Source of the DNA: Bacteroidetes bacterium 47-18 | GTDB lineage: Bacteria > Bacteroidota > Bacteroidia > Chitinophagales > Chitinophagaceae | Assembly: GCA_001897155.1 (NCBI GenBank) | Contig: MKSF01000013.1 | Coordinates: 310,001-374,000, forward strand | Direction: 5' to 3' | Length of the DNA stretch: 64,000 bases | The notes under the pieces: generated by a model | Seen by the model: the letters and a program-made list of their open reading frames with translations, nothing else | What the model was told of the DNA's origin: nothing | The model's database searches: none | Program-made: the position numbers and the translations under genes | Shown here: positions 1 to 64,000 of the stretch, piece after piece | Layout: the number at the start of each line of letters is the position of its first letter | How positions within the stretch are numbered: the stretch's first letter is position 1

Positions 1-167
1 ACATACGTTCTTTCCCGGTCTTCCATCAGAGCCTTAAGATACTCCTGCTCTTTTCTTTTGGTACGCCTGGTATAGGTCACGATGATCACCACCATAAAAA
101 ATACCATCACCGAGGTGGCCAGTATCGCAATGATCAGGAAAGGCACAATATGTTTATCTCCGCTCAT
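1..167 (-). CDS. Probable sensor histidine kinase, N-terminal fragment cut by the window edge
   Basis: Only the first 55 codons are visible; the gene runs off the left edge. The start ATG (165-167) overlaps the end of the upstream membrane-protein gene by 14 bp, so the two are translationally linked. The visible part has one strong hydrophobic segment (about residues 9-31) followed by a highly charged linker containing TRRTKRKEQEYLKAL. A single membrane anchor followed by a charged, helical linker is the usual N-terminus of small Bacteroidota sensor kinases, and a LuxR-type response regulator gene heads the same operon. No kinase domain can be seen, so the kinase call is inference from context. 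Confidence 0.5.
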   Translation of the reverse strand, partial: MSGDKHIVPFLIIAILATSVMVFFMVVIIVTYTRRTKRKEQEYLKALMEDRERTY

Positions 168-813
168 GCACATTAAGTTTCATCCGGGAATACCGCCACA
201 GGAATACTCCCAGCAGGCTATACAATAATATATTGATACCCAGTATAATAAAATAAAAATAATCATTCTCCAGCCTTAGCTCAAAGGGATGATAGGCGCT
301 TCTGCCCCACAGGTTGACAAGCTGGTAAAATACAAATACGGTAGCTATCCAGAACAGCGGGATCCTGTATATAACAGCCTCATCATCCCGGAGCACCATA
401 TTATAAATGGTATATAAAGCGATCACGAGTATGAGGAAACCGGATATCTGTTCGGTAAGGTATTGGTGAACGCTGCTGAAATCGGGAAACAGCAGGATAT
501 TGAGGGGCAGCGCCGCCATACCCGCTATCAGGAGTACCAATACCAGCCTGCCGGCCTTTTTATGTTCCGCGCTTAAATAGAAAAAGGTGCCCAGCAATAT
601 GAATGAGATGTAATCATACAGGTTAGACAGTATATAGTTATTCCTGAAAAGCGATATGCTGTAAGCGCTCAGTATCTCATTCACCAGCGCATACAGGATA
701 AAAAGGCACAGGAAACGCGTTGCCCTGTCCGTCTTACGCAGGCGGTACAATGCAGCTACGGCAGCAAAGCCTATGATCACATAGTATATGTACAGTACCT
801 GTTGCTCCGTCAT
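154..813 (-). CDS. Seven-helix integral membrane protein of unknown function
   Basis: The 219-residue protein is almost entirely hydrophobic, with about seven predicted membrane helices (roughly 7-23, 34-53, 65-82, 91-110, 124-141, 152-170 and 187-208) and a short basic C-terminus. I do not recognise a named family. It starts directly after the stop of the small exported protein gene and overlaps the kinase start by 14 bp, so it belongs to the response regulator operon. Such a protein encoded between a regulator and a single-pass kinase could be the sensory partner of the kinase, but that is inference. No catalytic motif is visible. Confidence 0.7.
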   Translation of the reverse strand: MTEQQVLYIYYVIIGFAAVAALYRLRKTDRATRFLCLFILYALVNEILSAYSISLFRNNYILSNLYDYISFILLGTFFYLSAEHKKAGRLVLVLLIAGMAALPLNILLFPDFSSVHQYLTEQISGFLILVIALYTIYNMVLRDDEAVIYRIPLFWIATVFVFYQLVNLWGRSAYHPFELRLENDYFYFIILGINILLYSLLGVFLWRYSRMKLNVHERR

Positions 814-1263
814 CTACTCCAGGATATGATTGCTTGCAGAACCTGTTGTGAGACATTTGGTAGGACAGGGACGGGCCTTGTTCAGCACACGCATACCGGG
901 TGCAAATACATAATTGCCGCGACTGTTATAACCGGCCAGAATGACCGTCAGCGCACCGCTCTCCAGACCGGCCGGCAACCCTTCATTACCCGAGTTGATA
1001 TACTCCAGCGTATGCGCGAACATGATCTTGACACCGCGGATGGCCGTATCGCTCAGGTACGTCCTGATATCATCCGCATCCAGGATCAGGCTGTTCAACT
1101 GTTCCTGGGCATCCACAGCATCTATACTGCTGAGGTAGCTCTGTATCATCCTGTTGGCCGAATCTTTAGATATGAAATTAGCGGAATGGGGATCAATATT
1201 GCTGCTGCTGTATCCCATCAGCCAGGCAGCGGAAATTATACCGATTAAATTCAGTTTTGACAT
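814..1263 (-). CDS. Small exported protein of unknown function in a two-component operon
   Basis: The 149-residue product has a short N-terminal hydrophobic stretch (about residues 4-18, LNLIGIISAAWLMGY) that looks like a signal peptide or anchor. The rest is a soluble, mostly helical region without recognised domains. Cys residues occur only near the C-terminus (RPCPTKCLTT). The start is 35 bp after the response regulator stop, and the stop directly abuts the next start, so the gene is co-transcribed. A periplasmic role connected to signal sensing is plausible but unsupported by any motif. The plus-strand reading frames across it have no recognisable product. Confidence 0.65.
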   Translation of the reverse strand: MSKLNLIGIISAAWLMGYSSSNIDPHSANFISKDSANRMIQSYLSSIDAVDAQEQLNSLILDADDIRTYLSDTAIRGVKIMFAHTLEYINSGNEGLPAGLESGALTVILAGYNSRGNYVFAPGMRVLNKARPCPTKCLTTGSASNHILE

Positions 1264-1298
1264 TTTATATTGGGTTTAGTGATTAGGGTTTGGCATTT

Positions 1299-1973
1299 TC
1301 AGGCATTCACGGATACGAATCCGTTCTTGATAGCGTACATCAGCAGTCCTACCCTGCTTTTAACGCCTATCTTCTGGTAAAGCTTATACCGGTGCATCTC
1401 CAGGCTTTTATGTGTAAAGCCTACCTGGTCGGCAATTTCATCCAGGGTCTTATCCTCCCCGCAGTATTTGAGCAGCAGCTCTTCCACCGCGTTGAACTCC
1501 GGTTCATCCTTGGCCTTTCTTTTCAGGCTGGTAAGCGGTGTATCGAACAGCTCGGTATTATAGATGCGGTTATTGTAGACTGCCGTTATCGCCCTGAGGA
1601 GCTCGCTGGTCCTGGAACGCTTGCCCAGGTAACCGTCAGCGCCGCACCTGACCATCCTGAGCTGGTACAGCTCCGTTTCATACCCGGAAAGTGCGATGAT
1701 CTTTATATCAGGCCATTCCTTCCTTATGAACAGGGAGGTATCAAAACCGTTCATAACCGGCATTTCTATATCCAGCAGGCATACGTGGGGAAGCTCGCTG
1801 CTTGCCTGGATGCCCCGGATCAGGTCCGACCCGTTATCCGCGGTGACGATCACTTTCACCTTCCCCGTCTGCTCCAGGTTATTGATGAGCGCATCTCTTA
1901 CAAGATGGTGATCTTCCGCATAGGCGACAAGCACAGGATAAGGTAATTCGGGTTCCATATTGTCAGTTTTCAA
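1299..1973 (-). CDS. Response regulator, NarL/FixJ (LuxR) family
   Basis: The 224-residue protein has an N-terminal receiver domain (about 13-130) with the acidic pocket E20/D21, phospho-acceptor D68 in CLLDIEMPVMNG and the conserved Lys K118 in GYLGKR. A C-terminal helix-turn-helix follows (about 155-215, with LDEIADQVGFTHKSLEMHR and an IGVKSRVGLL recognition region). By family knowledge it is a DNA-binding transcription factor activated by a partner kinase, probably the kinase truncated at the left edge. It is the first gene of a four-gene minus-strand operon and is transcribed divergently from the tyrosinase gene. The intervening 265 bp carries two palindromes that could be its operators (inference). 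Confidence 0.92.
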   Translation of the reverse strand: MKTDNMEPELPYPVLVAYAEDHHLVRDALINNLEQTGKVKVIVTADNGSDLIRGIQASSELPHVCLLDIEMPVMNGFDTSLFIRKEWPDIKIIALSGYETELYQLRMVRCGADGYLGKRSRTSELLRAITAVYNNRIYNTELFDTPLTSLKRKAKDEPEFNAVEELLLKYCGEDKTLDEIADQVGFTHKSLEMHRYKLYQKIGVKSRVGLLMYAIKNGFVSVNA

Positions 1974-2013
1974 GGTGGTATTGCAAAAATATTGTTATCA
2001 GGAAAAAAGATTA

Positions 2014-2027
2014 GAGGGTTATCCCTC
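2014..2027. promoter_or_regulatory. Candidate operator, GAGGG-TTAT-CCCTC palindrome (copy 1)
   Basis: A perfect 5-bp inverted repeat with a 4-bp AT spacer lies 41 bp upstream of the response regulator start, in the divergent region shared with the tyrosinase gene. Two further AGGG-N4-(C/T)CCT sites occur at 2119-2130 and 5370-5381. The function is inferred from symmetry, recurrence and position. Confidence 0.45.
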
Positions 2028-2053
2028 CATTATTATACCATTTATTTCCATAT

Positions 2054-2069
2054 TGGATATACATATCCA
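2054..2069. promoter_or_regulatory. Second palindrome, TGGATAT-AC-ATATCCA
   Basis: A perfect 7-bp inverted repeat with a 2-bp centre sits in the divergent promoter region between the response regulator and tyrosinase genes. Its sequence differs from the AGGG-N4-CCCT sites, so it could bind a different factor. It was seen only once. It may be chance, as the surroundings are AT-rich. Confidence 0.3.
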
Positions 2070-2112
2070 TTTTATATTAGTACAGGCCCCTGCATTTTAA
2101 CAATTAAAAAAG

Positions 2113-2143
2113 ATTTGGAGGGTTATTCCTTTGCATATCTGCA
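2113..2143 (+). promoter_or_regulatory. Promoter/operator module of the tyrosinase gene (copy of a 31-bp repeat)
   Basis: This 31-bp block contains the palindromic core AGGGTTATTCCT (2119-2130) directly followed by TTTGCA, so a -7-like TTnnTTTG box overlaps the right half-site. It recurs at 5364-5394 with 27 of 31 positions identical by my count. The tyrosinase ATG is 96 bp downstream. Bacteroidota promoters use a TAnnTTTG -7 box; that the palindrome is the operator of the divergent response regulator is inference. Confidence 0.45.
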
Positions 2144-2238
2144 CGACGGTAAATACTTTTAATAGATGTTAAAATTATAAAATATTTACAATAACGCTTC
2201 TTTACCCACAGCTATTTTTTAACCTTAAATACAACACC

Positions 2239-4224
2239 ATGAAAAGAATTGTATTACTATTCGGCCTTCTTATTGCGATGGCAGCAGGGACGTTTGCCCA
2301 GCACCCGATGTGTACCGGCTCCCGCCGGGATATTTATTCCTTCTCGCCCAGTGAGCGGCTGGAGCTGCGCAATCTTATCCATGACTGGTTACGGACCCAG
2401 ATCAATCCTTCCTTTCCTTCGGGCGCCCAGCGGTACCCCCTGATCTGGCAGCACACCGAGCATAACCTCATGATCCATATGACCGGGCAAAAGATATTCC
2501 TCACATGGCACCGTTATTATATCCAGGAGCTGGAGCACTGGCTGACCGACAACGGTCATAACAAATATGTGCCCCTGCCGTCCTGGGACCCCACGACCGC
2601 CATACCCAACGAGTTTTTTAATAATGCTGCGGGCAGCGGTTCCTCCCAGCTTGACGGCGGCTTCCCGAACATCTCCAGCCAGAATATTACACCACCATCC
2701 ATTTCCAGCTACCTGCCGCCTGCTGCCTGCGGGAACTTTGCCAGCGCTGATAATTTTTCCGCCAGCATGGAGGTCAGCTATCACAACGCTATCCACACCG
2801 CGATAGGCGGATCCATGGCCAGTGTTACCAACGCTCCCGGCACTGCTGTATTCTGGATATTCCACGCCTGGGTGGATGATCTCTGGTACTGCTACCAGAA
2901 AAACTGCCAGCTCCTCGGCGCTGACCTGTATGTAAAGAAGTACAATACGGACGAAGGCGTAACACCCGTACCTTCAGGCATTGAGCTGTGGAAAGCGCCG
3001 GATATCTGGATCAGGAACAATCCTGACGGCTTCCAAAACCAGGTAAGCGAGGACATTGTAATGTCCGGCCCGGGAGAAAGAGCTTATGTGTATGTAAAAG
3101 TGCACAACAGGGGCGCTTCACCCAACAGGGACAATATGGGCAATATCGGTGTGTACTGGGCACAGGGTTCCGTCGGCGTACAATGGCCGAACCCCTGGAC
3201 AGGCGCAACGACCATTCCCTGCGGACAGCCACGTCCCCTGGGCGGATTCATCGGTAACAAGCCCTTACGCCGCGTAAATGAAAACTTCCTGAACAATATA
3301 CACAGCGGTCACCATACTACCCTGGAAAAGGATTATTATATCTACGAGTTCGAATGGACCGGCATGCCCGATCCCGACCACTATACCACCTGTTTCCCCG
3401 AAGTATGGCAACAGCAGCATTTCTGCCTGCTGGCCCGTATGGATGAGGAAGGCAGCAGCACACCTACCGGCAGCGACATTTATGCCAATATGAGCGCCAG
3501 CAACAATATTGCCATGCGCAATGTCACGATCCTGAAAGACGGCATTTCCACTATGAGGGCCGGCAGTATCCTCTGGGGCAACTATACGGAGCTCCCGATG
3601 AACAATACAAGACTGACCATCAGGTTCGAGAGCCAGGAAGACGCAGGCCTGTTACAGGTAGCCGACGTTTCCATAAAATTTGACAGGGAAACGATACGGG
3701 AGTGGAACGGCAATACCCGGGGGCTGCGCAGGATAGATGAGCAGGTCTTTATGCTCACGGCTGACGGCGGCTTCATAGAGAATTTCGTCCTGCCGCCCAA
3801 TACGGTGAAAGGACTGACCATACAGGTAGAGCCCAAGCCCAATCAACGCATTACCGGCACCCATAAATTTGACCTGGTGCAATATGACGGCGACAGGATC
3901 GTCAGCGGTGAAAATTACGTCGTAGAGCCGGGCGAGATCCAGATACAACATACCATACCATTGGCCGGCCAGGATAAGGAGCTCTATCTCATTTATCCGA
4001 ACCCAGCCAGCAGCGAGATCACGGTGCTGAGCACGCAAAATGCGACCAGCCTGCTGGATATCAGTATTTTCAGCGCTCTCGGACAGGAGGTGCTTACCGT
4101 TAAATCTCTGGTACAGGGAACAGCCATATCCGTCAGCGACCTGCCTGAAGGTGTTTATATCATCCGTATCCTTGATACGGAAAGCAATACGCACAGCAGC
4201 CATAAGCTGGTGATCAGCAAATAA
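2239..4224 (+). CDS. Secreted tyrosinase-family copper oxidase with T9SS sorting domain
   Basis: The 661-residue protein starts with a signal peptide ending in AGTFAQ (about residue 21). A tyrosinase/polyphenol oxidase copper fold follows at about 30-225. The CuA region is around H72/H75, H80 and H91 (KIFLTWHRYYIQELE) and the CuB region has H182, H186 (YHNAIHTAIG) and H209 (FWIFHAWVDDLW). Known members oxidise phenols to quinones with a dinuclear copper site. The long middle region contains a beta-sandwich-like segment (VYVKVHNRGA). The last 80 residues (LIYPNPASSEI to KLVISK) match a type A T9SS sorting domain, so export to the cell surface is expected. The spacing between the last two CuA histidines is 11 rather than the usual 9, so activity needs testing. 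Confidence 0.88.
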   Translation: MKRIVLLFGLLIAMAAGTFAQHPMCTGSRRDIYSFSPSERLELRNLIHDWLRTQINPSFPSGAQRYPLIWQHTEHNLMIHMTGQKIFLTWHRYYIQELEHWLTDNGHNKYVPLPSWDPTTAIPNEFFNNAAGSGSSQLDGGFPNISSQNITPPSISSYLPPAACGNFASADNFSASMEVSYHNAIHTAIGGSMASVTNAPGTAVFWIFHAWVDDLWYCYQKNCQLLGADLYVKKYNTDEGVTPVPSGIELWKAPDIWIRNNPDGFQNQVSEDIVMSGPGERAYVYVKVHNRGASPNRDNMGNIGVYWAQGSVGVQWPNPWTGATTIPCGQPRPLGGFIGNKPLRRVNENFLNNIHSGHHTTLEKDYYIYEFEWTGMPDPDHYTTCFPEVWQQQHFCLLARMDEEGSSTPTGSDIYANMSASNNIAMRNVTILKDGISTMRAGSILWGNYTELPMNNTRLTIRFESQEDAGLLQVADVSIKFDRETIREWNGNTRGLRRIDEQVFMLTADGGFIENFVLPPNTVKGLTIQVEPKPNQRITGTHKFDLVQYDGDRIVSGENYVVEPGEIQIQHTIPLAGQDKELYLIYPNPASSEITVLSTQNATSLLDISIFSALGQEVLTVKSLVQGTAISVSDLPEGVYIIRILDTESNTHSSHKLVISK

Positions 4225-4237
4225 ATGCCCCTTTATT

Positions 4238-4266
4238 GTAGTACGTTATATTTTATAACGTACTAC
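4238..4266 (+). terminator. Perfect 13-bp hairpin after the tyrosinase gene
   Basis: Arms 4238-4250 (GTAGTACGTTATA) and 4254-4266 are perfectly complementary around a TTT loop, 13 bp after the tyrosinase stop. The 3' side is only weakly T-rich (ATTCCCTTTT), so this may be an attenuating or RNA-stabilising hairpin rather than a strong terminator between the two T9SS cargo genes. Confidence 0.55.
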
Positions 4267-4289
4267 ATTCCCTTTTAATCCCAACAGCT

Positions 4290-5255
4290 ATGCAGAAATT
4301 ATTGTTCCTTTGCTTTGGCCTTTTACTGTCCCTGCCCGTTTCCGCGCAGGACCACAATACCGGCTTCGAAAAATGGCATCCGGCACTGCGTATTTCACGT
4401 ATGACCGAAGACCCCGGCACACCCGGATGCTACAGGACCATGATAGGCGATATCATCGCTACGGGAGAGCACCTGGCACCCGACAGCATCCTGACTGGGT
4501 GGTCAGCAGTACGTTACGGCATTACCCGCACCAATGATGCTCATTCGGGCCAATATGCCGCCATGGTACATATGTGGTATAACGGCTCCCCATCGGTACT
4601 CTGCCTGGGCAAAAGCAATGATCCCGGCAATTATATCAGCAAGGTGCATCTTGACCGCAAGCTATACGGCGTATCGGGCTATTACAAATACATCGTTGAC
4701 TCTCTCGGTCCCAACGATACCTACAGGAAAGTGACCATGCTGCACATCCGCACCTATAAGACCAATACCGTCACAGGCGAATCAGAGCTGCTGCATCACG
4801 ATTCGCTTACATTCAGCAGGTCGGATGCTTACAGGGAATTTTACCTGCCTGTCACCTATACGGATTCCGACATCATACCGGATTCCGTCAGCATATGGTT
4901 TGAATCGAAGGGCTACTGGTCCGGCACCACGATCTGTATGCTATCACATTTCCTGTACCTGGATGATCTTGTTTTCCGTTACGCTCCCTATACATTGCCG
5001 GTACAGGAACACCGCCCTCCCGGTAAAAAAAAAGTAAGCATCAGCCCCAATCCCGCCACCGGAAACGCACATCTCCAATATGACAAGGATATGCGCATCC
5101 GGTCCATACAGTTGCTGGATCATTCAGGCAGAACCATCCGGAGGTTCAGTCCGGATAATACCTGCCTGGACCTGGAAGGACTGGAGCAGGGAATGTATAT
5201 ACTGTATATAGCTACACAACAGGGAAGCACCTGTGAAAAGATCATTATAGAATAA
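4290..5255 (+). CDS. Secreted T9SS cargo protein, possible carbohydrate-binding-like fold
   Basis: The 321-residue protein has a signal peptide (LLSLPVSAQ, cleavage near 19) and a central beta-rich region (about 20-240) with FEKWH near the mature N-terminus and a YLDDLVF motif. This pattern resembles PCMD/carbohydrate-binding-type modules that end in a LDDL(V/S)F strand. A T9SS type A sorting domain starts at VSISPNPATGN and ends in EKIIIE. It lies 65 bp after the tyrosinase gene in the same direction, separated by a hairpin, so it may be partly co-transcribed. The substrate and function are unknown; surface location is expected from the sorting domain. Confidence 0.7.
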   Translation: MQKLLFLCFGLLLSLPVSAQDHNTGFEKWHPALRISRMTEDPGTPGCYRTMIGDIIATGEHLAPDSILTGWSAVRYGITRTNDAHSGQYAAMVHMWYNGSPSVLCLGKSNDPGNYISKVHLDRKLYGVSGYYKYIVDSLGPNDTYRKVTMLHIRTYKTNTVTGESELLHHDSLTFSRSDAYREFYLPVTYTDSDIIPDSVSIWFESKGYWSGTTICMLSHFLYLDDLVFRYAPYTLPVQEHRPPGKKKVSISPNPATGNAHLQYDKDMRIRSIQLLDHSGRTIRRFSPDNTCLDLEGLEQGMYILYIATQQGSTCEKIIIE

Positions 5256-5278
5256 GCAGGATCAATGATGATCCACAC

Positions 5279-5308
5279 AAGCCCTGGGAAAACATTTTCC
5301 CGGGGCTT
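5279..5308 (+). terminator. Intrinsic terminator after the second T9SS cargo gene
   Basis: Arms 5279-5292 (AAGCCCTGGGAAAA) and 5295-5308 pair over 14 positions with one G-T wobble, 23 bp after the stop codon. The hairpin is followed by TGTATTTATTG, a moderately T-rich tail. A terminator for the 4290-5255 transcript is likely. Confidence 0.7.
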
Positions 5309-5363
5309 GTATTTATTGTGGCGACATTCCTTTTTGATTTATACAATCCCGGTACATCATACA

Positions 5364-5394
5364 ATTTGGAGGGTTTTCCCTTTGTATGTCTGCA
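5364..5394 (+). promoter_or_regulatory. Orphan second copy of the 31-bp promoter/operator repeat
   Basis: This block matches 2113-2143 at 27 of 31 positions and carries the core AGGGTTTTCCCT (5370-5381) followed by TTTGTATGTCTGCA. Unlike the first copy it has no credible coding sequence downstream on the plus strand. It may be a remnant promoter of a lost gene or drive a non-coding transcript (inference). Confidence 0.4.
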
Positions 5395-5917
5395 ATATTA
5401 TATGGATGTTTGTAACAGGAAATCAGTCATACCAAAACATGAGGATGTATGATTGCAATTCACTCAAAATATAACCGGTTGTTCCAACGTCTGCCAGGAC
5501 GGATCTCGGTACAAAGGTTATTATCATAGATCTAAGCGGTATATATACCATTAACCGGTTACATCGCTTGATCGCCACTATGTAAAAAGGAGCTGTCCTC
5601 ATTTCATCCCCTATCACCTTTGAGTCTCTTTTGGGCAGTTCCTTTTTACATCTTTTCTTTCAACCATATCCCCCCCGCTTTTCTTTCTGGTGCAGATCAT
5701 CTGCAAGTATCGGCATATATAACACCGGCATACCAGTATTTCCTGTTATCGCACACAGGTATATATGCAATCCGTAAAGGCCGTATAATTACCACCGGGA
5801 AAATCTCTCAATAATAAGACGCCGCTGTCCTGCCGGCACATCGTTCCATGACATCGGTATATAAACAGCAAAGCTTCCGCTTTAGCCGCATTCCCCGGCT
5901 ATGCCAGGGCAATATTG
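5395..5917. other. Gene-free region with a long hairpin
   Basis: No convincing gene is visible between the orphan promoter-like repeat and ung. The short frames present on both strands lack family resemblance, and their starts and composition look random. The notable structure is a long imperfect hairpin: arms 5580-5598 (ATGTAAAAAGGAGCTGTCC) and 5633-5651 pair at 19 positions with two G-T wobbles around a 34-nt loop, followed by a T-rich stretch (TCTTTTCTTTC). It could end a short RNA that starts near 5395, or be a degenerate repeat. Confidence 0.4.
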
Positions 5918-6583
5918 TTACCATTCTATAGGTGTCATTCCCCTGGACTGCAGGAAGGCATTGGTCTTGCTGAAATGACGGTTGCCAAACCAGTGTCCCC
6001 TGTTGGCGCTCATAGGTGACGGGTGCCCGGACTGGAGCACATAGTGTTTGGAAGTATCTATACGCGCGCCTTTATTCCTGGCATAGCTGCCCCACAACAG
6101 GAAGACCACATTTTCCTTCCGGTCCGACACTTCCCTGATCACCGCGTCCGTAAAGATCTCCCAGCCATGGTTCTGGTGGCTCCCTGCCTTACCCTGCTCT
6201 ACCGTAAGCGTGGCGTTGAGCAGCAGCACACCCTGGTCAGCCCAGCGCTCCAGGTTGCCGGACGCCGGGAAGGGCTTACCGAGATCCGACTCTATTTCCT
6301 TAAAGATATTAATAAGCGATGGCGGCAAAGGGACGCCGTCATTAACGGAAAAGCAAAGCCCGTTAGCCTGTCCGGGGCCATGATAGGGATCCTGTCCTAT
6401 AATAACGACTTTGACATCCTGGAATTTACAATGGTCGAATGCCGCAAATATCTGGCTGCCTTTGGGATAACATACCTTGGTATGATATTCCTGCTTAACG
6501 AATGCAGTAAGCGCGGTAAAATAAGGAGCCTTGAACTCTTCTTCCAGCACAGCTTTCCAGGAGGCATCAATTTTTATAGACAT
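5918..6583 (-). CDS. ung: Uracil-DNA glycosylase, family 1
   Basis: The 221-residue protein is full length for family 1 UDG. It contains the water-activating motif GQDPYHG (residues 63-69, catalytic D65) and the DNA-intercalating motif HPSPMSANRG near 187-196. It removes uracil from DNA to start base excision repair. The gene follows ogt on the same strand with a 126-bp gap, so both may form a small repair transcription unit. The start Met (MSIKIDASWK) gives the normal N-terminus. Confidence 0.97.
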   Translation of the reverse strand: MSIKIDASWKAVLEEEFKAPYFTALTAFVKQEYHTKVCYPKGSQIFAAFDHCKFQDVKVVIIGQDPYHGPGQANGLCFSVNDGVPLPPSLINIFKEIESDLGKPFPASGNLERWADQGVLLLNATLTVEQGKAGSHQNHGWEIFTDAVIREVSDRKENVVFLLWGSYARNKGARIDTSKHYVLQSGHPSPMSANRGHWFGNRHFSKTNAFLQSRGMTPIEW

Positions 6584-6709
6584 AGGTTATATATTTATAC
6601 AGGAGCAGTATTGCTGCCGCGAATTTAGTAATGTATTTGCTTTTATAAAACCCGGTAAGAGCTTAACGGAACAGTCAGCGCACAAAGTATTTCCCGGGAG
6701 CAGGCATCC

Positions 6710-7237
6710 TCATTCAAAAAGCCCGCCCTGCTGCACGTTGGATTCCAGCTCCAGTAAACGCTGCTTAACCGCAATACCCCCTGCATAACCGGTAAGGGAC
6801 CTGTTGCTCCCTATCACACGGTGGCAAGGCACAATAATCGAAATGGCATTGGCCCCGTTAGCGCTGGCCACCGCACGTATGGCTTTTTCATCTCCCAGCC
6901 GCCGGCTCAGCTCCAGGTAGGAAACGGTAGCTCCATAGGGTATTTCCATCAGTGCCGTCCATACCTTCCGCTGGAATTCAGTACCGGCCAGCAACAAAGG
7001 CAGGTCGAATGCTGTCCGTTGCCGGGCAAAATAGGCTTCCAGTTGCGCTATGGCATCCTGGTGCAGGAGCGTAGCCTCATCCCTGTAAGCTGCATCCAGA
7101 AAGGCTGTCAGTCTCCGGTCCACCGAGGAGCGCTTTGCACGGTGATGCCAGTCGAGGAGGCACAGCTTACCCTCATAGTCGCCTATAAGAAGAGAGCCGT
7201 AAGGACTCTGGTATTGCTGGGTATGTATATATTTCAT
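6710..7237 (-). CDS. ogt: Methylated-DNA--[protein]-cysteine S-methyltransferase
   Basis: The 175-residue protein has the acceptor site IIVPCHRVIG (C138), the Asn hinge and helix-turn-helix region before it (YGATVSYLELSRRLG, about 101-115), and a C-terminal GYAGG loop. It repairs O6-alkylguanine by irreversible transfer of the alkyl group to C138. The N-terminal ribonuclease-like domain is short, as in Ogt proteins, and there is no Ada regulatory domain. Downstream on the same strand lies ung, suggesting a repair-related gene pair. Confidence 0.95.
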   Translation of the reverse strand: MKYIHTQQYQSPYGSLLIGDYEGKLCLLDWHHRAKRSSVDRRLTAFLDAAYRDEATLLHQDAIAQLEAYFARQRTAFDLPLLLAGTEFQRKVWTALMEIPYGATVSYLELSRRLGDEKAIRAVASANGANAISIIVPCHRVIGSNRSLTGYAGGIAVKQRLLELESNVQQGGLFE

Positions 7238-7364
7238 GAGATGTATAGTAGCAGCAAGTTACAATTTTTATCGCAGATGCATAAGGATATCCTGTATCCA
7301 AAACATCATACGCATTCCTTATCTTTTATCCCACTACTCCTGCAGACCGGTAGGGAATTATCGC

Positions 7365-7372
7365 TATATTTG
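7365..7372 (+). promoter_or_regulatory. TAnnTTTG -7 box upstream of the PhyH gene
   Basis: TATATTTG fits the Bacteroidota -7 consensus and lies 51 bp before the dioxygenase start codon. The -33 element is not obvious. Confidence 0.5.
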
Positions 7373-7423
7373 ACCATCCCGAATCTGCTCTGTAAAAGCA
7401 GAAAAAATTCATTATCATAATTT

Positions 7424-8152
7424 ATGACTACTATATCCATTTATAAGGAAGAGATTGCCGAACGAGGCTTTACCATTATACCGGACTTCTATGGTCCCGA
7501 AGCCATTGAGGCTATGACGGTATCTATTGAAACGGCCGACAGTTCTTCCGAAGCCTTCCGCAAAACTTCCGACCTTTTCGCTATCAGGCAGGTGCTGAAA
7601 ACCATTCCGGGATTGCAGGCACTGGTGTTTAACGAAAGGCTGAATCAACTGGTGCGGACCTTATTCGGTAACGGTTTCTTTACCGTAAAAAGCATTTATT
7701 TCGATAAGCCGGCAGCATCCAACTGGTATGTAGCCTATCACCAGGACCTGACTATATCTGTAGATAAAAAAGCAGCGGCTGAAGGTTTTGGTTCCTGGAC
7801 GGCCAAACAAGATCAATTTGCCGTACAGCCACCGCCGGAGATCCTTGAAAACATTTTCACGATACGTATACACCTGGATGCAACCGATGATACTAACGGC
7901 GCCTTAAAAGTAATAGAAGGCTCCCATACAGGCGGTATCCGGCGGGCTGCCACCATAGACCTGTCCACAGACAAGGAAGTAAGCTGCCACGTACCTGCCG
8001 GCGGCATTATGATCATGAAGCCTTTATTGCTCCACAGTTCCGCACGCAGCACGGGCAACAGGAAACGCCGCGTGATACATATCGAATTTTCCGACTGCGA
8101 GTTACCGGTAAACCTCAACTGGTCCGAACGGCTGGACTTACCGCTATCTTAA
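7424..8152 (+). CDS. Phytanoyl-CoA dioxygenase (PhyH) family protein
   Basis: The 242-residue protein shows the Fe(II)/2-oxoglutarate dioxygenase signature H106-x-D108 (YHQDLTIS) with the distal metal His at H204 (LLLHSSARS). Between them lies the typical IRIHLDATDDTNGALKVIEGSH core strand. Family members hydroxylate small molecules, lipids or amino-acid derivatives with 2-oxoglutarate and O2; the substrate cannot be read from the sequence. The gene stands alone on the plus strand, divergent from ogt and convergent with the FAD oxidoreductase gene 34 bp downstream. Confidence 0.88.
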   Translation: MTTISIYKEEIAERGFTIIPDFYGPEAIEAMTVSIETADSSSEAFRKTSDLFAIRQVLKTIPGLQALVFNERLNQLVRTLFGNGFFTVKSIYFDKPAASNWYVAYHQDLTISVDKKAAAEGFGSWTAKQDQFAVQPPPEILENIFTIRIHLDATDDTNGALKVIEGSHTGGIRRAATIDLSTDKEVSCHVPAGGIMIMKPLLLHSSARSTGNRKRRVIHIEFSDCELPVNLNWSERLDLPLS

Positions 8153-8186
8153 GGTAATTTCCACCGGAGCAGTCAGCAAAAATTAC

Positions 8187-9392
8187 TTAACGCCCGAAAC
8201 GGAACCATTGGGATAAAGGATGCTTCTGACCTTTCAGCCAGGCAGCGACCATTTCCATACCTGTCACGGAGAAAGTAATGCCGTTCCCTCCGAATCCCAG
8301 AACGAAGTACGCATTCTTAAAAGCAGGATGCGTGCCGATGTAAGGCAGGCCATCCTTTGTCTCCCCAAATGTACCTGCCCATACGAAATCGGTACAGAAA
8401 GGAATATCTGGTTGTATCCTTTCCACCGCCTTACGAAGCCGGCGCGCTTTCGTGGCCAGCAGCCGGTCACGTTTACGGGCACTGACAAAATCCTCATCAC
8501 CGCCGCCTATCAGCATACGGCCGTCATCGGTGGTACGCAGATAAAGATAGGGATCGGCAGTGTTCCAGACCAGCGTATCACGGAGCCTGCTGCAGACTTT
8601 CTTATCGATTTCCGAAACAATGGCATATGTACTTTTCAGCTTTACAAAATTTTCGGGGATCATCTGGCTGCTCTCATATCCTACACAGTAAATGATCTTC
8701 CTGGTCTTTATAAGCTGACCGCAGCCGGTAAGAACAGTGCTGTACCCCCTGCCGTCTGTTACGGTTTCCAGCTGCGTCCGGTCATAGATACGCAACCCCC
8801 TTTTATGGTTATAGGCCAGCAATTCATGGGCCATCCTGAAAGCATCCATACTGCCACCATGTGCAGAAAGGATACCTCCGTAGGTATGATGCAACCCGTA
8901 CCGTTCCGCTATCTCCCGTCCTGACATCCAGCTGACATCAAATCCTGCGTCCGCCCGGGCCTCCAGCTCCTGCTGCAGCCAGGGAACATCCTTTTTCAGC
9001 GCCGCGAAATACAGGGATGCCTTGGTCCTGAACCCGGATGACGACCTGATACGTTGTGAAAGCGCGTCCAACTGCTCAATAGCCTGTAAGCAGGACCGGT
9101 AAGACGCGACAGCGCCTTCTTTCCCTATCATTTCCTCGAGAAGGTACAGGGGAGTGTCTATTTCGTATTGCAGCATAGAAGTGGTGGCGGAGGTACTCCC
9201 GTTACAGATCTCCCTCCGGTCGATCAGGACCGTATCATAGCCATCTTCCATGCATTGGTGCGCGATGAGACTGCCGGTGATACCACCGCCTACCACAAGC
9301 ACGTCACAGGCTTCTTCCTGCTTCAGTGAAGGGAAGGAAGAGAGCAGCCCGTTTTTGACCAGCCAAAAAGGCTCGTTCGATTTCAGATCCAT
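8187..9392 (-). CDS. FAD-dependent oxidoreductase, DAO/GlpA-like family
   Basis: The 401-residue protein begins with a dinucleotide-binding motif VLVVGGGITGSLIAH (about 31-45) followed by an acidic ribose-binding strand (VLIDRREI). It ends with the DAO-family motif FVLGFGGNGITFS that contacts FAD near the active site. GTFGETKDGLPYIG is also typical of the family. Members oxidise amines, amino acids or glycerol-phosphate-like substrates. Here there is no Rieske extension and no linked pathway gene, so the substrate is unknown. Downstream convergence with the PhyH gene gives no functional clue. Confidence 0.88.
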   Translation of the reverse strand: MDLKSNEPFWLVKNGLLSSFPSLKQEEACDVLVVGGGITGSLIAHQCMEDGYDTVLIDRREICNGSTSATTSMLQYEIDTPLYLLEEMIGKEGAVASYRSCLQAIEQLDALSQRIRSSSGFRTKASLYFAALKKDVPWLQQELEARADAGFDVSWMSGREIAERYGLHHTYGGILSAHGGSMDAFRMAHELLAYNHKRGLRIYDRTQLETVTDGRGYSTVLTGCGQLIKTRKIIYCVGYESSQMIPENFVKLKSTYAIVSEIDKKVCSRLRDTLVWNTADPYLYLRTTDDGRMLIGGGDEDFVSARKRDRLLATKARRLRKAVERIQPDIPFCTDFVWAGTFGETKDGLPYIGTHPAFKNAYFVLGFGGNGITFSVTGMEMVAAWLKGQKHPLSQWFRFGR

Positions 9393-9470
9393 AATTGTAG
9401 ATTTATTATATCAGGCAGAGCGGGACGGTAGCGTCATCATCATCCCCTGAATGGTATGAAAGCAAGAGGG

Positions 9471-10022
9471 TTACAGGTCATCTGTAAAATGCCTTCTTTC
9501 CTTGTCCTGCGTAAACTTGCGCTGGTTATATTCGGCCGATCTGTTCCGCGCTATGGACAATGTCTGCCAGTCCGTATTCTTAAGCATCTTGGCAATAAAG
9601 ACGATCTGGCCCACATGATAGGCATAATGCGCCAGCTGGCGGTTAATGGCCTCCGTAACAGTATGCCCGTCATTCCTTACATATACTATCGTCTCCAGGT
9701 CCGCGCCGGATAACTGATCCAGTGTCTGCATCAGGCATTCCCAGCCCTCATGCCACCGCTGCATCAACTGGTTTTTATCCGCAAAAGTATTAGTAAATTC
9801 TGCATCCCGGTTGCGCCAGGGCTTCTCACCGTCAGAGGTCAGGAAATCAGTAAACCGGGACAGCATATTTCCTGCCATATGATTGACAAGAACCGCAATG
9901 CTGTTGCTTTCCTGATTATACTGCCAGAAAAGCTGCTCCGCTTCCAGTTGCTCCATACTCTTTTCTGCCAGCATCCTGTAATACCGGAACTGCTTTTTAA
10001 CGCTTTCCAAATAACTGCTCAT
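9471..10022 (-). CDS. DinB-like four-helix protein, DUF1572 family
   Basis: The 183-residue protein is predicted all-helical and carries the metal-binding His pattern of the DinB/YfiT superfamily: H48 (VLVNHMAGN), H132 and H136 (LAHYAYHVGQIVF). The DUF1572 family is defined by this layout. Biochemical roles in the superfamily include thiol-dependent S-transferases, but none can be assigned here. The gene is monocistronic by spacing, 78 bp downstream of nothing co-oriented within 150 bp. Confidence 0.85.
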   Translation of the reverse strand: MSSYLESVKKQFRYYRMLAEKSMEQLEAEQLFWQYNQESNSIAVLVNHMAGNMLSRFTDFLTSDGEKPWRNRDAEFTNTFADKNQLMQRWHEGWECLMQTLDQLSGADLETIVYVRNDGHTVTEAINRQLAHYAYHVGQIVFIAKMLKNTDWQTLSIARNRSAEYNQRKFTQDKERRHFTDDL

Positions 10023-10182
10023 AATAGGATCGTTTGTAGTGTTGATATTGTTATGAAAATCACTCCGCGGGCGTCGGTTGACATTCCGTGGCCTGCTTTG
10101 AAAGATGTATATACAACATTTAACCTCTCAGGATAGTTGACTGTGCTCCGCGATTTGTCCGGAGGCCGGACACAGCTCCCGC

Positions 10183-10614
10183 TTATGGAGCGGAAGGATT
10201 ACGAAGCTGCATCATGGTCACCAGCGAAGTAGCGGCCAGGTTTTCCATTCCCTTTGTAACGGCATACACATCCACACGGACCACTGACAGGACCTTACCA
10301 TTCTTGATAACCTGGGCTTTGGCCCTCAACTGCTCTCCTATTGCGGGACTCAGGTAATTGATCTTCAGCTCCACGGTAGTAACATAACTGTCTTTCAACT
10401 TTGCTGATACCGCGGCATAGCCGGAGGCCACGTCCACCAGCGTGGCTATGGCAGCGCCGTTAAACATACCGGCAGGCCGGGCCATAAAATCCTGCTTATC
10501 CACTTCAATCTCTATATAGCCCTGCTGCACGGATAACAGACGCGCACCGTACAGGGCCATTGTTTTGGAACGCTCAAAGCTTGCCCTTATCTGGTCTTTT
10601 CTTTCTTGATCCAT
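10183..10614 (-). CDS. PaaI/YigI-type hotdog-fold acyl-CoA thioesterase
   Basis: The 143-residue protein has the single hotdog domain of PaaI-like thioesterases, with the N-terminal catalytic region FNGAAIATLVDVASGYAA (about 50-67; the Asp and following helix are characteristic) and the strand VTTVELKINYLSPA. Members hydrolyse acyl- or aryl-CoA thioesters. There are no neighbouring phenylacetate genes, so a general CoA-recycling role is the safest reading. The EamA transporter gene follows upstream in the same direction with an 81-bp gap. Confidence 0.88.
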   Translation of the reverse strand: MDQERKDQIRASFERSKTMALYGARLLSVQQGYIEIEVDKQDFMARPAGMFNGAAIATLVDVASGYAAVSAKLKDSYVTTVELKINYLSPAIGEQLRAKAQVIKNGKVLSVVRVDVYAVTKGMENLAATSLVTMMQLRNPSAP

Positions 10615-10695
10615 AATTTCACAATTATATTGTACCCGTCAAAAATCGGCAAAAACAACGAATAACATCATTGTCAACGCTTCCGGCATTTCAGC

Positions 10696-11619
10696 TTATG
10701 ATTGTCCGTTGCCGGCCGGCTTCCTGTACTGCTTATATCCCCTGTTGATAAAATACACCCCGCTCAGCGCTGTCAGCAATGCAAGAAAGGTGAGCCACGT
10801 CAGCTCTTCCGACAGCCACCAGTAGCCCAGCAGCAGCGCAATAAAAGGATTGATATAGGCATATAGGGAGGCCACGCCTACCGGCAGCCTGGATAAAGCA
10901 TATACAAAGCTGCTGTAAGCAAGGATGGACCCGAAGACCACGAGATAAACCATTGCCCATATGCTATCGGCAGATACCGTTTTAAGCTCGGAGTAATCGT
11001 CCAGGAAAGGGCTCATCAGGAGCAGCATGACACCGCCACTGAACATCTGCAGGGCAGCATTGGTCAGCACATTGGCAGAGGATGGCTTCTGTTTGGCATA
11101 TACGCTGCCCGCCGCCCAGGCCAGGCAGGCCCCGAAGCATACCAGCATACCCGTCAGGTATTCCGGCCGCACCAGGTCTTTCAAGTTATCCCGGAATATC
11201 AGCACAATACCGGCACATCCCAACAGCAGCCCGGCTATTATCAGGCCGTTAGGACGCCTCCTGTCGGCGCCGCTGGCATAGTTAACGCCCACCACATACA
11301 CCGGCAGGATAGACACGATCAGCGCTGCAAGACCACTCGGGATATACCGTTCCGCCCAACCGATCACTCCATTCCCCAATGCGATCATCAATATGCCCGG
11401 TACGGACTGGTGCAGCAGGTCGGCTCTGGTAAACTTAAGTTGGCCCAGCAGCTTCAGTATTACCAGCAATATCACCCCTGCCAGGGCCTGCCGGACCCCT
11501 GAGAATAAAAACGGGGGAAAGGTTTCGACCCCGATACGCAGGGCGAAATAAGTAGTGCCCCATACTACGCTCACGATCGCCAGGGCAATGTAAGCCTTCC
11601 ATAAACTGCGGTCCTGCAT
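10696..11619 (-). CDS. EamA (DMT superfamily) transporter
   Basis: The 307-residue protein has about ten membrane helices arranged as two EamA repeats. The first contains VWGTTYFALRIGVETFPPFLFSG-type sequence (split here: VWGTTYFALRIG, then PPFLFSGVRQ) and the second SLYAYINPFIALLLGY. DMT-family proteins export metabolites or drugs; the substrate is not predictable. The start MQDRSLWKAYIALAIVS places the first helix at the N-terminus as expected. Downstream, 81 bp away, lies the thioesterase gene. Confidence 0.9.
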   Translation of the reverse strand: MQDRSLWKAYIALAIVSVVWGTTYFALRIGVETFPPFLFSGVRQALAGVILLVILKLLGQLKFTRADLLHQSVPGILMIALGNGVIGWAERYIPSGLAALIVSILPVYVVGVNYASGADRRRPNGLIIAGLLLGCAGIVLIFRDNLKDLVRPEYLTGMLVCFGACLAWAAGSVYAKQKPSSANVLTNAALQMFSGGVMLLLMSPFLDDYSELKTVSADSIWAMVYLVVFGSILAYSSFVYALSRLPVGVASLYAYINPFIALLLGYWWLSEELTWLTFLALLTALSGVYFINRGYKQYRKPAGNGQS

Positions 11620-11872
11620 GAAAATTATTTAAAATACAAATAACGCAAGAATAAAGCTAAAATACAGATACGATGTTGTTATTTTTAACAGGATTTGGCT
11701 GACAATAGCCTAGCAAATTTTTTATTCCTGACCGGAAGCCCTTTCCGGTGAAATCACACCACCCGGACAGCCTGTTAAAATACAATAAAAGTATAAGATT
11801 GTGCCGCGCTGCCAACTTTTTGGGCCGTATATGTGTTTAAACCATATTGATTTCTCTAAAAACGGCAATACA

Positions 11873-12427
11873 ATGGACAATAAAAAAATAGGTATTTTCA
11901 TCGGCAGCCTCCGGGAGGCCTCCTATTCCAGAAAAATAGCACAGGCGGTCATAGAGATGGCACCTGAAGGGTTCGAGTTTAAAATCATTGAGATAGGACA
12001 GCTGCCTTTATATAACCAGGATTACGACGATCATAATAAAGTACCTGAGAGCTATACCCCTTTCAGGAAAGCGGTAAAGGCTCTTGACGGGGTAATCTTC
12101 ATCACGCCGGAATACAACCGTTCCGTACCGGCCGTACTGAAAAACGCGCTGGATGTGGGCTCCCGCCCTTACGGACAAAATGCCTGGGACAACAAACCAG
12201 GTGCTGTGTTCAGCAGCTCACCCGGTCATATCTCCGGGTTCGGCGCCAACCATCACCTGAGGCAGAGCCTTGTCTTTCTCAATATACCGGTCATGCAGCA
12301 GCCGGAAGTATATATTGCCTCTGTACAGAAAGAAATAGACGATGACGGGAAACTGTCGGATACCAGCCGTGAATTCCTTGAAAAAGCAGTAAAGGCTTAT
12401 ATAGCCTGGTTCGAGAGACTTACCTGA
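11873..12427 (+). CDS. NADPH-dependent FMN reductase family protein
   Basis: The 184-residue flavodoxin-like protein has the FMN phosphate-binding loop GSLREASYSRKIA near the N-terminus and the motif TPEYNRSVPAVLKNALD that defines the NADPH-dependent FMN/quinone/chromate reductase family. I chose ATG 11873 (MDNKKIGIF) because the upstream in-frame extension of 24 residues precedes the first beta strand without family similarity. It reduces FMN, quinones or azo compounds with NAD(P)H. The next gene starts 38 bp downstream in the same direction, so the two may be co-transcribed. Confidence 0.9.
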   Translation: MDNKKIGIFIGSLREASYSRKIAQAVIEMAPEGFEFKIIEIGQLPLYNQDYDDHNKVPESYTPFRKAVKALDGVIFITPEYNRSVPAVLKNALDVGSRPYGQNAWDNKPGAVFSSSPGHISGFGANHHLRQSLVFLNIPVMQQPEVYIASVQKEIDDDGKLSDTSREFLEKAVKAYIAWFERLT

Positions 12428-12465
12428 TAAACCTTCATTATACAAAACAATCAATCACAGATCAT

Positions 12466-13236
12466 ATGAGCAGACAACAATATCTTCATCAATTCCGTTC
12501 CCTGCATCAGCAGTCCACGCCTTTTCTCCTGGGTAATGTATGGGATGCCTATACCGCCAGGCTCGCAGAGCAGGCCGGCTATAAAGCGCTGGGCTCCTCC
12601 AGCCATGCCATTGCATTCACGCTGGGATATGAAGACGGTGAAAATATCAGCTTCAAGGAGCTATTTTTTGTAGTGAAACGTATTCTCGCCAGTGTGAGCA
12701 TTCCCGTGTCAGTGGATTTTGAGGCGGGGTATTCGGAAGATCCCTCCGAAGTGGCTGCTTATGTAAAGCAACTGGCAGATGCCGGGGTAGTAGGCATCAA
12801 CCTGGAAGACGGCATAGTAAAAGACGGCGAAAGAGTGCTGGAAAGCGCCGACCAGTTGGCCGATAAGATCAGGGCTATAAAGTCCGTGACCGACATCTTC
12901 ATCAATGCACGCACCGATACTTATACCACCAGGGTATCTGACCCGCTGGAGACATCCGTGGAACGGGCCCTGAAATACCAGGAGGCCGGGGCAGACGGGA
13001 TATTTGTACCGCTTATAGAGCACACATCCGACATCCAGGCATTCACAGAAAAGGTGACCATACCGCTCAACGTATTTGTAACCACCAGCCTGCCTGATTT
13101 TGAAACCCTGGGTAACCTGGGTGTAAAACGCATCAGCCATGGGGCTAAGCAGTATGAGCAACTGATGAAAAAATCGGAATATATATTCAAGGATTTCTTC
13201 CGCAACAAGAATTACAGCACCATATTAGGCAGCTAA
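12466..13236 (+). CDS. Isocitrate lyase/phosphoenolpyruvate mutase family protein
   Basis: The 256-residue protein is a TIM-barrel of the PEP mutase/isocitrate lyase superfamily. Mg2+-binding acidic residues are in VSVDFEAGYS (D84, E86) and in GINLEDG, and INARTDTY follows as in the family. The KKCGH motif of true isocitrate lyases is absent, so glyoxylate-shunt activity is unlikely. Carboxyphosphonoenolpyruvate phosphonomutase-like or 2-methylisocitrate-lyase-like C-C or P-C bond chemistry is possible. It follows the FMN reductase gene by 38 bp. Confidence 0.85.
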   Translation: MSRQQYLHQFRSLHQQSTPFLLGNVWDAYTARLAEQAGYKALGSSSHAIAFTLGYEDGENISFKELFFVVKRILASVSIPVSVDFEAGYSEDPSEVAAYVKQLADAGVVGINLEDGIVKDGERVLESADQLADKIRAIKSVTDIFINARTDTYTTRVSDPLETSVERALKYQEAGADGIFVPLIEHTSDIQAFTEKVTIPLNVFVTTSLPDFETLGNLGVKRISHGAKQYEQLMKKSEYIFKDFFRNKNYSTILGS

Positions 13237-13343
13237 AAGACTACCTGTCCGGCACATGCATGCTCCGGTAGGTTTACAAGCGCAAGCAAGGCAGGATGTA
13301 ATGATATAATTTACCTTAAGCTGGTCTCACAGAATTTTTAGCA

Positions 13344-13757
13344 TCATTTATTTTTCAGGGCTATACGTCCTGCCAGCCAGGCCATAGGGAAATAAGCGCC
13401 CACAAGATCAACAACCGTGTACCAGACCGGGGACGGCAGCATACAGACGCTTGCAAGTCCGCCGGCAAAGAAACATATGCCGATCACCCAGGCAAACATC
13501 ATTTTACGGCTGGCAGCGATCAAGGCTGCCAAGAGGGCCCCGGTAAAAGTACCTGCCGCATGAGCCAGGAAGGGAAAGATAAAATGCCGTGGCTGTAATA
13601 AAGGCATAGCAGCTTTCAGTCCTTCGGGAGTCGTGACATCCGCACCTTCCGGAGCAGGGATCACAGCGCCGCCCAGCATCACAAGGCCCATATTTACGGC
13701 ACTGCCTACAGCAAGACCGATAACAACGGCCAGGATATTTCTAAGGATCGGGTGCAT
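13344..13757 (-). CDS. Small four-helix membrane protein, unknown function
   Basis: The 137-residue protein has four hydrophobic segments (about 7-30, 58-80, 87-107 and 111-131) with a polar loop between the first two (PAPEGADVTTPEGLKAAMPL). It resembles Bacteroidota hypothetical membrane proteins with an N-terminal AVVIGLAVGSAVNMG glycine-zipper-like helix. No catalytic motif is seen. The gene stands alone, convergent with the PEP mutase-like gene. Confidence 0.7.
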   Translation of the reverse strand: MHPILRNILAVVIGLAVGSAVNMGLVMLGGAVIPAPEGADVTTPEGLKAAMPLLQPRHFIFPFLAHAAGTFTGALLAALIAASRKMMFAWVIGICFFAGGLASVCMLPSPVWYTVVDLVGAYFPMAWLAGRIALKNK

Positions 13758-13985
13758 ATTTTTATAATTTAAAGATCAGAGATTCAGAATATTGCCTCTT
13801 ACCTGCCGAACTGCTCTCTACAGCGTACTTACAGAACAGCGCCCGGCATTTCCAAAAATAGAAAGTATATCCATAAAAACAATATATCTCCGGCATAAAT
13901 TCTTCCTGTCATTTCCTGCATCCCCGCATACCGGTACTGAACGGTATTACAAACCACACGTTTGTGCCCTGGCACAGCCAACTAC

Positions 13986-15026
13986 CTATTCATCATTCAG
14001 GAACTGCCTGATCCGGTTGTAATAAGCATCTTCCTGCTCCGTTGCTATATTATGCCCGGCACCCTCGATGATCTCCAGCCGGCAGTGCTGCAGTAGTTCA
14101 AGATATTCGGTTACATATCCCCAGGGCTGGTTATCATATTGTCCTCTCAGGATCAATACCGGGGTCGTCACTTTTCTAAGGCGTGCCCGCGGGTCCGGTG
14201 TGCTGCTGAAGCTGAGCGCCGTCATCTGCTGCGCATAATACCCACCACCTCCCTTATCCGGGAGAGCATGGGCCGTATCTTTTACTGTGGATCTATTCAG
14301 TCCATTATTGAGCAGGGTCTGAAAATCGTCGGCTTCAGCATCGGGGACCAGCTTATATCCGAACCAGCCTGCTAGCAGGGAAGCGGCTTGCATACGACCG
14401 TTCTGTACCTGCTCAACAGCCATGGCATTGGTCACTACCGGCGGCCTGAGATCCAGGCTGTCCGGAGGGATGACTGTTGCCAATGCCCGGTTGACCGGGA
14501 TAACAGGTCCCGGGCCTGTCAGGATAACCTTACTTACCTTGTCGGGATGATCGGCAAGGAACAGGGCAGCCAGGATAGCGCCCCAGGATTGTCCTATCAG
14601 GATCACCTTGCCCGAGCCTGTCTGCTCCACGATAGCCGCCAGGTCTTTCTTATGCCGTACAGCCGTATATTCCCTGATATCGTACAGCCGCTTCGACAAT
14701 CCGCTTCCTACCTGGTCGTAGAGATATACATCATATCCTTCATCTGCCAGGGTCTGCATAGACTGCACCAGCCTTTCGGAGATATAGCCCCCGGGGCCAC
14801 CCTGCAGGAAAATAACGGGATAGGGCTGCTTATTGCCTTTAGCCGGCAGAAAATTATATGCGATCTGGGAACCGGTAGATAATTTCCAGTAGGCAGTACC
14901 GGCCCGCGCTTTCATCCGGCTTACCGGGTAATGCCTCGGCACCAGTATCCATAGCAGGATACCGGCAGCGCACAGCAATAAAAACAGCAACAGGAACTTT
15001 CCGGGACCCGGTCTTTTACCTTTCAT
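13986..15026 (-). CDS. Membrane-anchored alpha/beta hydrolase, prolyl aminopeptidase-like
   Basis: The 346-residue protein has an N-terminal hydrophobic anchor (about 10-29) and then an alpha/beta-hydrolase fold. The oxyanion-hole region is LQGGPGGYIS (75-84), the nucleophile elbow GQSWGA has S147, and the C-terminal catalytic His lies in EGAGHNIAT. The GGPG motif and GQSWG elbow resemble peptidase family S33 (proline iminopeptidase). Substrate specificity cannot be assigned. An inner-membrane anchor or uncleaved signal suggests an extracytoplasmic hydrolase. Confidence 0.82.
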   Translation of the reverse strand: MKGKRPGPGKFLLLFLLLCAAGILLWILVPRHYPVSRMKARAGTAYWKLSTGSQIAYNFLPAKGNKQPYPVIFLQGGPGGYISERLVQSMQTLADEGYDVYLYDQVGSGLSKRLYDIREYTAVRHKKDLAAIVEQTGSGKVILIGQSWGAILAALFLADHPDKVSKVILTGPGPVIPVNRALATVIPPDSLDLRPPVVTNAMAVEQVQNGRMQAASLLAGWFGYKLVPDAEADDFQTLLNNGLNRSTVKDTAHALPDKGGGGYYAQQMTALSFSSTPDPRARLRKVTTPVLILRGQYDNQPWGYVTEYLELLQHCRLEIIEGAGHNIATEQEDAYYNRIRQFLNDE

Positions 15027-15407
15027 CAGTTAAGCTTATTATTTTGATGTTGTATTATCTCTTGCTGCAGCCTACAATATCCAGGCTTTTTCAGGCCCGG
15101 GCTTTCAAAATATTGTACACTGCCGCCGGTGTGCTCCGGGCCAGCATTTTATAGGGACAGGATCATTACGGCATAGAACACCGGCATAAAATACCGGCCA
15201 TGGCCATCATTAACGAAAATAGTAAAAAAAACAGATGTAACCATCAGTGACAGTGAACAGCCTGCAGCCATTGCGCCGGTAAATACCGTTGCTGACGACA
15301 GCAGGAGATCCGTTTATAAAGGCCGGGACCTTATAATCTTTCAACCATTATATAAAAGGCACCAGATACCGCAGCTGCTTTCTGATGCTTATCCGGTGTA
15401 CTCTTTT
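15027..15407. other. Gene-free stretch of about 380 bp
   Basis: I see no coding sequence, RNA gene or clear hairpin here. The stretch lies upstream of the alpha/beta hydrolase gene and downstream of the acyl-CoA dehydrogenase gene, so it should hold the hydrolase promoter, but no good TAnnTTTG box was found. Confidence 0.4.
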
Positions 15408-16766
15408 TTAAACAAAAGCGCTGAAGCCGGTGATGGCCCTCCCTACGATCAGCGAATTGATCTCTTTGGTACCTTCGTAGGAATAGATCGCTTCCGCATC
15501 CGCCACAAACCGGGCAACATCATATTCCAGCAGGATACCGTTACCTCCCATTACCTCCCTAGCCCGCGATACGATATCACGGGTCCGGAGCGTGCAGAAG
15601 ACTTTCGCCAGAGAGGCATGCTCATCTTTAAGTATACCCGCGTCCTGCATCTCCGACAGCCGGAAGACCATGGTCTGCATAGCAGTGAGGTTGGACAACA
15701 TTTCTACCAGGTGACCCTGGATCATCTGGAAGGAGGCTATCGGCTTACCGAACTGCTTTCTCTTACGGGTATAATCCAGGGCGCTTTCATAGGCTCCCCG
15801 TGCACAGCCGGCCGCCATCCAGGCCACGCCGGCCCTTGTCATCCTCAGGATATTGGCCGTATCTTTAAAGCTGTTGGCATGCTGCAGCCTTGCCTCTTCC
15901 TTCACCACGCAGTCCGTAAGCGTGATCAGACCGTTCTGCACGATCCGAAGCGCCATCTTACCTTTGATCTTTTCCACGCGAAAGCCCGGGTTGTCTTTTT
16001 CTACAATGAATCCCCTGACCTCGCCATCCTCCACATCTCTTGCCCAGATAATGATGATATCGGCAAAAGTGGCGTTCCCTATCCACTTCTTCTCCCCGTT
16101 CAGCACCCAGCCCTCCGGCGTGTTCCTGCAGGTAACCGTAAGGCCTCCCGCAGCCCCGGAACCTACTTCCGGTTCGGTAAGGCCGAAGGCCCCTATTACT
16201 TCCAGGCGCTGCATAGCAGGCAGCCACCGGGCTTTCTGCTCCTCAGATCCGCATATATAGATCGACCCCATAGCCAGGCCCGACTGCACTCCGAAGAAGG
16301 TAGCGATAGAAGCATCTATCCTGGCCATCTCCATGGCGATGACCCCTTCCATCACAAAGGACAGTCCCGGGCAGCCATATCCCTTGTAGGTAACCCCGCA
16401 TATATCCAGGGCGCGCATCTTATCTATCAGCTCAAAGGGGAATTCGTCGTGCAGCCAGTAATGATTGACCAGGGGCTTTACCTCCTTTTCCATGAATGCC
16501 CTGACCTTTAGCTGTATGGCTCTTTCTTCCGGCGTAAGCGTATGGTAAACATCATAAAAATCACCATCAATGGGCGGCAGGGCTTTCTTTGAGGTACCCG
16601 GCGACAGCATAGCCGTCAGGTGCCGGAGCTGCTTTTCATCCAACGCGGCAAATTGTTGCATCAGCTGCGGCAGATCCACTTTTGCGGCAATAGCAGCCAG
16701 CTGGTCAAAATCAATATTCCTGAACAGTGCAATAGCCTGCTTTATTTTTGAAAATGTATGGCCCAT
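15408..16766 (-). CDS. Acyl-CoA dehydrogenase, glutaryl-CoA dehydrogenase-like
   Basis: The 452-residue flavoprotein has the acyl-CoA dehydrogenase domain order: helical N-domain, FAD-binding middle domain with FGLTEPEVGSGAAGG and WIGNATFADI, and helical C-domain. The catalytic Glu is in YSYEGTKEINSLIVGRAITG, the form seen in glutaryl-CoA dehydrogenases. The N-terminus has about 50 extra residues compared with typical enzymes. It would oxidise a CoA thioester in lysine/tryptophan-type degradation, passing electrons to ETF. No partner pathway genes are adjacent. The long plus-strand frame opposite this gene is an antisense artefact. Confidence 0.88.
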   Translation of the reverse strand: MGHTFSKIKQAIALFRNIDFDQLAAIAAKVDLPQLMQQFAALDEKQLRHLTAMLSPGTSKKALPPIDGDFYDVYHTLTPEERAIQLKVRAFMEKEVKPLVNHYWLHDEFPFELIDKMRALDICGVTYKGYGCPGLSFVMEGVIAMEMARIDASIATFFGVQSGLAMGSIYICGSEEQKARWLPAMQRLEVIGAFGLTEPEVGSGAAGGLTVTCRNTPEGWVLNGEKKWIGNATFADIIIIWARDVEDGEVRGFIVEKDNPGFRVEKIKGKMALRIVQNGLITLTDCVVKEEARLQHANSFKDTANILRMTRAGVAWMAAGCARGAYESALDYTRKRKQFGKPIASFQMIQGHLVEMLSNLTAMQTMVFRLSEMQDAGILKDEHASLAKVFCTLRTRDIVSRAREVMGGNGILLEYDVARFVADAEAIYSYEGTKEINSLIVGRAITGFSAFV

Positions 16767-16884
16767 AACAGTGCTTTTAAGTTACAGCCTATTTAACAAA
16801 ATTCAGCCGCCAGGGTTGACTACCGGCTTACTCGGCTTGGTACCCGGTAAAGCAGTTGAGCATTGTTAGCAGATTTTTTTCATC

Positions 16885-17928
16885 TTATTGTTGCGGTACC
16901 AGGCGTATTTCCAATGCCTCCGATGCTTTGTTAAGATTCACCCATTTCTTTACCGGGGCATATCCCTCGCATTGTATGACCAGCTTGCAATAATTCTTTG
17001 TATAGCTATCGGGAACCGCTAATATAAACTGCCCCTTGCTGTTGACGGAAGCGCTTATATCCAATCGTGTATTGACAACCTGGATACGTGCATTATTCAA
17101 GGGTTGGTTATCAGCACCAGTGACCCGGCCGGTGATCCCGGACGTCAGCCTGTTAGCTAAATTACGCTTTGCTCTTGCCTTTGCATGAGAATATGTGGCA
17201 AGAGGGTTTACGGAATAATCAAAAAGCGGACTAGCTCCACCCACCGTGTATGTATATCCGTCCATCTCAATACTAACAACAAGGTTAATTTCCCGGTGCC
17301 AAGGCAACTGGACAGGATTAATTTTAAATTGTTGCGTACTATATATGCCATATTCGATCAGCAGAGTTACAGCCTGCCCTTTCAGTTGCTCAGGTATTGT
17401 AAGCTCAAACTGCCCATTCTCATCACTAAAAGTCATTACATCCTCATTCTCAAGCAAAAAAACCGTAGCATATTCTACCGGGTTACCTTTTTCATCCCTT
17501 ACCACGCCGCTGATCATTAAAGTATCCGGTGGCAGCGGTACCGGGGCAGCAACAGCATTTGCGGCTGTCGTCTGTTCCGTAGTGTCCGGCCTGGCCACAA
17601 CATCCTGCGCATGAACCAGCAGGGCCTGCGATACAGCCAGCATACCCGCCGCTGCCATAATTTTAAAATACCGCCATTTGTCACTGACGGGAACCGCGGC
17701 GCTAAGCGGCCGGTCGAGCTGGTCATTCCTGAAACGGCCACATACCTTACCGGCGCTATCCCGGAAGGCTGCTATGATCTCAGCATCTGTAGCATTTGAA
17801 AAGTCCACTACCGTATGCGCACAGTGAGCACAGAACCGCTGTCCGCCGGGTAGCTGCTGCATATTATTCCAGGCTTCCGCGCAGGGAAGACTGACTGAAA
17901 GAGTCATAGTCCGTTGTTTCCTGGTCAT
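16885..17928 (-). CDS. Membrane protein with Cys-rich head and carboxypeptidase-regulatory-like repeats
   Basis: The 347-residue protein has a cytoplasmic head of about 65 residues with Cys at 16, 33, 36 and 63 (CAEAW, RFCAHCAHTVVDFS, VCGRF), which looks like a small metal-binding module. A membrane helix follows (about 88-107). Two carboxypeptidase D regulatory-like beta-sandwich domains come next (about 135-210, starting ISGVVRDEKGNPVEYATVF, and 265-340, starting ITGRVTGADNQPLNNARIQV). This architecture recurs in Bacteroidota, but its function is not established. The Cys arrangement suggests zinc or redox sensing on the inside with an extracytoplasmic binding module (inference). Confidence 0.75.
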   Translation of the reverse strand: MTRKQRTMTLSVSLPCAEAWNNMQQLPGGQRFCAHCAHTVVDFSNATDAEIIAAFRDSAGKVCGRFRNDQLDRPLSAAVPVSDKWRYFKIMAAAGMLAVSQALLVHAQDVVARPDTTEQTTAANAVAAPVPLPPDTLMISGVVRDEKGNPVEYATVFLLENEDVMTFSDENGQFELTIPEQLKGQAVTLLIEYGIYSTQQFKINPVQLPWHREINLVVSIEMDGYTYTVGGASPLFDYSVNPLATYSHAKARAKRNLANRLTSGITGRVTGADNQPLNNARIQVVNTRLDISASVNSKGQFILAVPDSYTKNYCKLVIQCEGYAPVKKWVNLNKASEALEIRLVPQQ

Positions 17929-18264
17929 ATGATTGCGTATAAATCAAAATTTTCCTCCTAAATATAATGACTTACAGCCGGAAAAGAGCATGTTAAAACA
18001 AGATTCACCGGATTACCTCATATCCATAGCGCTGCTCTCCGCGTCAGAATTACCGGCAATCATTCGGTGTATATGCTGCAATACAGAGCCGCCTTGCGGG
18101 ATATTATAATCAAATATGGTACATATAATATCACTAAACTATATAATTTATTAGCAGCCATAAGTATAGCTTAAGCCGCATTTCGGGGCCGGAATTTAAG
18201 TGGGCGGACAGGTCATATCCTACTGTCTTTTTAGTATTTTTGATAGTAAGCATTCCTTTGGCGT
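17929..18264. other. Intergenic region between divergent genes
   Basis: This 336-bp stretch separates the Cys-rich membrane protein gene (minus) from the radical SAM gene (plus) and should contain both promoters. Besides the -7 box at 18235-18242 I see no gene or stable hairpin. The region around 18110-18165 is AT-rich. Confidence 0.45.
18235..18242 (+). promoter_or_regulatory. TAnnTTTG -7 box upstream of the radical SAM gene
   Basis: TATTTTTG fits the Bacteroidota -7 consensus and is 22 bp before the start codon, giving a very short leader. Confidence 0.5.
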
Positions 18265-19518
18265 ATGTATGAAAGAATAAGAGAGAAGCTGAGCATCCTG
18301 GCCGATGCAGCCAAATATGACGTGTCCTGCTCTTCGAGCGGAAGCGACCGTAAGAACACAGGAAAAGGTATCGGCGATACCGGCTCCGGCATTTGCCACA
18401 CCTATACGGAAGACGGCAGGTGTGTTTCCCTGCTCAAGATATTGCTGACCAATTTCTGCATTTACGATTGCGCATTCTGTGTTTCCAGGCGAAGCAATGA
18501 TATCAGGCGGGCGGCCTTTACGGTAGAAGAGGTGGTATCCCTTACCATGAATTTTTACAGGCGCAATTATATAGAAGGGCTGTTCCTGAGCTCCGGCATT
18601 TTCAAAGATGCTGACTATACCATGGAGCGGATGCTCCGCATCGTCAAGAAATTACGGCTGGAGGAAAATTACAACGGCTATATCCACCTGAAGACTATAC
18701 CGGGCGCAAGCGAAGCGCTTGTAACCGAAGCCGGGCTTTATGCGGACCGGATGAGCATTAACCTGGAAATGCCTACCGAGCAGGGCCTGCAACTGCTGGC
18801 ACCGGAAAAGTCACATGAAGAGGTCAAACGGGAGCTGGCTGTTATCAGGGACCAGGCAGTCGCATACAATAGCGAACGCAAGCTGATCAAGACCACACCC
18901 AAGTTCGTGCCGGCCGGGCAGAGCACACAGATGGTCATAGGAGCCACTCCGGAAAGCGACAAGGATATCATGCATACAGCCCAGGCGTTCTACAAGCATT
19001 ACGCCCTGAAGCGGGTATATTACAGCGGTTATATACCCATCAGCAATGACAGCCGTATGCCGGCCGTAGGTACCCGGCCGCCGCTGATACGGGAGAACAG
19101 GCTCTACCAGACCGACTGGCTGATGCGGTTCTATGATTTTGATGTGGCAGAGCTGCTGAACGATGAGCATCCCAACCTGGACATGGATATGGACCCTAAG
19201 CTTGCCTGGGCCCTGCGTAACCCGCATATATTCCCTGTGGATATCAATACAGCCGATTATAAGCTCATCATCCGTGTACCGGGCATCGGCATCCGTTCGG
19301 CACAAAAGATAATCGCGGCGCGTAAATTCGGTAAGCTGCATATTCACCAGCTGAAGAAAATGGGAATAGCCTATAACCGGGCGCAATATTTTATCCGTTG
19401 TGCTGATTCTCCTTTCCTGCTGCGCGAGCCGGACCCTTCCCAACTGAAGGCCCTGCTGCTCCGGCAGAGCACCAGCAAATACAGGACCACAGCCCCCGAA
19501 CAGCTCACACTTTTTTAA
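18265..19518 (+). CDS. Putative DNA modification/repair radical SAM protein (TIGR03916 type)
   Basis: The 417-residue protein has a radical SAM [4Fe-4S] motif CIYDCAFC (C65, C69, C72) after the N-terminal GDTGSGICHTYTEDGRC segment. A C-terminal helix-hairpin-helix follows (IIRVPGIGIRSAQKIIAARK, about 332-351), which in other proteins binds DNA. This layout, and the partner gene 12 bp downstream, match the TIGR03916/TIGR03915 pair annotated as putative DNA repair or modification. Reaction and lesion are unknown. The HhH module and the partner's occasional fusion to uracil-DNA-glycosylase-like domains in other genomes support a DNA role. Confidence 0.9.
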   Translation: MYERIREKLSILADAAKYDVSCSSSGSDRKNTGKGIGDTGSGICHTYTEDGRCVSLLKILLTNFCIYDCAFCVSRRSNDIRRAAFTVEEVVSLTMNFYRRNYIEGLFLSSGIFKDADYTMERMLRIVKKLRLEENYNGYIHLKTIPGASEALVTEAGLYADRMSINLEMPTEQGLQLLAPEKSHEEVKRELAVIRDQAVAYNSERKLIKTTPKFVPAGQSTQMVIGATPESDKDIMHTAQAFYKHYALKRVYYSGYIPISNDSRMPAVGTRPPLIRENRLYQTDWLMRFYDFDVAELLNDEHPNLDMDMDPKLAWALRNPHIFPVDINTADYKLIIRVPGIGIRSAQKIIAARKFGKLHIHQLKKMGIAYNRAQYFIRCADSPFLLREPDPSQLKALLLRQSTSKYRTTAPEQLTLF

Positions 19519-19530
19519 CTGCTATTCCCG

Positions 19531-20316
19531 ATGCTGACAGACGACCTGCCGATCTATATCTTTGACGGAACCTTTTACGGGCTGCTGACCGCCATTTTTG
19601 AATCGTACGAGCGTAAGCATCCCCGGATACAGCTTTGCTGCAGGGAAACGTACGCCCCGGAGTTCTTTTCCGGGCATATAGACATCCACAGTGATAAGGT
19701 CAAGGCACAACGTGTATGGAGAGGACTGCAGCAGAAAGTAGCATCTGTTCATCTCGGGCATTTCTATAAAGCCTTTTTTTCGGAACAGGCAGCCATACAT
19801 CTCGCCTTATTCCGCTATGCCCGTTATATTTTCGATCATCCTGCCGGACACGATTTCAATTACGGCCATGAAGATGTGCTGGCCATAGCGCAGATGTCCC
19901 AGCGCGTCCACCGCGAAAAGCACAGGATGGAAGCTTTTGTAAGATTTAAAAAGAGCGGCAATGGCCTGTTCTTTGCAGTGATCAGCCCCGATTACAATGT
20001 GCTCCCGCTGATCAGCAAACACTTCAGGAACCGGTATGCCGACCAGCCCTGGCTTATTTACGATGAGCGCAGAAAATATGGTATTCATTACGACCTCCAT
20101 GCCCTGCACGAGGTTACCATTGATTTTACTCAGGAGCAGGCCATGACAGCACAAACTGCAGTCATCATAGACGCACAGGAAGAGTTGTACACGCAGCTCT
20201 GGAAAGATTATTTCAGGAGCACCAATATAGCGGAACGCCGCAATATGAAGCTGCATATACAGCATGTTCCCAGGCGTTACTGGCGCTACCTGACAGAAAA
20301 AGAAGGGAAGCTATAA
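19531..20316 (+). CDS. Putative DNA metabolism protein, partner of the radical SAM protein (TIGR03915 type)
   Basis: The 261-residue protein starts 12 bp after the radical SAM stop and is certainly co-transcribed. Its N-terminal IYIFDGTFYGLLTAIFESYE and the segment PLISKHFRNRYADQPWLIYDERRKYGIHYD are hallmarks of the TIGR03915 family, which occurs next to TIGR03916 radical SAM proteins. No enzyme motif is evident. From co-occurrence it is probably the DNA-targeting or substrate-delivery partner of the radical SAM enzyme (inference). Confidence 0.88.
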   Translation: MLTDDLPIYIFDGTFYGLLTAIFESYERKHPRIQLCCRETYAPEFFSGHIDIHSDKVKAQRVWRGLQQKVASVHLGHFYKAFFSEQAAIHLALFRYARYIFDHPAGHDFNYGHEDVLAIAQMSQRVHREKHRMEAFVRFKKSGNGLFFAVISPDYNVLPLISKHFRNRYADQPWLIYDERRKYGIHYDLHALHEVTIDFTQEQAMTAQTAVIIDAQEELYTQLWKDYFRSTNIAERRNMKLHIQHVPRRYWRYLTEKEGKL

Positions 20317-20431
20317 GAAGTGAACCACCACCTGCCGGCGAACATCATAAGGTCAAACCGGCGTTACAGGATTGTCCGTGTTTTATAGTAATTTTAAAGA
20401 CACAACGACCTGATACCTTAATCTTATGCTG

Positions 20432-21229
20432 ATGAAACATTTATTGTATAGCGCATTTCTACTGCTGTGCTTTTCCTGCACCAATACTGCCACAACCAGG
20501 CAGGAACCGGGGCATAGCGATACCGCCATTTCCATAGCGTCACCCGGATCCGCTGCCGGCCAGGCAAAAAGCAGGATATGCTGGAGAGGCACCCTGGATT
20601 CCAAAATAGACATCCTGCTGCAATACCAGATAGCAGGTGAAATAGTGGAAGGTGAACTGATCTACCTGAACACCAGGGCGAAAAAACCGATAAAGATCAT
20701 CGGTACCGTTGAAGAAGACCAGAGCCTGCATCTCCTGGAGTTTGAACCTTCCGGCAATATCACAGGCATTCTTACAGGTACACCGACGGCAAGTGTCTTT
20801 GAAGGCAGCTGGTTCTCGCCCCTGACACGAAAAGACCTGCCTATGCAGCTCCGCAAGGTGGATACCTTTATTGCCACACAGAGCATCACAACGCTTCCGG
20901 CCAATAATCCGGAGGGAGATTATTATTACCAATACAGTGAAGAAGGTACCCAGGGAGCATTACTTGTACGGAGTGTCGGCAACAGCCGGATATTATTTGA
21001 GATAGCTTCCGTAACAGACGCCCCGGCACGCAATATCGCAGACGTGTCTCCCGATACCGTCACACTGCAGGGTAATAGTTTTATATACACCATACCTGAA
21101 ACGGATGACTGTACATTCAAGGTGATTTTTTATAGGGATTTTGCTTATATAAAGTACACTAACGGGTATTGTAACGGCGTTTTCGGGCATAATGCTTCCG
21201 TTGACGGGATCTTTTACAAGCAGCGCTAA
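20432..21229 (+). CDS. Probable lipoprotein, unknown function
   Basis: The protein (265 residues from the chosen start MKHLLYSAF; an in-frame ATG two codons earlier is also possible) has a short signal sequence ending in LLLCFSC, a plausible relaxed lipobox with C16 as the lipidated residue. A Thr/Ser-rich linker and a beta-rich domain follow, without recognised family. It contains a segment ICWRGTLDSKIDILLQYQ similar in style to small Bacteroidota periplasmic binding or inhibitor domains. The gene stands alone on the plus strand. Confidence 0.65.
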   Translation: MKHLLYSAFLLLCFSCTNTATTRQEPGHSDTAISIASPGSAAGQAKSRICWRGTLDSKIDILLQYQIAGEIVEGELIYLNTRAKKPIKIIGTVEEDQSLHLLEFEPSGNITGILTGTPTASVFEGSWFSPLTRKDLPMQLRKVDTFIATQSITTLPANNPEGDYYYQYSEEGTQGALLVRSVGNSRILFEIASVTDAPARNIADVSPDTVTLQGNSFIYTIPETDDCTFKVIFYRDFAYIKYTNGYCNGVFGHNASVDGIFYKQR

Positions 21230-21421
21230 ATGATATGCCTATCTCCAATGTTTCTTACAGGCTGCAGAAATAAGCTGGTCATCCCTGATACACAATACAG
21301 CGGTATTACCCGAACCAGACAGCGGTACGGATCATAAAATATCTGTATAAAGCATAAGAAAGCCGTATCCCGTTCCGGTTATATCTTTGCCGCTTATCAT
21401 CCCTAACAATTCAAAAACAGA

Positions 21422-21444
21422 GCCGGCGGTAATATACTACCGGC
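21422..21444 (-). terminator. Possible terminator of the DUF6496 gene
   Basis: On the minus strand the sequence from 21444 to 21422 can fold as GCCGGTA...TACCGCCGGC with a 2-nt bulge, followed by TCTGTTTTTG. It is 33 bp beyond the DUF6496 stop. The bulge makes it a moderate candidate. Confidence 0.4.
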
Positions 21445-21476
21445 AACAATGCAAAGACCAACGGATAAGTAAGAGC

Positions 21477-21797
21477 TTATTTTTTCTTTTTGACGGCTGT
21501 TTTCTTGGTGGCTGTTTTTTTAACTGCAGCTTTCTTAGCAGCAGTTTTTTTAGTAGCGGCTGACTTTTTAGCCGCGGTTTTCTTGGTAGCAGCTTTCTTC
21601 GCAGCGGTCTTTTTAGTAGCCGATTTTTTCTTTGCCGGAACTTTTGCCCCTGCTTCCCTGGCTTCGGAAAGTCCTATGGCGATAGCCTGCTTACGGCTGG
21701 TAACTTTCTTACCGGAACCACTCTTCAGTTCACCCCGCTTCATTTCGTGCATGGCTTTTTCCACTTTCTTGCCGGCTAATTCAGATGATTTAGACAT
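21477..21797 (-). CDS. DUF6496 protein with histone H1-like Lys/Ala tail
   Basis: The 106-residue protein has an N-terminal segment (about 1-55) with MHEMKRGELKSGSGKKVTS and AIAIGLSEAREAGAKVP that defines DUF6496. The tail (about 56-106) is built almost only of Lys, Ala and Thr in degenerate KKTAAKKAATKK units. Such tails resemble bacterial histone H1-like proteins and suggest nucleic-acid binding. The gene is 27 bp downstream of the SDR gene, likely one operon. The low-complexity DNA may expand and contract, so tail length may vary between strains. Confidence 0.85.
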   Translation of the reverse strand: MSKSSELAGKKVEKAMHEMKRGELKSGSGKKVTSRKQAIAIGLSEAREAGAKVPAKKKSATKKTAAKKAATKKTAAKKSAATKKTAAKKAAVKKTATKKTAVKKKK

Positions 21798-21824
21798 AGT
21801 TTAGATATTTATTGGTTATAAGAT

Positions 21825-22685
21825 TTATCCGTTTATTATCTCACCGCCATTCGGGTGTATCACCTGCCCGCTGATGAAAGACGCATCATCCGATGCAAGG
21901 AATAAATAGGCCGGAGCGATCTCGTTGGGCATACCCGCACGCGCCATAGGAGCATCACTACCAAAGGTGGCCACATCCTTCTTCTTGAAGGTAGAAGCGA
22001 TCAGCGGTGTCCATACCGGTCCCGGGGCTACCGCGTTCACGCGGATACCTTTATCCACCAGGTTGCTGGACAGGCTGCGGGTAAATGCGATCACAGCGCC
22101 TTTGGCCGAAGCATAGTCTATAAGCTTGGGACTGCCCCTGTAAGCTACTACGGAAGCCGTATTGATAATAGCCGCTCCTTTTTTCAGGTGAGGAAGCGCA
22201 TATTTACATATCCAGAAATAAGAAAAGAAATCCGTATGAAAGGTTCTCAGCAACTGGTCTGTAGAGATACTATCCAATGCTTCTGCTTCCCAGTGCAGGG
22301 CCGCATTATTGACCACGATGTCCAGCTTTCCGAAATGCTTGACCGTTTTTTCCACCAGCGATCTGCATACCGCTTCCTTTCCCACATCCCCTTTCAGCAA
22401 CAGGCATTCAGCATCATAAGCCTCTATTTCGCTGCGGGTAGTAACCGCATCTTCTTTTTCCGTAAGATATCCGATGGCTACACTTGCGCCCTCTCTGGCA
22501 AATAGCAATGCTACAGCCTTACCTATACCGCTGTCGCCCCCGGTTATCAGAGCTACTTTTCCGGCCAGCTTACCGGCGGGATATTCCCGTGGGTCTGTTG
22601 CAGGTACGGGCTTCAGGTCGGCTTCTTTCCCCGGCCGCTTCTGGGACTGCTCGGGACGTAACTTACGGGTGGATTTCTTTTGCAT
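21825..22685 (-). CDS. SDR family oxidoreductase, YghA/general-stress-protein-39-like
   Basis: The 286-residue protein has a classical short-chain dehydrogenase core. The cofactor motif is TGGDSGIG (48-55), NNAA is near 126-129, and the catalytic triad is S178, Y191 and K195 (YASAKGA). A basic N-terminal extension of about 40 residues (RKLRPEQSQKRPGKEADL) precedes the core, as in the YghA/GSP39 subgroup. This subgroup is linked to stress responses; substrates are poorly defined. It probably forms an operon with the DUF6496 gene. Confidence 0.9.
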   Translation of the reverse strand: MQKKSTRKLRPEQSQKRPGKEADLKPVPATDPREYPAGKLAGKVALITGGDSGIGKAVALLFAREGASVAIGYLTEKEDAVTTRSEIEAYDAECLLLKGDVGKEAVCRSLVEKTVKHFGKLDIVVNNAALHWEAEALDSISTDQLLRTFHTDFFSYFWICKYALPHLKKGAAIINTASVVAYRGSPKLIDYASAKGAVIAFTRSLSSNLVDKGIRVNAVAPGPVWTPLIASTFKKKDVATFGSDAPMARAGMPNEIAPAYLFLASDDASFISGQVIHPNGGEIING

Positions 22686-22867
22686 AGTCGTAATTGGTTA
22701 TGATTTTACGGAACAAAAAACAATCCGATATGTTGAAAGCGCAGTGTTAAAAAATCCTGCCATGCCGGTGTGCGGCAGCCGGGTTACGACCTGCCTACCG
22801 GGTACAGCTTTTAAGGCTTTTACAGCAGAGGCCTGTTTGTTTCTTTTTATTTTAAAGCTATTCCTGT

Positions 22868-22875
22868 TAGCTTTG
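22868..22875 (+). promoter_or_regulatory. TAnnTTTG -7 box upstream of the DUF72 gene
   Basis: TAGCTTTG matches the Bacteroidota -7 consensus and is 14 bp before the start codon, giving a very short leader with an AAAAAGGA stretch just before the ATG. Confidence 0.5.
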
Positions 22876-22889
22876 TAGAAAAAAAGGAT

Positions 22890-23786
22890 ATGCAATTTGG
22901 AAAAGTCGCCCGCCCTGACCTGGTGGATTTTACCCTTCCTGAAGATCATCCCGATACCCGGCGTGTCCTGGGTACAGCCGACGGAACCACGACCACTTTT
23001 GAGGCATATGTAGGCTGTGCTAAATGGAACCGTAATGATCTGAAAGGTTTCTACCCCAGAGGCACAAAAGATGAGCTGGGCTATTATTCCCGGCAGTTCA
23101 ACTGCATCGAGCTGAATGCTACCTTCTATGGCATGCCTGACCGCAGGCAGGTGGAGACCTGGAAAGATAAGACACCGGCAGGGTTCAGGTTTTTCCCCAA
23201 GCTCACCAACAGCATCAGCCATTATAAAAGACTTATAGATGTACAACCCCTGGTAGAAGAATATTGTGACGCCGTCAGCTTTTTCGAGGAAAAGCTCGGC
23301 ATGGCATTCCTGCAACTACACGATAATTTCAGCCCGAAGGATTTTGAACGGCTGGAGCAGGTGCTGCAACAATTCCCCAAAGCCATCCCACTGGCAGTAG
23401 AGGTCCGGAACGAGCAATGGTTTGCTGATCCCGGCGTTTTTGCAGCCTACACGGACCTGCTGGAAGCATTGGGTATGGCCAATATTATCGTAGATACCGC
23501 AGGGCGGAGAGATATGCTGCATATGAGACTTACAGGACGGGAAGCCTTTATCCGGTATGTAGGCGCCAACCACGCTTCGGATATATCGCGCCTTGATGTC
23601 TGGGTGGACCGTATACGGAAGTGGCGGGAACAGGGATTGCAGAAATTGTATTTCTTTGTACACCAGAATACGGAGCTGGAATCTCCGCTGCTGGCAACAC
23701 ATTTCATCAAAGAGCTGAACCGGGCATTAGACCTCGACCTGACCATACCGGCAAAGCCGGACCAGGGCAGGAGCCTGTTCGATTAA
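22890..23786 (+). CDS. DUF72 domain protein (YecE-like)
   Basis: The 298-residue protein is a TIM-barrel-like DUF72 member with characteristic segments: YVGCAKWNRNDLKGFYPRG, NCIELNATFYGMPDRRQVETW split around the FYGMP motif, LQLHDNFSP, and PLAVEVRNEQWF. The biochemical function of DUF72 is unknown. It is divergent from the SDR/DUF6496 operon and convergent with the baeRF gene, with a strong bidirectional terminator between. Confidence 0.92.
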   Translation: MQFGKVARPDLVDFTLPEDHPDTRRVLGTADGTTTTFEAYVGCAKWNRNDLKGFYPRGTKDELGYYSRQFNCIELNATFYGMPDRRQVETWKDKTPAGFRFFPKLTNSISHYKRLIDVQPLVEEYCDAVSFFEEKLGMAFLQLHDNFSPKDFERLEQVLQQFPKAIPLAVEVRNEQWFADPGVFAAYTDLLEALGMANIIVDTAGRRDMLHMRLTGREAFIRYVGANHASDISRLDVWVDRIRKWREQGLQKLYFFVHQNTELESPLLATHFIKELNRALDLDLTIPAKPDQGRSLFD

Positions 23787-23832
23787 AGTAAGAGAGCGCG
23801 CCTTACGGCCTTATATGATAGCCATAAAAGCT

Positions 23833-23870
23833 AACAGTCAGCCTCCTGTGCATACAGGAGGCTGACTGTT
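23833..23870. terminator. Bidirectional intrinsic terminator
   Basis: A perfect 17-bp stem (arms 23833-23849 and 23854-23870) closes a GCAT tetraloop. T-tracts follow on the plus side (TTTTTAT), and on the minus side the sequence after the stem is TAGCTTTTATGG. It separates the convergent DUF72 and baeRF genes. Confidence 0.88.
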
Positions 23871-23908
23871 TTTATACCGGGATCTGATACCGAAATTTAC
23901 AGTATCCG

Positions 23909-24982
23909 TCAGTACCGGGTGACCGCTCCGAAGCCGTTGAATTTCCGGAGCTCACCCGGGGGCAGAAAGACCACGTCACCGCCAAATTCCAGGTTCATCT
24001 GGATCAGGTCGTCATAGATATCATCCACAACCCCGGGACCATTACCGGTCTCTTCCTTATAAACTACCGCATTATCTTCTATAGCTGCCGGCTGGTATAA
24101 GCCATTCTCTATAAACAGCGTCTGTACACGACCCATTGATATGGCATTCCTGATCTCACTCGTATCGCTCAGGAATTTATTGTCGTTGACAGCCTGCAGC
24201 AGCTCGGATTTCCGGGTCTCATTCTTTTGTGCCGTGTAGTCCTTCATCAGCTGCCACGCATCGGAGACAACAGCCTGGGCCTTATCCTGCTGCCTGCTGC
24301 GGGCCAGGAAATCAGGAATAATGGTATCTTTCCTGTCCGCCACTTTCAGGTATTTATAATAATTTTCCTCATCAGAACAGATCAGCACCGGTATATTGCG
24401 GTCCTTTATTACTTCATTGACCCGCTTGTCCACAAAGTTGAAAAATTCCGCTATCAGGTCCTTTTCCCTATCCGCAGCCTTTACTTCCGGTGACAGCATT
24501 TTACTGTAAGCTTCGTTCTCAACAGGAAAAGGATCGCCCCATTCCCTGATCTCCTTATCATTCATCGCTTCTATCAGGCGCGCGCCGTCCTTGCTCAGCA
24601 CCAGGATGAAGTAATGGGTATTCATGTTCACCGCACGTATCAGGTCCCTTACCGCAAAGGTATCGTCTATGATCACCCTGTTGGTCACCTCTACCGGCAG
24701 CTTTACTATTTCCGCGATATCTTCATTCACGAACAGGATGAGGCTTTCCATGTTGTAGTTATGGTCCACCGTACCGGCCAGGTGCTCCAGCTTCTCTGTA
24801 AGCATACGGGCGGTTTTCTTATCTTCCAGCTCCATCAGCCTGCCCGAAGCTTCCGTGACCAAGTTTTTCAGTACGATAGCATCCTGCAGCGATTCGGGAT
24901 GTGTCCTGTGCGTATTCAGTATCACAGTAATGCAATGTTCCTTTTTTACTTTTCTTAATTTGTTCAGCTGATTTTTATTCAT
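23909..24982 (-). CDS. baeRF-type protein (bacterial eRF1-like release factor family)
   Basis: From the chosen start MNKNQLNKLRKVK the protein has 357 residues; an upstream in-frame ATG would add 11 poorly conserved residues. It shows the layout of bacterial archaeo-eukaryotic-release-factor-like (baeRF) proteins: CITVILNTHRTHPE at the start, a middle domain with YFILVLSKDGARLIE, and a C-terminal segment with ALRK-like RVQTLFIENGL and GDVVFLPPGEL. The family is predicted to act on stalled or hibernating ribosomes by analogy with eRF1/Pelota, but this is untested. Its neighbours suggest stress expression. Confidence 0.82.
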   Translation of the reverse strand: MNKNQLNKLRKVKKEHCITVILNTHRTHPESLQDAIVLKNLVTEASGRLMELEDKKTARMLTEKLEHLAGTVDHNYNMESLILFVNEDIAEIVKLPVEVTNRVIIDDTFAVRDLIRAVNMNTHYFILVLSKDGARLIEAMNDKEIREWGDPFPVENEAYSKMLSPEVKAADREKDLIAEFFNFVDKRVNEVIKDRNIPVLICSDEENYYKYLKVADRKDTIIPDFLARSRQQDKAQAVVSDAWQLMKDYTAQKNETRKSELLQAVNDNKFLSDTSEIRNAISMGRVQTLFIENGLYQPAAIEDNAVVYKEETGNGPGVVDDIYDDLIQMNLEFGGDVVFLPPGELRKFNGFGAVTRY

Positions 24983-25145
24983 AAGCACATTTTTTAAATA
25001 TTCATAAAATACCATTTTATAGCCAAAGCTGGCAGCCGTCAGAACGGTGCGGCACCCGGCACACTTCTAATATAGGCATTTTAATCGTGGGGCTCAACAA
25101 ACACTTTAAATTTTAATATAATATTAATATTTAATGCTGTATTGG

Positions 25146-25315
25146 GGTCGCTGGTGAAGAACACCAATGTCGGAAGAAGTCCCTAGCTTTTTATTTGGTT
25201 ATTGATGAAGTACACTAACAGCGGAGCAAATCATCAGTCGCTATTAGGTCGTTGGTGAAGAACACCAGAGATGGGGCACCTTTATCCGGGCGCAGATAAA
25301 GTGCAGTAACAACGG
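25146..25315. repeat. Imperfect tandem array of hairpin units
   Basis: Four related 28-bp units occur at 25146-25173, 25197-25224, 25247-25274 and about 25288-25315. Units 1 and 3 agree at 23 of 28 positions and share the small hairpin TGGTGAAGAACACCA; units 2 and 4 are a second subtype. The 1-to-3 spacing is 101 bp, so the array may be two copies of a longer unit. It lies in a non-coding stretch of 400 bp (25016-25415) between the baeRF and HRCD lipoprotein genes, which otherwise holds only a terminator. The role is unknown. Confidence 0.6.
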
Positions 25316-25366
25316 AGAGCAACGAAAAAGTAACTTGCAAGTGCTACAGAGCATCAAAAAATAAAA

Positions 25367-25391
25367 GAGGCTGTCCGCTTTGGACAGCCTC
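25367..25391 (-). terminator. Intrinsic terminator of the HRCD-motif lipoprotein gene
   Basis: A perfect 10-bp stem (GAGGCTGTCC, 25367-25376, with 25382-25391) has a 5-nt loop. On the minus strand it is followed by TTTTATTTTTT, 25 bp after the lipoprotein stop. Confidence 0.88.
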
Positions 25392-25415
25392 AGTAAGTAT
25401 ATCATTGTAGCAGCA

Positions 25416-25883
25416 TTAAGGTAAGGTAGCACCTACTTCCAGGTCGCACCTGTGTCCCGGCTCGCCGTGAGCGGGATTAGGCTTACCGGAGAACCCGGGA
25501 GCGGTCTGCTGAGCCGGCGGCGCAGCCGGCTGCACGGATACAGGCGACGTTGCATTGCCTGCCGGCACTACTGTCGGCTGGGGCATGGTCGATCCGGGCG
25601 GCGTATTAAGCGGGGCTCCCTCCGGGATATCACACCTGTGGTTGGGCTGGCCATGTGCCGGGTTGGTACCGGTAAGATGCGCATAGGGATTCTCCTGCGC
25701 GGTACCCTGCTGCGGCACTGCTGTGCCTTCAGGAGTAGTTACCTGCTCCATACTGCCTTCCGGCAGCGCAGCAGTTTCCTGTTCAGTTACCACCGGGGCA
25801 TCGGAAGAGGTAGTTTCATTGTTACAGGAGGCCAGCAGTAGGAGGCTCCCCAGTGCGGTAAGTAAAACAATACCTTTTTTCAT
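25416..25883 (-). CDS. Lipoprotein with two NPxHGxPxHRCD motifs
   Basis: The 155-residue protein has a signal peptide with lipobox LLLASC (C20) and a Pro/Thr/Gln-rich low-complexity body. The same 19-residue motif appears twice: residues 74-92 (NPAHGQPNHRCDIPEGAPL) and 136-154 (NPAHGEPGHRCDLEVGATL), identical at 14 positions by my count. The invariant His and Cys residues suggest metal or haem binding, but no function is established for this motif, which recurs in Bacteroidota exported proteins. The second motif forms the very C-terminus. The terminator at 25367-25391 follows the gene. Confidence 0.8.
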   Translation of the reverse strand: MKKGIVLLTALGSLLLLASCNNETTSSDAPVVTEQETAALPEGSMEQVTTPEGTAVPQQGTAQENPYAHLTGTNPAHGQPNHRCDIPEGAPLNTPPGSTMPQPTVVPAGNATSPVSVQPAAPPAQQTAPGFSGKPNPAHGEPGHRCDLEVGATLP

Positions 25884-26009
25884 AGTTTTCTGACATTTTC
25901 AAATTAAACAAAAGCACCGTGTTACTACATCATACCACCGGGTATATACCTGCAGGCCGGCACCGAAATTCAAGGGTATAGGGGAAGATACCGGGATACG
26001 GCTCTTCTT

Positions 26010-27092
26010 TTATTTTATATCAAAGTCCACAAATACCGCCTCAGACCTGGGATGGGCCTGGCAGGTAAGCACAAAATTGTTCGCCAGCTCATCAGGTTCC
26101 AGCGCGTAGTTCACCTCCATATCCACCTCACCTTCCGTCACCTTGGCCCTGCACGTGCAGCACACGCCGCCTTTGCAGGCAAACGGCAGGTCGGCTCCAT
26201 TCTTAAGCGCTGCATCCAGGATGGTATCGCCGCCGTAAGGCAGGTCGAACTCGAAGGATGTCCCGTCCAGGCGGACCGTCACCCTGCTCATCTTGGAAGT
26301 ATCGATATTTTTAGTCTTTTCAATCCATTCTTTAGAAGCCACCCGTGGCTGGTCGGGAGAAGCGAACAGTTCAAAGTGCACCTTCTGACCGGGCACCTGC
26401 TCCGCTTCAAAAAATCCCTTCAGGTCCATGATCATATCCTCCGGCCCGCATATAAAGACCTCGCTGAACCGGTCGTAATCCACTATCTTCCTGAATTCCT
26501 CTGCTTTCTGCCTGTTGATACGACCGTTGAAAGTAGCCGTATCCGTCTTTTCCCTTGTAAAGATATGGTGTATGACCAGGCGCTCCATATATTTATTTTT
26601 CAAGGCCTCCAGGCCTTCCTTAAAGATGATCGTACCCCTGTTCTTATTACCATATATCAGGGTAAAGGTACTTTCTGGATCCTCTCTCAGAACAGATTTC
26701 ATGATGCCATATACGGGCGTGATGCCACTTCCTGCCGCAAAAGCCAGATAGTTTTTGTTACCTTCCCCGGTGTTGCGCGCACAGAAATTGCCCAAGGGCT
26801 CCATCACTTCCAGCACATCGCCAACTTTCAGGGTATCATTGGCATAAGAGCTGAACTTACCGTCCTCCACTTTCTTCACAGCCACTCTCAGCTCATTCTC
26901 ATAGGGACTGGAGCAGATAGAATAAGACCGTCTTACTTCATCGGACTGGATAAGCTGCTTAAGGGTAATGTACTGGCCTGCTGCATAACGGAACGCTTCC
27001 TTTAGATCCTCGGGGATATGAAAACTGATGGAAACACAGTCCGGGGTTTCTCTTCGTATATCTTTAATTTTTAAACTATGAAATTGCGACAT
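26010..27092 (-). CDS. Ferredoxin-NADP reductase-type flavoprotein with C-terminal 2Fe-2S domain (PaaE-like)
   Basis: The 360-residue protein has an FAD-binding FNR domain with RSYSICSSP (55-63), an NAD(P)-binding domain with AAGSGITPVYGIMKS and VFICGPEDMI, and a C-terminal plant-type ferredoxin domain. The cluster ligands are C306, C311, C314 (CKGGVCCTC) and C344. This order matches PaaE/PaaK, the reductase of phenylacetyl-CoA epoxidase, and related HCP reductases. No paaABCD genes are adjacent, so a different oxygenase or desaturase partner, possibly encoded elsewhere, must be considered. Confidence 0.9.
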   Translation of the reverse strand: MSQFHSLKIKDIRRETPDCVSISFHIPEDLKEAFRYAAGQYITLKQLIQSDEVRRSYSICSSPYENELRVAVKKVEDGKFSSYANDTLKVGDVLEVMEPLGNFCARNTGEGNKNYLAFAAGSGITPVYGIMKSVLREDPESTFTLIYGNKNRGTIIFKEGLEALKNKYMERLVIHHIFTREKTDTATFNGRINRQKAEEFRKIVDYDRFSEVFICGPEDMIMDLKGFFEAEQVPGQKVHFELFASPDQPRVASKEWIEKTKNIDTSKMSRVTVRLDGTSFEFDLPYGGDTILDAALKNGADLPFACKGGVCCTCRAKVTEGEVDMEVNYALEPDELANNFVLTCQAHPRSEAVFVDFDIK

Positions 27093-27133
27093 AAATACAA
27101 ATATATGCTAAATAGGTCTATCCTGAATGATAA

Positions 27134-28342
27134 TTATCGCTGCACTGCGGCAGATGCGGGTGGCTCCTGTACAGCTATGCTCTGCTTATACATATCAATA
27201 TAGATAAGCATAGCAATAAAAAACCACGGCAGTATCTCCACCAGCGGCATGACCTGTATACCCAATATATGTACGATAATAGCGACGATCAGGAGACTGA
27301 TGGCCGCAAAGGCATACAGCCGGACCCAGGCCCTGTGCCTGAAGCTGAGGAAGGCCATAATAAAATGGGTAGGCACCGCCCAGAGGATATTGAAGTTGTT
27401 CCTGCAGGACTGGTGGTCCGTGCCGAGCCACATAAAGAGCATCAGCAGCCCCAGGAAGCCGAATACGAATAACACGATACGGCTCCAGATATGCTTTACA
27501 GAGGCCAGCGCCTTTATATTGAACACCAGCAGGCTGAATACCAGCAGGATAATGCCCATGATCATGGGCCAGTTCGTCACTGCAGGTACCGGCGCACCCT
27601 CCAGCAATACCTGCTCCTGGAAAACGACCGGCTTCCGGTTATAGGTGGCCCCGGACATGGCACCGTGGAGCAGGTCGGGCAGGAATAGGGCGCTTTCATT
27701 GTTCATCAGGCTGTCTACCTGGCTGCCCAGCAGTAAGTTGATACCCAGCCGCGGCCAGTGCTGCTGTGCCAGGTATTCATTGATAACGGAACGGAAGGAT
27801 ACTTTCTTACCCTGCATAATATCACCGTAGCTGAACTGCGGCGCCAGCACATTCTGGAAGACATCCCTGACCCGGGTGGCGCAGTTATCAAAGACAAAAT
27901 CATAGCGGTATTCCCTGTTCTGGGGCAGCACATTATGCTCCAGGAACTTTTCGATCATACCGATCTCTTCATCGCCCAGGCTTAAGCGCTGCTCTTTGAC
28001 CATACGCTGATCCATCCTGTAAGACTCCACAAAATCCCCGAAGTATTCCTTATCCAGGTAATAATTCAGCTTGCCCAACGTAAATTTCACATAGAACAGG
28101 CTGTCATAAAAGTTGAAGGTACCGTAGTTGTAAACGACATCGCTGCCCGTTTCCATATTCCTGATACGGATAGCGGTATGGCCAAAAGCCGTATAAAGCT
28201 CTTCGCCGACGCCACAGGTAAGCAGGCTGATCTGTTTACGGGGCGCTGCAGGAGCGGACGCCGCAGCGGTCGTATCCTGACCATATAATAACTGTCCGGC
28301 ACTCAGCAACAGCAGCAGGATGCCATAGAAGTATCTTATCAT
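27134..28342 (-). CDS. DUF4105 membrane protein
   Basis: From the chosen start MIRYFYGIL the protein has 402 residues; a longer form with seven extra residues is possible but would spoil the signal peptide. It has a signal peptide ending near LLYGQ and a periplasmic DUF4105 (Lnb N-terminal-like) region with SLLTCGVGEELYTAFGHTAIRI and FDNCATRVRDVF. The C-terminal third has about four to five membrane helices. The Cys in DNCATR and His in GHTAIR are conserved family features that resemble a papain-like hydrolase site. The function is unknown. Confidence 0.85.
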   Translation of the reverse strand: MIRYFYGILLLLLSAGQLLYGQDTTAAASAPAAPRKQISLLTCGVGEELYTAFGHTAIRIRNMETGSDVVYNYGTFNFYDSLFYVKFTLGKLNYYLDKEYFGDFVESYRMDQRMVKEQRLSLGDEEIGMIEKFLEHNVLPQNREYRYDFVFDNCATRVRDVFQNVLAPQFSYGDIMQGKKVSFRSVINEYLAQQHWPRLGINLLLGSQVDSLMNNESALFLPDLLHGAMSGATYNRKPVVFQEQVLLEGAPVPAVTNWPMIMGIILLVFSLLVFNIKALASVKHIWSRIVLFVFGFLGLLMLFMWLGTDHQSCRNNFNILWAVPTHFIMAFLSFRHRAWVRLYAFAAISLLIVAIIVHILGIQVMPLVEILPWFFIAMLIYIDMYKQSIAVQEPPASAAVQR

Positions 28343-28469
28343 GTAACGGAGATTTTCCGGCAAAAATATTGCATTTAATCCGTTTCCGCCGTATTTATTC
28401 CGGCCGGCCGTATGCCGTGTTTAACAAATATTATTGTTCCTGCCCCTCCGACCGAATCCGAAATTGTAC

Positions 28470-28477
28470 TAATTTTG
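28470..28477 (+). promoter_or_regulatory. TAnnTTTG -7 box upstream of the DUF4920 gene
   Basis: TAATTTTG followed by CAG lies 17 bp before the DUF4920 start codon (28495). It fits the Bacteroidota -7 consensus; the -33 element is not obvious. Confidence 0.5.
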
Positions 28478-28494
28478 CAGTTAAATATTTTTAT

Positions 28495-28974
28495 ATGAAA
28501 ACATTATTGCTTTCACTTGCGTTTGTGGCAGGTACGCTTACGCTTCATGCACAGGACAGGCCCAGCGCCGTTCCCGGCCAGACCTATGGTGAAAAGATAA
28601 CGGAAAAAGGAGCCATTGATATAAAGGAGCTTCCGAAGCTCATCGCCAAAAGCGAGAACGGAAAGGTACAGACCAAGATCAGGGCTAAAGTGCTGGAAGT
28701 ATGCTCCAAGAAAGGCTGCTGGCTGAACCTTGAGCTGGACGACAAGCAGACCGTCTTTGTAAAGATGAAAGATTACGCTTTCTTTCTCCCGGATGATGCC
28801 GTAGGCAAAACACTGATCCTGGAAGGTGAAGCGTTTGAAAAGGTGACTTCCGTAAATGAGCTGAAGCACTATGCCGAGGACGCGGGCAAAAGCCAGGAAG
28901 AGATAGACCAGATCACCGAGCCGCAGAAAAGCATCCGGTTCATGGCCTCCGGTATCGTAGTGCCTAAGAAATAA
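28495..28974 (+). CDS. DUF4920 periplasmic protein
   Basis: From ATG 28495 the protein has 159 residues. I chose this start because it opens with a signal peptide (MKTLLLSLAFVAGTLTLHAQ), and the in-frame upstream sequence contains the promoter. The DUF4920 signature CSKKGCWLNLELDD with a Cys-x4-Cys pair is present, together with VFVKMKDYAFFLPDDA. The fold is OB-like, and the Cys pair could bind a metal or be redox-active, but no function is known. Confidence 0.88.
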   Translation: MKTLLLSLAFVAGTLTLHAQDRPSAVPGQTYGEKITEKGAIDIKELPKLIAKSENGKVQTKIRAKVLEVCSKKGCWLNLELDDKQTVFVKMKDYAFFLPDDAVGKTLILEGEAFEKVTSVNELKHYAEDAGKSQEEIDQITEPQKSIRFMASGIVVPKK

Positions 28975-29098
28975 GCTTTTTTATCGTAACGGGAATATAC
29001 GGGTTACAGGACAGTGCAGCATAAGGCACCTGACCTGTAACCTTTTCTGCTTTATACAGGCCATCGGCTGTATGCAACAGGAAATAAAGCCGTTTCCT

Positions 29099-29106
29099 TA
29101 CTTTTG
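29099..29106 (+). promoter_or_regulatory. TAnnTTTG -7 box upstream of the UMF1-type MFS gene
   Basis: TACTTTTG followed by CAGG is 23 bp before the start codon. It matches the Bacteroidota -7 consensus. Confidence 0.5.
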
Positions 29107-29129
29107 CAGGAGCAAAGCCACTCCAATCC

Positions 29130-30449
29130 ATGCCGAACAATAAAAGAGTACATCGTTCCTGGTGCCTGTATGACTGGGCCAATTCAGCCTATAACCTGGT
29201 CATCACTTCGACCGTTTTCCCGGCGTATTATATAGCCATTACCACTACCGCCGACAAAGGCGATAAGGTAACTTTTTTCGGAAAGGAAATCATCAACAGC
29301 TCCCTGCTCAATTATGCCATCGCCTTCGCCTACCTGGTCATAGCCTTCCTCTCGCCTATCCTGTCTTCCATTGCTGACATCAAGGGCAATAAAAAGCAGT
29401 TCATGCAGCTTTTCAGCACCTTCGGCGCGGTAGCCTGCATGGGGCTCTTTTTTTTCAGGCCGGGCTATACGGAGCTCGGCATCTTCCTGGCCGTTGCGGC
29501 AGCCATAGGCTATTGCGGCAGCCTTGTGTTCTATAATGCCTACCTGCCGGAGATCGCACTGCCGGAGGAGCAGAACCAGCTGAGCGCCCGGGGATATACC
29601 TATGGCTACATAGGCAGCGTCCTGCTGCAGGTCCTATGCCTGGTATTTCTCTTTTACGGCTTCAGTGACGACACACTGGGCGCTCGTTTATCTTTCCTGG
29701 GCGTGGGTATCTGGTGGCTGGTGTTCGCCCAAATCTCTTTCCGGGGACTCCCGGACAACCGGGACAGAACAGCGGAAGCTCCTGCCAGCAGGCACCTGTT
29801 CACCAGCGGCTTTATGGAGCTAAGGTCTGTATGGCATGATATCCGCCGGAGAAAGCTGCTCGGCAGGTATCTCCTGGCCTTCTTTTTCTATAGTATGGGC
29901 GTACAGACCGTCATGCTGGCTGCTGCCGAATTCGGTAAGAAGGAAGTGGTAAAGGAGGTGGACGGCCGGTGGATACCTTTAGGGACGGAAGACCTGGTGA
30001 TCGCCATACTCCTCATACAACTGGTGGCCATCCTGGGCGCCGTCTTTATGGCCCGCCTGGGTAACAGGATCGGCAATATCAGGGTCCTGATAGGGGCCGT
30101 AGTGATCTGGATAGGTATTTGCATTACCGCCTATTACACCCGTGTGATGTACGAGTTTTATATGCTTGCGGTCGTGGTGGGCCTGGTAATGGGCGGCATC
30201 CAGAGCATGAGCAGGTCCACCTATTCCCGGCTCATCCCGCAGGATACGGAAGATACCACCTCGTATTTCAGCTTTTATGACGTAACGGAAAAAATAGCCA
30301 TTGTGATCGGTATGTTCAGCTTTGCGTTCGTAGAGCATATGACAGGCGATATGCGTAAATCCATCTTTGCCCTGGCAGGCTTTTTTATCATCGGGCTGTT
30401 CCTGCTGCTGCTCACGCTCCGTGCAGCACGACATCAGGCATCTTCCTGA
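29130..30449 (+). CDS. MFS transporter, UMF1/Atg22-like family
   Basis: The 439-residue protein has about twelve membrane helices. The N-terminal signature SWCLYDWANSAYNLVITSTV followed by FPAYY identifies the UMF1/Atg22-like branch of the major facilitator superfamily. SMSRSTYSRLIPQ in the second half is also typical. Substrates are uncertain; amino-acid or drug export is proposed for relatives. Its 3' end overlaps the convergent CrtI-like gene by 16 bp, leaving no room for a separate terminator. Confidence 0.92.
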   Translation: MPNNKRVHRSWCLYDWANSAYNLVITSTVFPAYYIAITTTADKGDKVTFFGKEIINSSLLNYAIAFAYLVIAFLSPILSSIADIKGNKKQFMQLFSTFGAVACMGLFFFRPGYTELGIFLAVAAAIGYCGSLVFYNAYLPEIALPEEQNQLSARGYTYGYIGSVLLQVLCLVFLFYGFSDDTLGARLSFLGVGIWWLVFAQISFRGLPDNRDRTAEAPASRHLFTSGFMELRSVWHDIRRRKLLGRYLLAFFFYSMGVQTVMLAAAEFGKKEVVKEVDGRWIPLGTEDLVIAILLIQLVAILGAVFMARLGNRIGNIRVLIGAVVIWIGICITAYYTRVMYEFYMLAVVVGLVMGGIQSMSRSTYSRLIPQDTEDTTSYFSFYDVTEKIAIVIGMFSFAFVEHMTGDMRKSIFALAGFFIIGLFLLLLTLRAARHQASS

Positions 30450-31945
30450 TTGAGCTTAGACAGGAGGTAATCAAGCCCCAGGATATGCGCGCAGGTAGAT
30501 ACCGCGGTAATGCTCACTCCCAGCACGCCATGCACATTGATGTTCTGACCGGTCAGGAACAGGTTGGGCACTTTGGTCTGTACGCTTATCTGCGATGATA
30601 AGGGAGACCGCGCGTCCGCTATGATACCATAAACGCTGCCGTCGTCCGTGCCCATATAATCCCTGAAGGTCAGCGGGGTGGCCACCTTAAATTTAAGACA
30701 GGCTTCCTTTATTTCCGGGAAGCGGACCGCCACTTTATCTATGAGCAACTGTGCGATCTTATTTTTATAGGCCTCATATTCGTGGTTTCTCACCACGGGC
30801 ACGCCGGTATTATTAAAGGTATGGGAATACGGTGCCAGCTCTTTAACATCCATATAGCTCAGCAGTGATATGGTTTCCGCAAAGCCCGGGGCCCTGTTAT
30901 CTTCCGTAAAATATATGGCATAATGATCCGGACTTTCGGGATCCAGCCGTTGCAGCACTTCCATCGCGTTGCCTTCATTCCAGTAGATGTTGTATTTCCT
31001 GTGCGGGATGGTGCGTGGGCGCAGCACTATATTGACCATCAGGATGCTGACGGAATTAGGCGCTTCCTCGATGCGCTGCCTGAAGGCTTTTTTGATCTTA
31101 TTGCTCTCCAGCAGCGAGAGGGTCTGCTTGGGGTGGATATTACTAATGCACTTGCCGCCTATGTAATGCTTACCGGTATGGGTCTGCACCTCAATAGAGG
31201 CGTCCTCCCGTTCCCGGATAAAGGTCACTTTTTCATTCCTGTAGATCGTGCCCCCGTATTTCTGCAAAGATTTCCAGAGCGCCTTGGCGATCCTTGCGCT
31301 GCTGCCCCGTACCTTATAGGCTCCTTCTATATAGCTGCTGCATACCAGGGCATGAATATAAAAAGGCGTGGTATCGCTGTTGCCGGCATATAATATGCTG
31401 TTTCCTACCACGATCTCCTTCAGCTTCTCATCCGAGAAAAGATCATCTATTACCTCTTTCAGGGTCCAGTTCAGCACATCCAGCTTTTCCGTAGGGTCAC
31501 CGTTCTTCAGCATGTAGAGCGGGAATTTCTGCAGCACATCCCGTATCAGCGCCACATAGTTTTCAAGCGCTTCCCGCTGGTGGGGGAAATATTTGGCCAG
31601 TTGCGCCACATAATTATCATAGCCCTGCGCCAGCGGGTACATTATCGGGTCGTCGCCCGTCAGTATGGCATCATAACAGTCCCGCTCATAGGGCATCAGG
31701 TCCAACTGGTCCAGGATCTCGGCATATTTGAATATTTTATACTGGTTCTTGCCTTCGCTTACGCTCCCGATGTAATGGATACAACTGTCAAACAGCTTCT
31801 TACCAAAGCTGAAGCTCTGGAGACAGCCGCCTATCTGCCTGTTCTGCTCTATAATGCCCACATTATAGCCTTCCTTTGCCAGTATGACACCGCACAGCAA
31901 TCCGCCGAGCCCCGCTCCTAATATGATAATATCATGCTGCACCAT
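30434..31945 (-). CDS. NAD(P)/FAD-dependent oxidoreductase, phytoene desaturase/retinol saturase-like
   Basis: The 503-residue protein begins with an FAD-binding motif ILGAGLGGLLCGVILAKEG (7-25) followed by VGIIEQNRQIGGCLQSF, and ends with the CrtI-family motif LFLTGQNINVHGVLGVS. This group includes carotenoid desaturases, carotenoid isomerases and all-trans-retinol saturases. No carotenoid genes are adjacent. The gene is convergent and overlapping with the MFS gene. The pRiA4b-type gene lies 74 bp upstream, behind a terminator, so it is probably transcribed separately. Confidence 0.88.
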   Translation of the reverse strand: MVQHDIIILGAGLGGLLCGVILAKEGYNVGIIEQNRQIGGCLQSFSFGKKLFDSCIHYIGSVSEGKNQYKIFKYAEILDQLDLMPYERDCYDAILTGDDPIMYPLAQGYDNYVAQLAKYFPHQREALENYVALIRDVLQKFPLYMLKNGDPTEKLDVLNWTLKEVIDDLFSDEKLKEIVVGNSILYAGNSDTTPFYIHALVCSSYIEGAYKVRGSSARIAKALWKSLQKYGGTIYRNEKVTFIREREDASIEVQTHTGKHYIGGKCISNIHPKQTLSLLESNKIKKAFRQRIEEAPNSVSILMVNIVLRPRTIPHRKYNIYWNEGNAMEVLQRLDPESPDHYAIYFTEDNRAPGFAETISLLSYMDVKELAPYSHTFNNTGVPVVRNHEYEAYKNKIAQLLIDKVAVRFPEIKEACLKFKVATPLTFRDYMGTDDGSVYGIIADARSPLSSQISVQTKVPNLFLTGQNINVHGVLGVSITAVSTCAHILGLDYLLSKLNQEDA

Positions 31946-31971
31946 TATTTTACATTTGTGTATCCATAAAA

Positions 31972-31993
31972 AAAGGAAAGACTCCTTTCCTTT
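31972..31993 (-). terminator. Intrinsic terminator of the mgtE-purD operon
   Basis: A perfect 9-bp stem (AAAGGAAAG, 31972-31980, with 31985-31993) and 4-nt loop lie 27 bp after the pRiA4b ORF-3 stop. On the minus strand the stem is followed by a run of T residues. Confidence 0.8.
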
Positions 31994-32019
31994 AATAACT
32001 TAAAATATGTTTGTGAATC

Positions 32020-32547
32020 CTATAACTCTTCGGCCGCACCCGCATCATCCGTGAAGCCTTCATCCATCTCCTGCTGTCCCAGGTCATACTTTTCCTCTAT
32101 CTCCATCATACGTTCCACCGCTATTCCTTTTACGCCCGACTGGGCAGGGGCAATTCCTTCTTTACGGAAACAGTGCGGGTAGGTGATCTTGAAGCTTTCT
32201 TCCTTATCCAGGCCTATAAGCTCTATGAGAAAGGTCCACTTCTTCACCCGGTCGTATTCATAGACGAATTTTTTATTGGGGTTATCGACCAGCGCGGATA
32301 CCGGTGTCTTAATCATGGATAAGGCCGGTGCATCCTTTTTGTTGACCATGACCTCGGATGATATCTCGCGGAAGCGGACCCATTTGTCATTACTTTCAAA
32401 AAAAGAGGCTGCATGTTTGTTATCAAACTCGAAAGCTTTGAGTATGGCCTCATGAAATTCAGAGAATGTCTGTCCCGTCAGGAGCGCAATATCCCTGTAA
32501 ATAGTATCTTCATCTTCCCAGTAAACCCTGAATTTTAAAACCGGCAT
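32020..32547 (-). CDS. Plasmid pRiA4b ORF-3-like family protein
   Basis: The 175-residue protein starts FRVYWEDEDTIYRDIALL and contains FSEFHEAILKAFEFDNKHAASF, the hallmark of the pRiA4b ORF-3 (IS1096 TnpR passenger-like) family. The C-terminus is acidic (EMDEGFTDDAGAAEEL). The family's molecular role is unknown; despite its name nothing here suggests a mobile element. It is the last gene of the mgtE-purD-DUF3109 operon, 30 bp after DUF3109. Confidence 0.82.
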   Translation of the reverse strand: MPVLKFRVYWEDEDTIYRDIALLTGQTFSEFHEAILKAFEFDNKHAASFFESNDKWVRFREISSEVMVNKKDAPALSMIKTPVSALVDNPNKKFVYEYDRVKKWTFLIELIGLDKEESFKITYPHCFRKEGIAPAQSGVKGIAVERMMEIEEKYDLGQQEMDEGFTDDAGAAEEL

Positions 32548-32577
32548 AGTATATATCTTTTGTAAGTAAAATAGTGA

Positions 32578-33156
32578 TTACTGAACCCCGTAGAATTCCT
32601 TCGCGATCTGGTCCAGGGTATTATAAAATTCTTCGCCGTACTTCCTGATGAGCGGCTCCTTTAAGAAACGGTACACCGGCACTTTGAGCTGCTTGCCCAG
32701 CTTGCAGGCAGGCTTGCAAAGCGTTTCCCTCGGCTCATAGTTAACGGCCTCAAAGGTCTTATAGCGCTGCGTACGGATAGGATACAGGTGGCAACTGATA
32801 GGCTTTTTAAAGCTGATACGGCCCTCATTGTATTCTTTTTCAAAAGCGCATTTCACATGGCCCAGCTCATCATAGTAGCCATACACGCATATCCCGCCCT
32901 CTATCGTCGGGGTTACCAGGTCGAACTCATCATCCGTGGTATGCGTACCTTCCGCCTCGATCTGGCTGACTGCCTTGTCCATCAGCAAATGCTTCACCGC
33001 GGGGTAATATTTTTCAATAAGCTGCGCTTCCTCTTCAGTAATGGGTGCTCCCGCGTCACCATCCACACAGCAACCGCCCTTACATTTATCCAGGTCACAG
33101 ACGAATTGCCTGCTTACCACATGGTCGCTGATCAGCTTATCATCAATTTCTATCAT
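32578..33156 (-). CDS. DUF3109 cysteine-rich protein
   Basis: The 192-residue protein has clustered cysteines: CDLDKCKGGCCVDGDAG near residues 20-36, CVYGY and VKCAFE near 92-105, SCHLYP near 122, and CKPACKLGK near 145. The DUF3109 family, related to YkgJ-type proteins, is thought to bind a metal or Fe-S cluster, but its role is not established. The gene sits 15 bp after purD and 30 bp before the pRiA4b ORF-3 gene, so it is co-transcribed. The Cys pattern is complete and shows no sign of decay. Confidence 0.88.
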   Translation of the reverse strand: MIEIDDKLISDHVVSRQFVCDLDKCKGGCCVDGDAGAPITEEEAQLIEKYYPAVKHLLMDKAVSQIEAEGTHTTDDEFDLVTPTIEGGICVYGYYDELGHVKCAFEKEYNEGRISFKKPISCHLYPIRTQRYKTFEAVNYEPRETLCKPACKLGKQLKVPVYRFLKEPLIRKYGEEFYNTLDQIAKEFYGVQ

Positions 33157-33171
33157 TACTGTTATATTGGT

Positions 33172-34455
33172 TTATTTGAATTCGTAACCGATATCCGTCC
33201 TGAAATATTTTTTATCAAAATCTATTCCGGCGATATTTTCATAGGACCGCTCCAGCGCTTCACCGATGGTATCACCATAGGAGGTGACCGCCAGCACCCT
33301 TCCGCCGTTGGTCAGCACCCGGCCATCGTCCTGCCTGGTACCCGCGTGAAAAACGATACTGCCTTCCACTGCGTCCAGCCCGGTGATCGCCTTACCGTTC
33401 TCGTACTGTTCCGGGTAGCCGCCCGATACCATCATTACGGTACAGGCGCATCGCGGATCAATATTGCCTCCGGGATCATAGGAAGCTTTAAAGCTGCCGG
33501 CTGCCATATCCTCGATCATCTCTACCAGGTCGCCTTTCAGCCTGGGCATGACCACCTCAGTTTCCGGGTCACCCATCCTGCAGTTGTATTCGATCACGAA
33601 AGGATCGCCGTCCACATTGATCAGCCCGAAAAATATGAAGCCGTTGTAAGTGATATTTTCAGCCTGGAGTCCCCGGACCGTAGGCTTAATGATGCGCTCC
33701 TCCACCCTGGCGGCAAAGTCGCCCGTATAGAACGGAACAGGCGAAACCGCTCCCATCCCTCCGGTATTCAGGCCTTTGTCGCCCTCACCTATACGCTTGT
33801 AATCCTTGGCTTCGGGAAACAGGATGTAAGAGCTGCCGTTGGTCATTACAAAGACAGACACTTCCACGCCACTGAGAAACTGCTCTATCACCACTTTCCG
33901 GCCGGCCTCCCCGAACCGGGCTTCCTTGAGCATATCGGTAAATACCGCCTTTGCCTCTTCCCTGCTTTCAGTTATCACTACGCCTTTACCCGCCGCCAGT
34001 CCGTCGGCTTTGAGCACAATGGGTGTGCTGTGCTGCTCCAGGTAAGCCAGGCCTTCATCGAAAGATTGCAGATCGAACTCCCTGTAAGCGGCTGTGGGAA
34101 TATTATGGCGCATCATAAATTCCTTGGCGTATGCCTTGCTGCCTTCCAGTTGCGCGCCTTCCTTTGAAGGTCCCGCCACTATGATATGCTTCAGGGCATC
34201 ATCACCTTTTATAAAATCATAAATACCGTTCACCAGGGTGTCCTCACCTCCGGGTAGGAGGATGTCTATGTTATGCTCCAGGCAAAAGGCTCGGATACTG
34301 TCAAAATCATTTAATTTCAGTGCAATATTCGTGCCATACAGGGCAGTACCCGCATTGCCCGGGGCAATGTACAGCTTGCTGCAACGGCTGCTCTGCTTTA
34401 ATTTCCACGCCAAAGCATGTTCTCTGCCACCCGACCCTAATAAAAGTATATTCAT
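33172..34455 (-). CDS. purD: Phosphoribosylamine--glycine ligase
   Basis: The 427-residue enzyme has the N-terminal [13 protein letters not shown] motif (7-19), the ATP-grasp domain with [14 protein letters not shown], and the Mg/ATP-binding end [16 protein letters not shown]. It catalyses the second step of purine synthesis, joining glycine to phosphoribosylamine with ATP. It is full length. The mgtE stop is 29 bp upstream and DUF3109 begins 15 bp downstream, giving one operon. A Mg2+ importer co-expressed with an ATP-Mg ligase may be coincidental. Confidence 0.97.
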
Positions 34456-34484
34456 AATGTTATTTGTAAAATTTTATATCTGTT

Positions 34485-35864
34485 TTATAAAAGGACTCCC
34501 GACAATATAAGGATCGCCACGGAGAAATACAAGAGCAGCCCGGTGACATCTACCAGCGTAGATACAAAAGGCGCCGAAGAGCTGGCCGGGTCGGCCCCCA
34601 GCCTTTTAAGTATAAAGGGCAGCATGGCGCCTACCACGGAACCCCAGAGCACTATGCCTACAATGGAAAGGCTTACCGTCAGGCCCACCAGCATCCAGTG
34701 CTCCCCATAGGCATGGGTCAGCGCCTGGAAGCCATATACCCGGATCATCCCCAGCACACCCAGTATAGCACCGAGCAGCGTTCCTGCCAGCAGCTCCCTT
34801 TTCATCACATTCCACCAGTCCGTCAGCCGTACCTCGCCCATGGCCATAGCCTGGATGATGAGCGTGGAAGCCTGGGACCCGCTGTTGCCCCCGCTTGACA
34901 TAATAAGCGGTATGAACAGGATCAGCATCGTGGCCCTGGCCAGGCTGTCTTCAAAATGTTCTATAACGGTAGCGGTAAAGAGCTGTCCTATAAAGAGGAT
35001 CACCAGCCAGCCGGCCCTTTTTTTGACCAGGTGCAGGATAGATACATCGAGGTAAGGCTCGTCCAGCACTTCTGTACCCCCTATTTTCTGCATATCCTCC
35101 GTATATTCCTCATTGGCCACCCACAGGATGTCATCCACGGTCACAATCCCCAGCAATATCTTATTATCATCGGTCACCGGCAGGGCTACCCTGTTGTTGA
35201 GCCTGAAGGTCTGTATCGCTTCTTCCTGGGGGTCATTGGCGTTGAGGTAGATCAGCCGGTGGTCGCACAGCTCATCCACCGTGGTCGTGGGGTCCGCAAG
35301 GAGTATCTTACGGATCCGGAGATCATCCAGCAGCACGCCTTTTTCATCTATGACATAGACCACATCAATGGTTTCGGAGTTTACCCCGTAACGCCGGATG
35401 TGCTCCAGCACCCTGGAGACCTGCCAATCCTTCTTGACCGCAACATAATCGGGCGTCATCAGCCGGCCTATGGAATCTTCCTTGTAGCCGAGCAGCTTCA
35501 GCGCTTCCTTCCTGTCCTCGGTAGGAAGCATGATGATCAGCTTCTTTACCACGGCGCTGTCCAGCTCACTGAAAAAAGAGGTCCGGTCATCCGGCGGCAG
35601 CTCATTCATCAGCTCCGCTATCTTATTGCCGGGCAGCTTTTTTATGATGCGCTCCTGTACCTTGAAATCCAGTATCCGGAATACATGGACCGCCCGCGAC
35701 ATCGGCAGCATGGCCAGGAATTTGGTGCCTTCCTCCGGAAACTCATCCACAAGCTCCTTCACCTCCGAAATATTCAGATCCTCCAGCAATTCATTTAGCG
35801 CCTCGTTATCGCCCCTGTCGATAAGCGCTTCCGTTTGTTCGATTAAAGTTTCCAATTTTACCAT
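34485..35864 (-). CDS. mgtE: Magnesium transporter MgtE
   Basis: The 459-residue protein has the full MgtE layout: a helical N-domain (about 1-130, with NELPPDDRTSFFSEL), a CBS pair (about 135-260, including RLMTPDYVAVKKDW and ILGIVTVDDILWVANEE), and five membrane helices at the C-terminus. Conserved pore motifs include MSSGGNSGSQASTLIIQAMA and GADPASSSAPFVSTLVDVTG. It imports Mg2+ under control of cytosolic Mg2+ sensed by the N and CBS domains. It is the first gene of the mgtE-purD-DUF3109-pRiA4b operon. Confidence 0.95.
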   Translation of the reverse strand: MVKLETLIEQTEALIDRGDNEALNELLEDLNISEVKELVDEFPEEGTKFLAMLPMSRAVHVFRILDFKVQERIIKKLPGNKIAELMNELPPDDRTSFFSELDSAVVKKLIIMLPTEDRKEALKLLGYKEDSIGRLMTPDYVAVKKDWQVSRVLEHIRRYGVNSETIDVVYVIDEKGVLLDDLRIRKILLADPTTTVDELCDHRLIYLNANDPQEEAIQTFRLNNRVALPVTDDNKILLGIVTVDDILWVANEEYTEDMQKIGGTEVLDEPYLDVSILHLVKKRAGWLVILFIGQLFTATVIEHFEDSLARATMLILFIPLIMSSGGNSGSQASTLIIQAMAMGEVRLTDWWNVMKRELLAGTLLGAILGVLGMIRVYGFQALTHAYGEHWMLVGLTVSLSIVGIVLWGSVVGAMLPFILKRLGADPASSSAPFVSTLVDVTGLLLYFSVAILILSGVLL

Positions 35865-36001
35865 ATAGCCGTTTTTTGTACTGGCAGTGCCATGAAGATG
35901 GGCAGTCTGTATAAGCCCTGTAAATATGAATTTCTAGTCAGCCTGCAAAATTCGTTTATTTTACGGTTTTGTAAAAATATCCGGGTAAATTTAATTGGAA
36001 C

Positions 36002-36763
36002 TTAAAAAGTGAACCGGGCGCTGATCCCGTAGTTGAAAAGCGTATTTTCCTTTTCGGTACGGGCTATATAATTATACTCCCAGCGGGTCTGGAGACTGAA
36101 AAATTTCCATACGGGGATATTGAGGACATTCGCCGTTCTCAGGTTATAGTCTCCTGCCTTGTTCAGCGCGGGCTGCCAGTAGGTGGTGGATTCAAGCGAT
36201 ATTTTCCGCTGCAGCAGGAACAGCTTCAGTTGCACCCGGAGCGAGTTCCTGACAATGGAATAGTTGTCCCGCACGCCTTCGGGGTTGAGGAAGTTGCTCT
36301 CCTCCCAGATGAAGCCGTTGCTCAGCTTCAGGCTGATAAAGTCATTTTTCCTGTCATCCAGCACCTTATAGGCTACACCTGCACCGGCCTGGTACTCATT
36401 GAAGATATTAAGGGAGAAACTGCTGGTATAGCTTCCCAGTATCCAGGAATTCAGCCTTTTTTCGCTGTCGTGGTAATAATTGCCATCCACCAGTCCTATA
36501 AAATCGTTATTGGTGAGCCCCGCGAGGTTGGATCCGTAGATCCATTTGGCATTGGCATTGAATTCCAGCCGGTCCCTGCTGTAAGCATAGATCAGTTGGT
36601 TGGTAAACAGGTGTACCCTGTCGGCCGGGGTAATATTCATAGAGCCGTTGGCCGCCATTCTCAGCGTATGATACCTGGGTATGGTATCCGGCCGGCTTTC
36701 CGTCTGTGCCCGGAGCGGTGATACGTTCAGGGCTGTAATCAAAGCAATCCAATATAACTTCAT
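36002..36763 (-). CDS. DUF481 outer-membrane beta-barrel protein
   Basis: The 253-residue protein has a signal peptide (LITALNVSPLRAQ) and then alternating aromatic beta strands such as DRLEFNANAKWIYG and FFSLQTRWEYNYIARTE, ending in a C-terminal GISARFTF with terminal Phe, as expected for an outer-membrane barrel. It fits the DUF481 family of predicted porin-like proteins. The function is unknown. It is divergent from the giant T9SS protein gene. Confidence 0.8.
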   Translation of the reverse strand: MKLYWIALITALNVSPLRAQTESRPDTIPRYHTLRMAANGSMNITPADRVHLFTNQLIYAYSRDRLEFNANAKWIYGSNLAGLTNNDFIGLVDGNYYHDSEKRLNSWILGSYTSSFSLNIFNEYQAGAGVAYKVLDDRKNDFISLKLSNGFIWEESNFLNPEGVRDNYSIVRNSLRVQLKLFLLQRKISLESTTYWQPALNKAGDYNLRTANVLNIPVWKFFSLQTRWEYNYIARTEKENTLFNYGISARFTF

Positions 36764-37088
36764 GCGCCAAAGATAAAGAATACCCGCCGGGCCAAAAACA
36801 GGTCCGCGGCAACTGAAAGATCTCGTTTTAAAGCTCGCCTGTTATTTTCCGGGCTTCCTGTTGTTTTCAAGCTTAAAAGTCCCCGACGTAACATATTAAA
36901 AGTAATAACTATACACTATTACATAATTATAAGTAATATCTATAATAATAGCTAATTATATACCAATGATTCTTATAAAAGTAAAGATGCAATCAATATG
37001 TAAATAGAATATTTTAGTTAACGAATTGATAAACGTAACATTACAATCACTTATTTGTACTAACTTTATAAATAATAAAAGAAAATAT
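36764..37088. other. AT-rich divergent regulatory region
   Basis: This 325-bp stretch lies between the DUF481 gene and the large T9SS gene and is very AT-rich from about 36890 on. It contains an inverted repeat GTAATA-N9-TATTAC (36902-36922) and several AGTAATA-like repeats that could be regulator sites. TAACTTTATA at 37061-37070 resembles a weak -7 region for the T9SS gene 19 bp downstream. No gene is seen. Confidence 0.4.
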
Positions 37089-40000
37089 ATGATAAAAAAA
37101 CTATTGTATCTGGTAACTTTTTGCGTTTTTTGGATCTCTGCAAGCGCGCAATCGGTCATCTTTGATAACGTACCGCCTCTTGTAAGCGACGGGAACACCG
37201 CGGGCGGGGTCTGCTTTAATTTTACGGTACAGCAGCCGGTCTTCCTGGACTCGGTCAGGTGCAACCTGTCCGCTACAACAGGCACCGCTACCATCTGGTA
37301 CAACCCGAATAAGATCAACGGGCAGCCGGTCATCAATGCGGCGAACGGGTGGATTAATGCCGGGAGCGTAACCGTTACCGGGTCCGCTTCCACCACCAAC
37401 CGGACAGCGATGACCAATATCCCGGTATTCCTGAACTTACAGGTCAACCCGGGCGACACCATAGGCATAGCCATACAGTGGACCGGCAACAATTTCCCGA
37501 CCACCAATGTCAATATCCCTACTTTTACCGATGGTACGGTGACCATGATCGCAGACGCCTCATGCGCCTATACCTTCACTTCCACTATGACCACCTTTTA
37601 TACGCCCAGGCAGATCAACGGGGGTGTGATATACAGGATGGCCCGCAAAGCCACCAATGACATCGGCGTCCATGAGCTGATCAGCCCCGTAAATTTTTGT
37701 TCCGGGCCGCAGAGCATAAGGGTGAAGATAAGGAACTTTGGCAATAACGTTGTCAGCAGCGGCACCATCAACTGGACACTGGACGGCCTGGCGCAGACGC
37801 CTGTCAGCCTTACCAGTCCCCTGGATTCATTTTTAGGCGCCGGCCCTTACGATACTATTGTGACGCTGGGAAGCCATACATTTACCAATGCTCCCGTCAC
37901 TTTAAAAGCCTGGACCAGCGCTCCCAACGGGCAGCCCGACACTTCCAACCTAAATGATACGCTCATAGCGGTATTACAGCCCAGCTTATCCGGCTACTAT
38001 ACCGTCAACAGTACGCAGCCGGCATCAGGCACCAACTTCCAGAACATCACTGCGCTCACCAATGCGCTGAATACCGTGGGGGTCTGCGGGCCCGTGGTAG
38101 TGGATATCGTTACAGGAACGGGACCCTATACCGGCAAGGTGGAGTTCGGCAATATACCAGGGAGCAGCAACATCAATACCGTACGCATCAACGGTAACGG
38201 CAATACCGTGAATGTGGCCAGCTCCGCGACAAACGGAGCAAGGGAATTACTGCTGCTGGATAATACTTCCTACCTGACCGTGGACGGGTTGAACTTTGTT
38301 TCTACCGGCAGTGCGGGATGGGGAGCGCTTATAACCAACGGCTCAAGCTATGACAGTATACAAAACTGTACTTTCGACCTCTCTTCCATTACCTCTACGG
38401 CTTCCGCCAGCAATTCCGGCATCCTCTTCAGCGGAGGGAACAGCGCTGCGACAACGGCGGGACCCAGCGGCAAGCATATGTATATCGGCAACAATCACCT
38501 TATCGGTTCGGCAGGTGCAGGCGGCCTGTATTACGGCATCAGCCTGAATGATAACGCGGACAGCAACACCGTACAAGGCAATACCGTGGAGAATTATTAT
38601 TATTACGGGATCTACCTGGCGGTCAATTCCGGCAACAGGATCATCTCCAACAGGATAGAAAGACCGCGTAAGACAACCGGCTTTACTACCATCTATCCCA
38701 TATACCTGGCTTCAGGCGCCAGCGTAGGGCACCTTATCGATGGCAATATCATCGCCAACATGGCAGCGCCGTCTGCAAGCAATACAAGCAACTGCTATGG
38801 TATCTACATACTGGCGGACGCTACTGCCGCACAGCCCATTATCGTTTCCAATAATCTCATGTATAATGTCAAGGCGGGCCTGACCTACGGGGTCTACCTG
38901 TCCACCGCTACCAATATCCTGGTGCATCATAATACGCTGGATTTTGGTGTGGCTACCGGCAGCAGCAGCGCCGTGTACGGATTGTATGCCACAGGCACCA
39001 ATACAGGCAGCCAATTCATGAACAACAGCGTCAGCATCACCGCAGGGGGTACCGGTACCGTGTACGGCTTCTATTATTCTGCCGCGGCATCCGTAAGCGA
39101 CGCGCAGAAAAACAATTTCTACCTGAATTCATCTACGGCAGCTACGCAAAATTACGGGTACTATACCACCGCTTACCCTACACGGGCGGCCTTTATAGCC
39201 GCTTACCCCGCGCTGGAGGTGAACTCTCCTGCCGCAGCGCCGCAATATATGAATCCTGCCCTGGAAGATTTCAGCCCGCTGAGCAGCGCATTGATAGGGG
39301 CGGGTATGAACCTGATAGCCAGCGTACCGCGCGATATCAGGGGTAATTTCAGGACCGCTGCCCCTACTATCGGCGCTTTTGAAAGAGACCTGAACATACC
39401 GGACAACCTGGCCCTCATCAGGCTGACTGACCCGAACGGCATCTACTGTGCCGATACCCAGGGCGTGCATATCGAGGTTGCCAATATGGGCAATACAGCC
39501 ATCAGCAGCTTCAAAATCACCGGGACCTATAACGGCACGCCTCTGGATACCGTTACCTATAACCAGGCGCTTACTACCGTAGTGGTCAACCCGGCCACGG
39601 CCATTGCTACCGTATTCTTTAAGGATCTGCCGGTAAGCACCGCCGTCAACAACCTGATATTATGGGTGGTGTCCGTCAATGACCTTCCTGACGGCGATAA
39701 TACCAACGATACCCTTACCGCAACGCTTCAGGGCTATAATTTCACCCTGGCGTCCACAGCAGATACGCTCTGCGCCAATACGACCTCGCGCCTGACGCTG
39801 TCTCCCGGCACAGCAGGCAATGATATCATCTGGCAGTCCTCCCCGGATGGCAATACCTGGAATACGATCAGCGGCGCCAATGACTCCGTCTATCTTGCCA
39901 CCATTACCAATCATACCCATTACAGGGTGTTTGTGGACAAAGGACTGAACGGGTGCTATTCCGACGAGCGTTATCTTTTCTTTACCTCACCGGAGATCAC

Positions 40001-41597
40001 CTATACTGCCGATTCTTCCGTATGTGCGGGCGGTCCCGTTGCGCTGGTTGCACAAAGCTCCGCAGGAAGCAGGGTCAACTGGTATGATAATATAAGCGCC
40101 GAAACCCCGGTCCATACGGGAGATACGCTGGATATACCTAACCTGCTGGGCAATACCACTTTCTACGCGGAAGCGATGACAGGCAACGGGCCCGGAAATG
40201 CAGGTCCCTTAACACCGGCTTCGGTAGGCACAAACTCAGGTACATCCTCTGCCTATACGACCTATTATATGTCCTTTGATGTGCTGCAGTCCACCACCCT
40301 GCTTTCCGTGGATATCTTCCCTACAGCAGCTATCAACTCCAGCGCCAGCATCGTTATCCTGGATCCCAACCAGAATATCATCGCTACGGTCCCTTATACA
40401 ACGACCGTTACAGGTGGTGCCACCGCACAGACCATCCCTATGAATATACAGCTGCCACCGGGCACAGGATACAGGATGGGGCAGGCAGCAGGTCCTATCG
40501 CGCTTTCCCGTAATTCAGCCGGTGCCAGCTACCCGTACACATCGGATGCCATCAGCATTACCGGCAACAATATGGGTGCAGGCTACTACTATTATTTTTA
40601 CAACTGGAAATTCGAATCCGGGTGTAAATCGGCCAGGGTACCTGTAAATGCCCGTATCGTCCAATCTCCCGTAGTGGATCTCGGGAGCGATATCAACGAC
40701 TGTTTTGATGAAGGAGCCTATGTTTTCCTGAATGCCAGGAACTCCGGTATGGCGTATACCTGGGACAATGGCGATACCGGCCAGGTAAGGGTTATTGCCA
40801 ACAGCGGCAGGTACTGGGTACATGTGGCCAATGAGCTCGGCTGCTTCGATACCGATACGGTCAATGTGACCATCAAGCGTAACCCCGTGTCCCTGCTGGG
40901 CAATGATACCGTGGTTTGTAAGAATACGCCCCTGGTGCTGGATGCCGGTCCTAATGGCATGCAATACTTCTGGAGCAACAACACCACTTCCCAGACCACT
41001 ACGGTACGCACCTCCAATACCTACCGGGTGAATATCATCGGCGATAACGGCTGTACCACCATAGACAGCATCCGCGTGGATATGAGCGGTAACCCGCCGC
41101 TGTATGACAAGATACAGGTACAGAATCTCGGGATCAATACCTTCAGCTTCCGCCTTATCAATGCGGAGAGCATACAGTCCATGAAATGGAATTTCGGGGA
41201 CGGCAGCTCCAGCTATGCGGCTTCGCCTACGCACACTTACGCCAGTGACGGCAATTACATCGTAACGCTGGAAACGTTCAGCAACTGCGGCGGCAAAGGA
41301 GATACCATCACCGTGCACGTTAAAGGACTGGGTATCGAAGACCTTGACAGGAACAGCCAGGTAGGACTCTACCCGAACCCTGCAAAAGATATGATCACCA
41401 TAAGCTGTAAGAACACGGCTGAAAAGATCAGGCAGATCAGCCTGCTGGATATTTCCGGAAGGGAGCTCCGTACACTGGAAGACATACACGCTTCCGAAAC
41501 CAGTATGGATGTGAGCCAGCTTACAGACGGTATGTACCTGATACAGGTCGTTACCGATGCTTATGTCTATAAGCTGAAGTTCAATAAAGCACATTAA
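37089..41597 (+). CDS. Very large T9SS surface protein with beta-helix, Ig-like and PKD domains
   Basis: From ATG 37089 the protein has 1,502 residues; this start gives a clean signal peptide (MIKKLLYLVTFCVFWISASAQ). Two beta-sandwich regions come first. A right-handed parallel beta-helix with NosD-like turns follows (about 330-610 of the mature form, e.g. NTVQGNTVENYYYYGIYLAV), then CARDB/Ig-like repeats including two VxLGxD...C...TCN-type segments near the end. A PKD-like domain (GDGSSSYAASPTHTYASDGN) precedes a T9SS type A sorting domain (VGLYPNPAKDM to KLKFNKAH). It is an adhesin- or matrix-like surface protein; the ligand is unknown. Confidence 0.88.
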   Translation: MIKKLLYLVTFCVFWISASAQSVIFDNVPPLVSDGNTAGGVCFNFTVQQPVFLDSVRCNLSATTGTATIWYNPNKINGQPVINAANGWINAGSVTVTGSASTTNRTAMTNIPVFLNLQVNPGDTIGIAIQWTGNNFPTTNVNIPTFTDGTVTMIADASCAYTFTSTMTTFYTPRQINGGVIYRMARKATNDIGVHELISPVNFCSGPQSIRVKIRNFGNNVVSSGTINWTLDGLAQTPVSLTSPLDSFLGAGPYDTIVTLGSHTFTNAPVTLKAWTSAPNGQPDTSNLNDTLIAVLQPSLSGYYTVNSTQPASGTNFQNITALTNALNTVGVCGPVVVDIVTGTGPYTGKVEFGNIPGSSNINTVRINGNGNTVNVASSATNGARELLLLDNTSYLTVDGLNFVSTGSAGWGALITNGSSYDSIQNCTFDLSSITSTASASNSGILFSGGNSAATTAGPSGKHMYIGNNHLIGSAGAGGLYYGISLNDNADSNTVQGNTVENYYYYGIYLAVNSGNRIISNRIERPRKTTGFTTIYPIYLASGASVGHLIDGNIIANMAAPSASNTSNCYGIYILADATAAQPIIVSNNLMYNVKAGLTYGVYLSTATNILVHHNTLDFGVATGSSSAVYGLYATGTNTGSQFMNNSVSITAGGTGTVYGFYYSAAASVSDAQKNNFYLNSSTAATQNYGYYTTAYPTRAAFIAAYPALEVNSPAAAPQYMNPALEDFSPLSSALIGAGMNLIASVPRDIRGNFRTAAPTIGAFERDLNIPDNLALIRLTDPNGIYCADTQGVHIEVANMGNTAISSFKITGTYNGTPLDTVTYNQALTTVVVNPATAIATVFFKDLPVSTAVNNLILWVVSVNDLPDGDNTNDTLTATLQGYNFTLASTADTLCANTTSRLTLSPGTAGNDIIWQSSPDGNTWNTISGANDSVYLATITNHTHYRVFVDKGLNGCYSDERYLFFTSPEITYTADSSVCAGGPVALVAQSSAGSRVNWYDNISAETPVHTGDTLDIPNLLGNTTFYAEAMTGNGPGNAGPLTPASVGTNSGTSSAYTTYYMSFDVLQSTTLLSVDIFPTAAINSSASIVILDPNQNIIATVPYTTTVTGGATAQTIPMNIQLPPGTGYRMGQAAGPIALSRNSAGASYPYTSDAISITGNNMGAGYYYYFYNWKFESGCKSARVPVNARIVQSPVVDLGSDINDCFDEGAYVFLNARNSGMAYTWDNGDTGQVRVIANSGRYWVHVANELGCFDTDTVNVTIKRNPVSLLGNDTVVCKNTPLVLDAGPNGMQYFWSNNTTSQTTTVRTSNTYRVNIIGDNGCTTIDSIRVDMSGNPPLYDKIQVQNLGINTFSFRLINAESIQSMKWNFGDGSSSYAASPTHTYASDGNYIVTLETFSNCGGKGDTITVHVKGLGIEDLDRNSQVGLYPNPAKDMITISCKNTAEKIRQISLLDISGRELRTLEDIHASETSMDVSQLTDGMYLIQVVTDAYVYKLKFNKAH

Positions 41598-41640
41598 CCT
41601 TAACCGGCTTCATAAAAAGAAGCTGCCGGATATAAATAAC

Positions 41641-41666
41641 GAGGCTGTCCTGATACGGGCAGCCTC
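41641..41666 (+). terminator. Intrinsic terminator of the large T9SS gene
   Basis: A 10-bp stem (GAGGCTGTCC, 41641-41650, with 41657-41666, one G-T wobble) and 6-nt loop are followed by TTTTATTAT. It is close kin to the terminator at 25367-25391. Confidence 0.88.
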
Positions 41667-41674
41667 TTTTATTA

Positions 41675-41810
41675 TCACATTGAGGAGCCTGTCGTGTCAC
41701 ATTGAGCCTGTCGTGTCACATTGAGCCTGTCGAAATGTGATAGGTATATACAAACAACCCTGTCAATATTTCGACTGGGCTTAATATGACAGGGTTGTTT
41801 GCTTTTTAGA
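41675..41810. repeat. Interspersed element, copy 1 (three 19-bp-type units plus hairpin)
   Basis: The copy starts with three units of TCACATTGAGCCTGTCG(TG) type (41675-41696 with a 3-bp insertion, 41697-41715, 41716-41740). The last unit continues into AAATGTGA so that it can fold on itself. A perfect 14-bp hairpin follows (41752-41765 with 41787-41800, AAACAACCCTGTCA arm) with a T-rich tail GCTTTTTAG. The same layout recurs at 44381 and 53320. It follows the terminator of the T9SS gene. Confidence 0.75.
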
Positions 41811-42004
41811 CGGGCCTTCTTTTATTTCCCGATGCCCCGTAGCGGGCGCGCTTCACTGACAGCACGATAAGGGATACCCTCATATAGCACACCAGGTATC
41901 GCCATAGGCCAGGCAAATGCCTTCCCCCTTTTTATTTTACCTTACCGTAATATCAAAGTAAATATTTTGAAGTATCTTTAAATGACCATTTGAAAAAATA
42001 TAAG

Positions 42005-43675
42005 ATGAAAAAGAGCCTGTTACTGTTATTCGTAGCAGCAGCCTGCCAACACCTGAATGTAGCTGCTCAGAACAAATCCGCCACAGACAATTATTTTGAG
42101 ATATCCAAGAACCTTGAGATCACTTCCAATATCTATAAAGAGCTCAATGAGTATTATGTAGACCCCATAGAGCCGGGCAGGATGCTCAAGAACAGCCTGG
42201 ACGCCATGCTGAAAGGCCTGGACCCCTATACCGTTTATATTTCCGAATCGGAGATCGAAGATCACCAGCTCCTCTCGGCAGGAGAATACGGCGGGATAGG
42301 CGCTTCCATCTTTAAAAGCCAGGGCGGTCATTTCGTTTTTGACGCGCCTATCCAGAACGGACCGGCAGATAAGGCCGGCATCAGGAGCGGCGATATCCTG
42401 GTAGCCATAGACGGCAAGCCGATTGACAAGCTGAGCATTGAGCAGATCGGGCTGCTCTTCCGCGGCGCTCCGAAAACATCCCTCGATATCGGGATCAGGC
42501 ACCCGGTCACCCAGAAGGTCTCCTCCAAGCGCATCATCAGGGAAAGCGTGGATATTCCCACCATCAATTATGCCGCGCTGATAGGCAGGAACAAAGACAT
42601 TGCCTATGTGCACCTGGGACAGTTTACCCCTAATTGCAGCATGGAACTGCGTTATAAGCTGGACAGCCTTAAAGCGGCCAACCAGAACAAGCTGTCAGGA
42701 GTAGTGCTGGACCTCCGCGATAATCCCGGGGGGCTGCTGGATGAGGCCGTAAAGATCTGCAACCTGTTCGTGGATAAAGGACAGACCATTGTAACCACCA
42801 AAGGCAATTCCGATGAGTGGGACAAATCCTTTGCTACCACCGGGCCGGCCTGGGACCTGCAGATACCCTTAACCGTGCTGATCAACAGCGCGTCCGCCAG
42901 CGCATCCGAAATAGTAGCGGGCACCATACAGGACCTCGACAGGGGCATCGTCATCGGTCAGCGCAGCTACGGGAAGGGGCTGGTGCAGGTGATCAAGAAC
43001 ATCGGGTATAATTCCAGACTGAAAATAACGACCGCCAAGTATTATACGCCTTCCGGCCGCTGCATACAATCCACGGATTATTCCCATAAAAATCCCGACG
43101 GCAGCGTCAACAGCATTGCCGATTCGCTGAAGGTACTGTTCAAGACCCGGAAAGGACGCAGCGTGTATGACGGCGGCGGTATTGAGCCGGACCTGAATAT
43201 CGTGGCGGGCAAGAACACCACCCTTATTTCCTCCCTGCAGTCCGGTAAGGTCCTTTTTGATTACGCAACCCTGTATTATCATAAGCATACCTCCATTGCA
43301 CCTGCCAGAGAGTACTATTTTTCGGCAGCCGACTTTGAAGATTTTAAAAAGTGGCTCCAGTCGCAGCCCGCAGCCTACCAGACAGAAAGCGAAAAGAAGA
43401 TAGAGGAGCTGAAGCAGTTCCTGAAGCAGGAACAGTACGGCAATGCTGTACAGTCCGCCGTCAGCCAGCTGGAGCAGCAACTGAAACAATACAAGCTGAC
43501 GGAAGTGGAAAACCATAAAAAAGAAATAATTTCGTTGCTCAACTCAGAGATCGTGTCCCGCTATTATTACCAGCGAGGTACCATTGAGAATAAGCTGTCC
43601 AAGGACGATGAGGCGATAAAGCAGGCCCTGGAAGTGCTGTATGATACCAGGATGTACAGCAGCATCTTACAATAA
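42005..43675 (+). CDS. S41 family C-terminal processing peptidase
   Basis: I chose ATG 42005 (MKKSLLLLFV) over an in-frame TTG 15 bp upstream because it starts the signal peptide directly. The 556-residue protein has an N-terminal helical region, a PDZ domain (about 90-175, with GGIGASI and GIRSGDILVAIDG), and the S41 protease core. The catalytic Ser-Lys dyad is S299 (SASASASEI) and K324 (RSYGKGLVQ). The C-terminal 170 residues are largely helical. Such proteases process or degrade periplasmic proteins. A deoxynucleoside kinase gene follows after 19 bp. Confidence 0.93.
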   Translation: MKKSLLLLFVAAACQHLNVAAQNKSATDNYFEISKNLEITSNIYKELNEYYVDPIEPGRMLKNSLDAMLKGLDPYTVYISESEIEDHQLLSAGEYGGIGASIFKSQGGHFVFDAPIQNGPADKAGIRSGDILVAIDGKPIDKLSIEQIGLLFRGAPKTSLDIGIRHPVTQKVSSKRIIRESVDIPTINYAALIGRNKDIAYVHLGQFTPNCSMELRYKLDSLKAANQNKLSGVVLDLRDNPGGLLDEAVKICNLFVDKGQTIVTTKGNSDEWDKSFATTGPAWDLQIPLTVLINSASASASEIVAGTIQDLDRGIVIGQRSYGKGLVQVIKNIGYNSRLKITTAKYYTPSGRCIQSTDYSHKNPDGSVNSIADSLKVLFKTRKGRSVYDGGGIEPDLNIVAGKNTTLISSLQSGKVLFDYATLYYHKHTSIAPAREYYFSAADFEDFKKWLQSQPAAYQTESEKKIEELKQFLKQEQYGNAVQSAVSQLEQQLKQYKLTEVENHKKEIISLLNSEIVSRYYYQRGTIENKLSKDDEAIKQALEVLYDTRMYSSILQ

Positions 43676-43694
43676 TACTATTTGCATTCGATAC

Positions 43695-44330
43695 ATGACA
43701 CAACTCAAACATATAGCCGTAGTAGGTAATATCGGCGCGGGCAAGACCACACTTACCAAATTGCTGGCACAACATTACAACTGGACCCCGCAGTATGAAT
43801 CTGCAGATGAAAATCCTTATATCATAGATTTTTACAACGATATGCACCGCTGGTCCTTCAACCTGCAGATCTACTTTCTGAATGCAAGGCTTACGCAACT
43901 GCTGGAGATACAGGAAAGCGGCGTGACCGTCATACAGGACCGCACCATTTACGAGGACGCCTATATCTTTGCCCCCAACCTCCAGGAAATGGGCCTGATG
44001 GCGAAGCGGGATTTTGACAATTACATTGCCATATTCAATACCATCAAGAAGATGATCAAGCCGCCGGGGCTCCTGATCTACCTGAAAGCGTCCCTGCCGG
44101 CGCTGGTGGACCAGATACAGAAAAGAGGCCGGGAGTATGAGGACAGCATCCGGCTGGATTACCTGAAGCGGCTGAATGAGCATTACAACAACTGGATCGA
44201 TAATTATACCGACGGCAAGCTGCTCATCATCAATGTGGATGAATGCAATTTTGCAGAAAAGGAAGAGGACTTTGCCGAGGTCATCAGGCGTATAGACGTG
44301 GAAATGAACGGGCTTTTCAATGAGCTTTAA
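43695..44330 (+). CDS. Deoxynucleoside kinase
   Basis: From ATG 43695 the protein has 211 residues with the P-loop GNIGAGKTTLTK (about 10-21), the substrate-binding EdSADENPY-type segment (ESADENPYI) and the conserved DRTIYEDAYIFA motif. A lid region with RGREYEDSIRLDYL follows. It phosphorylates deoxynucleosides to dNMPs in salvage; specificity (dA/dG versus pyrimidine) cannot be told by eye. Start 43695 is preferred because residues before it are non-conserved. It lies 19 bp after the S41 protease gene and is probably co-transcribed. Confidence 0.92.
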   Translation: MTQLKHIAVVGNIGAGKTTLTKLLAQHYNWTPQYESADENPYIIDFYNDMHRWSFNLQIYFLNARLTQLLEIQESGVTVIQDRTIYEDAYIFAPNLQEMGLMAKRDFDNYIAIFNTIKKMIKPPGLLIYLKASLPALVDQIQKRGREYEDSIRLDYLKRLNEHYNNWIDNYTDGKLLIINVDECNFAEKEEDFAEVIRRIDVEMNGLFNEL

Positions 44331-44380
44331 GACTCTGGCCCTGCTTTATTCAGAAATATATATAAAAGACCCTTGTATTG

Positions 44381-44514
44381 TCACATTGAGCTTGTCGTAT
44401 CACATTAAGTCTGCTATGTCACATTGAGCTCGTCGAAATGTGTGCTATGTACCAATAAGCAACCCTGTCAATATTCCGGCTTCGCTCCATATGACAGGGT
44501 TATTTTCTTTTTAG
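44381..44514. repeat. Interspersed element, copy 2
   Basis: Two exact 19-bp units (44381-44399 and 44400-44418) are followed by a third that extends to AAATGTG (44419-44442). A 10-bp hairpin (AACCCTGTCA, 44461-44470, with 44492-44501) and tail TATTTTCTTTTTAGG come next. It sits between the convergent deoxynucleoside kinase and GT9 genes and probably serves as terminator for one or both. Confidence 0.75.
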
Positions 44515-44551
44515 GCAATTCTTTTTTATTTGAAGCGCCGGCCTGTGACCG

Positions 44552-45724
44552 CTACCGGAACACCTCCCTGGCGGCAGCCATGACCGTTGCCGCGGGAATG
44601 CCCTGGATATCGGCCTTTACCGGCTCGAATTTGAATTGCTGCCGCTCCGTATAGACCTGCCAGTGCGCTTTGAACCGCTCCGGGTACACCACCCTGACAT
44701 CCGGGAAAAGATCAGCGCTGAAGGTCGTAAAACGATAAGGGTTTTCCCCGCTGGTAATGATCACGGTGGGGATGCCCGATGCCATACCCACATGGTAGGC
44801 CATGGAATTATTGCTGACCAGCAGGTCCAGCTGCTGAATAAGTGATATGGTATCAGGCAGCGCGAGTGTTCCCGCCCGGGAGACCACCTGCCCGTCACCG
44901 GCGAATCCTTCCAGTATTGCTGCCGCGCTGTCCGTATCATCCGGACCGCCCAGTATCAGAATGGTATGCGCGGGGTACTGCCGGCGCAGCATAGCTGCCA
45001 GGCCTTTCCAGCCCTCATTGCTCCATCTCCTGCTTACGGCATTGGCGCCTATGAACAGCCCGATGGATGAAGGCTGCTGCCCGGAGCTCAGCTTCGGAAG
45101 GTAGGGCTTTTTAATATCCACCAGCTTACTGGTAATGATCTCTGCCGCCAGCCGGTTGCCCTCAAATTCATATATATTGCGGGGAATGTTTACAAGGGAG
45201 GTATAGAGACCCCGCGACAGGGGCAGCAGTTCCGGCACCTCATATAATTGTCCCACACCTGTATTATTAACTGCACCTGCGGCCATCACACAAAGGTCGT
45301 CCAGCAGCACATTACGGCTGACCGACGGCGCTATCACTTCCGTAAATCCGAGATCCGCCAGCCGCTGCCATAAGGCATGCCTGTAAGCCGGGTCTTTAAA
45401 ATACTGCTTTTTATCTACCCAGATGGGCGTGATGTCATGAATGGCGTCCACGGCCTCGAACAGGCCTTTCCAGGCCATATTGCCCAGCAGGAAGAGCTTC
45501 CGGTGCGGGTACATAGCGCTGTAGTAGGGCAGCATATTCCGGAACAGCACATAATCGCCGATATCATCCAGGCGTATGATCAGCAGGTTGTCTTCGCCGC
45601 CGGGCTCCGGCCGCTGTATATGAGCGGCTATCCAGGATTTGTCCTCCGCAAAAGTGGCGGTGACAGCCTGCAGGCGTTTCCTGCTTTTTATTTTCCGTAA
45701 TAATAAGGACAATTTATACATCAT
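44552..45724 (-). CDS. Glycosyltransferase family 9 (heptosyltransferase-like)
   Basis: The 390-residue protein has the GT9/GT-B layout: N-terminal NLLIIRLDDIGDYVLFRNML (about 42-61, with the Asp of the catalytic region), a middle SIGLFIGANAVSRRWSNEGW, and a C-terminal LDLLVSNNSMAYHVGMASGIPTV-type nucleotide-sugar site (quoted in part: NNSMAYHVGMASGIP). Members transfer heptose or related sugars to LPS core. It is the last gene of the operon metH-methyltransferase-PAP2-GT9. Together with PAP2 it suggests envelope lipid/LPS work. Confidence 0.88.
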   Translation of the reverse strand: MMYKLSLLLRKIKSRKRLQAVTATFAEDKSWIAAHIQRPEPGGEDNLLIIRLDDIGDYVLFRNMLPYYSAMYPHRKLFLLGNMAWKGLFEAVDAIHDITPIWVDKKQYFKDPAYRHALWQRLADLGFTEVIAPSVSRNVLLDDLCVMAAGAVNNTGVGQLYEVPELLPLSRGLYTSLVNIPRNIYEFEGNRLAAEIITSKLVDIKKPYLPKLSSGQQPSSIGLFIGANAVSRRWSNEGWKGLAAMLRRQYPAHTILILGGPDDTDSAAAILEGFAGDGQVVSRAGTLALPDTISLIQQLDLLVSNNSMAYHVGMASGIPTVIITSGENPYRFTTFSADLFPDVRVVYPERFKAHWQVYTERQQFKFEPVKADIQGIPAATVMAAAREVFR

Positions 45725-45754
45725 AGGCCGCAGAACAGATAGTAAAAATTACGG

Positions 45755-46378
45755 TTAGATAAACAGCTCCTCTTCCTGCTGCCCCATAGGAGGCGCGTTC
45801 CTTCTCCTGATAGGCAGGCGGAGCTTAACGTATTTATTGAACAGGACACCCATCAGGATCCCGATACAGGCGCCATACAATGCACCGCCGATGACATCCA
45901 TAGGATAATGTACGCCGACATATACCTGTGAATAGGCCACCGATCCGGCCCATAAAAGACAGAGGAACCATACCAGCACGTTGCGCTGCCCCAGCGTAAC
46001 GATGATAAAGAGCGACATCGCAAAATGATTGGCCGCATGGTTGGAAGGAAAGGAATAGCCGCTGCCGCACTGCACAAGATTACGTACAATGTCCGAAAAA
46101 AGCTCATCATTGCAGGGCCGCACCCTGGCAAATAAAGGCTTAAATATCTTGGCCGCCGTAAAATCCGAGATACCGAAAGTGATGAGGTAAAAAGCGCACC
46201 AGTAGAATCCCCGCTTACCGTAGTTGATGATCGTAAAGAACAGCAGGAACAGGTATAAAGGCGCCCAGAACAGGGGGTTCCTCAGCAGGGGGGCCAATAT
46301 ATCCATTACCGGGTGTATCCATTCCAGGTGCACACTAAAAAACCATAAATAATCCCACTCTTGTAATTGTTCCAGCAT
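45755..46378 (-). CDS. PAP2 family membrane phosphatase
   Basis: The 207-residue protein has about five to six membrane helices and all three PAP2 motifs: K-x6-RP (KPLFARVRP), PSNHA (GYSFPSNHAANHF) and SQVYVGVHYPMDVIGG, with the catalytic His in the last. It dephosphorylates lipid phosphates such as undecaprenyl pyrophosphate or phosphatidate; which is unknown. Its start lies 1 bp after the stop of the methyltransferase gene and its own stop is 30 bp before GT9, so it is inside an operon. Confidence 0.92.
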   Translation of the reverse strand: MLEQLQEWDYLWFFSVHLEWIHPVMDILAPLLRNPLFWAPLYLFLLFFTIINYGKRGFYWCAFYLITFGISDFTAAKIFKPLFARVRPCNDELFSDIVRNLVQCGSGYSFPSNHAANHFAMSLFIIVTLGQRNVLVWFLCLLWAGSVAYSQVYVGVHYPMDVIGGALYGACIGILMGVLFNKYVKLRLPIRRRNAPPMGQQEEELFI

Positions 46379-46379
46379 A

Positions 46380-47123
46380 CTATTTCCTGAATATCATGAT
46401 CAGCCTGGGTGAATGCTCCCGGTCAAAACTGCTCAACCGGTAATCACCGAATATATTTTCAAGTTGTAAACCTGCTTTTTCGAATAAAAGTTTAAAACGC
46501 TCCACGCTCACGTCCGATACCCGCTCCTCAAAATGCAGGGGCGGCGCATTGCCGTCCCTTACCACGATCTCCTTTACGATCTTGCCTTCGCTGACATATC
46601 TTTTAATATCAAAGATAATATTCCCCTTGATTATTTGCTCTTCCGCAACGAGTTTGTTTTTGACATACACGTTATTAAAATAATCTATCACGAGGAGACC
46701 GCCTTTTTTCAGGCCGTTGGACAGGGACCGGGCCGCGTTCAGGTGGTCACGGTAGGTATTGAAATAGCCGAAGCTGGTAAAGAAATTAAATATGGCGTCA
46801 AAATAGTTCACATGCATCGGGGCACGCATATCGTGCTCGTAGAACGAAACCCTGTCGCCTGCAAACTGCTCCTGCGCCTTTTGTATACGGGCGGCGGAAA
46901 GATCGAACCCTATTACCTTTGCCACATACTTGGACAGTTGATAGGCGTACCTGCCCTCACCGCAGGCCATATCGGCCACAATGCTGTCCCCCGGCAGGCG
47001 GAGGTATTCCATCAGGCTATCTACAAACTGGGCAGCCTCTGCTTCATCCCGGTGGGCGTACAAAACCGGGTAATACGGGGAGTCAAACCAATTGCTGAAC
47101 CATTCTTGCTGTTGCGTTTCCAT
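46380..47123 (-). CDS. Class I SAM-dependent methyltransferase
   Basis: The 247-residue protein has the Rossmann methyltransferase motifs VADMACGEGRYAYQLS (motif I, about 44-59), VIGFDLSAARIQKA, and FDAIFNFFTSFGYF (motif IV). The substrate is unknown; a C-terminal LERIFGDY-like segment (LENIFGDYRLSSFD) occurs in small-molecule methyltransferases. It starts 33 bp after metH and abuts PAP2, so it is part of the metH operon. Regeneration of SAM by methionine synthase upstream could support it, but the link is inference. Confidence 0.9.
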   Translation of the reverse strand: METQQQEWFSNWFDSPYYPVLYAHRDEAEAAQFVDSLMEYLRLPGDSIVADMACGEGRYAYQLSKYVAKVIGFDLSAARIQKAQEQFAGDRVSFYEHDMRAPMHVNYFDAIFNFFTSFGYFNTYRDHLNAARSLSNGLKKGGLLVIDYFNNVYVKNKLVAEEQIIKGNIIFDIKRYVSEGKIVKEIVVRDGNAPPLHFEERVSDVSVERFKLLFEKAGLQLENIFGDYRLSSFDREHSPRLIMIFRK

Positions 47124-47156
47124 ACATTCTAATACTTTGCGTGTGCTGTAAGCCTG

Positions 47157-49853
<2,697 letters not shown>

Positions 49854-50049
49854 TTTTTAAACATTTGTAAAGCCGGGCATACTGGCTGCCCCGGTCGCTA
49901 TAATAAACAGTCCCGGTCTTTCCGTACCGGGTTGAAATAAAACGATAAAATTAATCCTTTTTCCGATATAAATGATAACAGCAGGTCACCTTCACCTGAA
50001 AGACCACGGAATTCCAGTACCTTTGCCGGGTCAACCGCCCAGGCTTTTT

Positions 50050-50451
50050 ATGAACTTCATCAAAAAATACTTCACTACCGCGCCCTTTATCCTGCCCGTT
50101 GCAGGCTTGTTCCTGTTCCTTATGACCTTTTTCGAGATCCTGAACTTCTGGACGGACGGGGTGATGTACGGTACCGGCTATATGCTGCGCCCGCTGCTGG
50201 CCATTATATATACCGTTTGCTGGACAGGAGCCGTTTACCTGAAAAAATGGGGCATGTACGGGTTTGTTGCGGTGACGGCCGTCAGCTGGGCGGGCGCGCT
50301 GCTCTTTGCCGACAATGATATTTCCCGGGATACGCTTACGCTCTGGCAGCAGCCGATCCCCCTGAATATCATATTTTCCGTTCTCCTGCTGGTATTCTTT
50401 AAGAAATTCCACATCAATAACAATATCTTATCAGACCGGGAAGAGCCTTAA
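50050..50451 (+). CDS. Small membrane protein, unknown function
   Basis: From ATG 50050 the protein has 133 residues with four hydrophobic segments (about 9-28, 40-55, 58-75 and 103-120) and a polar C-terminus. I chose MNFIKKYFTT because the preceding 26 in-frame residues are Pro/His-rich and unlike a protein start. No family was recognised. It is divergent from metH and precedes rpmE2. Confidence 0.6.
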   Translation: MNFIKKYFTTAPFILPVAGLFLFLMTFFEILNFWTDGVMYGTGYMLRPLLAIIYTVCWTGAVYLKKWGMYGFVAVTAVSWAGALLFADNDISRDTLTLWQQPIPLNIIFSVLLLVFFKKFHINNNILSDREEP

Positions 50452-50486
50452 ACCGAAAAAACATTTTTTTATATAAAATATCTTTA

Positions 50487-50494
50487 TAACTTTG
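50487..50494 (+). promoter_or_regulatory. TAnnTTTG -7 box of rpmE2
   Basis: TAACTTTG fits the Bacteroidota -7 consensus and lies 53 bp before the rpmE2 start. The leader contains a short hairpin GCATG-N8-CATGC (50513-50530), which could be part of autoregulation, as seen for L31 leaders in other phyla (inference). Confidence 0.55.
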
Positions 50495-50547
50495 CAGACT
50501 CATTTAATTACGCATGCTTAGAACCATGCACTAAACGTATATATTTT

Positions 50548-50796
50548 ATGAAAAAAGGAATTCACCCGGAAAACTACCGCTTCGTGGTATTCAAGGACAT
50601 GTCCAACGAGCACATGTTCCTGACCAAATCTACTGCTCATTCCAGAGAAACTATCACCTGGGAAGACGGTAACGAATACCCGTTGATCAAAGTTGAGATC
50701 TCCAACACATCTCACCCGTTCTACACAGGTAAATCTGTATTTGTAGATACAGCAGGCCGTATCGAGAAGTTCAACAAACGTTACGCCAAAAAATAA
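50548..50796 (+). CDS. rpmE2: 50S ribosomal protein L31 type B
   Basis: The 82-residue protein starts [19 protein letters not shown] and lacks the CxxC zinc motif, so it is the type B (zinc-independent) L31. The C-terminus [20 protein letters not shown] is typical. It sits at the head of a run rpmE2-rpmI-rplT-rplS, with 147 bp to rpmI. Codon use is strongly biased, as expected for ribosomal genes. Confidence 0.97.
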
Positions 50797-50943
50797 TCTT
50801 GCGGAATTCCACCCCCATGCACCATCCAACACTTTGGTAATAAGCAGAAAGGGTCCAGACAAGATTCGCGGTTGTCTTGACAACGCATTATTTCATTCAC
50901 AAACAGGCCGGTCAAGCGGGCCTACATTAAAAAAGAAAGTGTT

Positions 50944-51141
50944 ATGCCTAAAGTAAAAACTCATTCAAGGGCTAAAAAAACGTTTAAGGTTACAGGGAAC
51001 GGAAAGATCCGTCGTTTTCAGGCGTTCAAAAGCCACTTATTAACCAAGAAATCCACCAAGCGCAAGCGCAGCTTACGCGGCAGCGTGGAAGTGCACTCTG
51101 CAAACTTACCCCTGGTAAAACGCATGCTGAGATTAAGATAA
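50944..51141 (+). CDS. rpmI: 50S ribosomal protein L35
   Basis: The 65-residue protein [20 protein letters not shown] is a normal L35, ending VKRMLRLR. It is followed by rplT after 96 bp, the usual pair. The usual upstream gene infC is not present; the L31 gene occupies that place. The 147-bp leader before rpmI holds a short hairpin AGACAA-N8-TTGTCT (about 50858-50879) that might be regulatory. Confidence 0.97.
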
Positions 51142-51237
51142 TACCGGCGGATAGATAGTTAAGCCGATACTGTCTCCGGGAAAGTTTACTTTCCCACCTA
51201 AACAACATTTAATAACATATTTAATTAACATAAGAAT

Positions 51238-51582
51238 ATGCCACGTTCAGTAAATGCCGTTGCATCACGTGCAAGAAGGAAAAAGGTCCTTAACCAAACC
51301 AAAGGTTTCTACGGCAAACGTAAAAACGTATATACAGTAGCTAAAAACGTTCTGGAGAAAGGTCTGGGCTACAAATTTGTAGGCCGTAAATTGAAGAAAC
51401 GCGACTACCGCACTTTATGGATCGCCCGTATCAATGCGGCAGTACGTGAGGAGGGTCTGAGCTACTCCGTTTTCATGCACAGGTTGAATGAAAAAGGTAT
51501 CGACCTCAACAGAAAAGTTTTAGCTGATTTAGCTATGAACGAGCCTGAAAGCTTCAAAAAATTAGTGGCTCAGGTTAAATAA
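51238..51582 (+). CDS. rplT: 50S ribosomal protein L20
   Basis: The 114-residue protein starts [20 protein letters not shown] and contains the L20 motif [14 protein letters not shown] and [14 protein letters not shown]. It assembles early in 50S biogenesis and in other bacteria represses its own operon. The gene is 96 bp after rpmI and 51 bp before rplS. Confidence 0.98.
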
Positions 51583-51633
51583 TTTTTATAAAACCTATTT
51601 ACTTGTTTTAAGTAATTTAAAAAAGATATTACA

Positions 51634-51990
51634 ATGGAAGCAATTGCTTTTATCCACGAACAATTCAGCTCTGTAAAAGAAATGCCGTCCTTCAAAGCCG
51701 GTGACAACGTTACAGTGAACTACAAAATCGTTGAAGGTACCAAAGAGCGTGTACAGTCGTTCAAAGGCGACGTTATCAAACGCCAGGGCCAGGGTGCTAC
51801 CCAGACTTTCACTGTTCGTAAAATTTCTGACGGTGTAGGCGTAGAAAGGGTATTCCCCCTGTACTCCCCGCATATCGAATCTATCGTCGTTAACAAACGC
51901 GGTCTGGTTCGTCGTGCCAAATTATATTACCTGCGTGAGCGCTTCGGTAAAGCAGCACGTATCAAAGAGAAAAAAATGGCTTCTAAATAA
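51634..51990 (+). CDS. rplS: 50S ribosomal protein L19
   Basis: The 118-residue protein has the L19 signatures [20 protein letters not shown] and [19 protein letters not shown], followed by a basic C-terminus [20 protein letters not shown]. It is placed at the 30S-50S interface. In many genomes rplS lies near trmD; here it follows rplT with 51 bp, a less common arrangement. A strong terminator follows. Confidence 0.98.
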
Positions 51991-52004
51991 TTCACGTTTT
52001 CTCA

Positions 52005-52048
52005 TAAATCAAAGAGCCTCCGGTGATGTCCGGAGGCTCTTTGATTTA
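52005..52048 (+). terminator. Strong intrinsic terminator after rplS
   Basis: A perfect 19-bp stem (52005-52023 with 52030-52048; GC-rich core AGAGCCTCCGG) with a 6-nt loop sits 15 bp after the rplS stop. The 3' arm ends in CTCTTTGATTTA, giving a T-rich side. Confidence 0.88.
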
Positions 52049-52135
52049 ATATCCCCTCCTCTTGCTTCTGCATAGCCATCATCAGCGGCTTTATTTTTTC
52101 GTACGGGATTTATTTGAATATCCAATCTAAAAATT

Positions 52136-52143
52136 TAAATTTG
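52136..52143 (+). promoter_or_regulatory. TAnnTTTG -7 box of the acyl-CoA dehydrogenase gene
   Basis: TAAATTTG, with a TTTG about 19 bp upstream (near 52114) as -33 candidate, lies 33 bp before the start codon. It is one of the best promoter matches in the window. Confidence 0.6.
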
Positions 52144-52175
52144 CTTCCGTATTTTCAAAAGCTATATTTTACAAT

Positions 52176-53315
52176 ATGAATTTTCAATTAACAGAAGAGC
52201 AGATTGCAGTAAGAGACGCCGCGCGTCATTTTGCGCAAACAGAATTATTACCGGGTGTAATAGAGCGCGACGATCAGCAGAAATTCCCTGCAGAACAGAT
52301 CAAAAAACTCGGGGAACTGGGCTTTTTGGGTATGATGGTAGACCCTAAGTACGGCGGTTCCGGTATGGATGCAGTTTCTTATGTTCTGGCTATGGAAGAG
52401 ATCTCCAAAGTAGATGCTTCCGCTTCTGTGGTAATGTCCGTAAACAACTCCCTGGTATGCTGGGGACTGGAAACTTACGGCAATGAAGAACAAAAACAAA
52501 AATACCTCGTTCCCCTGGCATCCGGGCAGTGCATAGGCGCTTTCCTCCTGTCTGAGCCGGAAGCAGGTTCCGATGCAACTTCCCAGCGTACTACCGCTGA
52601 AGATAAAGGCGACCACTACGTGCTGAACGGTATCAAGAACTGGATCACCAACGGTTCCAGCGCTACCTATTACCTGGTAATTGCCCAGACGGATATTGCC
52701 AAGAAGCACAAAGGCATCAATGCCTTTATCGTACATAAGGATTGGCCGGGCGTAACCGTAGGCGCTAAAGAGAACAAAATGGGTATCCGTGGCAGTGACA
52801 CGCACTCCATCTCTTTCCAGGACGTGAAAGTCCCTAAAGAGAACAGGATCGGTGAGGACGGCTTCGGCTTTACCTTTGCTATGAAAACACTGGCAGGCGG
52901 CCGTATCGGTATCGCCTCACAGGCCCTGGGTATCGCAAGCGGCGCCCTGGAGCTGGCCATCAAATATTCCAAAGAGCGTAAAGCCTTCGGCACTGAGATC
53001 ATGAACCACCAGGCCATCGCCTTTAAAATGGCTGAAATGGCTACTGCCGTTGAAGCAGCCCGCCTGCTGTGCCTGAAATCCGCCTGGGAAAAAGACCAGC
53101 ATATAGATTATACCGTTTCCGGTTCTATCGCCAAGCTGTACGCCTCCGAGATCGCGCAATGGGTCACCAACGAAGCGGTTCAGATACATGGCGGATACGG
53201 CTATGTGAAGGAATTCCACGTGGAGCGCCTGATGCGTGACGCCAAGATCACCCAGATCTATGAAGGTACTTCCGAAGTTCAGAAGATCGTTATCAGCCGC
53301 AGCCTGCTGAAATAA
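52176..53315 (+). CDS. Short-chain acyl-CoA dehydrogenase (butyryl-CoA dehydrogenase-like)
   Basis: The 379-residue flavoprotein starts MNFQLTEEQIAVRDAARHFA and has the family motifs FLLSEPEAGSDATSQRTTAE, GIKNWITNG and the catalytic Glu in DAKITQIYEGTSEVQKIV. The GGYGYVKEFHVERLMRDAK segment is typical of butyryl/short-chain enzymes. It oxidises acyl-CoA to enoyl-CoA, passing electrons to ETF in beta-oxidation or branched-chain amino-acid breakdown. It is a single gene with its own promoter and is followed by interspersed element copy 3. Confidence 0.94.
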   Translation: MNFQLTEEQIAVRDAARHFAQTELLPGVIERDDQQKFPAEQIKKLGELGFLGMMVDPKYGGSGMDAVSYVLAMEEISKVDASASVVMSVNNSLVCWGLETYGNEEQKQKYLVPLASGQCIGAFLLSEPEAGSDATSQRTTAEDKGDHYVLNGIKNWITNGSSATYYLVIAQTDIAKKHKGINAFIVHKDWPGVTVGAKENKMGIRGSDTHSISFQDVKVPKENRIGEDGFGFTFAMKTLAGGRIGIASQALGIASGALELAIKYSKERKAFGTEIMNHQAIAFKMAEMATAVEAARLLCLKSAWEKDQHIDYTVSGSIAKLYASEIAQWVTNEAVQIHGGYGYVKEFHVERLMRDAKITQIYEGTSEVQKIVISRSLLK

Positions 53316-53319
53316 TTAT

Positions 53320-53420
53320 CTTGTCGTGTCACATTGAGCCTGTCGAAATGTGACCTGTATACATAAACAACCCTGTCATATGGAGCTAAGTCGAAATATG
53401 GACAGGGTTGTTTGCTTTTC
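53320..53420. repeat. Interspersed element, copy 3
   Basis: The copy begins with the tail of a unit (CTTGTCGTG, 53320-53328) and one full unit TCACATTGAGCCTGTCG extended by AAATGTGA (53329-53353). A 13-bp hairpin (AAACAACCCTGTC, 53365-53377, with 53401-53413) and tail TGCTTTTCAGG follow. It begins 5 bp after the acyl-CoA dehydrogenase stop and likely terminates it. The downstream YhcG-type gene has a different base composition. Confidence 0.75.
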
Positions 53421-53521
53421 AGGCAGCTCCTTTTCATCGTCTATTTTTTCCTCTACGGGATGAAAATCTCTCCGGGAAACCTGCTTATACCACTTATTTA
53501 TAATTTCTATATTACTTTGTT

Positions 53522-53529
53522 TAAATTTG
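53522..53529 (+). promoter_or_regulatory. TAnnTTTG -7 box upstream of the YhcG-type nuclease gene
   Basis: TAAATTTG lies 60 bp before the start codon. A second TTTG-containing box is found just upstream (TACTTTG), so the exact promoter is uncertain. Confidence 0.45.
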
Positions 53530-53588
53530 AAGTGCTGAGCATTTAATAACAACCGGTCCAAAGAATGATATAGAAATATTTAATAAAA

Positions 53589-54608
53589 ATGCTGATCAAC
53601 CCATCCATTATACCAGATATCAAAGCCATCATTGCCCGGACAAAGGACAAGACAATACGTACCATTGATCATCAGCGAACACTGATGTACTGGCATATTG
53701 GCAAAAGAATTTTTGAAGAGGAACAAGATGGCAAAGACAGGGCAGATTACGGTACATATCTCATAAAATACCTTTCAGAACAATTACAGCCTGAATTTGG
53801 AAGTGGTTTTTCTTCCAGACAACTGAACTGGTATAGGCAGTTTTACCGCACTTTTCCAATTGTGTCTGCACTGCGGACACAATTGAGCTGGACACAGTAT
53901 AAGATGCTTCTAAGTGTTGATAATGAGGACAAAAGAGAATTTTATATAGCCGAGACCATAAAAAATAATTGGACTTCCCGGCAATTAGAACGACAGCTAT
54001 ACAGTAATCTGTACGAACGACTTTTATTGAGCAATGACAAAGAAAGTGTTTTGGCGGTTGCTAGAAACGAAAAGCAACCCTCTGATGCAAAAGAAATCAT
54101 TAAAGACCCAATGCTTTTAGAATTCCTAGGGTTAAAAAGAGAAGCATCTTACTATGAAAGGGATTTGGAAAATGCCATTATCACACACTTACAGGATTTT
54201 TTATTGGAGCTGGGTAATGGATTTTCATTTGTAGCCAGACAAAAAAGAATACATCTGGACGGTGATGAGTTCTTTGCGGACCTGGTTTTCTATAACCGGC
54301 TATTGCAATGCTTTGTAATTATTGAAATCAAAACCCATAAACTAACGCACCAGGATATCGGGCAGTTGCAGATGTATGTTAACTATTATGACCGCATAGA
54401 AAAGCTCCCTCACGAAAACCCCACCATCGGCATTTTGCTTTGTGCCAAAAAAAACGATACAGTAGTAAAATTCACATTACCGGAGGGACAAAAACAAATT
54501 ATCGCAAGCCAATACGAATTGTATTTACCCACAGAAAAGCAATTGCTGGAGGAAGTAAAAAAGGAGCTGGAAAGCTTTGAAGAAAAGAATGAACAACCGG
54601 GCTCTTAA
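53589..54608 (+). CDS. PDDEXK nuclease domain protein, YhcG (DUF1016) family
   Basis: The 339-residue protein has an N-terminal DUF1016 helical domain (about 10-150, with RTLMYWHIGKRIFEEEQ and LRTQLSWTQYKMLLSV). A C-terminal PD-(D/E)XK fold follows (about 185-330) with likely catalytic D231 (FFADLVFYNR) and E246-x-K248 (VIIEIKTHK). Members are predicted nucleases, often in defence or mobile contexts. The gene is visibly AT-richer than its neighbours and lies directly after interspersed element copy 3, consistent with horizontal acquisition. The motifs are intact, so it is probably active. Confidence 0.9.
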   Translation: MLINPSIIPDIKAIIARTKDKTIRTIDHQRTLMYWHIGKRIFEEEQDGKDRADYGTYLIKYLSEQLQPEFGSGFSSRQLNWYRQFYRTFPIVSALRTQLSWTQYKMLLSVDNEDKREFYIAETIKNNWTSRQLERQLYSNLYERLLLSNDKESVLAVARNEKQPSDAKEIIKDPMLLEFLGLKREASYYERDLENAIITHLQDFLLELGNGFSFVARQKRIHLDGDEFFADLVFYNRLLQCFVIIEIKTHKLTHQDIGQLQMYVNYYDRIEKLPHENPTIGILLCAKKNDTVVKFTLPEGQKQIIASQYELYLPTEKQLLEEVKKELESFEEKNEQPGS

Positions 54609-54754
54609 TATTTGCAGCACATCCAACATCAGGCGGGCTTTAGCCAGCTCCTTGATCTTACACTGTATTTGCAATCGCCTGCCTTTAAAAAAAATTTACA
54701 GACCTTCCAACCTTACAACCCAGCCGACACTCTTTATAGTTAAAATACGACCGG

Positions 54755-55270
54755 ATGATAGATTTACGGATAATAGAAGCCTGCAAAAAACAGGAAAGGC
54801 GCGCACAGCGGGTCGTATATGACTTTCTATTACCCAGGCTGTACCATACCTGCAAAAGGTATATAGATAATGACACGGATGCTGAGGATGTGCTGGCTGA
54901 AATTTTTGTCATCATATACACGAAGATACACCAGCTTGAAGCGCCGGAGGCCCTGGTAGCATGGTCCAGGAAAATAGCGGTCCGCCATTGTATGGCTTAC
55001 CTGAAAAGGCACACTCGCTTTGACGAGCTAACGGAGCAGCACCACGCGGTATCACCGGCATTACAGCCTTCGCACGAGAAAGACCTGCACCAGCTGGTAG
55101 GCTACTTACCTGCCGGCAGCAAGCTGGTCTTTAACCTGGCCGTGGTGGAAGGCTATTCCCATAAAGAAATAGCGGACCTCCTGCAGATATCCGAAGGCAC
55201 TTCCAAATCCCAATTGCACTATGCCAAGCACAAGCTGAAAACGTGGCTGGAAAAATTTTATACCGGCTAA
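54755..55270 (+). CDS. ECF-type RNA polymerase sigma factor
   Basis: The 171-residue protein has sigma region 2 (about 20-65: YDFLLPRLYHTCKRY, TDAEDVLAEIFVIIYTKIH) and region 4 (about 112-165: LPAGSKLVFNLAVVEGYSHK, EIADLLQISEGTSKSQLHYA). Region 3 is absent, as in ECF sigma factors. The plus-strand gene is followed after 24 bp by a membrane protein in the position of an anti-sigma factor. Together they should form a signal-response unit controlling unknown genes. The start MIDLRIIEACKKQERRAQ is at the usual distance from region 2. Confidence 0.93.
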   Translation: MIDLRIIEACKKQERRAQRVVYDFLLPRLYHTCKRYIDNDTDAEDVLAEIFVIIYTKIHQLEAPEALVAWSRKIAVRHCMAYLKRHTRFDELTEQHHAVSPALQPSHEKDLHQLVGYLPAGSKLVFNLAVVEGYSHKEIADLLQISEGTSKSQLHYAKHKLKTWLEKFYTG

Positions 55271-55294
55271 AGCCGGAACTATTAAAAAAGAAAG

Positions 55295-56242
55295 ATGATG
55301 GAACAGTCAGATAACATTTTTGAAAATTATAAAGAGCAGATGCAGGCGCAGGAACATAACAGCGAAACTTTACCTTTCGACAGGGAGCAGCTATGGGAGA
55401 CCATTACAGGCAGGCTGGAGAAACAACGTCCCCGGAAAACGGTCTTATTCCGTAACCTCGGCATAGCAGCCGGCATCCTGCTTATCATAAGCCTTGGCAT
55501 CCTTTACCTACAACGGACCGGCGATACATCCTTACCCACCGGAGTAGTACAGCAACCCGGCAACCCTCCACGTGCAGCAGCACCAGAACACCCTCCGCTC
55601 CCCGATCCCGTGCCTCTTACACAGGCGGACGCAGCGATATCAACCGTTGCCAGGCAAACACCGGCAGCCACCAAAGTACGGACTTCCGTATCAACACCTG
55701 GCAGTCTACCATCACGGATAGTTACCGGTTACGGCAATGCTGTAACGCAGTATGCAGACAGCAGCTCAACAGACCCTACCATTGCAGCCACATTACCCAT
55801 AACGGAAGTAATACCAGGCATTACAGACAGCATTTCACCCATCAGAACAGCATCCGCCACCCGTGTACCATCCACACTTGTACAGGCGCTGGAAAGCGGC
55901 ACTACCGGTGTAGTAGTTAACAACCCGTCCGGGCAGCCCGGCAGCGCAGCAGCGATCAGGATAAGAGGATATTCTTCGATCAGCGGCAACTCCAATCCCC
56001 TGTACGTGGTAGATGGCACTATCTATATGGGTGATATCGCTGACATTGACCCTGCTGATATTTTAAGCATGGATATTTTAAAAGATGACACAGCGACTTC
56101 CCAATACGGTTCCAGAGGCTCCAACGGCGTCATCGTGATCACCACTAAGGACGGTGCCTACACTGAAGTGCAGGAAAATGGCAACCTGTGGGATAAAATA
56201 TTTAAACGCAAAGGAAAACGGCACCGGAAGTCTGGACAATAA
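55295..56242 (+). CDS. Anti-sigma-like membrane protein fused to a SusC-type TonB plug module
   Basis: The 315-residue protein has a cytoplasmic N-terminus of about 50 residues (FDREQLWETITGRLEKQ, helical, like Bacteroidota anti-sigma heads) and one membrane helix (about 52-72). A Pro/Thr-rich extracytoplasmic linker leads to a plug module (about 195-286) with IRIRGYSSISGNSNPLYVVD, DILSMDILKD, YGSRGSNGVIVITTK and an upstream RIVTGYG, as in SusC-like receptors. No beta-barrel follows; the protein ends in a basic tail. Start 55295 is 24 bp after the sigma stop; a second ATG three bases later is equally possible. The plug may sense the surface or bind a partner (inference). Confidence 0.82.
   Translation: MMEQSDNIFENYKEQMQAQEHNSETLPFDREQLWETITGRLEKQRPRKTVLFRNLGIAAGILLIISLGILYLQRTGDTSLPTGVVQQPGNPPRAAAPEHPPLPDPVPLTQADAAISTVARQTPAATKVRTSVSTPGSLPSRIVTGYGNAVTQYADSSSTDPTIAATLPITEVIPGITDSISPIRTASATRVPSTLVQALESGTTGVVVNNPSGQPGSAAAIRIRGYSSISGNSNPLYVVDGTIYMGDIADIDPADILSMDILKDDTATSQYGSRGSNGVIVITTKDGAYTEVQENGNLWDKIFKRKGKRHRKSGQ
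55919..56149 (+). repeat. Plug-module repeat, copy in the anti-sigma-like gene
   Basis: This DNA segment encodes residues 209-285 of the anti-sigma-like protein. It is duplicated at 57723-57953 in the DUF4139 gene: 58 of 77 residues are identical by my count, with long identical DNA runs (for example AATCCCCTGTACGTGGT). It indicates recent duplication or gene conversion. Confidence 0.75.
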
Positions 56243-56358
56243 ATTAAGCCCCCTGCCATACACCTGGCATCCCTGACATTTTACAGCCTCATTCAGGCAA
56301 TAGCGCTGGCTATTGGTGGCGGAGCTATACCCCATACGATATACTTAAAAAGATTTAT

Positions 56359-56754
56359 ATGATAAAAACAATCACGTTTCTTATTGCAACCAGCATCTGC
56401 AGTACCGGCATACTGTCGGCACAATCCCCGGCAGATACCCTGAAAGTCACATCCGGCTCTCAGCAGCCGGGCCAGCCTGCGGCAGACCCTTCCGGTACCT
56501 GGATTAGGAACCGGTGCCAGGCATCTGTACGCACAACACCCCAGCCGCTCATTGTTATAGATAATTCGCCTTACCTGGGTGAGCTGTCAGCAATAGACAA
56601 AGACAATATTGCCGAAATAAAGATTCTTAAAGGCAAGGAAGCCACTACGCTTTACGGGAAAAGGGCCTTGGATGGCGTCATTATCATCACCACCAAAAGC
56701 CACCTGAAAAGCAAAAAGAAGCGGGGATCATTTATAACCAGGTTATTCAGGTAA
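56359..56754 (+). CDS. Small secreted protein with minimal TonB plug-like module
   Basis: The 131-residue protein has a signal peptide (SICSTGILSAQ, cleavage near 21), a Gln/Pro-rich linker and a C-terminal plug-like segment (about 60-113): QPLIVIDNSPYLGEL, NIAEIKILKGKEATTLYG and DGVIIITTK. This is the short form of the PLYVVDG...ITTK core of SusC plugs and also occurs in CarboxypepD/plug proteins of the phylum. A basic tail follows. It has no barrel. The gene lies 116 bp after the anti-sigma-like gene, in the same direction, and is probably part of the same functional unit. Confidence 0.75.
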   Translation: MIKTITFLIATSICSTGILSAQSPADTLKVTSGSQQPGQPAADPSGTWIRNRCQASVRTTPQPLIVIDNSPYLGELSAIDKDNIAEIKILKGKEATTLYGKRALDGVIIITTKSHLKSKKKRGSFITRLFR

Positions 56755-56801
56755 CCAGCCGTATATGCAGCTACCTGTTGAACTTTAAAATCCATTGAAT
56801 A

Positions 56802-58607
56802 ATGAAAAAGATATTTACCATTTTTACAGGCAGCGCTTTCTGCCTCACTACAGCCGTTGCCCAGGAAATCGTGCCCGTTCCCGCAAAATTAGAAGCTGTA
56901 ACAGTATATAAGCAGGGCGCGCAACTGCTGCATAAGATACAGCCACAGATACCGGCCGGCTACAGCGAGCTGGTCATAGAGCAGGTGTCCAATATGATAG
57001 ACGAGGCCAGCATCCAGCTATCCGCACCTTCGGCTGTAACCATTATGTCCGTAAGATTTGCACCCACCTATGAACATCCTTCCAAAAGCAGGGATACCAT
57101 ACTGCCGCACGATGCCATATCCGAAACGGAAAGACAGCTCACTGCTGTCAGGATCGGGAAAGAGGTGGCCGGCAATACGCTCGCTTTGCTGGATGCCAAC
57201 AGGAAGCTGGGAGGAGAGCCCAACAGCACCAATGTTGCGGAGCTTATAAAGCTTACCGATTATTATGCCGAAAAGCAGGGCGAGCTGCGCCGTAAGATCG
57301 CACAATTAAGTGAGCAGGAAAAGCAATTGCAGGAGCAACTGGGTAAATTACGGAATACTCCCGGCAAGCCTGAAGAGAAAAAAAAGACCGGGGGCTATAT
57401 CGTTGTCCAGGTAATGGCCTCCCAGGCCGTACAGCCTGTTATGGCGGTGCAATATTACGCTACAAATGCAGGCTGGAGTCCTTATTATGACCTGCGTTCG
57501 GAAAGCACCGGCAAACCGCTGAAATTCCTGTACAAAGCCAATATTGTACAATCCACCGGCATCGACTGGAAGAGAGTAAAGCTGCGGCTGTCCACTACCA
57601 ATCCTTCGCTCGGCAACAATACACCCCGGCTGTCAGCCTGGATCCTGCAATACGGCTATCCCCGCTATACCACCAGCCCGGCAGCCGACCTGCTGGAAGG
57701 CAGTGTTCCCGGCGCAGTGGTGTCCAATCCATCCGGGCAGCCGGGCAGTACTTCAGCGATCAGGATAAGAGGATTTTCTTCCATCAGCGGCAATTCCAAT
57801 CCCCTGTACGTGGTGGATGGCTCCATCTATATGGGTGATATCGCGAATATTCCTCCTTCGGATATTTTAAGCCTGGACGTTATCCAGGGTATCCAAGCCA
57901 CCTCCCAGTACGGCTCAAGAGCCTCCAACGGCGTGGTCAACATCACCACCCGGTCGAAAGGCGTAGATAAGTTCACCGCTATAGATGTAAAAGAGCTGAG
58001 CACCACCTTTGATATTGATCTTCCCTATGAAATATTGTCCAACGGCAAAGAGCACAGCGTGAGCCTGAAAGCGCTCAGCCACCCGGCACGCTACCATTAT
58101 TACGCCATACCCAAAGAAGATCCCGATGCCTTTCTCGTAGCAGAGATCACCGGCTACGGCGACCTGAACCTGCTGCCGGGAACAGCCAATATTATCTTTG
58201 AGGACCTGTATGTGGGCAAAACCCGTATCGACCCCTACCAGCCTAACGATACCCTGCTGCTCAGTATGGGAAGGGACCGGAAAGTGATCGTCAAAAGGGA
58301 TATGATAGCAGAGCTGACCGGCACCAAAACTTCCGGCAGCTATAAAAAGCAGGTCTTCACTTATGATATAACCGTAAAAAACACGAAAAAGGAAAGCATC
58401 CATATCACCCTGAAAGATCAGTATCCCATAGCTACGGACCATTCCATGAACATAGAGCTGCTGGAGCATTCCGGCGCAGAGGTCGATAAAGAAACAGGAC
58501 TGCTTACCTGGAAGCTGGCCGTCGCGCCGGGAGCCAGCCAGAAAATAAGGGTCGCTTACAGCATCCGGTATCCTAAAGACAAAATAATAGGCAACCTTCA
58601 GCCCTGA
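56802..58607 (+). CDS. DUF4139 protein with an inserted SusC-type plug module
   Basis: The 601-residue protein has a signal peptide (LTTAVAQ, cleavage near 21), an N-terminal DUF4140-like domain (about 28-110, LEAVTVYKQGAQLLHK) and a coiled-coil (about 140-185). A DUF4139 domain starts at about 200 (AVQYYATNAGWSPYYDLR) and resumes after 390 (FTAIDVKELSTTFDIDLPYE) to the C-terminal APGASQKIRVAYSIRYPK. A plug module (about 293-385: RIRGFSSISGNSNPLYVVDG, YGSRASNGVVNITTR) is inserted inside the DUF4139 domain. DUF4139 proteins without such insertion are common but uncharacterised. The insertion is almost identical to the module of the anti-sigma-like protein. Confidence 0.85.
   Translation: MKKIFTIFTGSAFCLTTAVAQEIVPVPAKLEAVTVYKQGAQLLHKIQPQIPAGYSELVIEQVSNMIDEASIQLSAPSAVTIMSVRFAPTYEHPSKSRDTILPHDAISETERQLTAVRIGKEVAGNTLALLDANRKLGGEPNSTNVAELIKLTDYYAEKQGELRRKIAQLSEQEKQLQEQLGKLRNTPGKPEEKKKTGGYIVVQVMASQAVQPVMAVQYYATNAGWSPYYDLRSESTGKPLKFLYKANIVQSTGIDWKRVKLRLSTTNPSLGNNTPRLSAWILQYGYPRYTTSPAADLLEGSVPGAVVSNPSGQPGSTSAIRIRGFSSISGNSNPLYVVDGSIYMGDIANIPPSDILSLDVIQGIQATSQYGSRASNGVVNITTRSKGVDKFTAIDVKELSTTFDIDLPYEILSNGKEHSVSLKALSHPARYHYYAIPKEDPDAFLVAEITGYGDLNLLPGTANIIFEDLYVGKTRIDPYQPNDTLLLSMGRDRKVIVKRDMIAELTGTKTSGSYKKQVFTYDITVKNTKKESIHITLKDQYPIATDHSMNIELLEHSGAEVDKETGLLTWKLAVAPGASQKIRVAYSIRYPKDKIIGNLQP
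57723..57953 (+). repeat. Plug-module repeat, copy in the DUF4139 gene
   Basis: This segment encodes residues 308-384 of the DUF4139 protein and is the partner of 55919-56149. It breaks the DUF4139 domain in two, so it looks like an insertion that kept the reading frame. Confidence 0.75.
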
Positions 58608-58641
58608 TAACCTTTAGCAGCATTACCGGTCGTTCCAACCT

Positions 58642-58689
58642 ATATACGGAAGATGCCGCCCCTTAAAAGGAGCGGCATCTTCCGTATAT
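58642..58689. terminator. Bidirectional intrinsic terminator
   Basis: Perfect 18-bp arms (58642-58659, ATATACGGAAGATGCCGC, and 58672-58689) enclose a 12-nt loop that can add further pairs. It lies between the convergent DUF4139 and YfhO genes, 34 bp after the former and 13 bp before the latter's stop. Confidence 0.85.
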
Positions 58690-58702
58690 TAATAGTTTTA
58701 TA

Positions 58703-61213
58703 TTAAGCCTGCTTAACTTCCACAGGACGCTTTGGCCTGGTACTGAAAAAAACCGCCAGCCCTACCATGATAGTCAGCAGGATGCTCGCTATCACCGCAA
58801 GCGTCTCCTGGGCATCAATCCCGGGATATTTAAATCGGAACTCTACCTGGTGCTTACCGGCAGGGATATTCAGACCTCTCAATACATAATCCGTTCTTAT
58901 GATCTCCGCGGGCTTGCCGTCTATAGTGGCTGTCCAGCCTTCAGGATAATATATCTCGGAGAATACGGCAAAACCGTCCTGCGCGTTCTCCACTTCATAA
59001 TTGAGCTTATTGGGCGCATAGGCGGTCAGCTTCACATAAGCGCTCTCTGATTTACCGATCCTGCTGTTCACCTTATCCATCCTGTCTTCCCTGATCACCG
59101 CAACGGCAGCCGGGTTAAAGTTACCCTGGGTGGAATCCTGCGGATTCTGCAGCGATGGCCCGTTCAGCGCGTCCATTTCTTCCCGCGCAGTCTTCACTAC
59201 TTTAATGGTATTTACAAACCAGCCGTTACCCAGCGCGTTCGGGTTGAGCTGCACCGCTTCCTTAGGTTGCTGCTGGCCTGTGGGAAGAATAAAGTATTTG
59301 GTGTTCAGCATGTTCAGCACGCTGCTGTTGAACTTCCCGATCTGGCTTTCTATCAGGTCCTGGTATATCTGCAGCTTGGCGCCGTGGTACCCGCCTACGG
59401 AATGGTGGAACAGCGAAGGGAACGCATCATTAAAAGCGCTTTTGGTAATATCAAAAACACGGTAGTTCAGTTCCTTATCCTGCATGATCTGCTTATCCAC
59501 AGCCCTCGGGTTCAGCTTACGTTCCCAATCCGTTTCATCGATATAATGGGAAGCATTCATATAGCGGTGCGCCACGCCGATGTTATCTATACCTATCAGC
59601 ACTGCCACCAGGCCGATGGCCACGCCCTGGTTCAGCTTGTTTTTCAGCAGCGCCCACAGGACACCGCCCGCCAGCAGGATCAGCACCAGGCTGCGGAAAG
59701 AGTCCTTAAGCGCCATACTGGCCCTGTCCTCACGGATGGCCTTCATGATCTCCTCTCCGGCCTCTCCGAACTGGGCAGCTATATTCTGGTCACCCTCGCT
59801 GCGGTAGGTCATACCGGCCTGGCTGTACAGCAGTATCGCCAGCGTAATGCCGCCGGTGATATATACAGACAGTTTCAGCTTCTTCAGCAAATCGGCCTTA
59901 TCGGCTTCCGGCTTCAGCACCTCCCTGAGAGCGGCCACCGCCATCACCACGAATATGAAGGAAGGTATGACCAGCGCCATGGAAGGCGTCCTGAACTTAT
60001 TCAGGCCGGGGATGATGTCAAACAAAGTATCATTGATGCCTATATTCTTACCGGTAGAAAGAATGATGAAGAAGACCGACAGGCCCAGGCCCCACCATTT
60101 GAACGGGCTTTTAACTACAAATAATGACAGCACGAACAGGAAACAGATAATAGCGCCGAAATAGACAGGTCCTGACAACATCGGCTGCGGTCCCCAATAG
60201 GTAGGCGCCTGCTCGTTCATTTTCTCAGCCTGGGCCTGCGGCACCCCCAGGGATACCAGTTTCTGCTCATAGGCCGAATTTTCCGGCAGGGACTCAGCGC
60301 TGCCGCCGCCGTATAGACCGGGCACCAGGATGCACATCGTCTCACCTACGCCATTGCTCCATACAAAGGCATAGTCCTTATCCAGGCCGGAGCCCTGTTT
60401 GGCGACATCTTCCTGCAGCTCGCTGTGCCCGCCCCTTATCGTGTACTTACTGTTATTCTGGGTCTGTATGAACCTTGCATTATTTACCAATACCCCCAGG
60501 ATGGCCCCTACAGCCAGGAATACGGTACCTTTCAGCCAGATCTTCGTCTGTCCTTTGCGGATCATGGTGATAGCGATGCCTGTTACGGCTACCAGCACGG
60601 TGATGGCCGCGTAATAGATGATCTGGTAGTGCCCGGTCTCCACCATGAATGCCATGACGACCCCGGCCAGCGCGCCGCCCAGCCAGTACCTGCCCCTGTA
60701 AGCCCATACTATGGCGGCGAACAGCGCGGGTATATAGGCCACATCTATATATTTGGTCGTATGCCCGGCTACTATAATGATGGGGTTGTAGGAAGCAAAG
60801 GCAAAGGCCACCGCTCCTATCAGTCCCAGCCATTTATTCCATCTCAGAGCGCTTGCCAGCAGGTAAAAGCTCACCATGCCGAGGATAAAGAGCACCGCAG
60901 GATGATGCGGTAAGCCATGCTTATATAAAAGAAGTGTCTGCTGTACTTTGCTGTACCAGTTACCGGTACTGTAAGGATCAATCAGTATCTGGGGCATGCC
61001 GCTGAACATATTGCCGGCCCACCCGGCCTGCTCTCCCGTTTTTTCATAAAAATCCCTGTGCTCCTTGGAACCCTGCAGCCAGGTGAAGATATCATGCTGG
61101 TCAAGGTAATTGCCCTTAAAGGCGGGAATGCAGAATAAGACGGCTACCAGGATAATGATCCCCAATACATATAAATGGGGCAGCCACCCCGAAAACTTAG
61201 ATTTTTGATCCAT
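58703..61213 (-). CDS. YfhO family membrane protein
   Basis: The 836-residue protein has about twelve to fourteen membrane helices in the first 570 residues, beginning WLPHLYVLGIIILVAVLFCI. The YfhO motif region HDIFTWLQGSKEHRDFYE follows the first helix, as expected for GT-C-like transferases. A C-terminal extracytoplasmic beta-rich domain (about 580-800) and a last helix follow. YfhO proteins are implicated in glycosylation of envelope polymers in Firmicutes; the role in Bacteroidota is unknown. The gene is convergent with the plug cluster and divergent from the HAD gene. Confidence 0.9.
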   Translation of the reverse strand: MDQKSKFSGWLPHLYVLGIIILVAVLFCIPAFKGNYLDQHDIFTWLQGSKEHRDFYEKTGEQAGWAGNMFSGMPQILIDPYSTGNWYSKVQQTLLLYKHGLPHHPAVLFILGMVSFYLLASALRWNKWLGLIGAVAFAFASYNPIIIVAGHTTKYIDVAYIPALFAAIVWAYRGRYWLGGALAGVVMAFMVETGHYQIIYYAAITVLVAVTGIAITMIRKGQTKIWLKGTVFLAVGAILGVLVNNARFIQTQNNSKYTIRGGHSELQEDVAKQGSGLDKDYAFVWSNGVGETMCILVPGLYGGGSAESLPENSAYEQKLVSLGVPQAQAEKMNEQAPTYWGPQPMLSGPVYFGAIICFLFVLSLFVVKSPFKWWGLGLSVFFIILSTGKNIGINDTLFDIIPGLNKFRTPSMALVIPSFIFVVMAVAALREVLKPEADKADLLKKLKLSVYITGGITLAILLYSQAGMTYRSEGDQNIAAQFGEAGEEIMKAIREDRASMALKDSFRSLVLILLAGGVLWALLKNKLNQGVAIGLVAVLIGIDNIGVAHRYMNASHYIDETDWERKLNPRAVDKQIMQDKELNYRVFDITKSAFNDAFPSLFHHSVGGYHGAKLQIYQDLIESQIGKFNSSVLNMLNTKYFILPTGQQQPKEAVQLNPNALGNGWFVNTIKVVKTAREEMDALNGPSLQNPQDSTQGNFNPAAVAVIREDRMDKVNSRIGKSESAYVKLTAYAPNKLNYEVENAQDGFAVFSEIYYPEGWTATIDGKPAEIIRTDYVLRGLNIPAGKHQVEFRFKYPGIDAQETLAVIASILLTIMVGLAVFFSTRPKRPVEVKQA

Positions 61214-61235
61214 AGTGTTATATTAATTAATCCAA

Positions 61236-61243
61236 CAAATTTA
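61236..61243 (-). promoter_or_regulatory. TAnnTTTG -7 box of the YfhO gene (minus strand)
   Basis: Read on the minus strand, TAAATTTG lies 22 bp before the YfhO start codon and fits the Bacteroidota -7 consensus. The HAD gene on the other strand has only a weaker box (TAATTTCG, about 61300). Confidence 0.5.
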
Positions 61244-61330
61244 AACAACCCCGCAATATATTCATAATAAAAGTAAGGTTTGCAGGGAAAAGCAGCTTAA
61301 TTTCGCAGCCGGACCATCGCGACAGCAAAA

Positions 61331-61870
61331 ATGATCACTACTTTATTCCTGGACAGGGACGGTGTTATCAACAAAGAAAATGAAGGGGATTATATCCGCA
61401 AGATCAGCGAATTTGAATTCCTGCCGGGAGTCACGGAGGCTTTACGGATCGCCGGTACGCTGTTTGACAGGATCATCGTGGTGACGAACCAGAGAGGGAT
61501 CGGCAGAGGACTGATGATGGAAGAGGACCTCCATGCCATCCACGAAAAAATGCTCCGGGAGATCACTGCTGCCGGCGGCAGGATCGATAAGATCTATTTT
61601 GCAGCCACACCCGACAAGAAGCATCCCTACAGGAAGCCCAACACCGGTATGGGACTGCATGCCAAAGAGGATTTTCCTGAAATTATCTTTGAAAACGCCT
61701 GGATGGTGGGCAATAACCTCAGTGATATGTATTTCGGGAAAGGATTGCAGATGAAAACGGTGTTCCTCCACACTACCCTGGAGCCGCAGGAGCTGCCCAA
61801 CCCATTGATCGATTATCAGTATGACAGCCTGCTGTCATTCATAACCGATTATGAAAAAGGCAACCTGTAA
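61331..61870 (+). CDS. HAD-IIIA family phosphatase (histidinol/heptose-bisphosphate phosphatase-like)
   Basis: The 179-residue protein has the HAD motif I FLDRDGVIN (D8, D10), motif II VTNQRGIGRG, a K102 (YRKPNTGM) and a motif IV region VGNNLSDMYFG in which the first acidic position is Asn (N128) and D132 is kept. Cys ligands of the zinc loop found in GmhB are absent; the protein has no Cys at all. It may act on a sugar phosphate. The asparagine at 128 could alter metal binding, or be normal for this subgroup. Confidence 0.85.
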   Translation: MITTLFLDRDGVINKENEGDYIRKISEFEFLPGVTEALRIAGTLFDRIIVVTNQRGIGRGLMMEEDLHAIHEKMLREITAAGGRIDKIYFAATPDKKHPYRKPNTGMGLHAKEDFPEIIFENAWMVGNNLSDMYFGKGLQMKTVFLHTTLEPQELPNPLIDYQYDSLLSFITDYEKGNL

Positions 61871-61873
61871 AGC

Positions 61874-62404
61874 CTATTCCCTGCTCCAGCGGAATTTGTA
61901 ATTCCTTGCAAAGGTGTTCATATCGGATTTATCTCCCTTATAATGCTCTGCATAATAGACCAGCAGGCTTTCCATCTGGTATAATTCGAGATAGCCGCCG
62001 TAAGGGTAAGGCTGTGCGAGTCCCTTCTCAAAAATAACGGTAGTAGGATAGGAAACCTGGCCATTGGTGAGGTAAAGGGTCATTTCATTGAAAGACCTGC
62101 CTTTCCTTTTTGTCACATTGTAGGTGATACCGTTGAAGGTAACGGGCCTGGGCTGTTCCGCGTTGAACTTCACCGGGTAATAATGCTCATTGATGTAATC
62201 AATGACCTCGGGATGGCTGTAAATATCCCTGTCCATCTTTTTGCACCAGGTGCACCAGTTGGTGTAAATATCCACCAGGATCAGCTTCGGATGGGTCTTC
62301 ATAAGCGCTTCCGCTTCTTCAAAAGTGTACCATTTAATGGCTTTCTTCTGCCCGTAGGATACCACGCTCAACAGGACCAGCAAAGTACTCCAGATATATT
62401 TCAT
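61874..62404 (-). CDS. Exported thioredoxin-like protein
   Basis: From ATG 62404 (MKYIWSTLLVLLSVVSYGQ) the protein has 176 residues; a longer frame upstream adds 52 residues that overlap the divergent ubiX promoter and precede the signal peptide, so I reject it. It has a thioredoxin fold of DUF255/thioredoxin_7 type with the redox pair C51-x2-C54 (NWCTWCKKMD) and cis-Pro region SYPTTVIF. It should act in the periplasm in thiol reduction or protein folding. Its stop lies 3 bp from the HAD gene's stop, and the genes are convergent. Confidence 0.88.
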   Translation of the reverse strand: MKYIWSTLLVLLSVVSYGQKKAIKWYTFEEAEALMKTHPKLILVDIYTNWCTWCKKMDRDIYSHPEVIDYINEHYYPVKFNAEQPRPVTFNGITYNVTKRKGRSFNEMTLYLTNGQVSYPTTVIFEKGLAQPYPYGGYLELYQMESLLVYYAEHYKGDKSDMNTFARNYKFRWSRE

Positions 62405-62452
62405 ATGTTGTCGATTTAACAGTGCGTATGTTATGCTATGCAATATATAGAC

Positions 62453-62460
62453 TATTTTTG
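62453..62460 (+). promoter_or_regulatory. TAnnTTTG -7 box of ubiX
   Basis: TATTTTTG lies 22 bp before the ubiX start codon and matches the Bacteroidota -7 consensus. Confidence 0.5.
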
Positions 62461-62482
62461 TAGAAATAAATTTAAAATACCC

Positions 62483-63052
62483 ATGAAAATTGCGGTAGCG
62501 GTTACGGGGGCCAGCGGCTCCATCTATGCCTACCAACTGTTTAAAACACTGCAGCGGCATAGCGATCTCTTCAGGCAGGTAGGAATTGTATGGTCTGAAA
62601 ATGCCAGGACCGTATGGCAGCTGGAATTACAGCACACCCGTTATGAGGACTTTGAATTCGAAACCTATAGCAATAAAGATTATTTCGCCCCTTTCGCGTC
62701 CGGTAGCGCGGGCTTTGACGCGCTGGTCATCTGCCCCTGCAGCATGGGCACACTGGGTCGTATCGCCCAGGGCATCAGCGATACCCTCATCACACGGGCC
62801 GCGGACGTGATGCTGAAGGAAAGGAAAAAGCTCATCTGCCTCATCAGGGAGACGCCTTATAATCTTATACATATCAATAATATGAAAACGGTCACGGAAG
62901 CCGGCGGCATTATCCTCCCGGCCTCCCCGTCCTTCTACAGCAACCCCGCTACCCTCGAGGAGGCGGCACAGACCGTTACCGACAGGGTCTTTGGTCTGCT
63001 GGGCGTACCCGTTCCGCACTATAAATGGGGACAGGAGCCTCCCGGGCAATAA
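62483..63052 (+). CDS. ubiX: Flavin prenyltransferase UbiX
   Basis: From ATG 62483 the 189-residue protein starts MKIAVAVTGASGSIYAYQLF, the flavin-binding motif of UbiX. It also has CPCSMGTLGRIAQGISDTLI and the signature RETPYNLIHINNMKTVTEAG. UbiX transfers a dimethylallyl group to FMN, making the prenylated FMN cofactor of UbiD-type decarboxylases. No ubiD gene is adjacent within the window. An in-frame upstream extension of 15 residues covers the promoter and is not used. Confidence 0.95.
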   Translation: MKIAVAVTGASGSIYAYQLFKTLQRHSDLFRQVGIVWSENARTVWQLELQHTRYEDFEFETYSNKDYFAPFASGSAGFDALVICPCSMGTLGRIAQGISDTLITRAADVMLKERKKLICLIRETPYNLIHINNMKTVTEAGGIILPASPSFYSNPATLEEAAQTVTDRVFGLLGVPVPHYKWGQEPPGQ

Positions 63053-63094
63053 TTTCACCGGAATTTCGTTATTTTTATTACTCAAATCATTTCA

Positions 63095-64000
63095 ATGAAA
63101 AGCATCGGCATCAGTTTATTGTTCGCATTGTTATCCGGCTCCGTACAGGCGCAGTCCGTACTGGGAACCCCTGTAGGACAGTGGACCTCTTTTTACTCTT
63201 ACAATGAGGTAACGGATATGGTAGAGGATGGCACCACTTTTTATGTAGGTACCCTTTCAGGATTCTATACCTACAACAGGAACAACGGCGACATCGAGGC
63301 TTTCAATAAGATTTCAGGCATGGCCAACCCGGGCGTCGCCAGGCTGAGCCACGACATCACTACCGGCATTACGGTCATAGGTTACCAGAACAGCAATATC
63401 GACCTTTTTAAGAACAATACCTTTTTTAACATTCCTTCCCTCTTCCTGTCGCAGGTGAGCGGCAATAAGGACATCAACGACATTGTCTGCAAAAGCGGGT
63501 TTGCCTATATCGCTACCGGCAAGGGCCTGATCGTTGTAAACCTCAGCAGGAAAGAGATCAGGGAAACCGTGGTCTTTTACGATAATAATACCGAACAGCG
63601 CATACTGGGCGCCGCCGTATCAGGCAACACCATTTATGTCACTACCAGCAACGGTGTGTACCGGTCGGCGCTGGATAATCCTTCCTTTATCTATTACGGC
63701 AACTGGGACAAGATAGATAACGGCATTTATACCCGCATTATCAGCCAGGGCGACAAGCTGTACCTGCTGAATGATACGGAGATCGCCGTTTACGAAGCCA
63801 ATACCCTGCGCCCCTTCTATACCCATACCCGGAGCATCGCCAATATATACCCGCTGTCGGGCAACAGGATCGGCTTCAGCGATTACACCTCCAACAGCAC
63901 CATACCCGACAATGCCTATATGCTGGATGCCAGTGGCCAGCCAGCAGACAGCATCCCTCAAAGGAAGATCGTCAAGGTCATTGAATCGGCAGGACAGGTG
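63095..64000 (+). CDS. porZ: PorZ-like T9SS protein, N-terminal part (cut by the window edge)
   Basis: The gene starts at ATG 63095 (43 bp after ubiX) and runs off the right edge; 302 codons are visible. A signal peptide (LLSGSVQAQ, cleavage near 20) is followed by beta-propeller-like repeats beginning VGQWTSFYSYNEVTDMVEDG, with FYVGTLSGFYTYN and VIGYQNSNIDLF. This pattern is that of PorZ, the surface-exposed T9SS component that helps deliver anionic LPS to cargo proteins, whose N-terminal part is a propeller. The call rests on the N-terminal half only, because the C-terminal part is not visible. Confidence 0.72.
   Translation, partial: MKSIGISLLFALLSGSVQAQSVLGTPVGQWTSFYSYNEVTDMVEDGTTFYVGTLSGFYTYNRNNGDIEAFNKISGMANPGVARLSHDITTGITVIGYQNSNIDLFKNNTFFNIPSLFLSQVSGNKDINDIVCKSGFAYIATGKGLIVVNLSRKEIRETVVFYDNNTEQRILGAAVSGNTIYVTTSNGVYRSALDNPSFIYYGNWDKIDNGIYTRIISQGDKLYLLNDTEIAVYEANTLRPFYTHTRSIANIYPLSGNRIGFSDYTSNSTIPDNAYMLDASGQPADSIPQRKIVKVIESAGQV

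Follow-up and report, generated by a model that had tools for sequence, protein, structure and literature searches.

SusC-type plug modules without a barrel in an ECF sigma/anti-sigma locus of a Chitinophagaceae bacterium and its relatives

Background

Why should the genes that follow an ECF sigma gene encode, one after the other, the plug of a SusC-type receptor but no barrel? This question is raised by a locus of Bacteroidetes bacterium 47-18 (Chitinophagaceae), which lies in a stretch of 64,000 nucleotides (contig MKSF01000013.1, positions 310,001 to 374,000, forward strand), subsequently referred to as the window. We compared the locus with its counterparts in the same family and in named relatives.

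Results and discussion

The locus and its four genes

Four genes are encoded on the plus strand, in the order given by a first-pass annotation of the window: an ECF sigma factor, an anti-sigma-like protein, a small secreted protein and a DUF4139 protein. The features are, in window positions:

54705..54733, plus strand: predicted promoter TTCCAACC-N18-TCT, 50 bp 5' of the sigma start codon (PWM score 13.0; exact match in the genome scan)
54755..55270, plus strand: ECF sigma factor, 171 aa (Pfam Sigma70_r2 and Sigma70_r4_2 and TIGR02937, all over their cut-offs)
55295..56242, plus strand: anti-sigma-like single-pass protein with a SusC-type plug, 315 aa (Plug 47.6 bits)
55445..55510, plus strand: predicted transmembrane helix of the anti-sigma protein, about residues 51–72 (hydrophobic stretch found by eye; AF2 helix 48–75, low confidence)
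55868..56131, plus strand: plug module of the anti-sigma protein (Pfam Plug, genome scan)
55888..56145, plus strand: plug DNA repeat (258 nt), copy 1, in the anti-sigma gene
56359..56754, plus strand: small secreted plug protein, 131 aa, with a basic C-terminal tail (Plug 27.9 bits)
56419..56679, plus strand: plug module of the small protein (Pfam Plug, genome scan)
56802..58607, plus strand: DUF4139/MuiA-family protein with a nested plug, 601 aa (DUF4139 183.8, DUF4140 58.6, Plug 46.3 bits)
57681..57935, plus strand: plug module within the DUF4139 domain (Pfam Plug, genome scan)
57692..57949, plus strand: plug DNA repeat (258 nt), copy 2, in the DUF4139 gene

The 315-aa protein is a putative anti-sigma factor by its operon position, its topology and its homologues. 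Plug is its sole Pfam domain over the cut-off, and neither FecR nor any anti-sigma model matched. Its AF2 model contains helices at residues 6–43 and 48–75, followed by a region (most of 84–231) with pLDDT below 50. The core blocks of the plug reach 75–83, and the model as a whole (mean 53) is too weak for domain contacts.

The Plug scores of all three proteins lie over the curated Pfam cut-off (23.9 bits) and no barrel model matched any of them at E ≤ 1, so that the earlier description of three barrel-less plug proteins holds. The anti-sigma protein ends 36 residues past its Pfam Plug match, again with no barrel match. Loss of a barrel by frameshift could be rejected, given the unmatched barrel models and a gap of 116 bp between the anti-sigma gene and the small gene. 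Among solved structures, the anti-sigma plug is closest to RagA, a SusC-type receptor (E 1.6e-16). All three plugs match TIGR04056 and TIGR04057; the latter is over its cut-off in the anti-sigma protein only, and the former covers the plug portion alone, below its 368-bit cut-off. The genome contains 23 Plug matches, and the 20 beyond the locus sit in frames of 617–1073 aa.

The fourth protein is a MuiA/DUF4139 member according to TIGR02231 (247.6 bits, cut-off 112.6). Its plug (residues 294–378) is nested within the DUF4139 domain (215–592). The small-protein plug is divergent, with 40–42% identity to the other two. The plug sequences of the anti-sigma gene and the DUF4139 gene form the 258-nt DNA repeat, at 78% identity. 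With a dS of 0.64 these two copies are close in DNA, and copying of plugs thus occurs; this is the sole pair that looks like a product of later copying.

Conservation of the sigma/anti-sigma pair and its partners

An orthologous sigma gene and a plug-bearing anti-sigma gene adjoin in 13 further Chitinophagaceae genomes. They represent 13 of 16 loci with wide flanks, picked from the better or longer of 82 anti-sigma N-terminal match rows (the window counted); the remaining three have a different sigma or none. The window sigma is 40–49% identical to the 13 sigmas adjoining plug-anti-sigmas and 28–30% identical to two other sigmas. Named relatives, among them Flavobacterium and Chryseobacterium, gave 589 matches, and the best 80 were divided into 36 and 44 loci where the pattern shifts (E 3e-37 / 3e-34), a boundary chosen after inspection. 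The plug-anti-sigma gene lies next to the orthologous sigma gene in 35 of the 36 closest of these loci, with plugs called by an in-house profile; in L179, one of the 36, the sigma frame was not called in that scan and the plug genes come from a second one. The anti-sigma plugs of Flavobacterium are reduced, and that of L164 has no Pfam match at E ≤ 0.001. The first-pass annotation took the plug to be possibly a module of a surface-signalling system; that it belongs, as a conserved module, to a sigma/anti-sigma system is supported.

Of the 36 closest named loci (among the best 80 of 589 matches), 18 have a plug-bearing gene also 3' of the anti-sigma gene. A frequent partner is a plug-bearing YfbK-type VWA protein, either fused or in an adjacent gene: it occurs in 11 of the 13 loci from the family (one split) and in 19 of the 36 named loci, again from the best 80 of 589. 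The AF2 model of one fusion (L174, mean pLDDT 59.9) is too weak for domain contacts. A Foldseek search with it returned no receptor plug among the 50 matches listed, which we take to be VWA-containing proteins. The genome of the window (98.79% complete) gave no PF12450 match at E ≤ 0.001, nor was VWA found in the L152 and L156 anti-sigmas. The genome without YfbK has the DUF4139-plug and small plug proteins in its place.

Small secreted plug genes adjoin the sigma locus in L147, L150, L152 and L156. The gene order recurs in part: sigma, plug-anti-sigma and small secreted plug genes follow each other in the same order in two other genomes (L152, L156), but a conserved linkage of DUF4139 to the sigma gene had to be rejected, as it was absent from 20 DUF4139 loci in 20 other genomes (with wider flanks, some cut by contig ends). 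One of these loci (L104) has a different sigma-like gene about 4 kb away. Plug insertion into DUF4139 is frequent across the family without a link to sigma, and the inserts span full plugs to remnants. This frequent insertion and the YfbK VWA-plug partner had been missed in the first annotation. The plug of L364 was picked up by the in-house profile (1.8e-10) but not by Pfam Plug at E ≤ 0.01, and the first alpha-2-macroglobulin (A2M) frame of G239 combines a CarboxypepD_reg match under the cut-off, A2M and a merely partial plug match.

A predicted promoter shared by sigma and plug-bearing genes

The motif TTCCAACC-N18-TCY was derived from upstream regions of relatives. Its core, with at most one mismatch, lies upstream of 46 of 48 sigma genes (exact in 29); the weight matrix was trained on the exact-core sigma upstreams that it recovers, its background windows partly overlap sigma promoters, and the tests on DUF4139, A2M and SusC genes are independent of training. 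In genomes having the system, the motif precedes all six DUF4139 genes in which a plug or a remnant of one is encoded, as opposed to none of 19 other DUF4139 genes (sets of 17 and two). Five of the six upstream regions score 10.4–28.7 and that of G124 is an exact match; four of the genes carry a plug, G100 a partial plug and G224 a short remnant only. Sigma and plug- or remnant-bearing DUF4139 genes are under a common predicted promoter in six relatives, in line with the earlier idea of the plug as part of a shared signalling system.

Other candidate targets are less uniform. The motif lies upstream of three of seven A2M genes (absent from four) and of two of ten SusCD operons (absent from eight, including the window's own with a score of -6.2), and is absent upstream of two of four small plug genes. 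Over nine whole genomes the exact motif gave 27 matches; 17 lie at genes for sigma, plug, CarboxypepD_reg or A2M proteins or at SusC operons. The genomes G031, G191 and G124 have just two matches each, at the sigma gene and at the DUF4139-plug gene. A loose version gave 16 matches in the window's own genome vs 11 for a reversed control. A scan for sigma-70-type promoters was uninformative, with 9 sites vs 5.0 expected. The Flavobacterium ECF motif described in the accessible part of PMC9723704 has a CGT -10 box, unlike the TTCCAACC motif.

Resemblance of the plugs to a resident SusC

We compared the plugs with those of SusC receptors in ten genomes, which had been found via anti-sigma plug resemblance, a choice that favours positives. 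The SusCs in the ten-genome matrix are the best matches of two queries (1–3 per genome). With one SusC per genome, the anti-sigma plug ranked the SusC of its own genome first among the ten in 8 of 10 cases; the same was true of DUF4139 plugs in 5 of 6 cases and of A2M plugs in 5 of 5. In this comparison the mean amino acid identity of anti-sigma and SusC plugs was 0.74 within genomes and 0.56 across them. The permutation test for this tracking ignores kinship among genomes. Tracking here means amino-acid-level agreement with the plug of one SusC, and it was seen in three genera. In small plugs there is little tracking (0.50 for own and 0.47 for cross pairs), and that of the window ranks its own SusC 10 of 10. 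As a universal rule tracking was rejected: two other genera, represented by four genomes (G080, G254, G209 and G146), do not show it, the own receptor plugs being best in one of four, marginally, at 48–56% identity (6–7 receptor plugs per genome). The anti-sigma plugs of G080, G254 and G209 are 73–81% identical among themselves.

Could the resemblance be the result of gene conversion? Own anti-sigma/SusC pairs combine low dN with saturated dS; in the window, 82% amino acid identity goes along with saturated silent sites. Identity at four-fold silent sites was 0.32 for own and 0.31 for cross pairs. The likeness is not accounted for by recent copying, since identity at silent sites does not exceed the background, and recent gene conversion is unsupported. 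Old gene conversion with later silent saturation may be its source. It forms part of an alternative in which the plug modules bind one another, the anti-sigma plug with those of the VWA, DUF4139, A2M and small proteins, the SusC likeness stemming from repeated old conversion from SusC. The plug-bearing genes 3' of anti-sigma genes and the closeness in DNA of the window's anti-sigma and DUF4139 plugs would fit such a network; however, own pairs lack an excess of silent identity, and the anti-sigma plug is closer to its own SusC than to a further plug protein in all nine genomes compared (narrowly in G239 and G279). We consider this alternative improbable.

The common partner might also be TonB rather than the SusC barrel. 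These proteins would then be TonB-handled sensors that kept a TonB-box-like segment by the plug, and the anti-sigma protein would either sense whether TonB is engaged or be a competitor for it. Segments at the TonB box position, as given for SusC in the accessible part of PMC7782687, indeed covary within a genome between SusC and barrel-less proteins (EVVIAQPYGPP in the SusC and anti-sigma protein of G173). A general TonB partner predicts that receptors share the segment, but the further SusC-type plugs inspected in these genomes (a subset of the receptors) do not have it, and the window's DUF4139 and small proteins, read by eye, contain no evident TonB box. It seems quite improbable to us that TonB is the common partner.

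Finally, plug fragments might have no special function and be promiscuous domains that spread and drift among Bacteroidota envelope proteins. The DUF4139 inserts without a sigma link and the four genomes without tracking are what one would expect in this case. The contrast of low dN and saturated dS, the conserved adjacency and the common promoter motif argue against drift, and we regard this explanation as very unlikely.

The likeness of anti-sigma and DUF4139 plugs to one resident SusC plug is what a partner in common with that SusC would lead one to expect. The idea of the first-pass annotation that the three proteins may recognise each other or compete for one receptor partner is conjectural; the window's small plug is no more similar to its own SusC than to others. 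Plug copies that change together with the SusC plug in several relatives suggest a shared recognition tag. It appears reasonably probable from these comparisons that SusC-linked envelope signalling by the ECF sigma/anti-sigma system uses the plug as a common recognition module.

A possible mode of action

In the anti-sigma protein, a cytosolic head would be followed by a single membrane helix, then by a long linker and the C-terminal plug. The sigma factor would transcribe its own operon, which includes the YfbK-VWA gene where there is one, and in relatives also genes of plug-bearing DUF4139/MuiA proteins, some A2Ms and some small secreted proteins; the SusCD operon would sometimes be included. 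We infer that these plugs and the SusC plug have a partner in common, which is most likely the barrel of that SusC, or else a plug-handling protein. When a SusCD importer is closed, its SusC plug is missing from the barrel (PMC7782687, accessible part). Empty, open or misassembled SusC barrels might shift the binding state of the anti-sigma plug and free the sigma factor, so that plug-tagged effectors would be produced and sent to those pores. In its most specific form, the plug would be a transferable address: the anti-sigma protein and the effectors (VWA, A2M, DUF4139 and small proteins) would dock on the empty or open barrel of one SusC, their plugs being kept in step with it, and the sigma factor would count unplugged pores and send plug-tagged guards. 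This detailed version is tentative, and we think it rather unlikely as a whole.

Relation to known systems

A close parallel is Dma/Das, described in the accessible literature as Bacteroidota-only. It also pairs an ECF sigma factor with a single-pass anti-sigma protein whose C-terminal module is related to the outer membrane, and its cytosolic head and long linker resemble those predicted here; the C-terminus of Dma is a beta-barrel of its own, whereas here it is a barrel-less SusC plug, with plugs also in other proteins of the predicted regulon. FecI/FecR/FecA, according to the accessible part of PMC9249621, has in common the ECF sigma factor, the single-pass regulator and the link to a TonB-dependent receptor. 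Here, however, the regulator has no FecR domain and carries the plug of the receptor instead of binding a signalling domain; the own SusC contains CarboxypepD_reg and Plug only, with no STN at E ≤ 0.01. SusC/RagA receptors (TIGR04056; RagA, BT1763) share the plug sequence and, in relatives, also the preceding CarboxypepD_reg and TonB-box-like segment, but the locus proteins have no barrel. The fourth gene is a member of MuiA/DUF4139 (TIGR02231) that differs by its nested plug and its place in a sigma operon. YfbK-type VWA proteins (PF12450/PF12034) are plug-bearing partners in relatives and were not found in the window's genome. The sigma/plug-anti-sigma/YfbK loci of relatives have in common with the locus described here the orthologous sigma gene by a plug-anti-sigma gene and the TTCCAACC promoter; the YfbK partner is missing here. 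As far as the sources were accessible, a literature search found no described system with the layout of sigma, plug-anti-sigma and plug protein, and the available portions of PMC12611786, PMC12045153 and PMC12204202 contain no account of a sigma/plug-anti-sigma system. The pairing of sigma and plug-anti-sigma recurs in relatives; the new results are the promoter motif and the tracking of SusC plugs.

Conclusions

If the proposed working is true, the barrel-less plug proteins of Bacteroidota would have a role, and anti-sigma factors would have a third route to the outer membrane, beside FecR-STN and the Dma barrels. Poorly understood envelope families, namely DUF4139/MuiA, YfbK-VWA, bacterial alpha-2-macroglobulin and small plug proteins, would be tied to a single sigma factor and a single SusCD pair. 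The proposal makes it testable where the SusC plug goes on leaving its barrel, and what senses its departure.

Organization of the locus

The sigma factor operon comprises a predicted promoter and four plus-strand genes:

54705-54733 (+), predicted promoter preceding the four genes
54755-55270 (+), first gene, ECF sigma factor
55295-56242 (+), second gene, single-pass protein of 315 aa with a C-terminal SusC-type plug (the anti-sigma)
56359-56754 (+), third gene, secreted protein of 131 aa with a divergent plug
56802-58607 (+), fourth gene, DUF4139/MuiA protein of 601 aa whose DUF4139 domain has a plug nested within it

The first-pass annotation had read this as a sigma factor followed by three barrel-less plug proteins, and Pfam agrees: Plug exceeded the cut-off in all three and a barrel matched in none. 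The other 20 of the 23 Plug matches in the genome lie in frames of 617–1073 aa. The plugs of the anti-sigma and DUF4139 genes form a 258-nt DNA repeat (78% identical). The upstream neighbour of the operon (53589-54608) encodes a DUF1016/YhcG-type PDDEXK nuclease.

Conservation of the sigma/anti-sigma pair

With anti-sigma residues 1-182 as query, matches at E<=0.05 came from 64 of 294 genomes of the family, the own genome counted and many of the matches weak. The matches include proteins combining the anti-sigma N-terminus, a plug and a YfbK-type VWA domain; in the named MAG locus L174, the Pfam order is CarboxypepD_reg, Plug, vWF_A, VWA, YfbK_C. Sixteen loci were taken from these matches with wide flanks. 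In 13 of them (L144-L156, 13 genomes), a sigma gene whose product is 40–49% identical to that of the window lies directly 5' of a plug-bearing anti-sigma. A different sigma (28–30%) and an anti-sigma without plug occur at L157 and L158, and no sigma was found in the wide flanks read at L159. The VWA part is present in 11 of the 13 loci, fused in a single frame in ten and split in L149. vWF_A matched nothing in the window's genome, and the window's anti-sigma is therefore the short form.

The longer gene order held only in part: sigma, plug-anti-sigma and small secreted plug gene recur together in G239 and G279 (loci L152 and L156, without VWA), but adjacency of the DUF4139 gene to sigma was absent from the 20 DUF4139 loci read with wider flanks. 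In G031 and G191, a small plug gene lies just 5' of sigma.

Named genomes were scanned with the sigma alignment, and plugs were called with an in-house profile in the best 80 of 589 loci. The 36 closest of these (L160-L195) belong to Flavobacterium, Chryseobacterium, Epilithonimonas, Kaistella and one Chitinophagaceae MAG; in 35 of them, all but L187, sigma is followed by a plug-bearing gene. This holds for none of the 44 more distant loci, although in four of these (L213, L214, L222, L228) either a sigma frame or a gene downstream of it was not seen. Nineteen of the 36 have a plug-bearing YfbK-type VWA protein, adjacent in 12 and fused in 7. In the alignment, Flavobacterium anti-sigma plugs are cut down to the core and may escape Pfam; the anti-sigma of L164 (Flavobacterium) matched no Pfam family at E<=0.001. 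The anti-sigma-plug protein of L178 (Chryseobacterium) has VWA at its end, with a type IX sorting tail. The frames L178:8508-10850 and L187:8507-10654 join an anti-sigma-like N-terminus to VWA and to a C-terminal sorting domain for type IX secretion, a combination that is odd given the membrane helix.

Plugs are also found in other proteins. Among the DUF4139 proteins aligned from 30 loci of the bacterial family, many carry a plug or plug remnant at one variable loop; the DUF4139 paralogue in the window's genome has none. Alpha-2-macroglobulin (A2M) proteins at L247, L248 and L279 (frames of ~2000 aa) have CarboxypepD_reg and a plug immediately before the A2M domain, and an A2M-plug gene lies close to sigma at L169. 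In a 514-aa frame at L269 (G124:C1:281477), the final residues form a plug core.

Agreement of the plugs with the receptor of the same genome

The window's anti-sigma plug is 82% identical to that of the G000:C37 receptor (frame of 1073 aa), the sole SusC-type receptor among the matches in its genome, versus 58% for the best SusC of nine other genomes. We compared plugs across ten genomes of three genera, with one SusC per genome. For the anti-sigma, the own SusC ranked first in eight of ten; the exceptions were G031, where the SusC of the sister species G191 came ahead of the own one at rank 2, and G239, where the plug is reduced and the own SusC stood at rank 5. The own SusC ranked first for 5/6 DUF4139, 5/5 A2M and 2/5 small proteins, and tenth of the ten genomes for the window's small protein. 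Among 20000 label permutations, which ignore kinship, the observed sum was reached 0 times for anti-sigma, 0 for DUF4139, 2 for A2M and 1 for small proteins. Outside this set, the anti-sigma plugs of G080, G254, G209 and G146 do not track their own receptors.

Mean amino-acid identity between anti-sigma and SusC plugs was 0.74 within genomes and 0.56 across them. Identity at four-fold silent sites was 0.32 and 0.31, respectively (0.25 expected from composition), thus leaving no trace of recent DNA copying. Own pairs, with dS from 1.9 to saturated, retain 69–92% identity in eight genomes, and 51 and 54% where the plug is reduced (G239, G279); as a single yardstick, the SusC plugs of G279 and G239 are 68% identical at dS 1.54.

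Across the ten loci, the SusC that is tracked appears to be a single gene. As judged by reading, its neighbours are shared in a chain over these loci, and full-length identity between genera is 35–54%. For instance, YqeY-like, CvpA-like and glutamine-amidotransferase-like genes lie beyond SusD in L112, L304, L305 and L307. A type IX-secreted protein lies 5' of SusC in all three relatives tested, and in two of them it has a trypsin match below threshold; in the window's genome, an M23 peptidase with a type IX tail lies beyond SusD.

A predicted promoter motif shared with some other plug genes

The regions upstream of the sigma genes have TTCCAACC-N18-TCY in common; its core, with at most one mismatch, precedes 46 of 48 sigma genes and is exact in 29. 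A weight matrix built from the exact sigma upstream sites was applied to other genes (background of 4000 random windows: 2.05% score at least 9, 0.63% at least 18). In genomes with the system, DUF4139 genes with a plug scored 28.7 (G031), 28.1 (G191) and 23.2 (G173), and those with an incomplete plug 20.8 (G100, partial) and 10.4 (G224, short remnant); that of G124 has the exact motif 74 bp 5' of its start codon. The top score among 19 other DUF4139 genes (16 from other genomes, the own paralogue without plug, and those of G239 and G279, which likewise lack one) was 7.8. The motif precedes three of seven A2M genes (G173 18.4, G279 9.0, G239 exact; the other four: G224 -0.3, G100 0.9, G191 and G031 1.5) and two of ten SusC operons (G279 27.0, G239 22.4); it is missing before the other eight, that of the window's genome scoring -6.2. 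Two of four small plug genes reach at least 9.

A scan of nine whole genomes gave 27 exact matches to the motif, versus six to the pattern read backwards. Nine matches precede sigma, four DUF4139-plug genes, one a SusC operon and one an A2M gene; the rest are L364 (CarboxypepD_reg and an in-house plug match), L374 (CarboxypepD_reg only), two before rho and eight others. In G031, G191 and G124, the exact motif occurs solely at sigma and the DUF4139-plug gene. The rho sites (L363 in G001, L377 in G100) lie 38 bp 5' of the gene, with Rho domains in L363.

In the window's genome, where the DUF4139-plug gene sits within the sigma operon itself, a looser pattern gave 16 matches versus 11 for the control. 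The two top-scoring sites precede a primary-type sigma gene (14.3) and the window's sigma (13.0). The former (L356, G000:C37:147796-147824) lies 100 bp 5' of the gene, which encodes regions 1.2 to 4 and is absent from the exact matches in the nine relatives. An identical 30-base match occurs four times in 1.6 kb at G000:C6:123941-125475, apparently a repeat. A second TTCCAACC core (58633-58640, +) directly follows the DUF4139 stop codon and precedes a GC-rich stretch; the -10 part is missing.

Possible function

What the computation supports is the layout of sigma and anti-sigma, how well it is conserved, the predicted promoter, and the agreement of the plugs at the amino-acid level. The literature searched, which lay mostly outside subscription journals, did not describe such a layout. 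In Dma anti-sigmas, the C-terminal end is a barrel (PMC13088901), whereas the window's anti-sigma has none. FecR-type regulators bind an STN domain (PMC9249621); here, the anti-sigma lacks a FecR domain and the own SusC an STN.

Because of the amino-acid agreement, we infer that the barrel-less plugs would share a binding partner with the SusC plug. TonB is a less probable candidate for this partner, kept because the TonB-box region likewise varies by genome. One step further, the SusC barrel is a plausible candidate, since the barrel of a SusCD importer in its closed state is without the SusC plug (PMC7782687).
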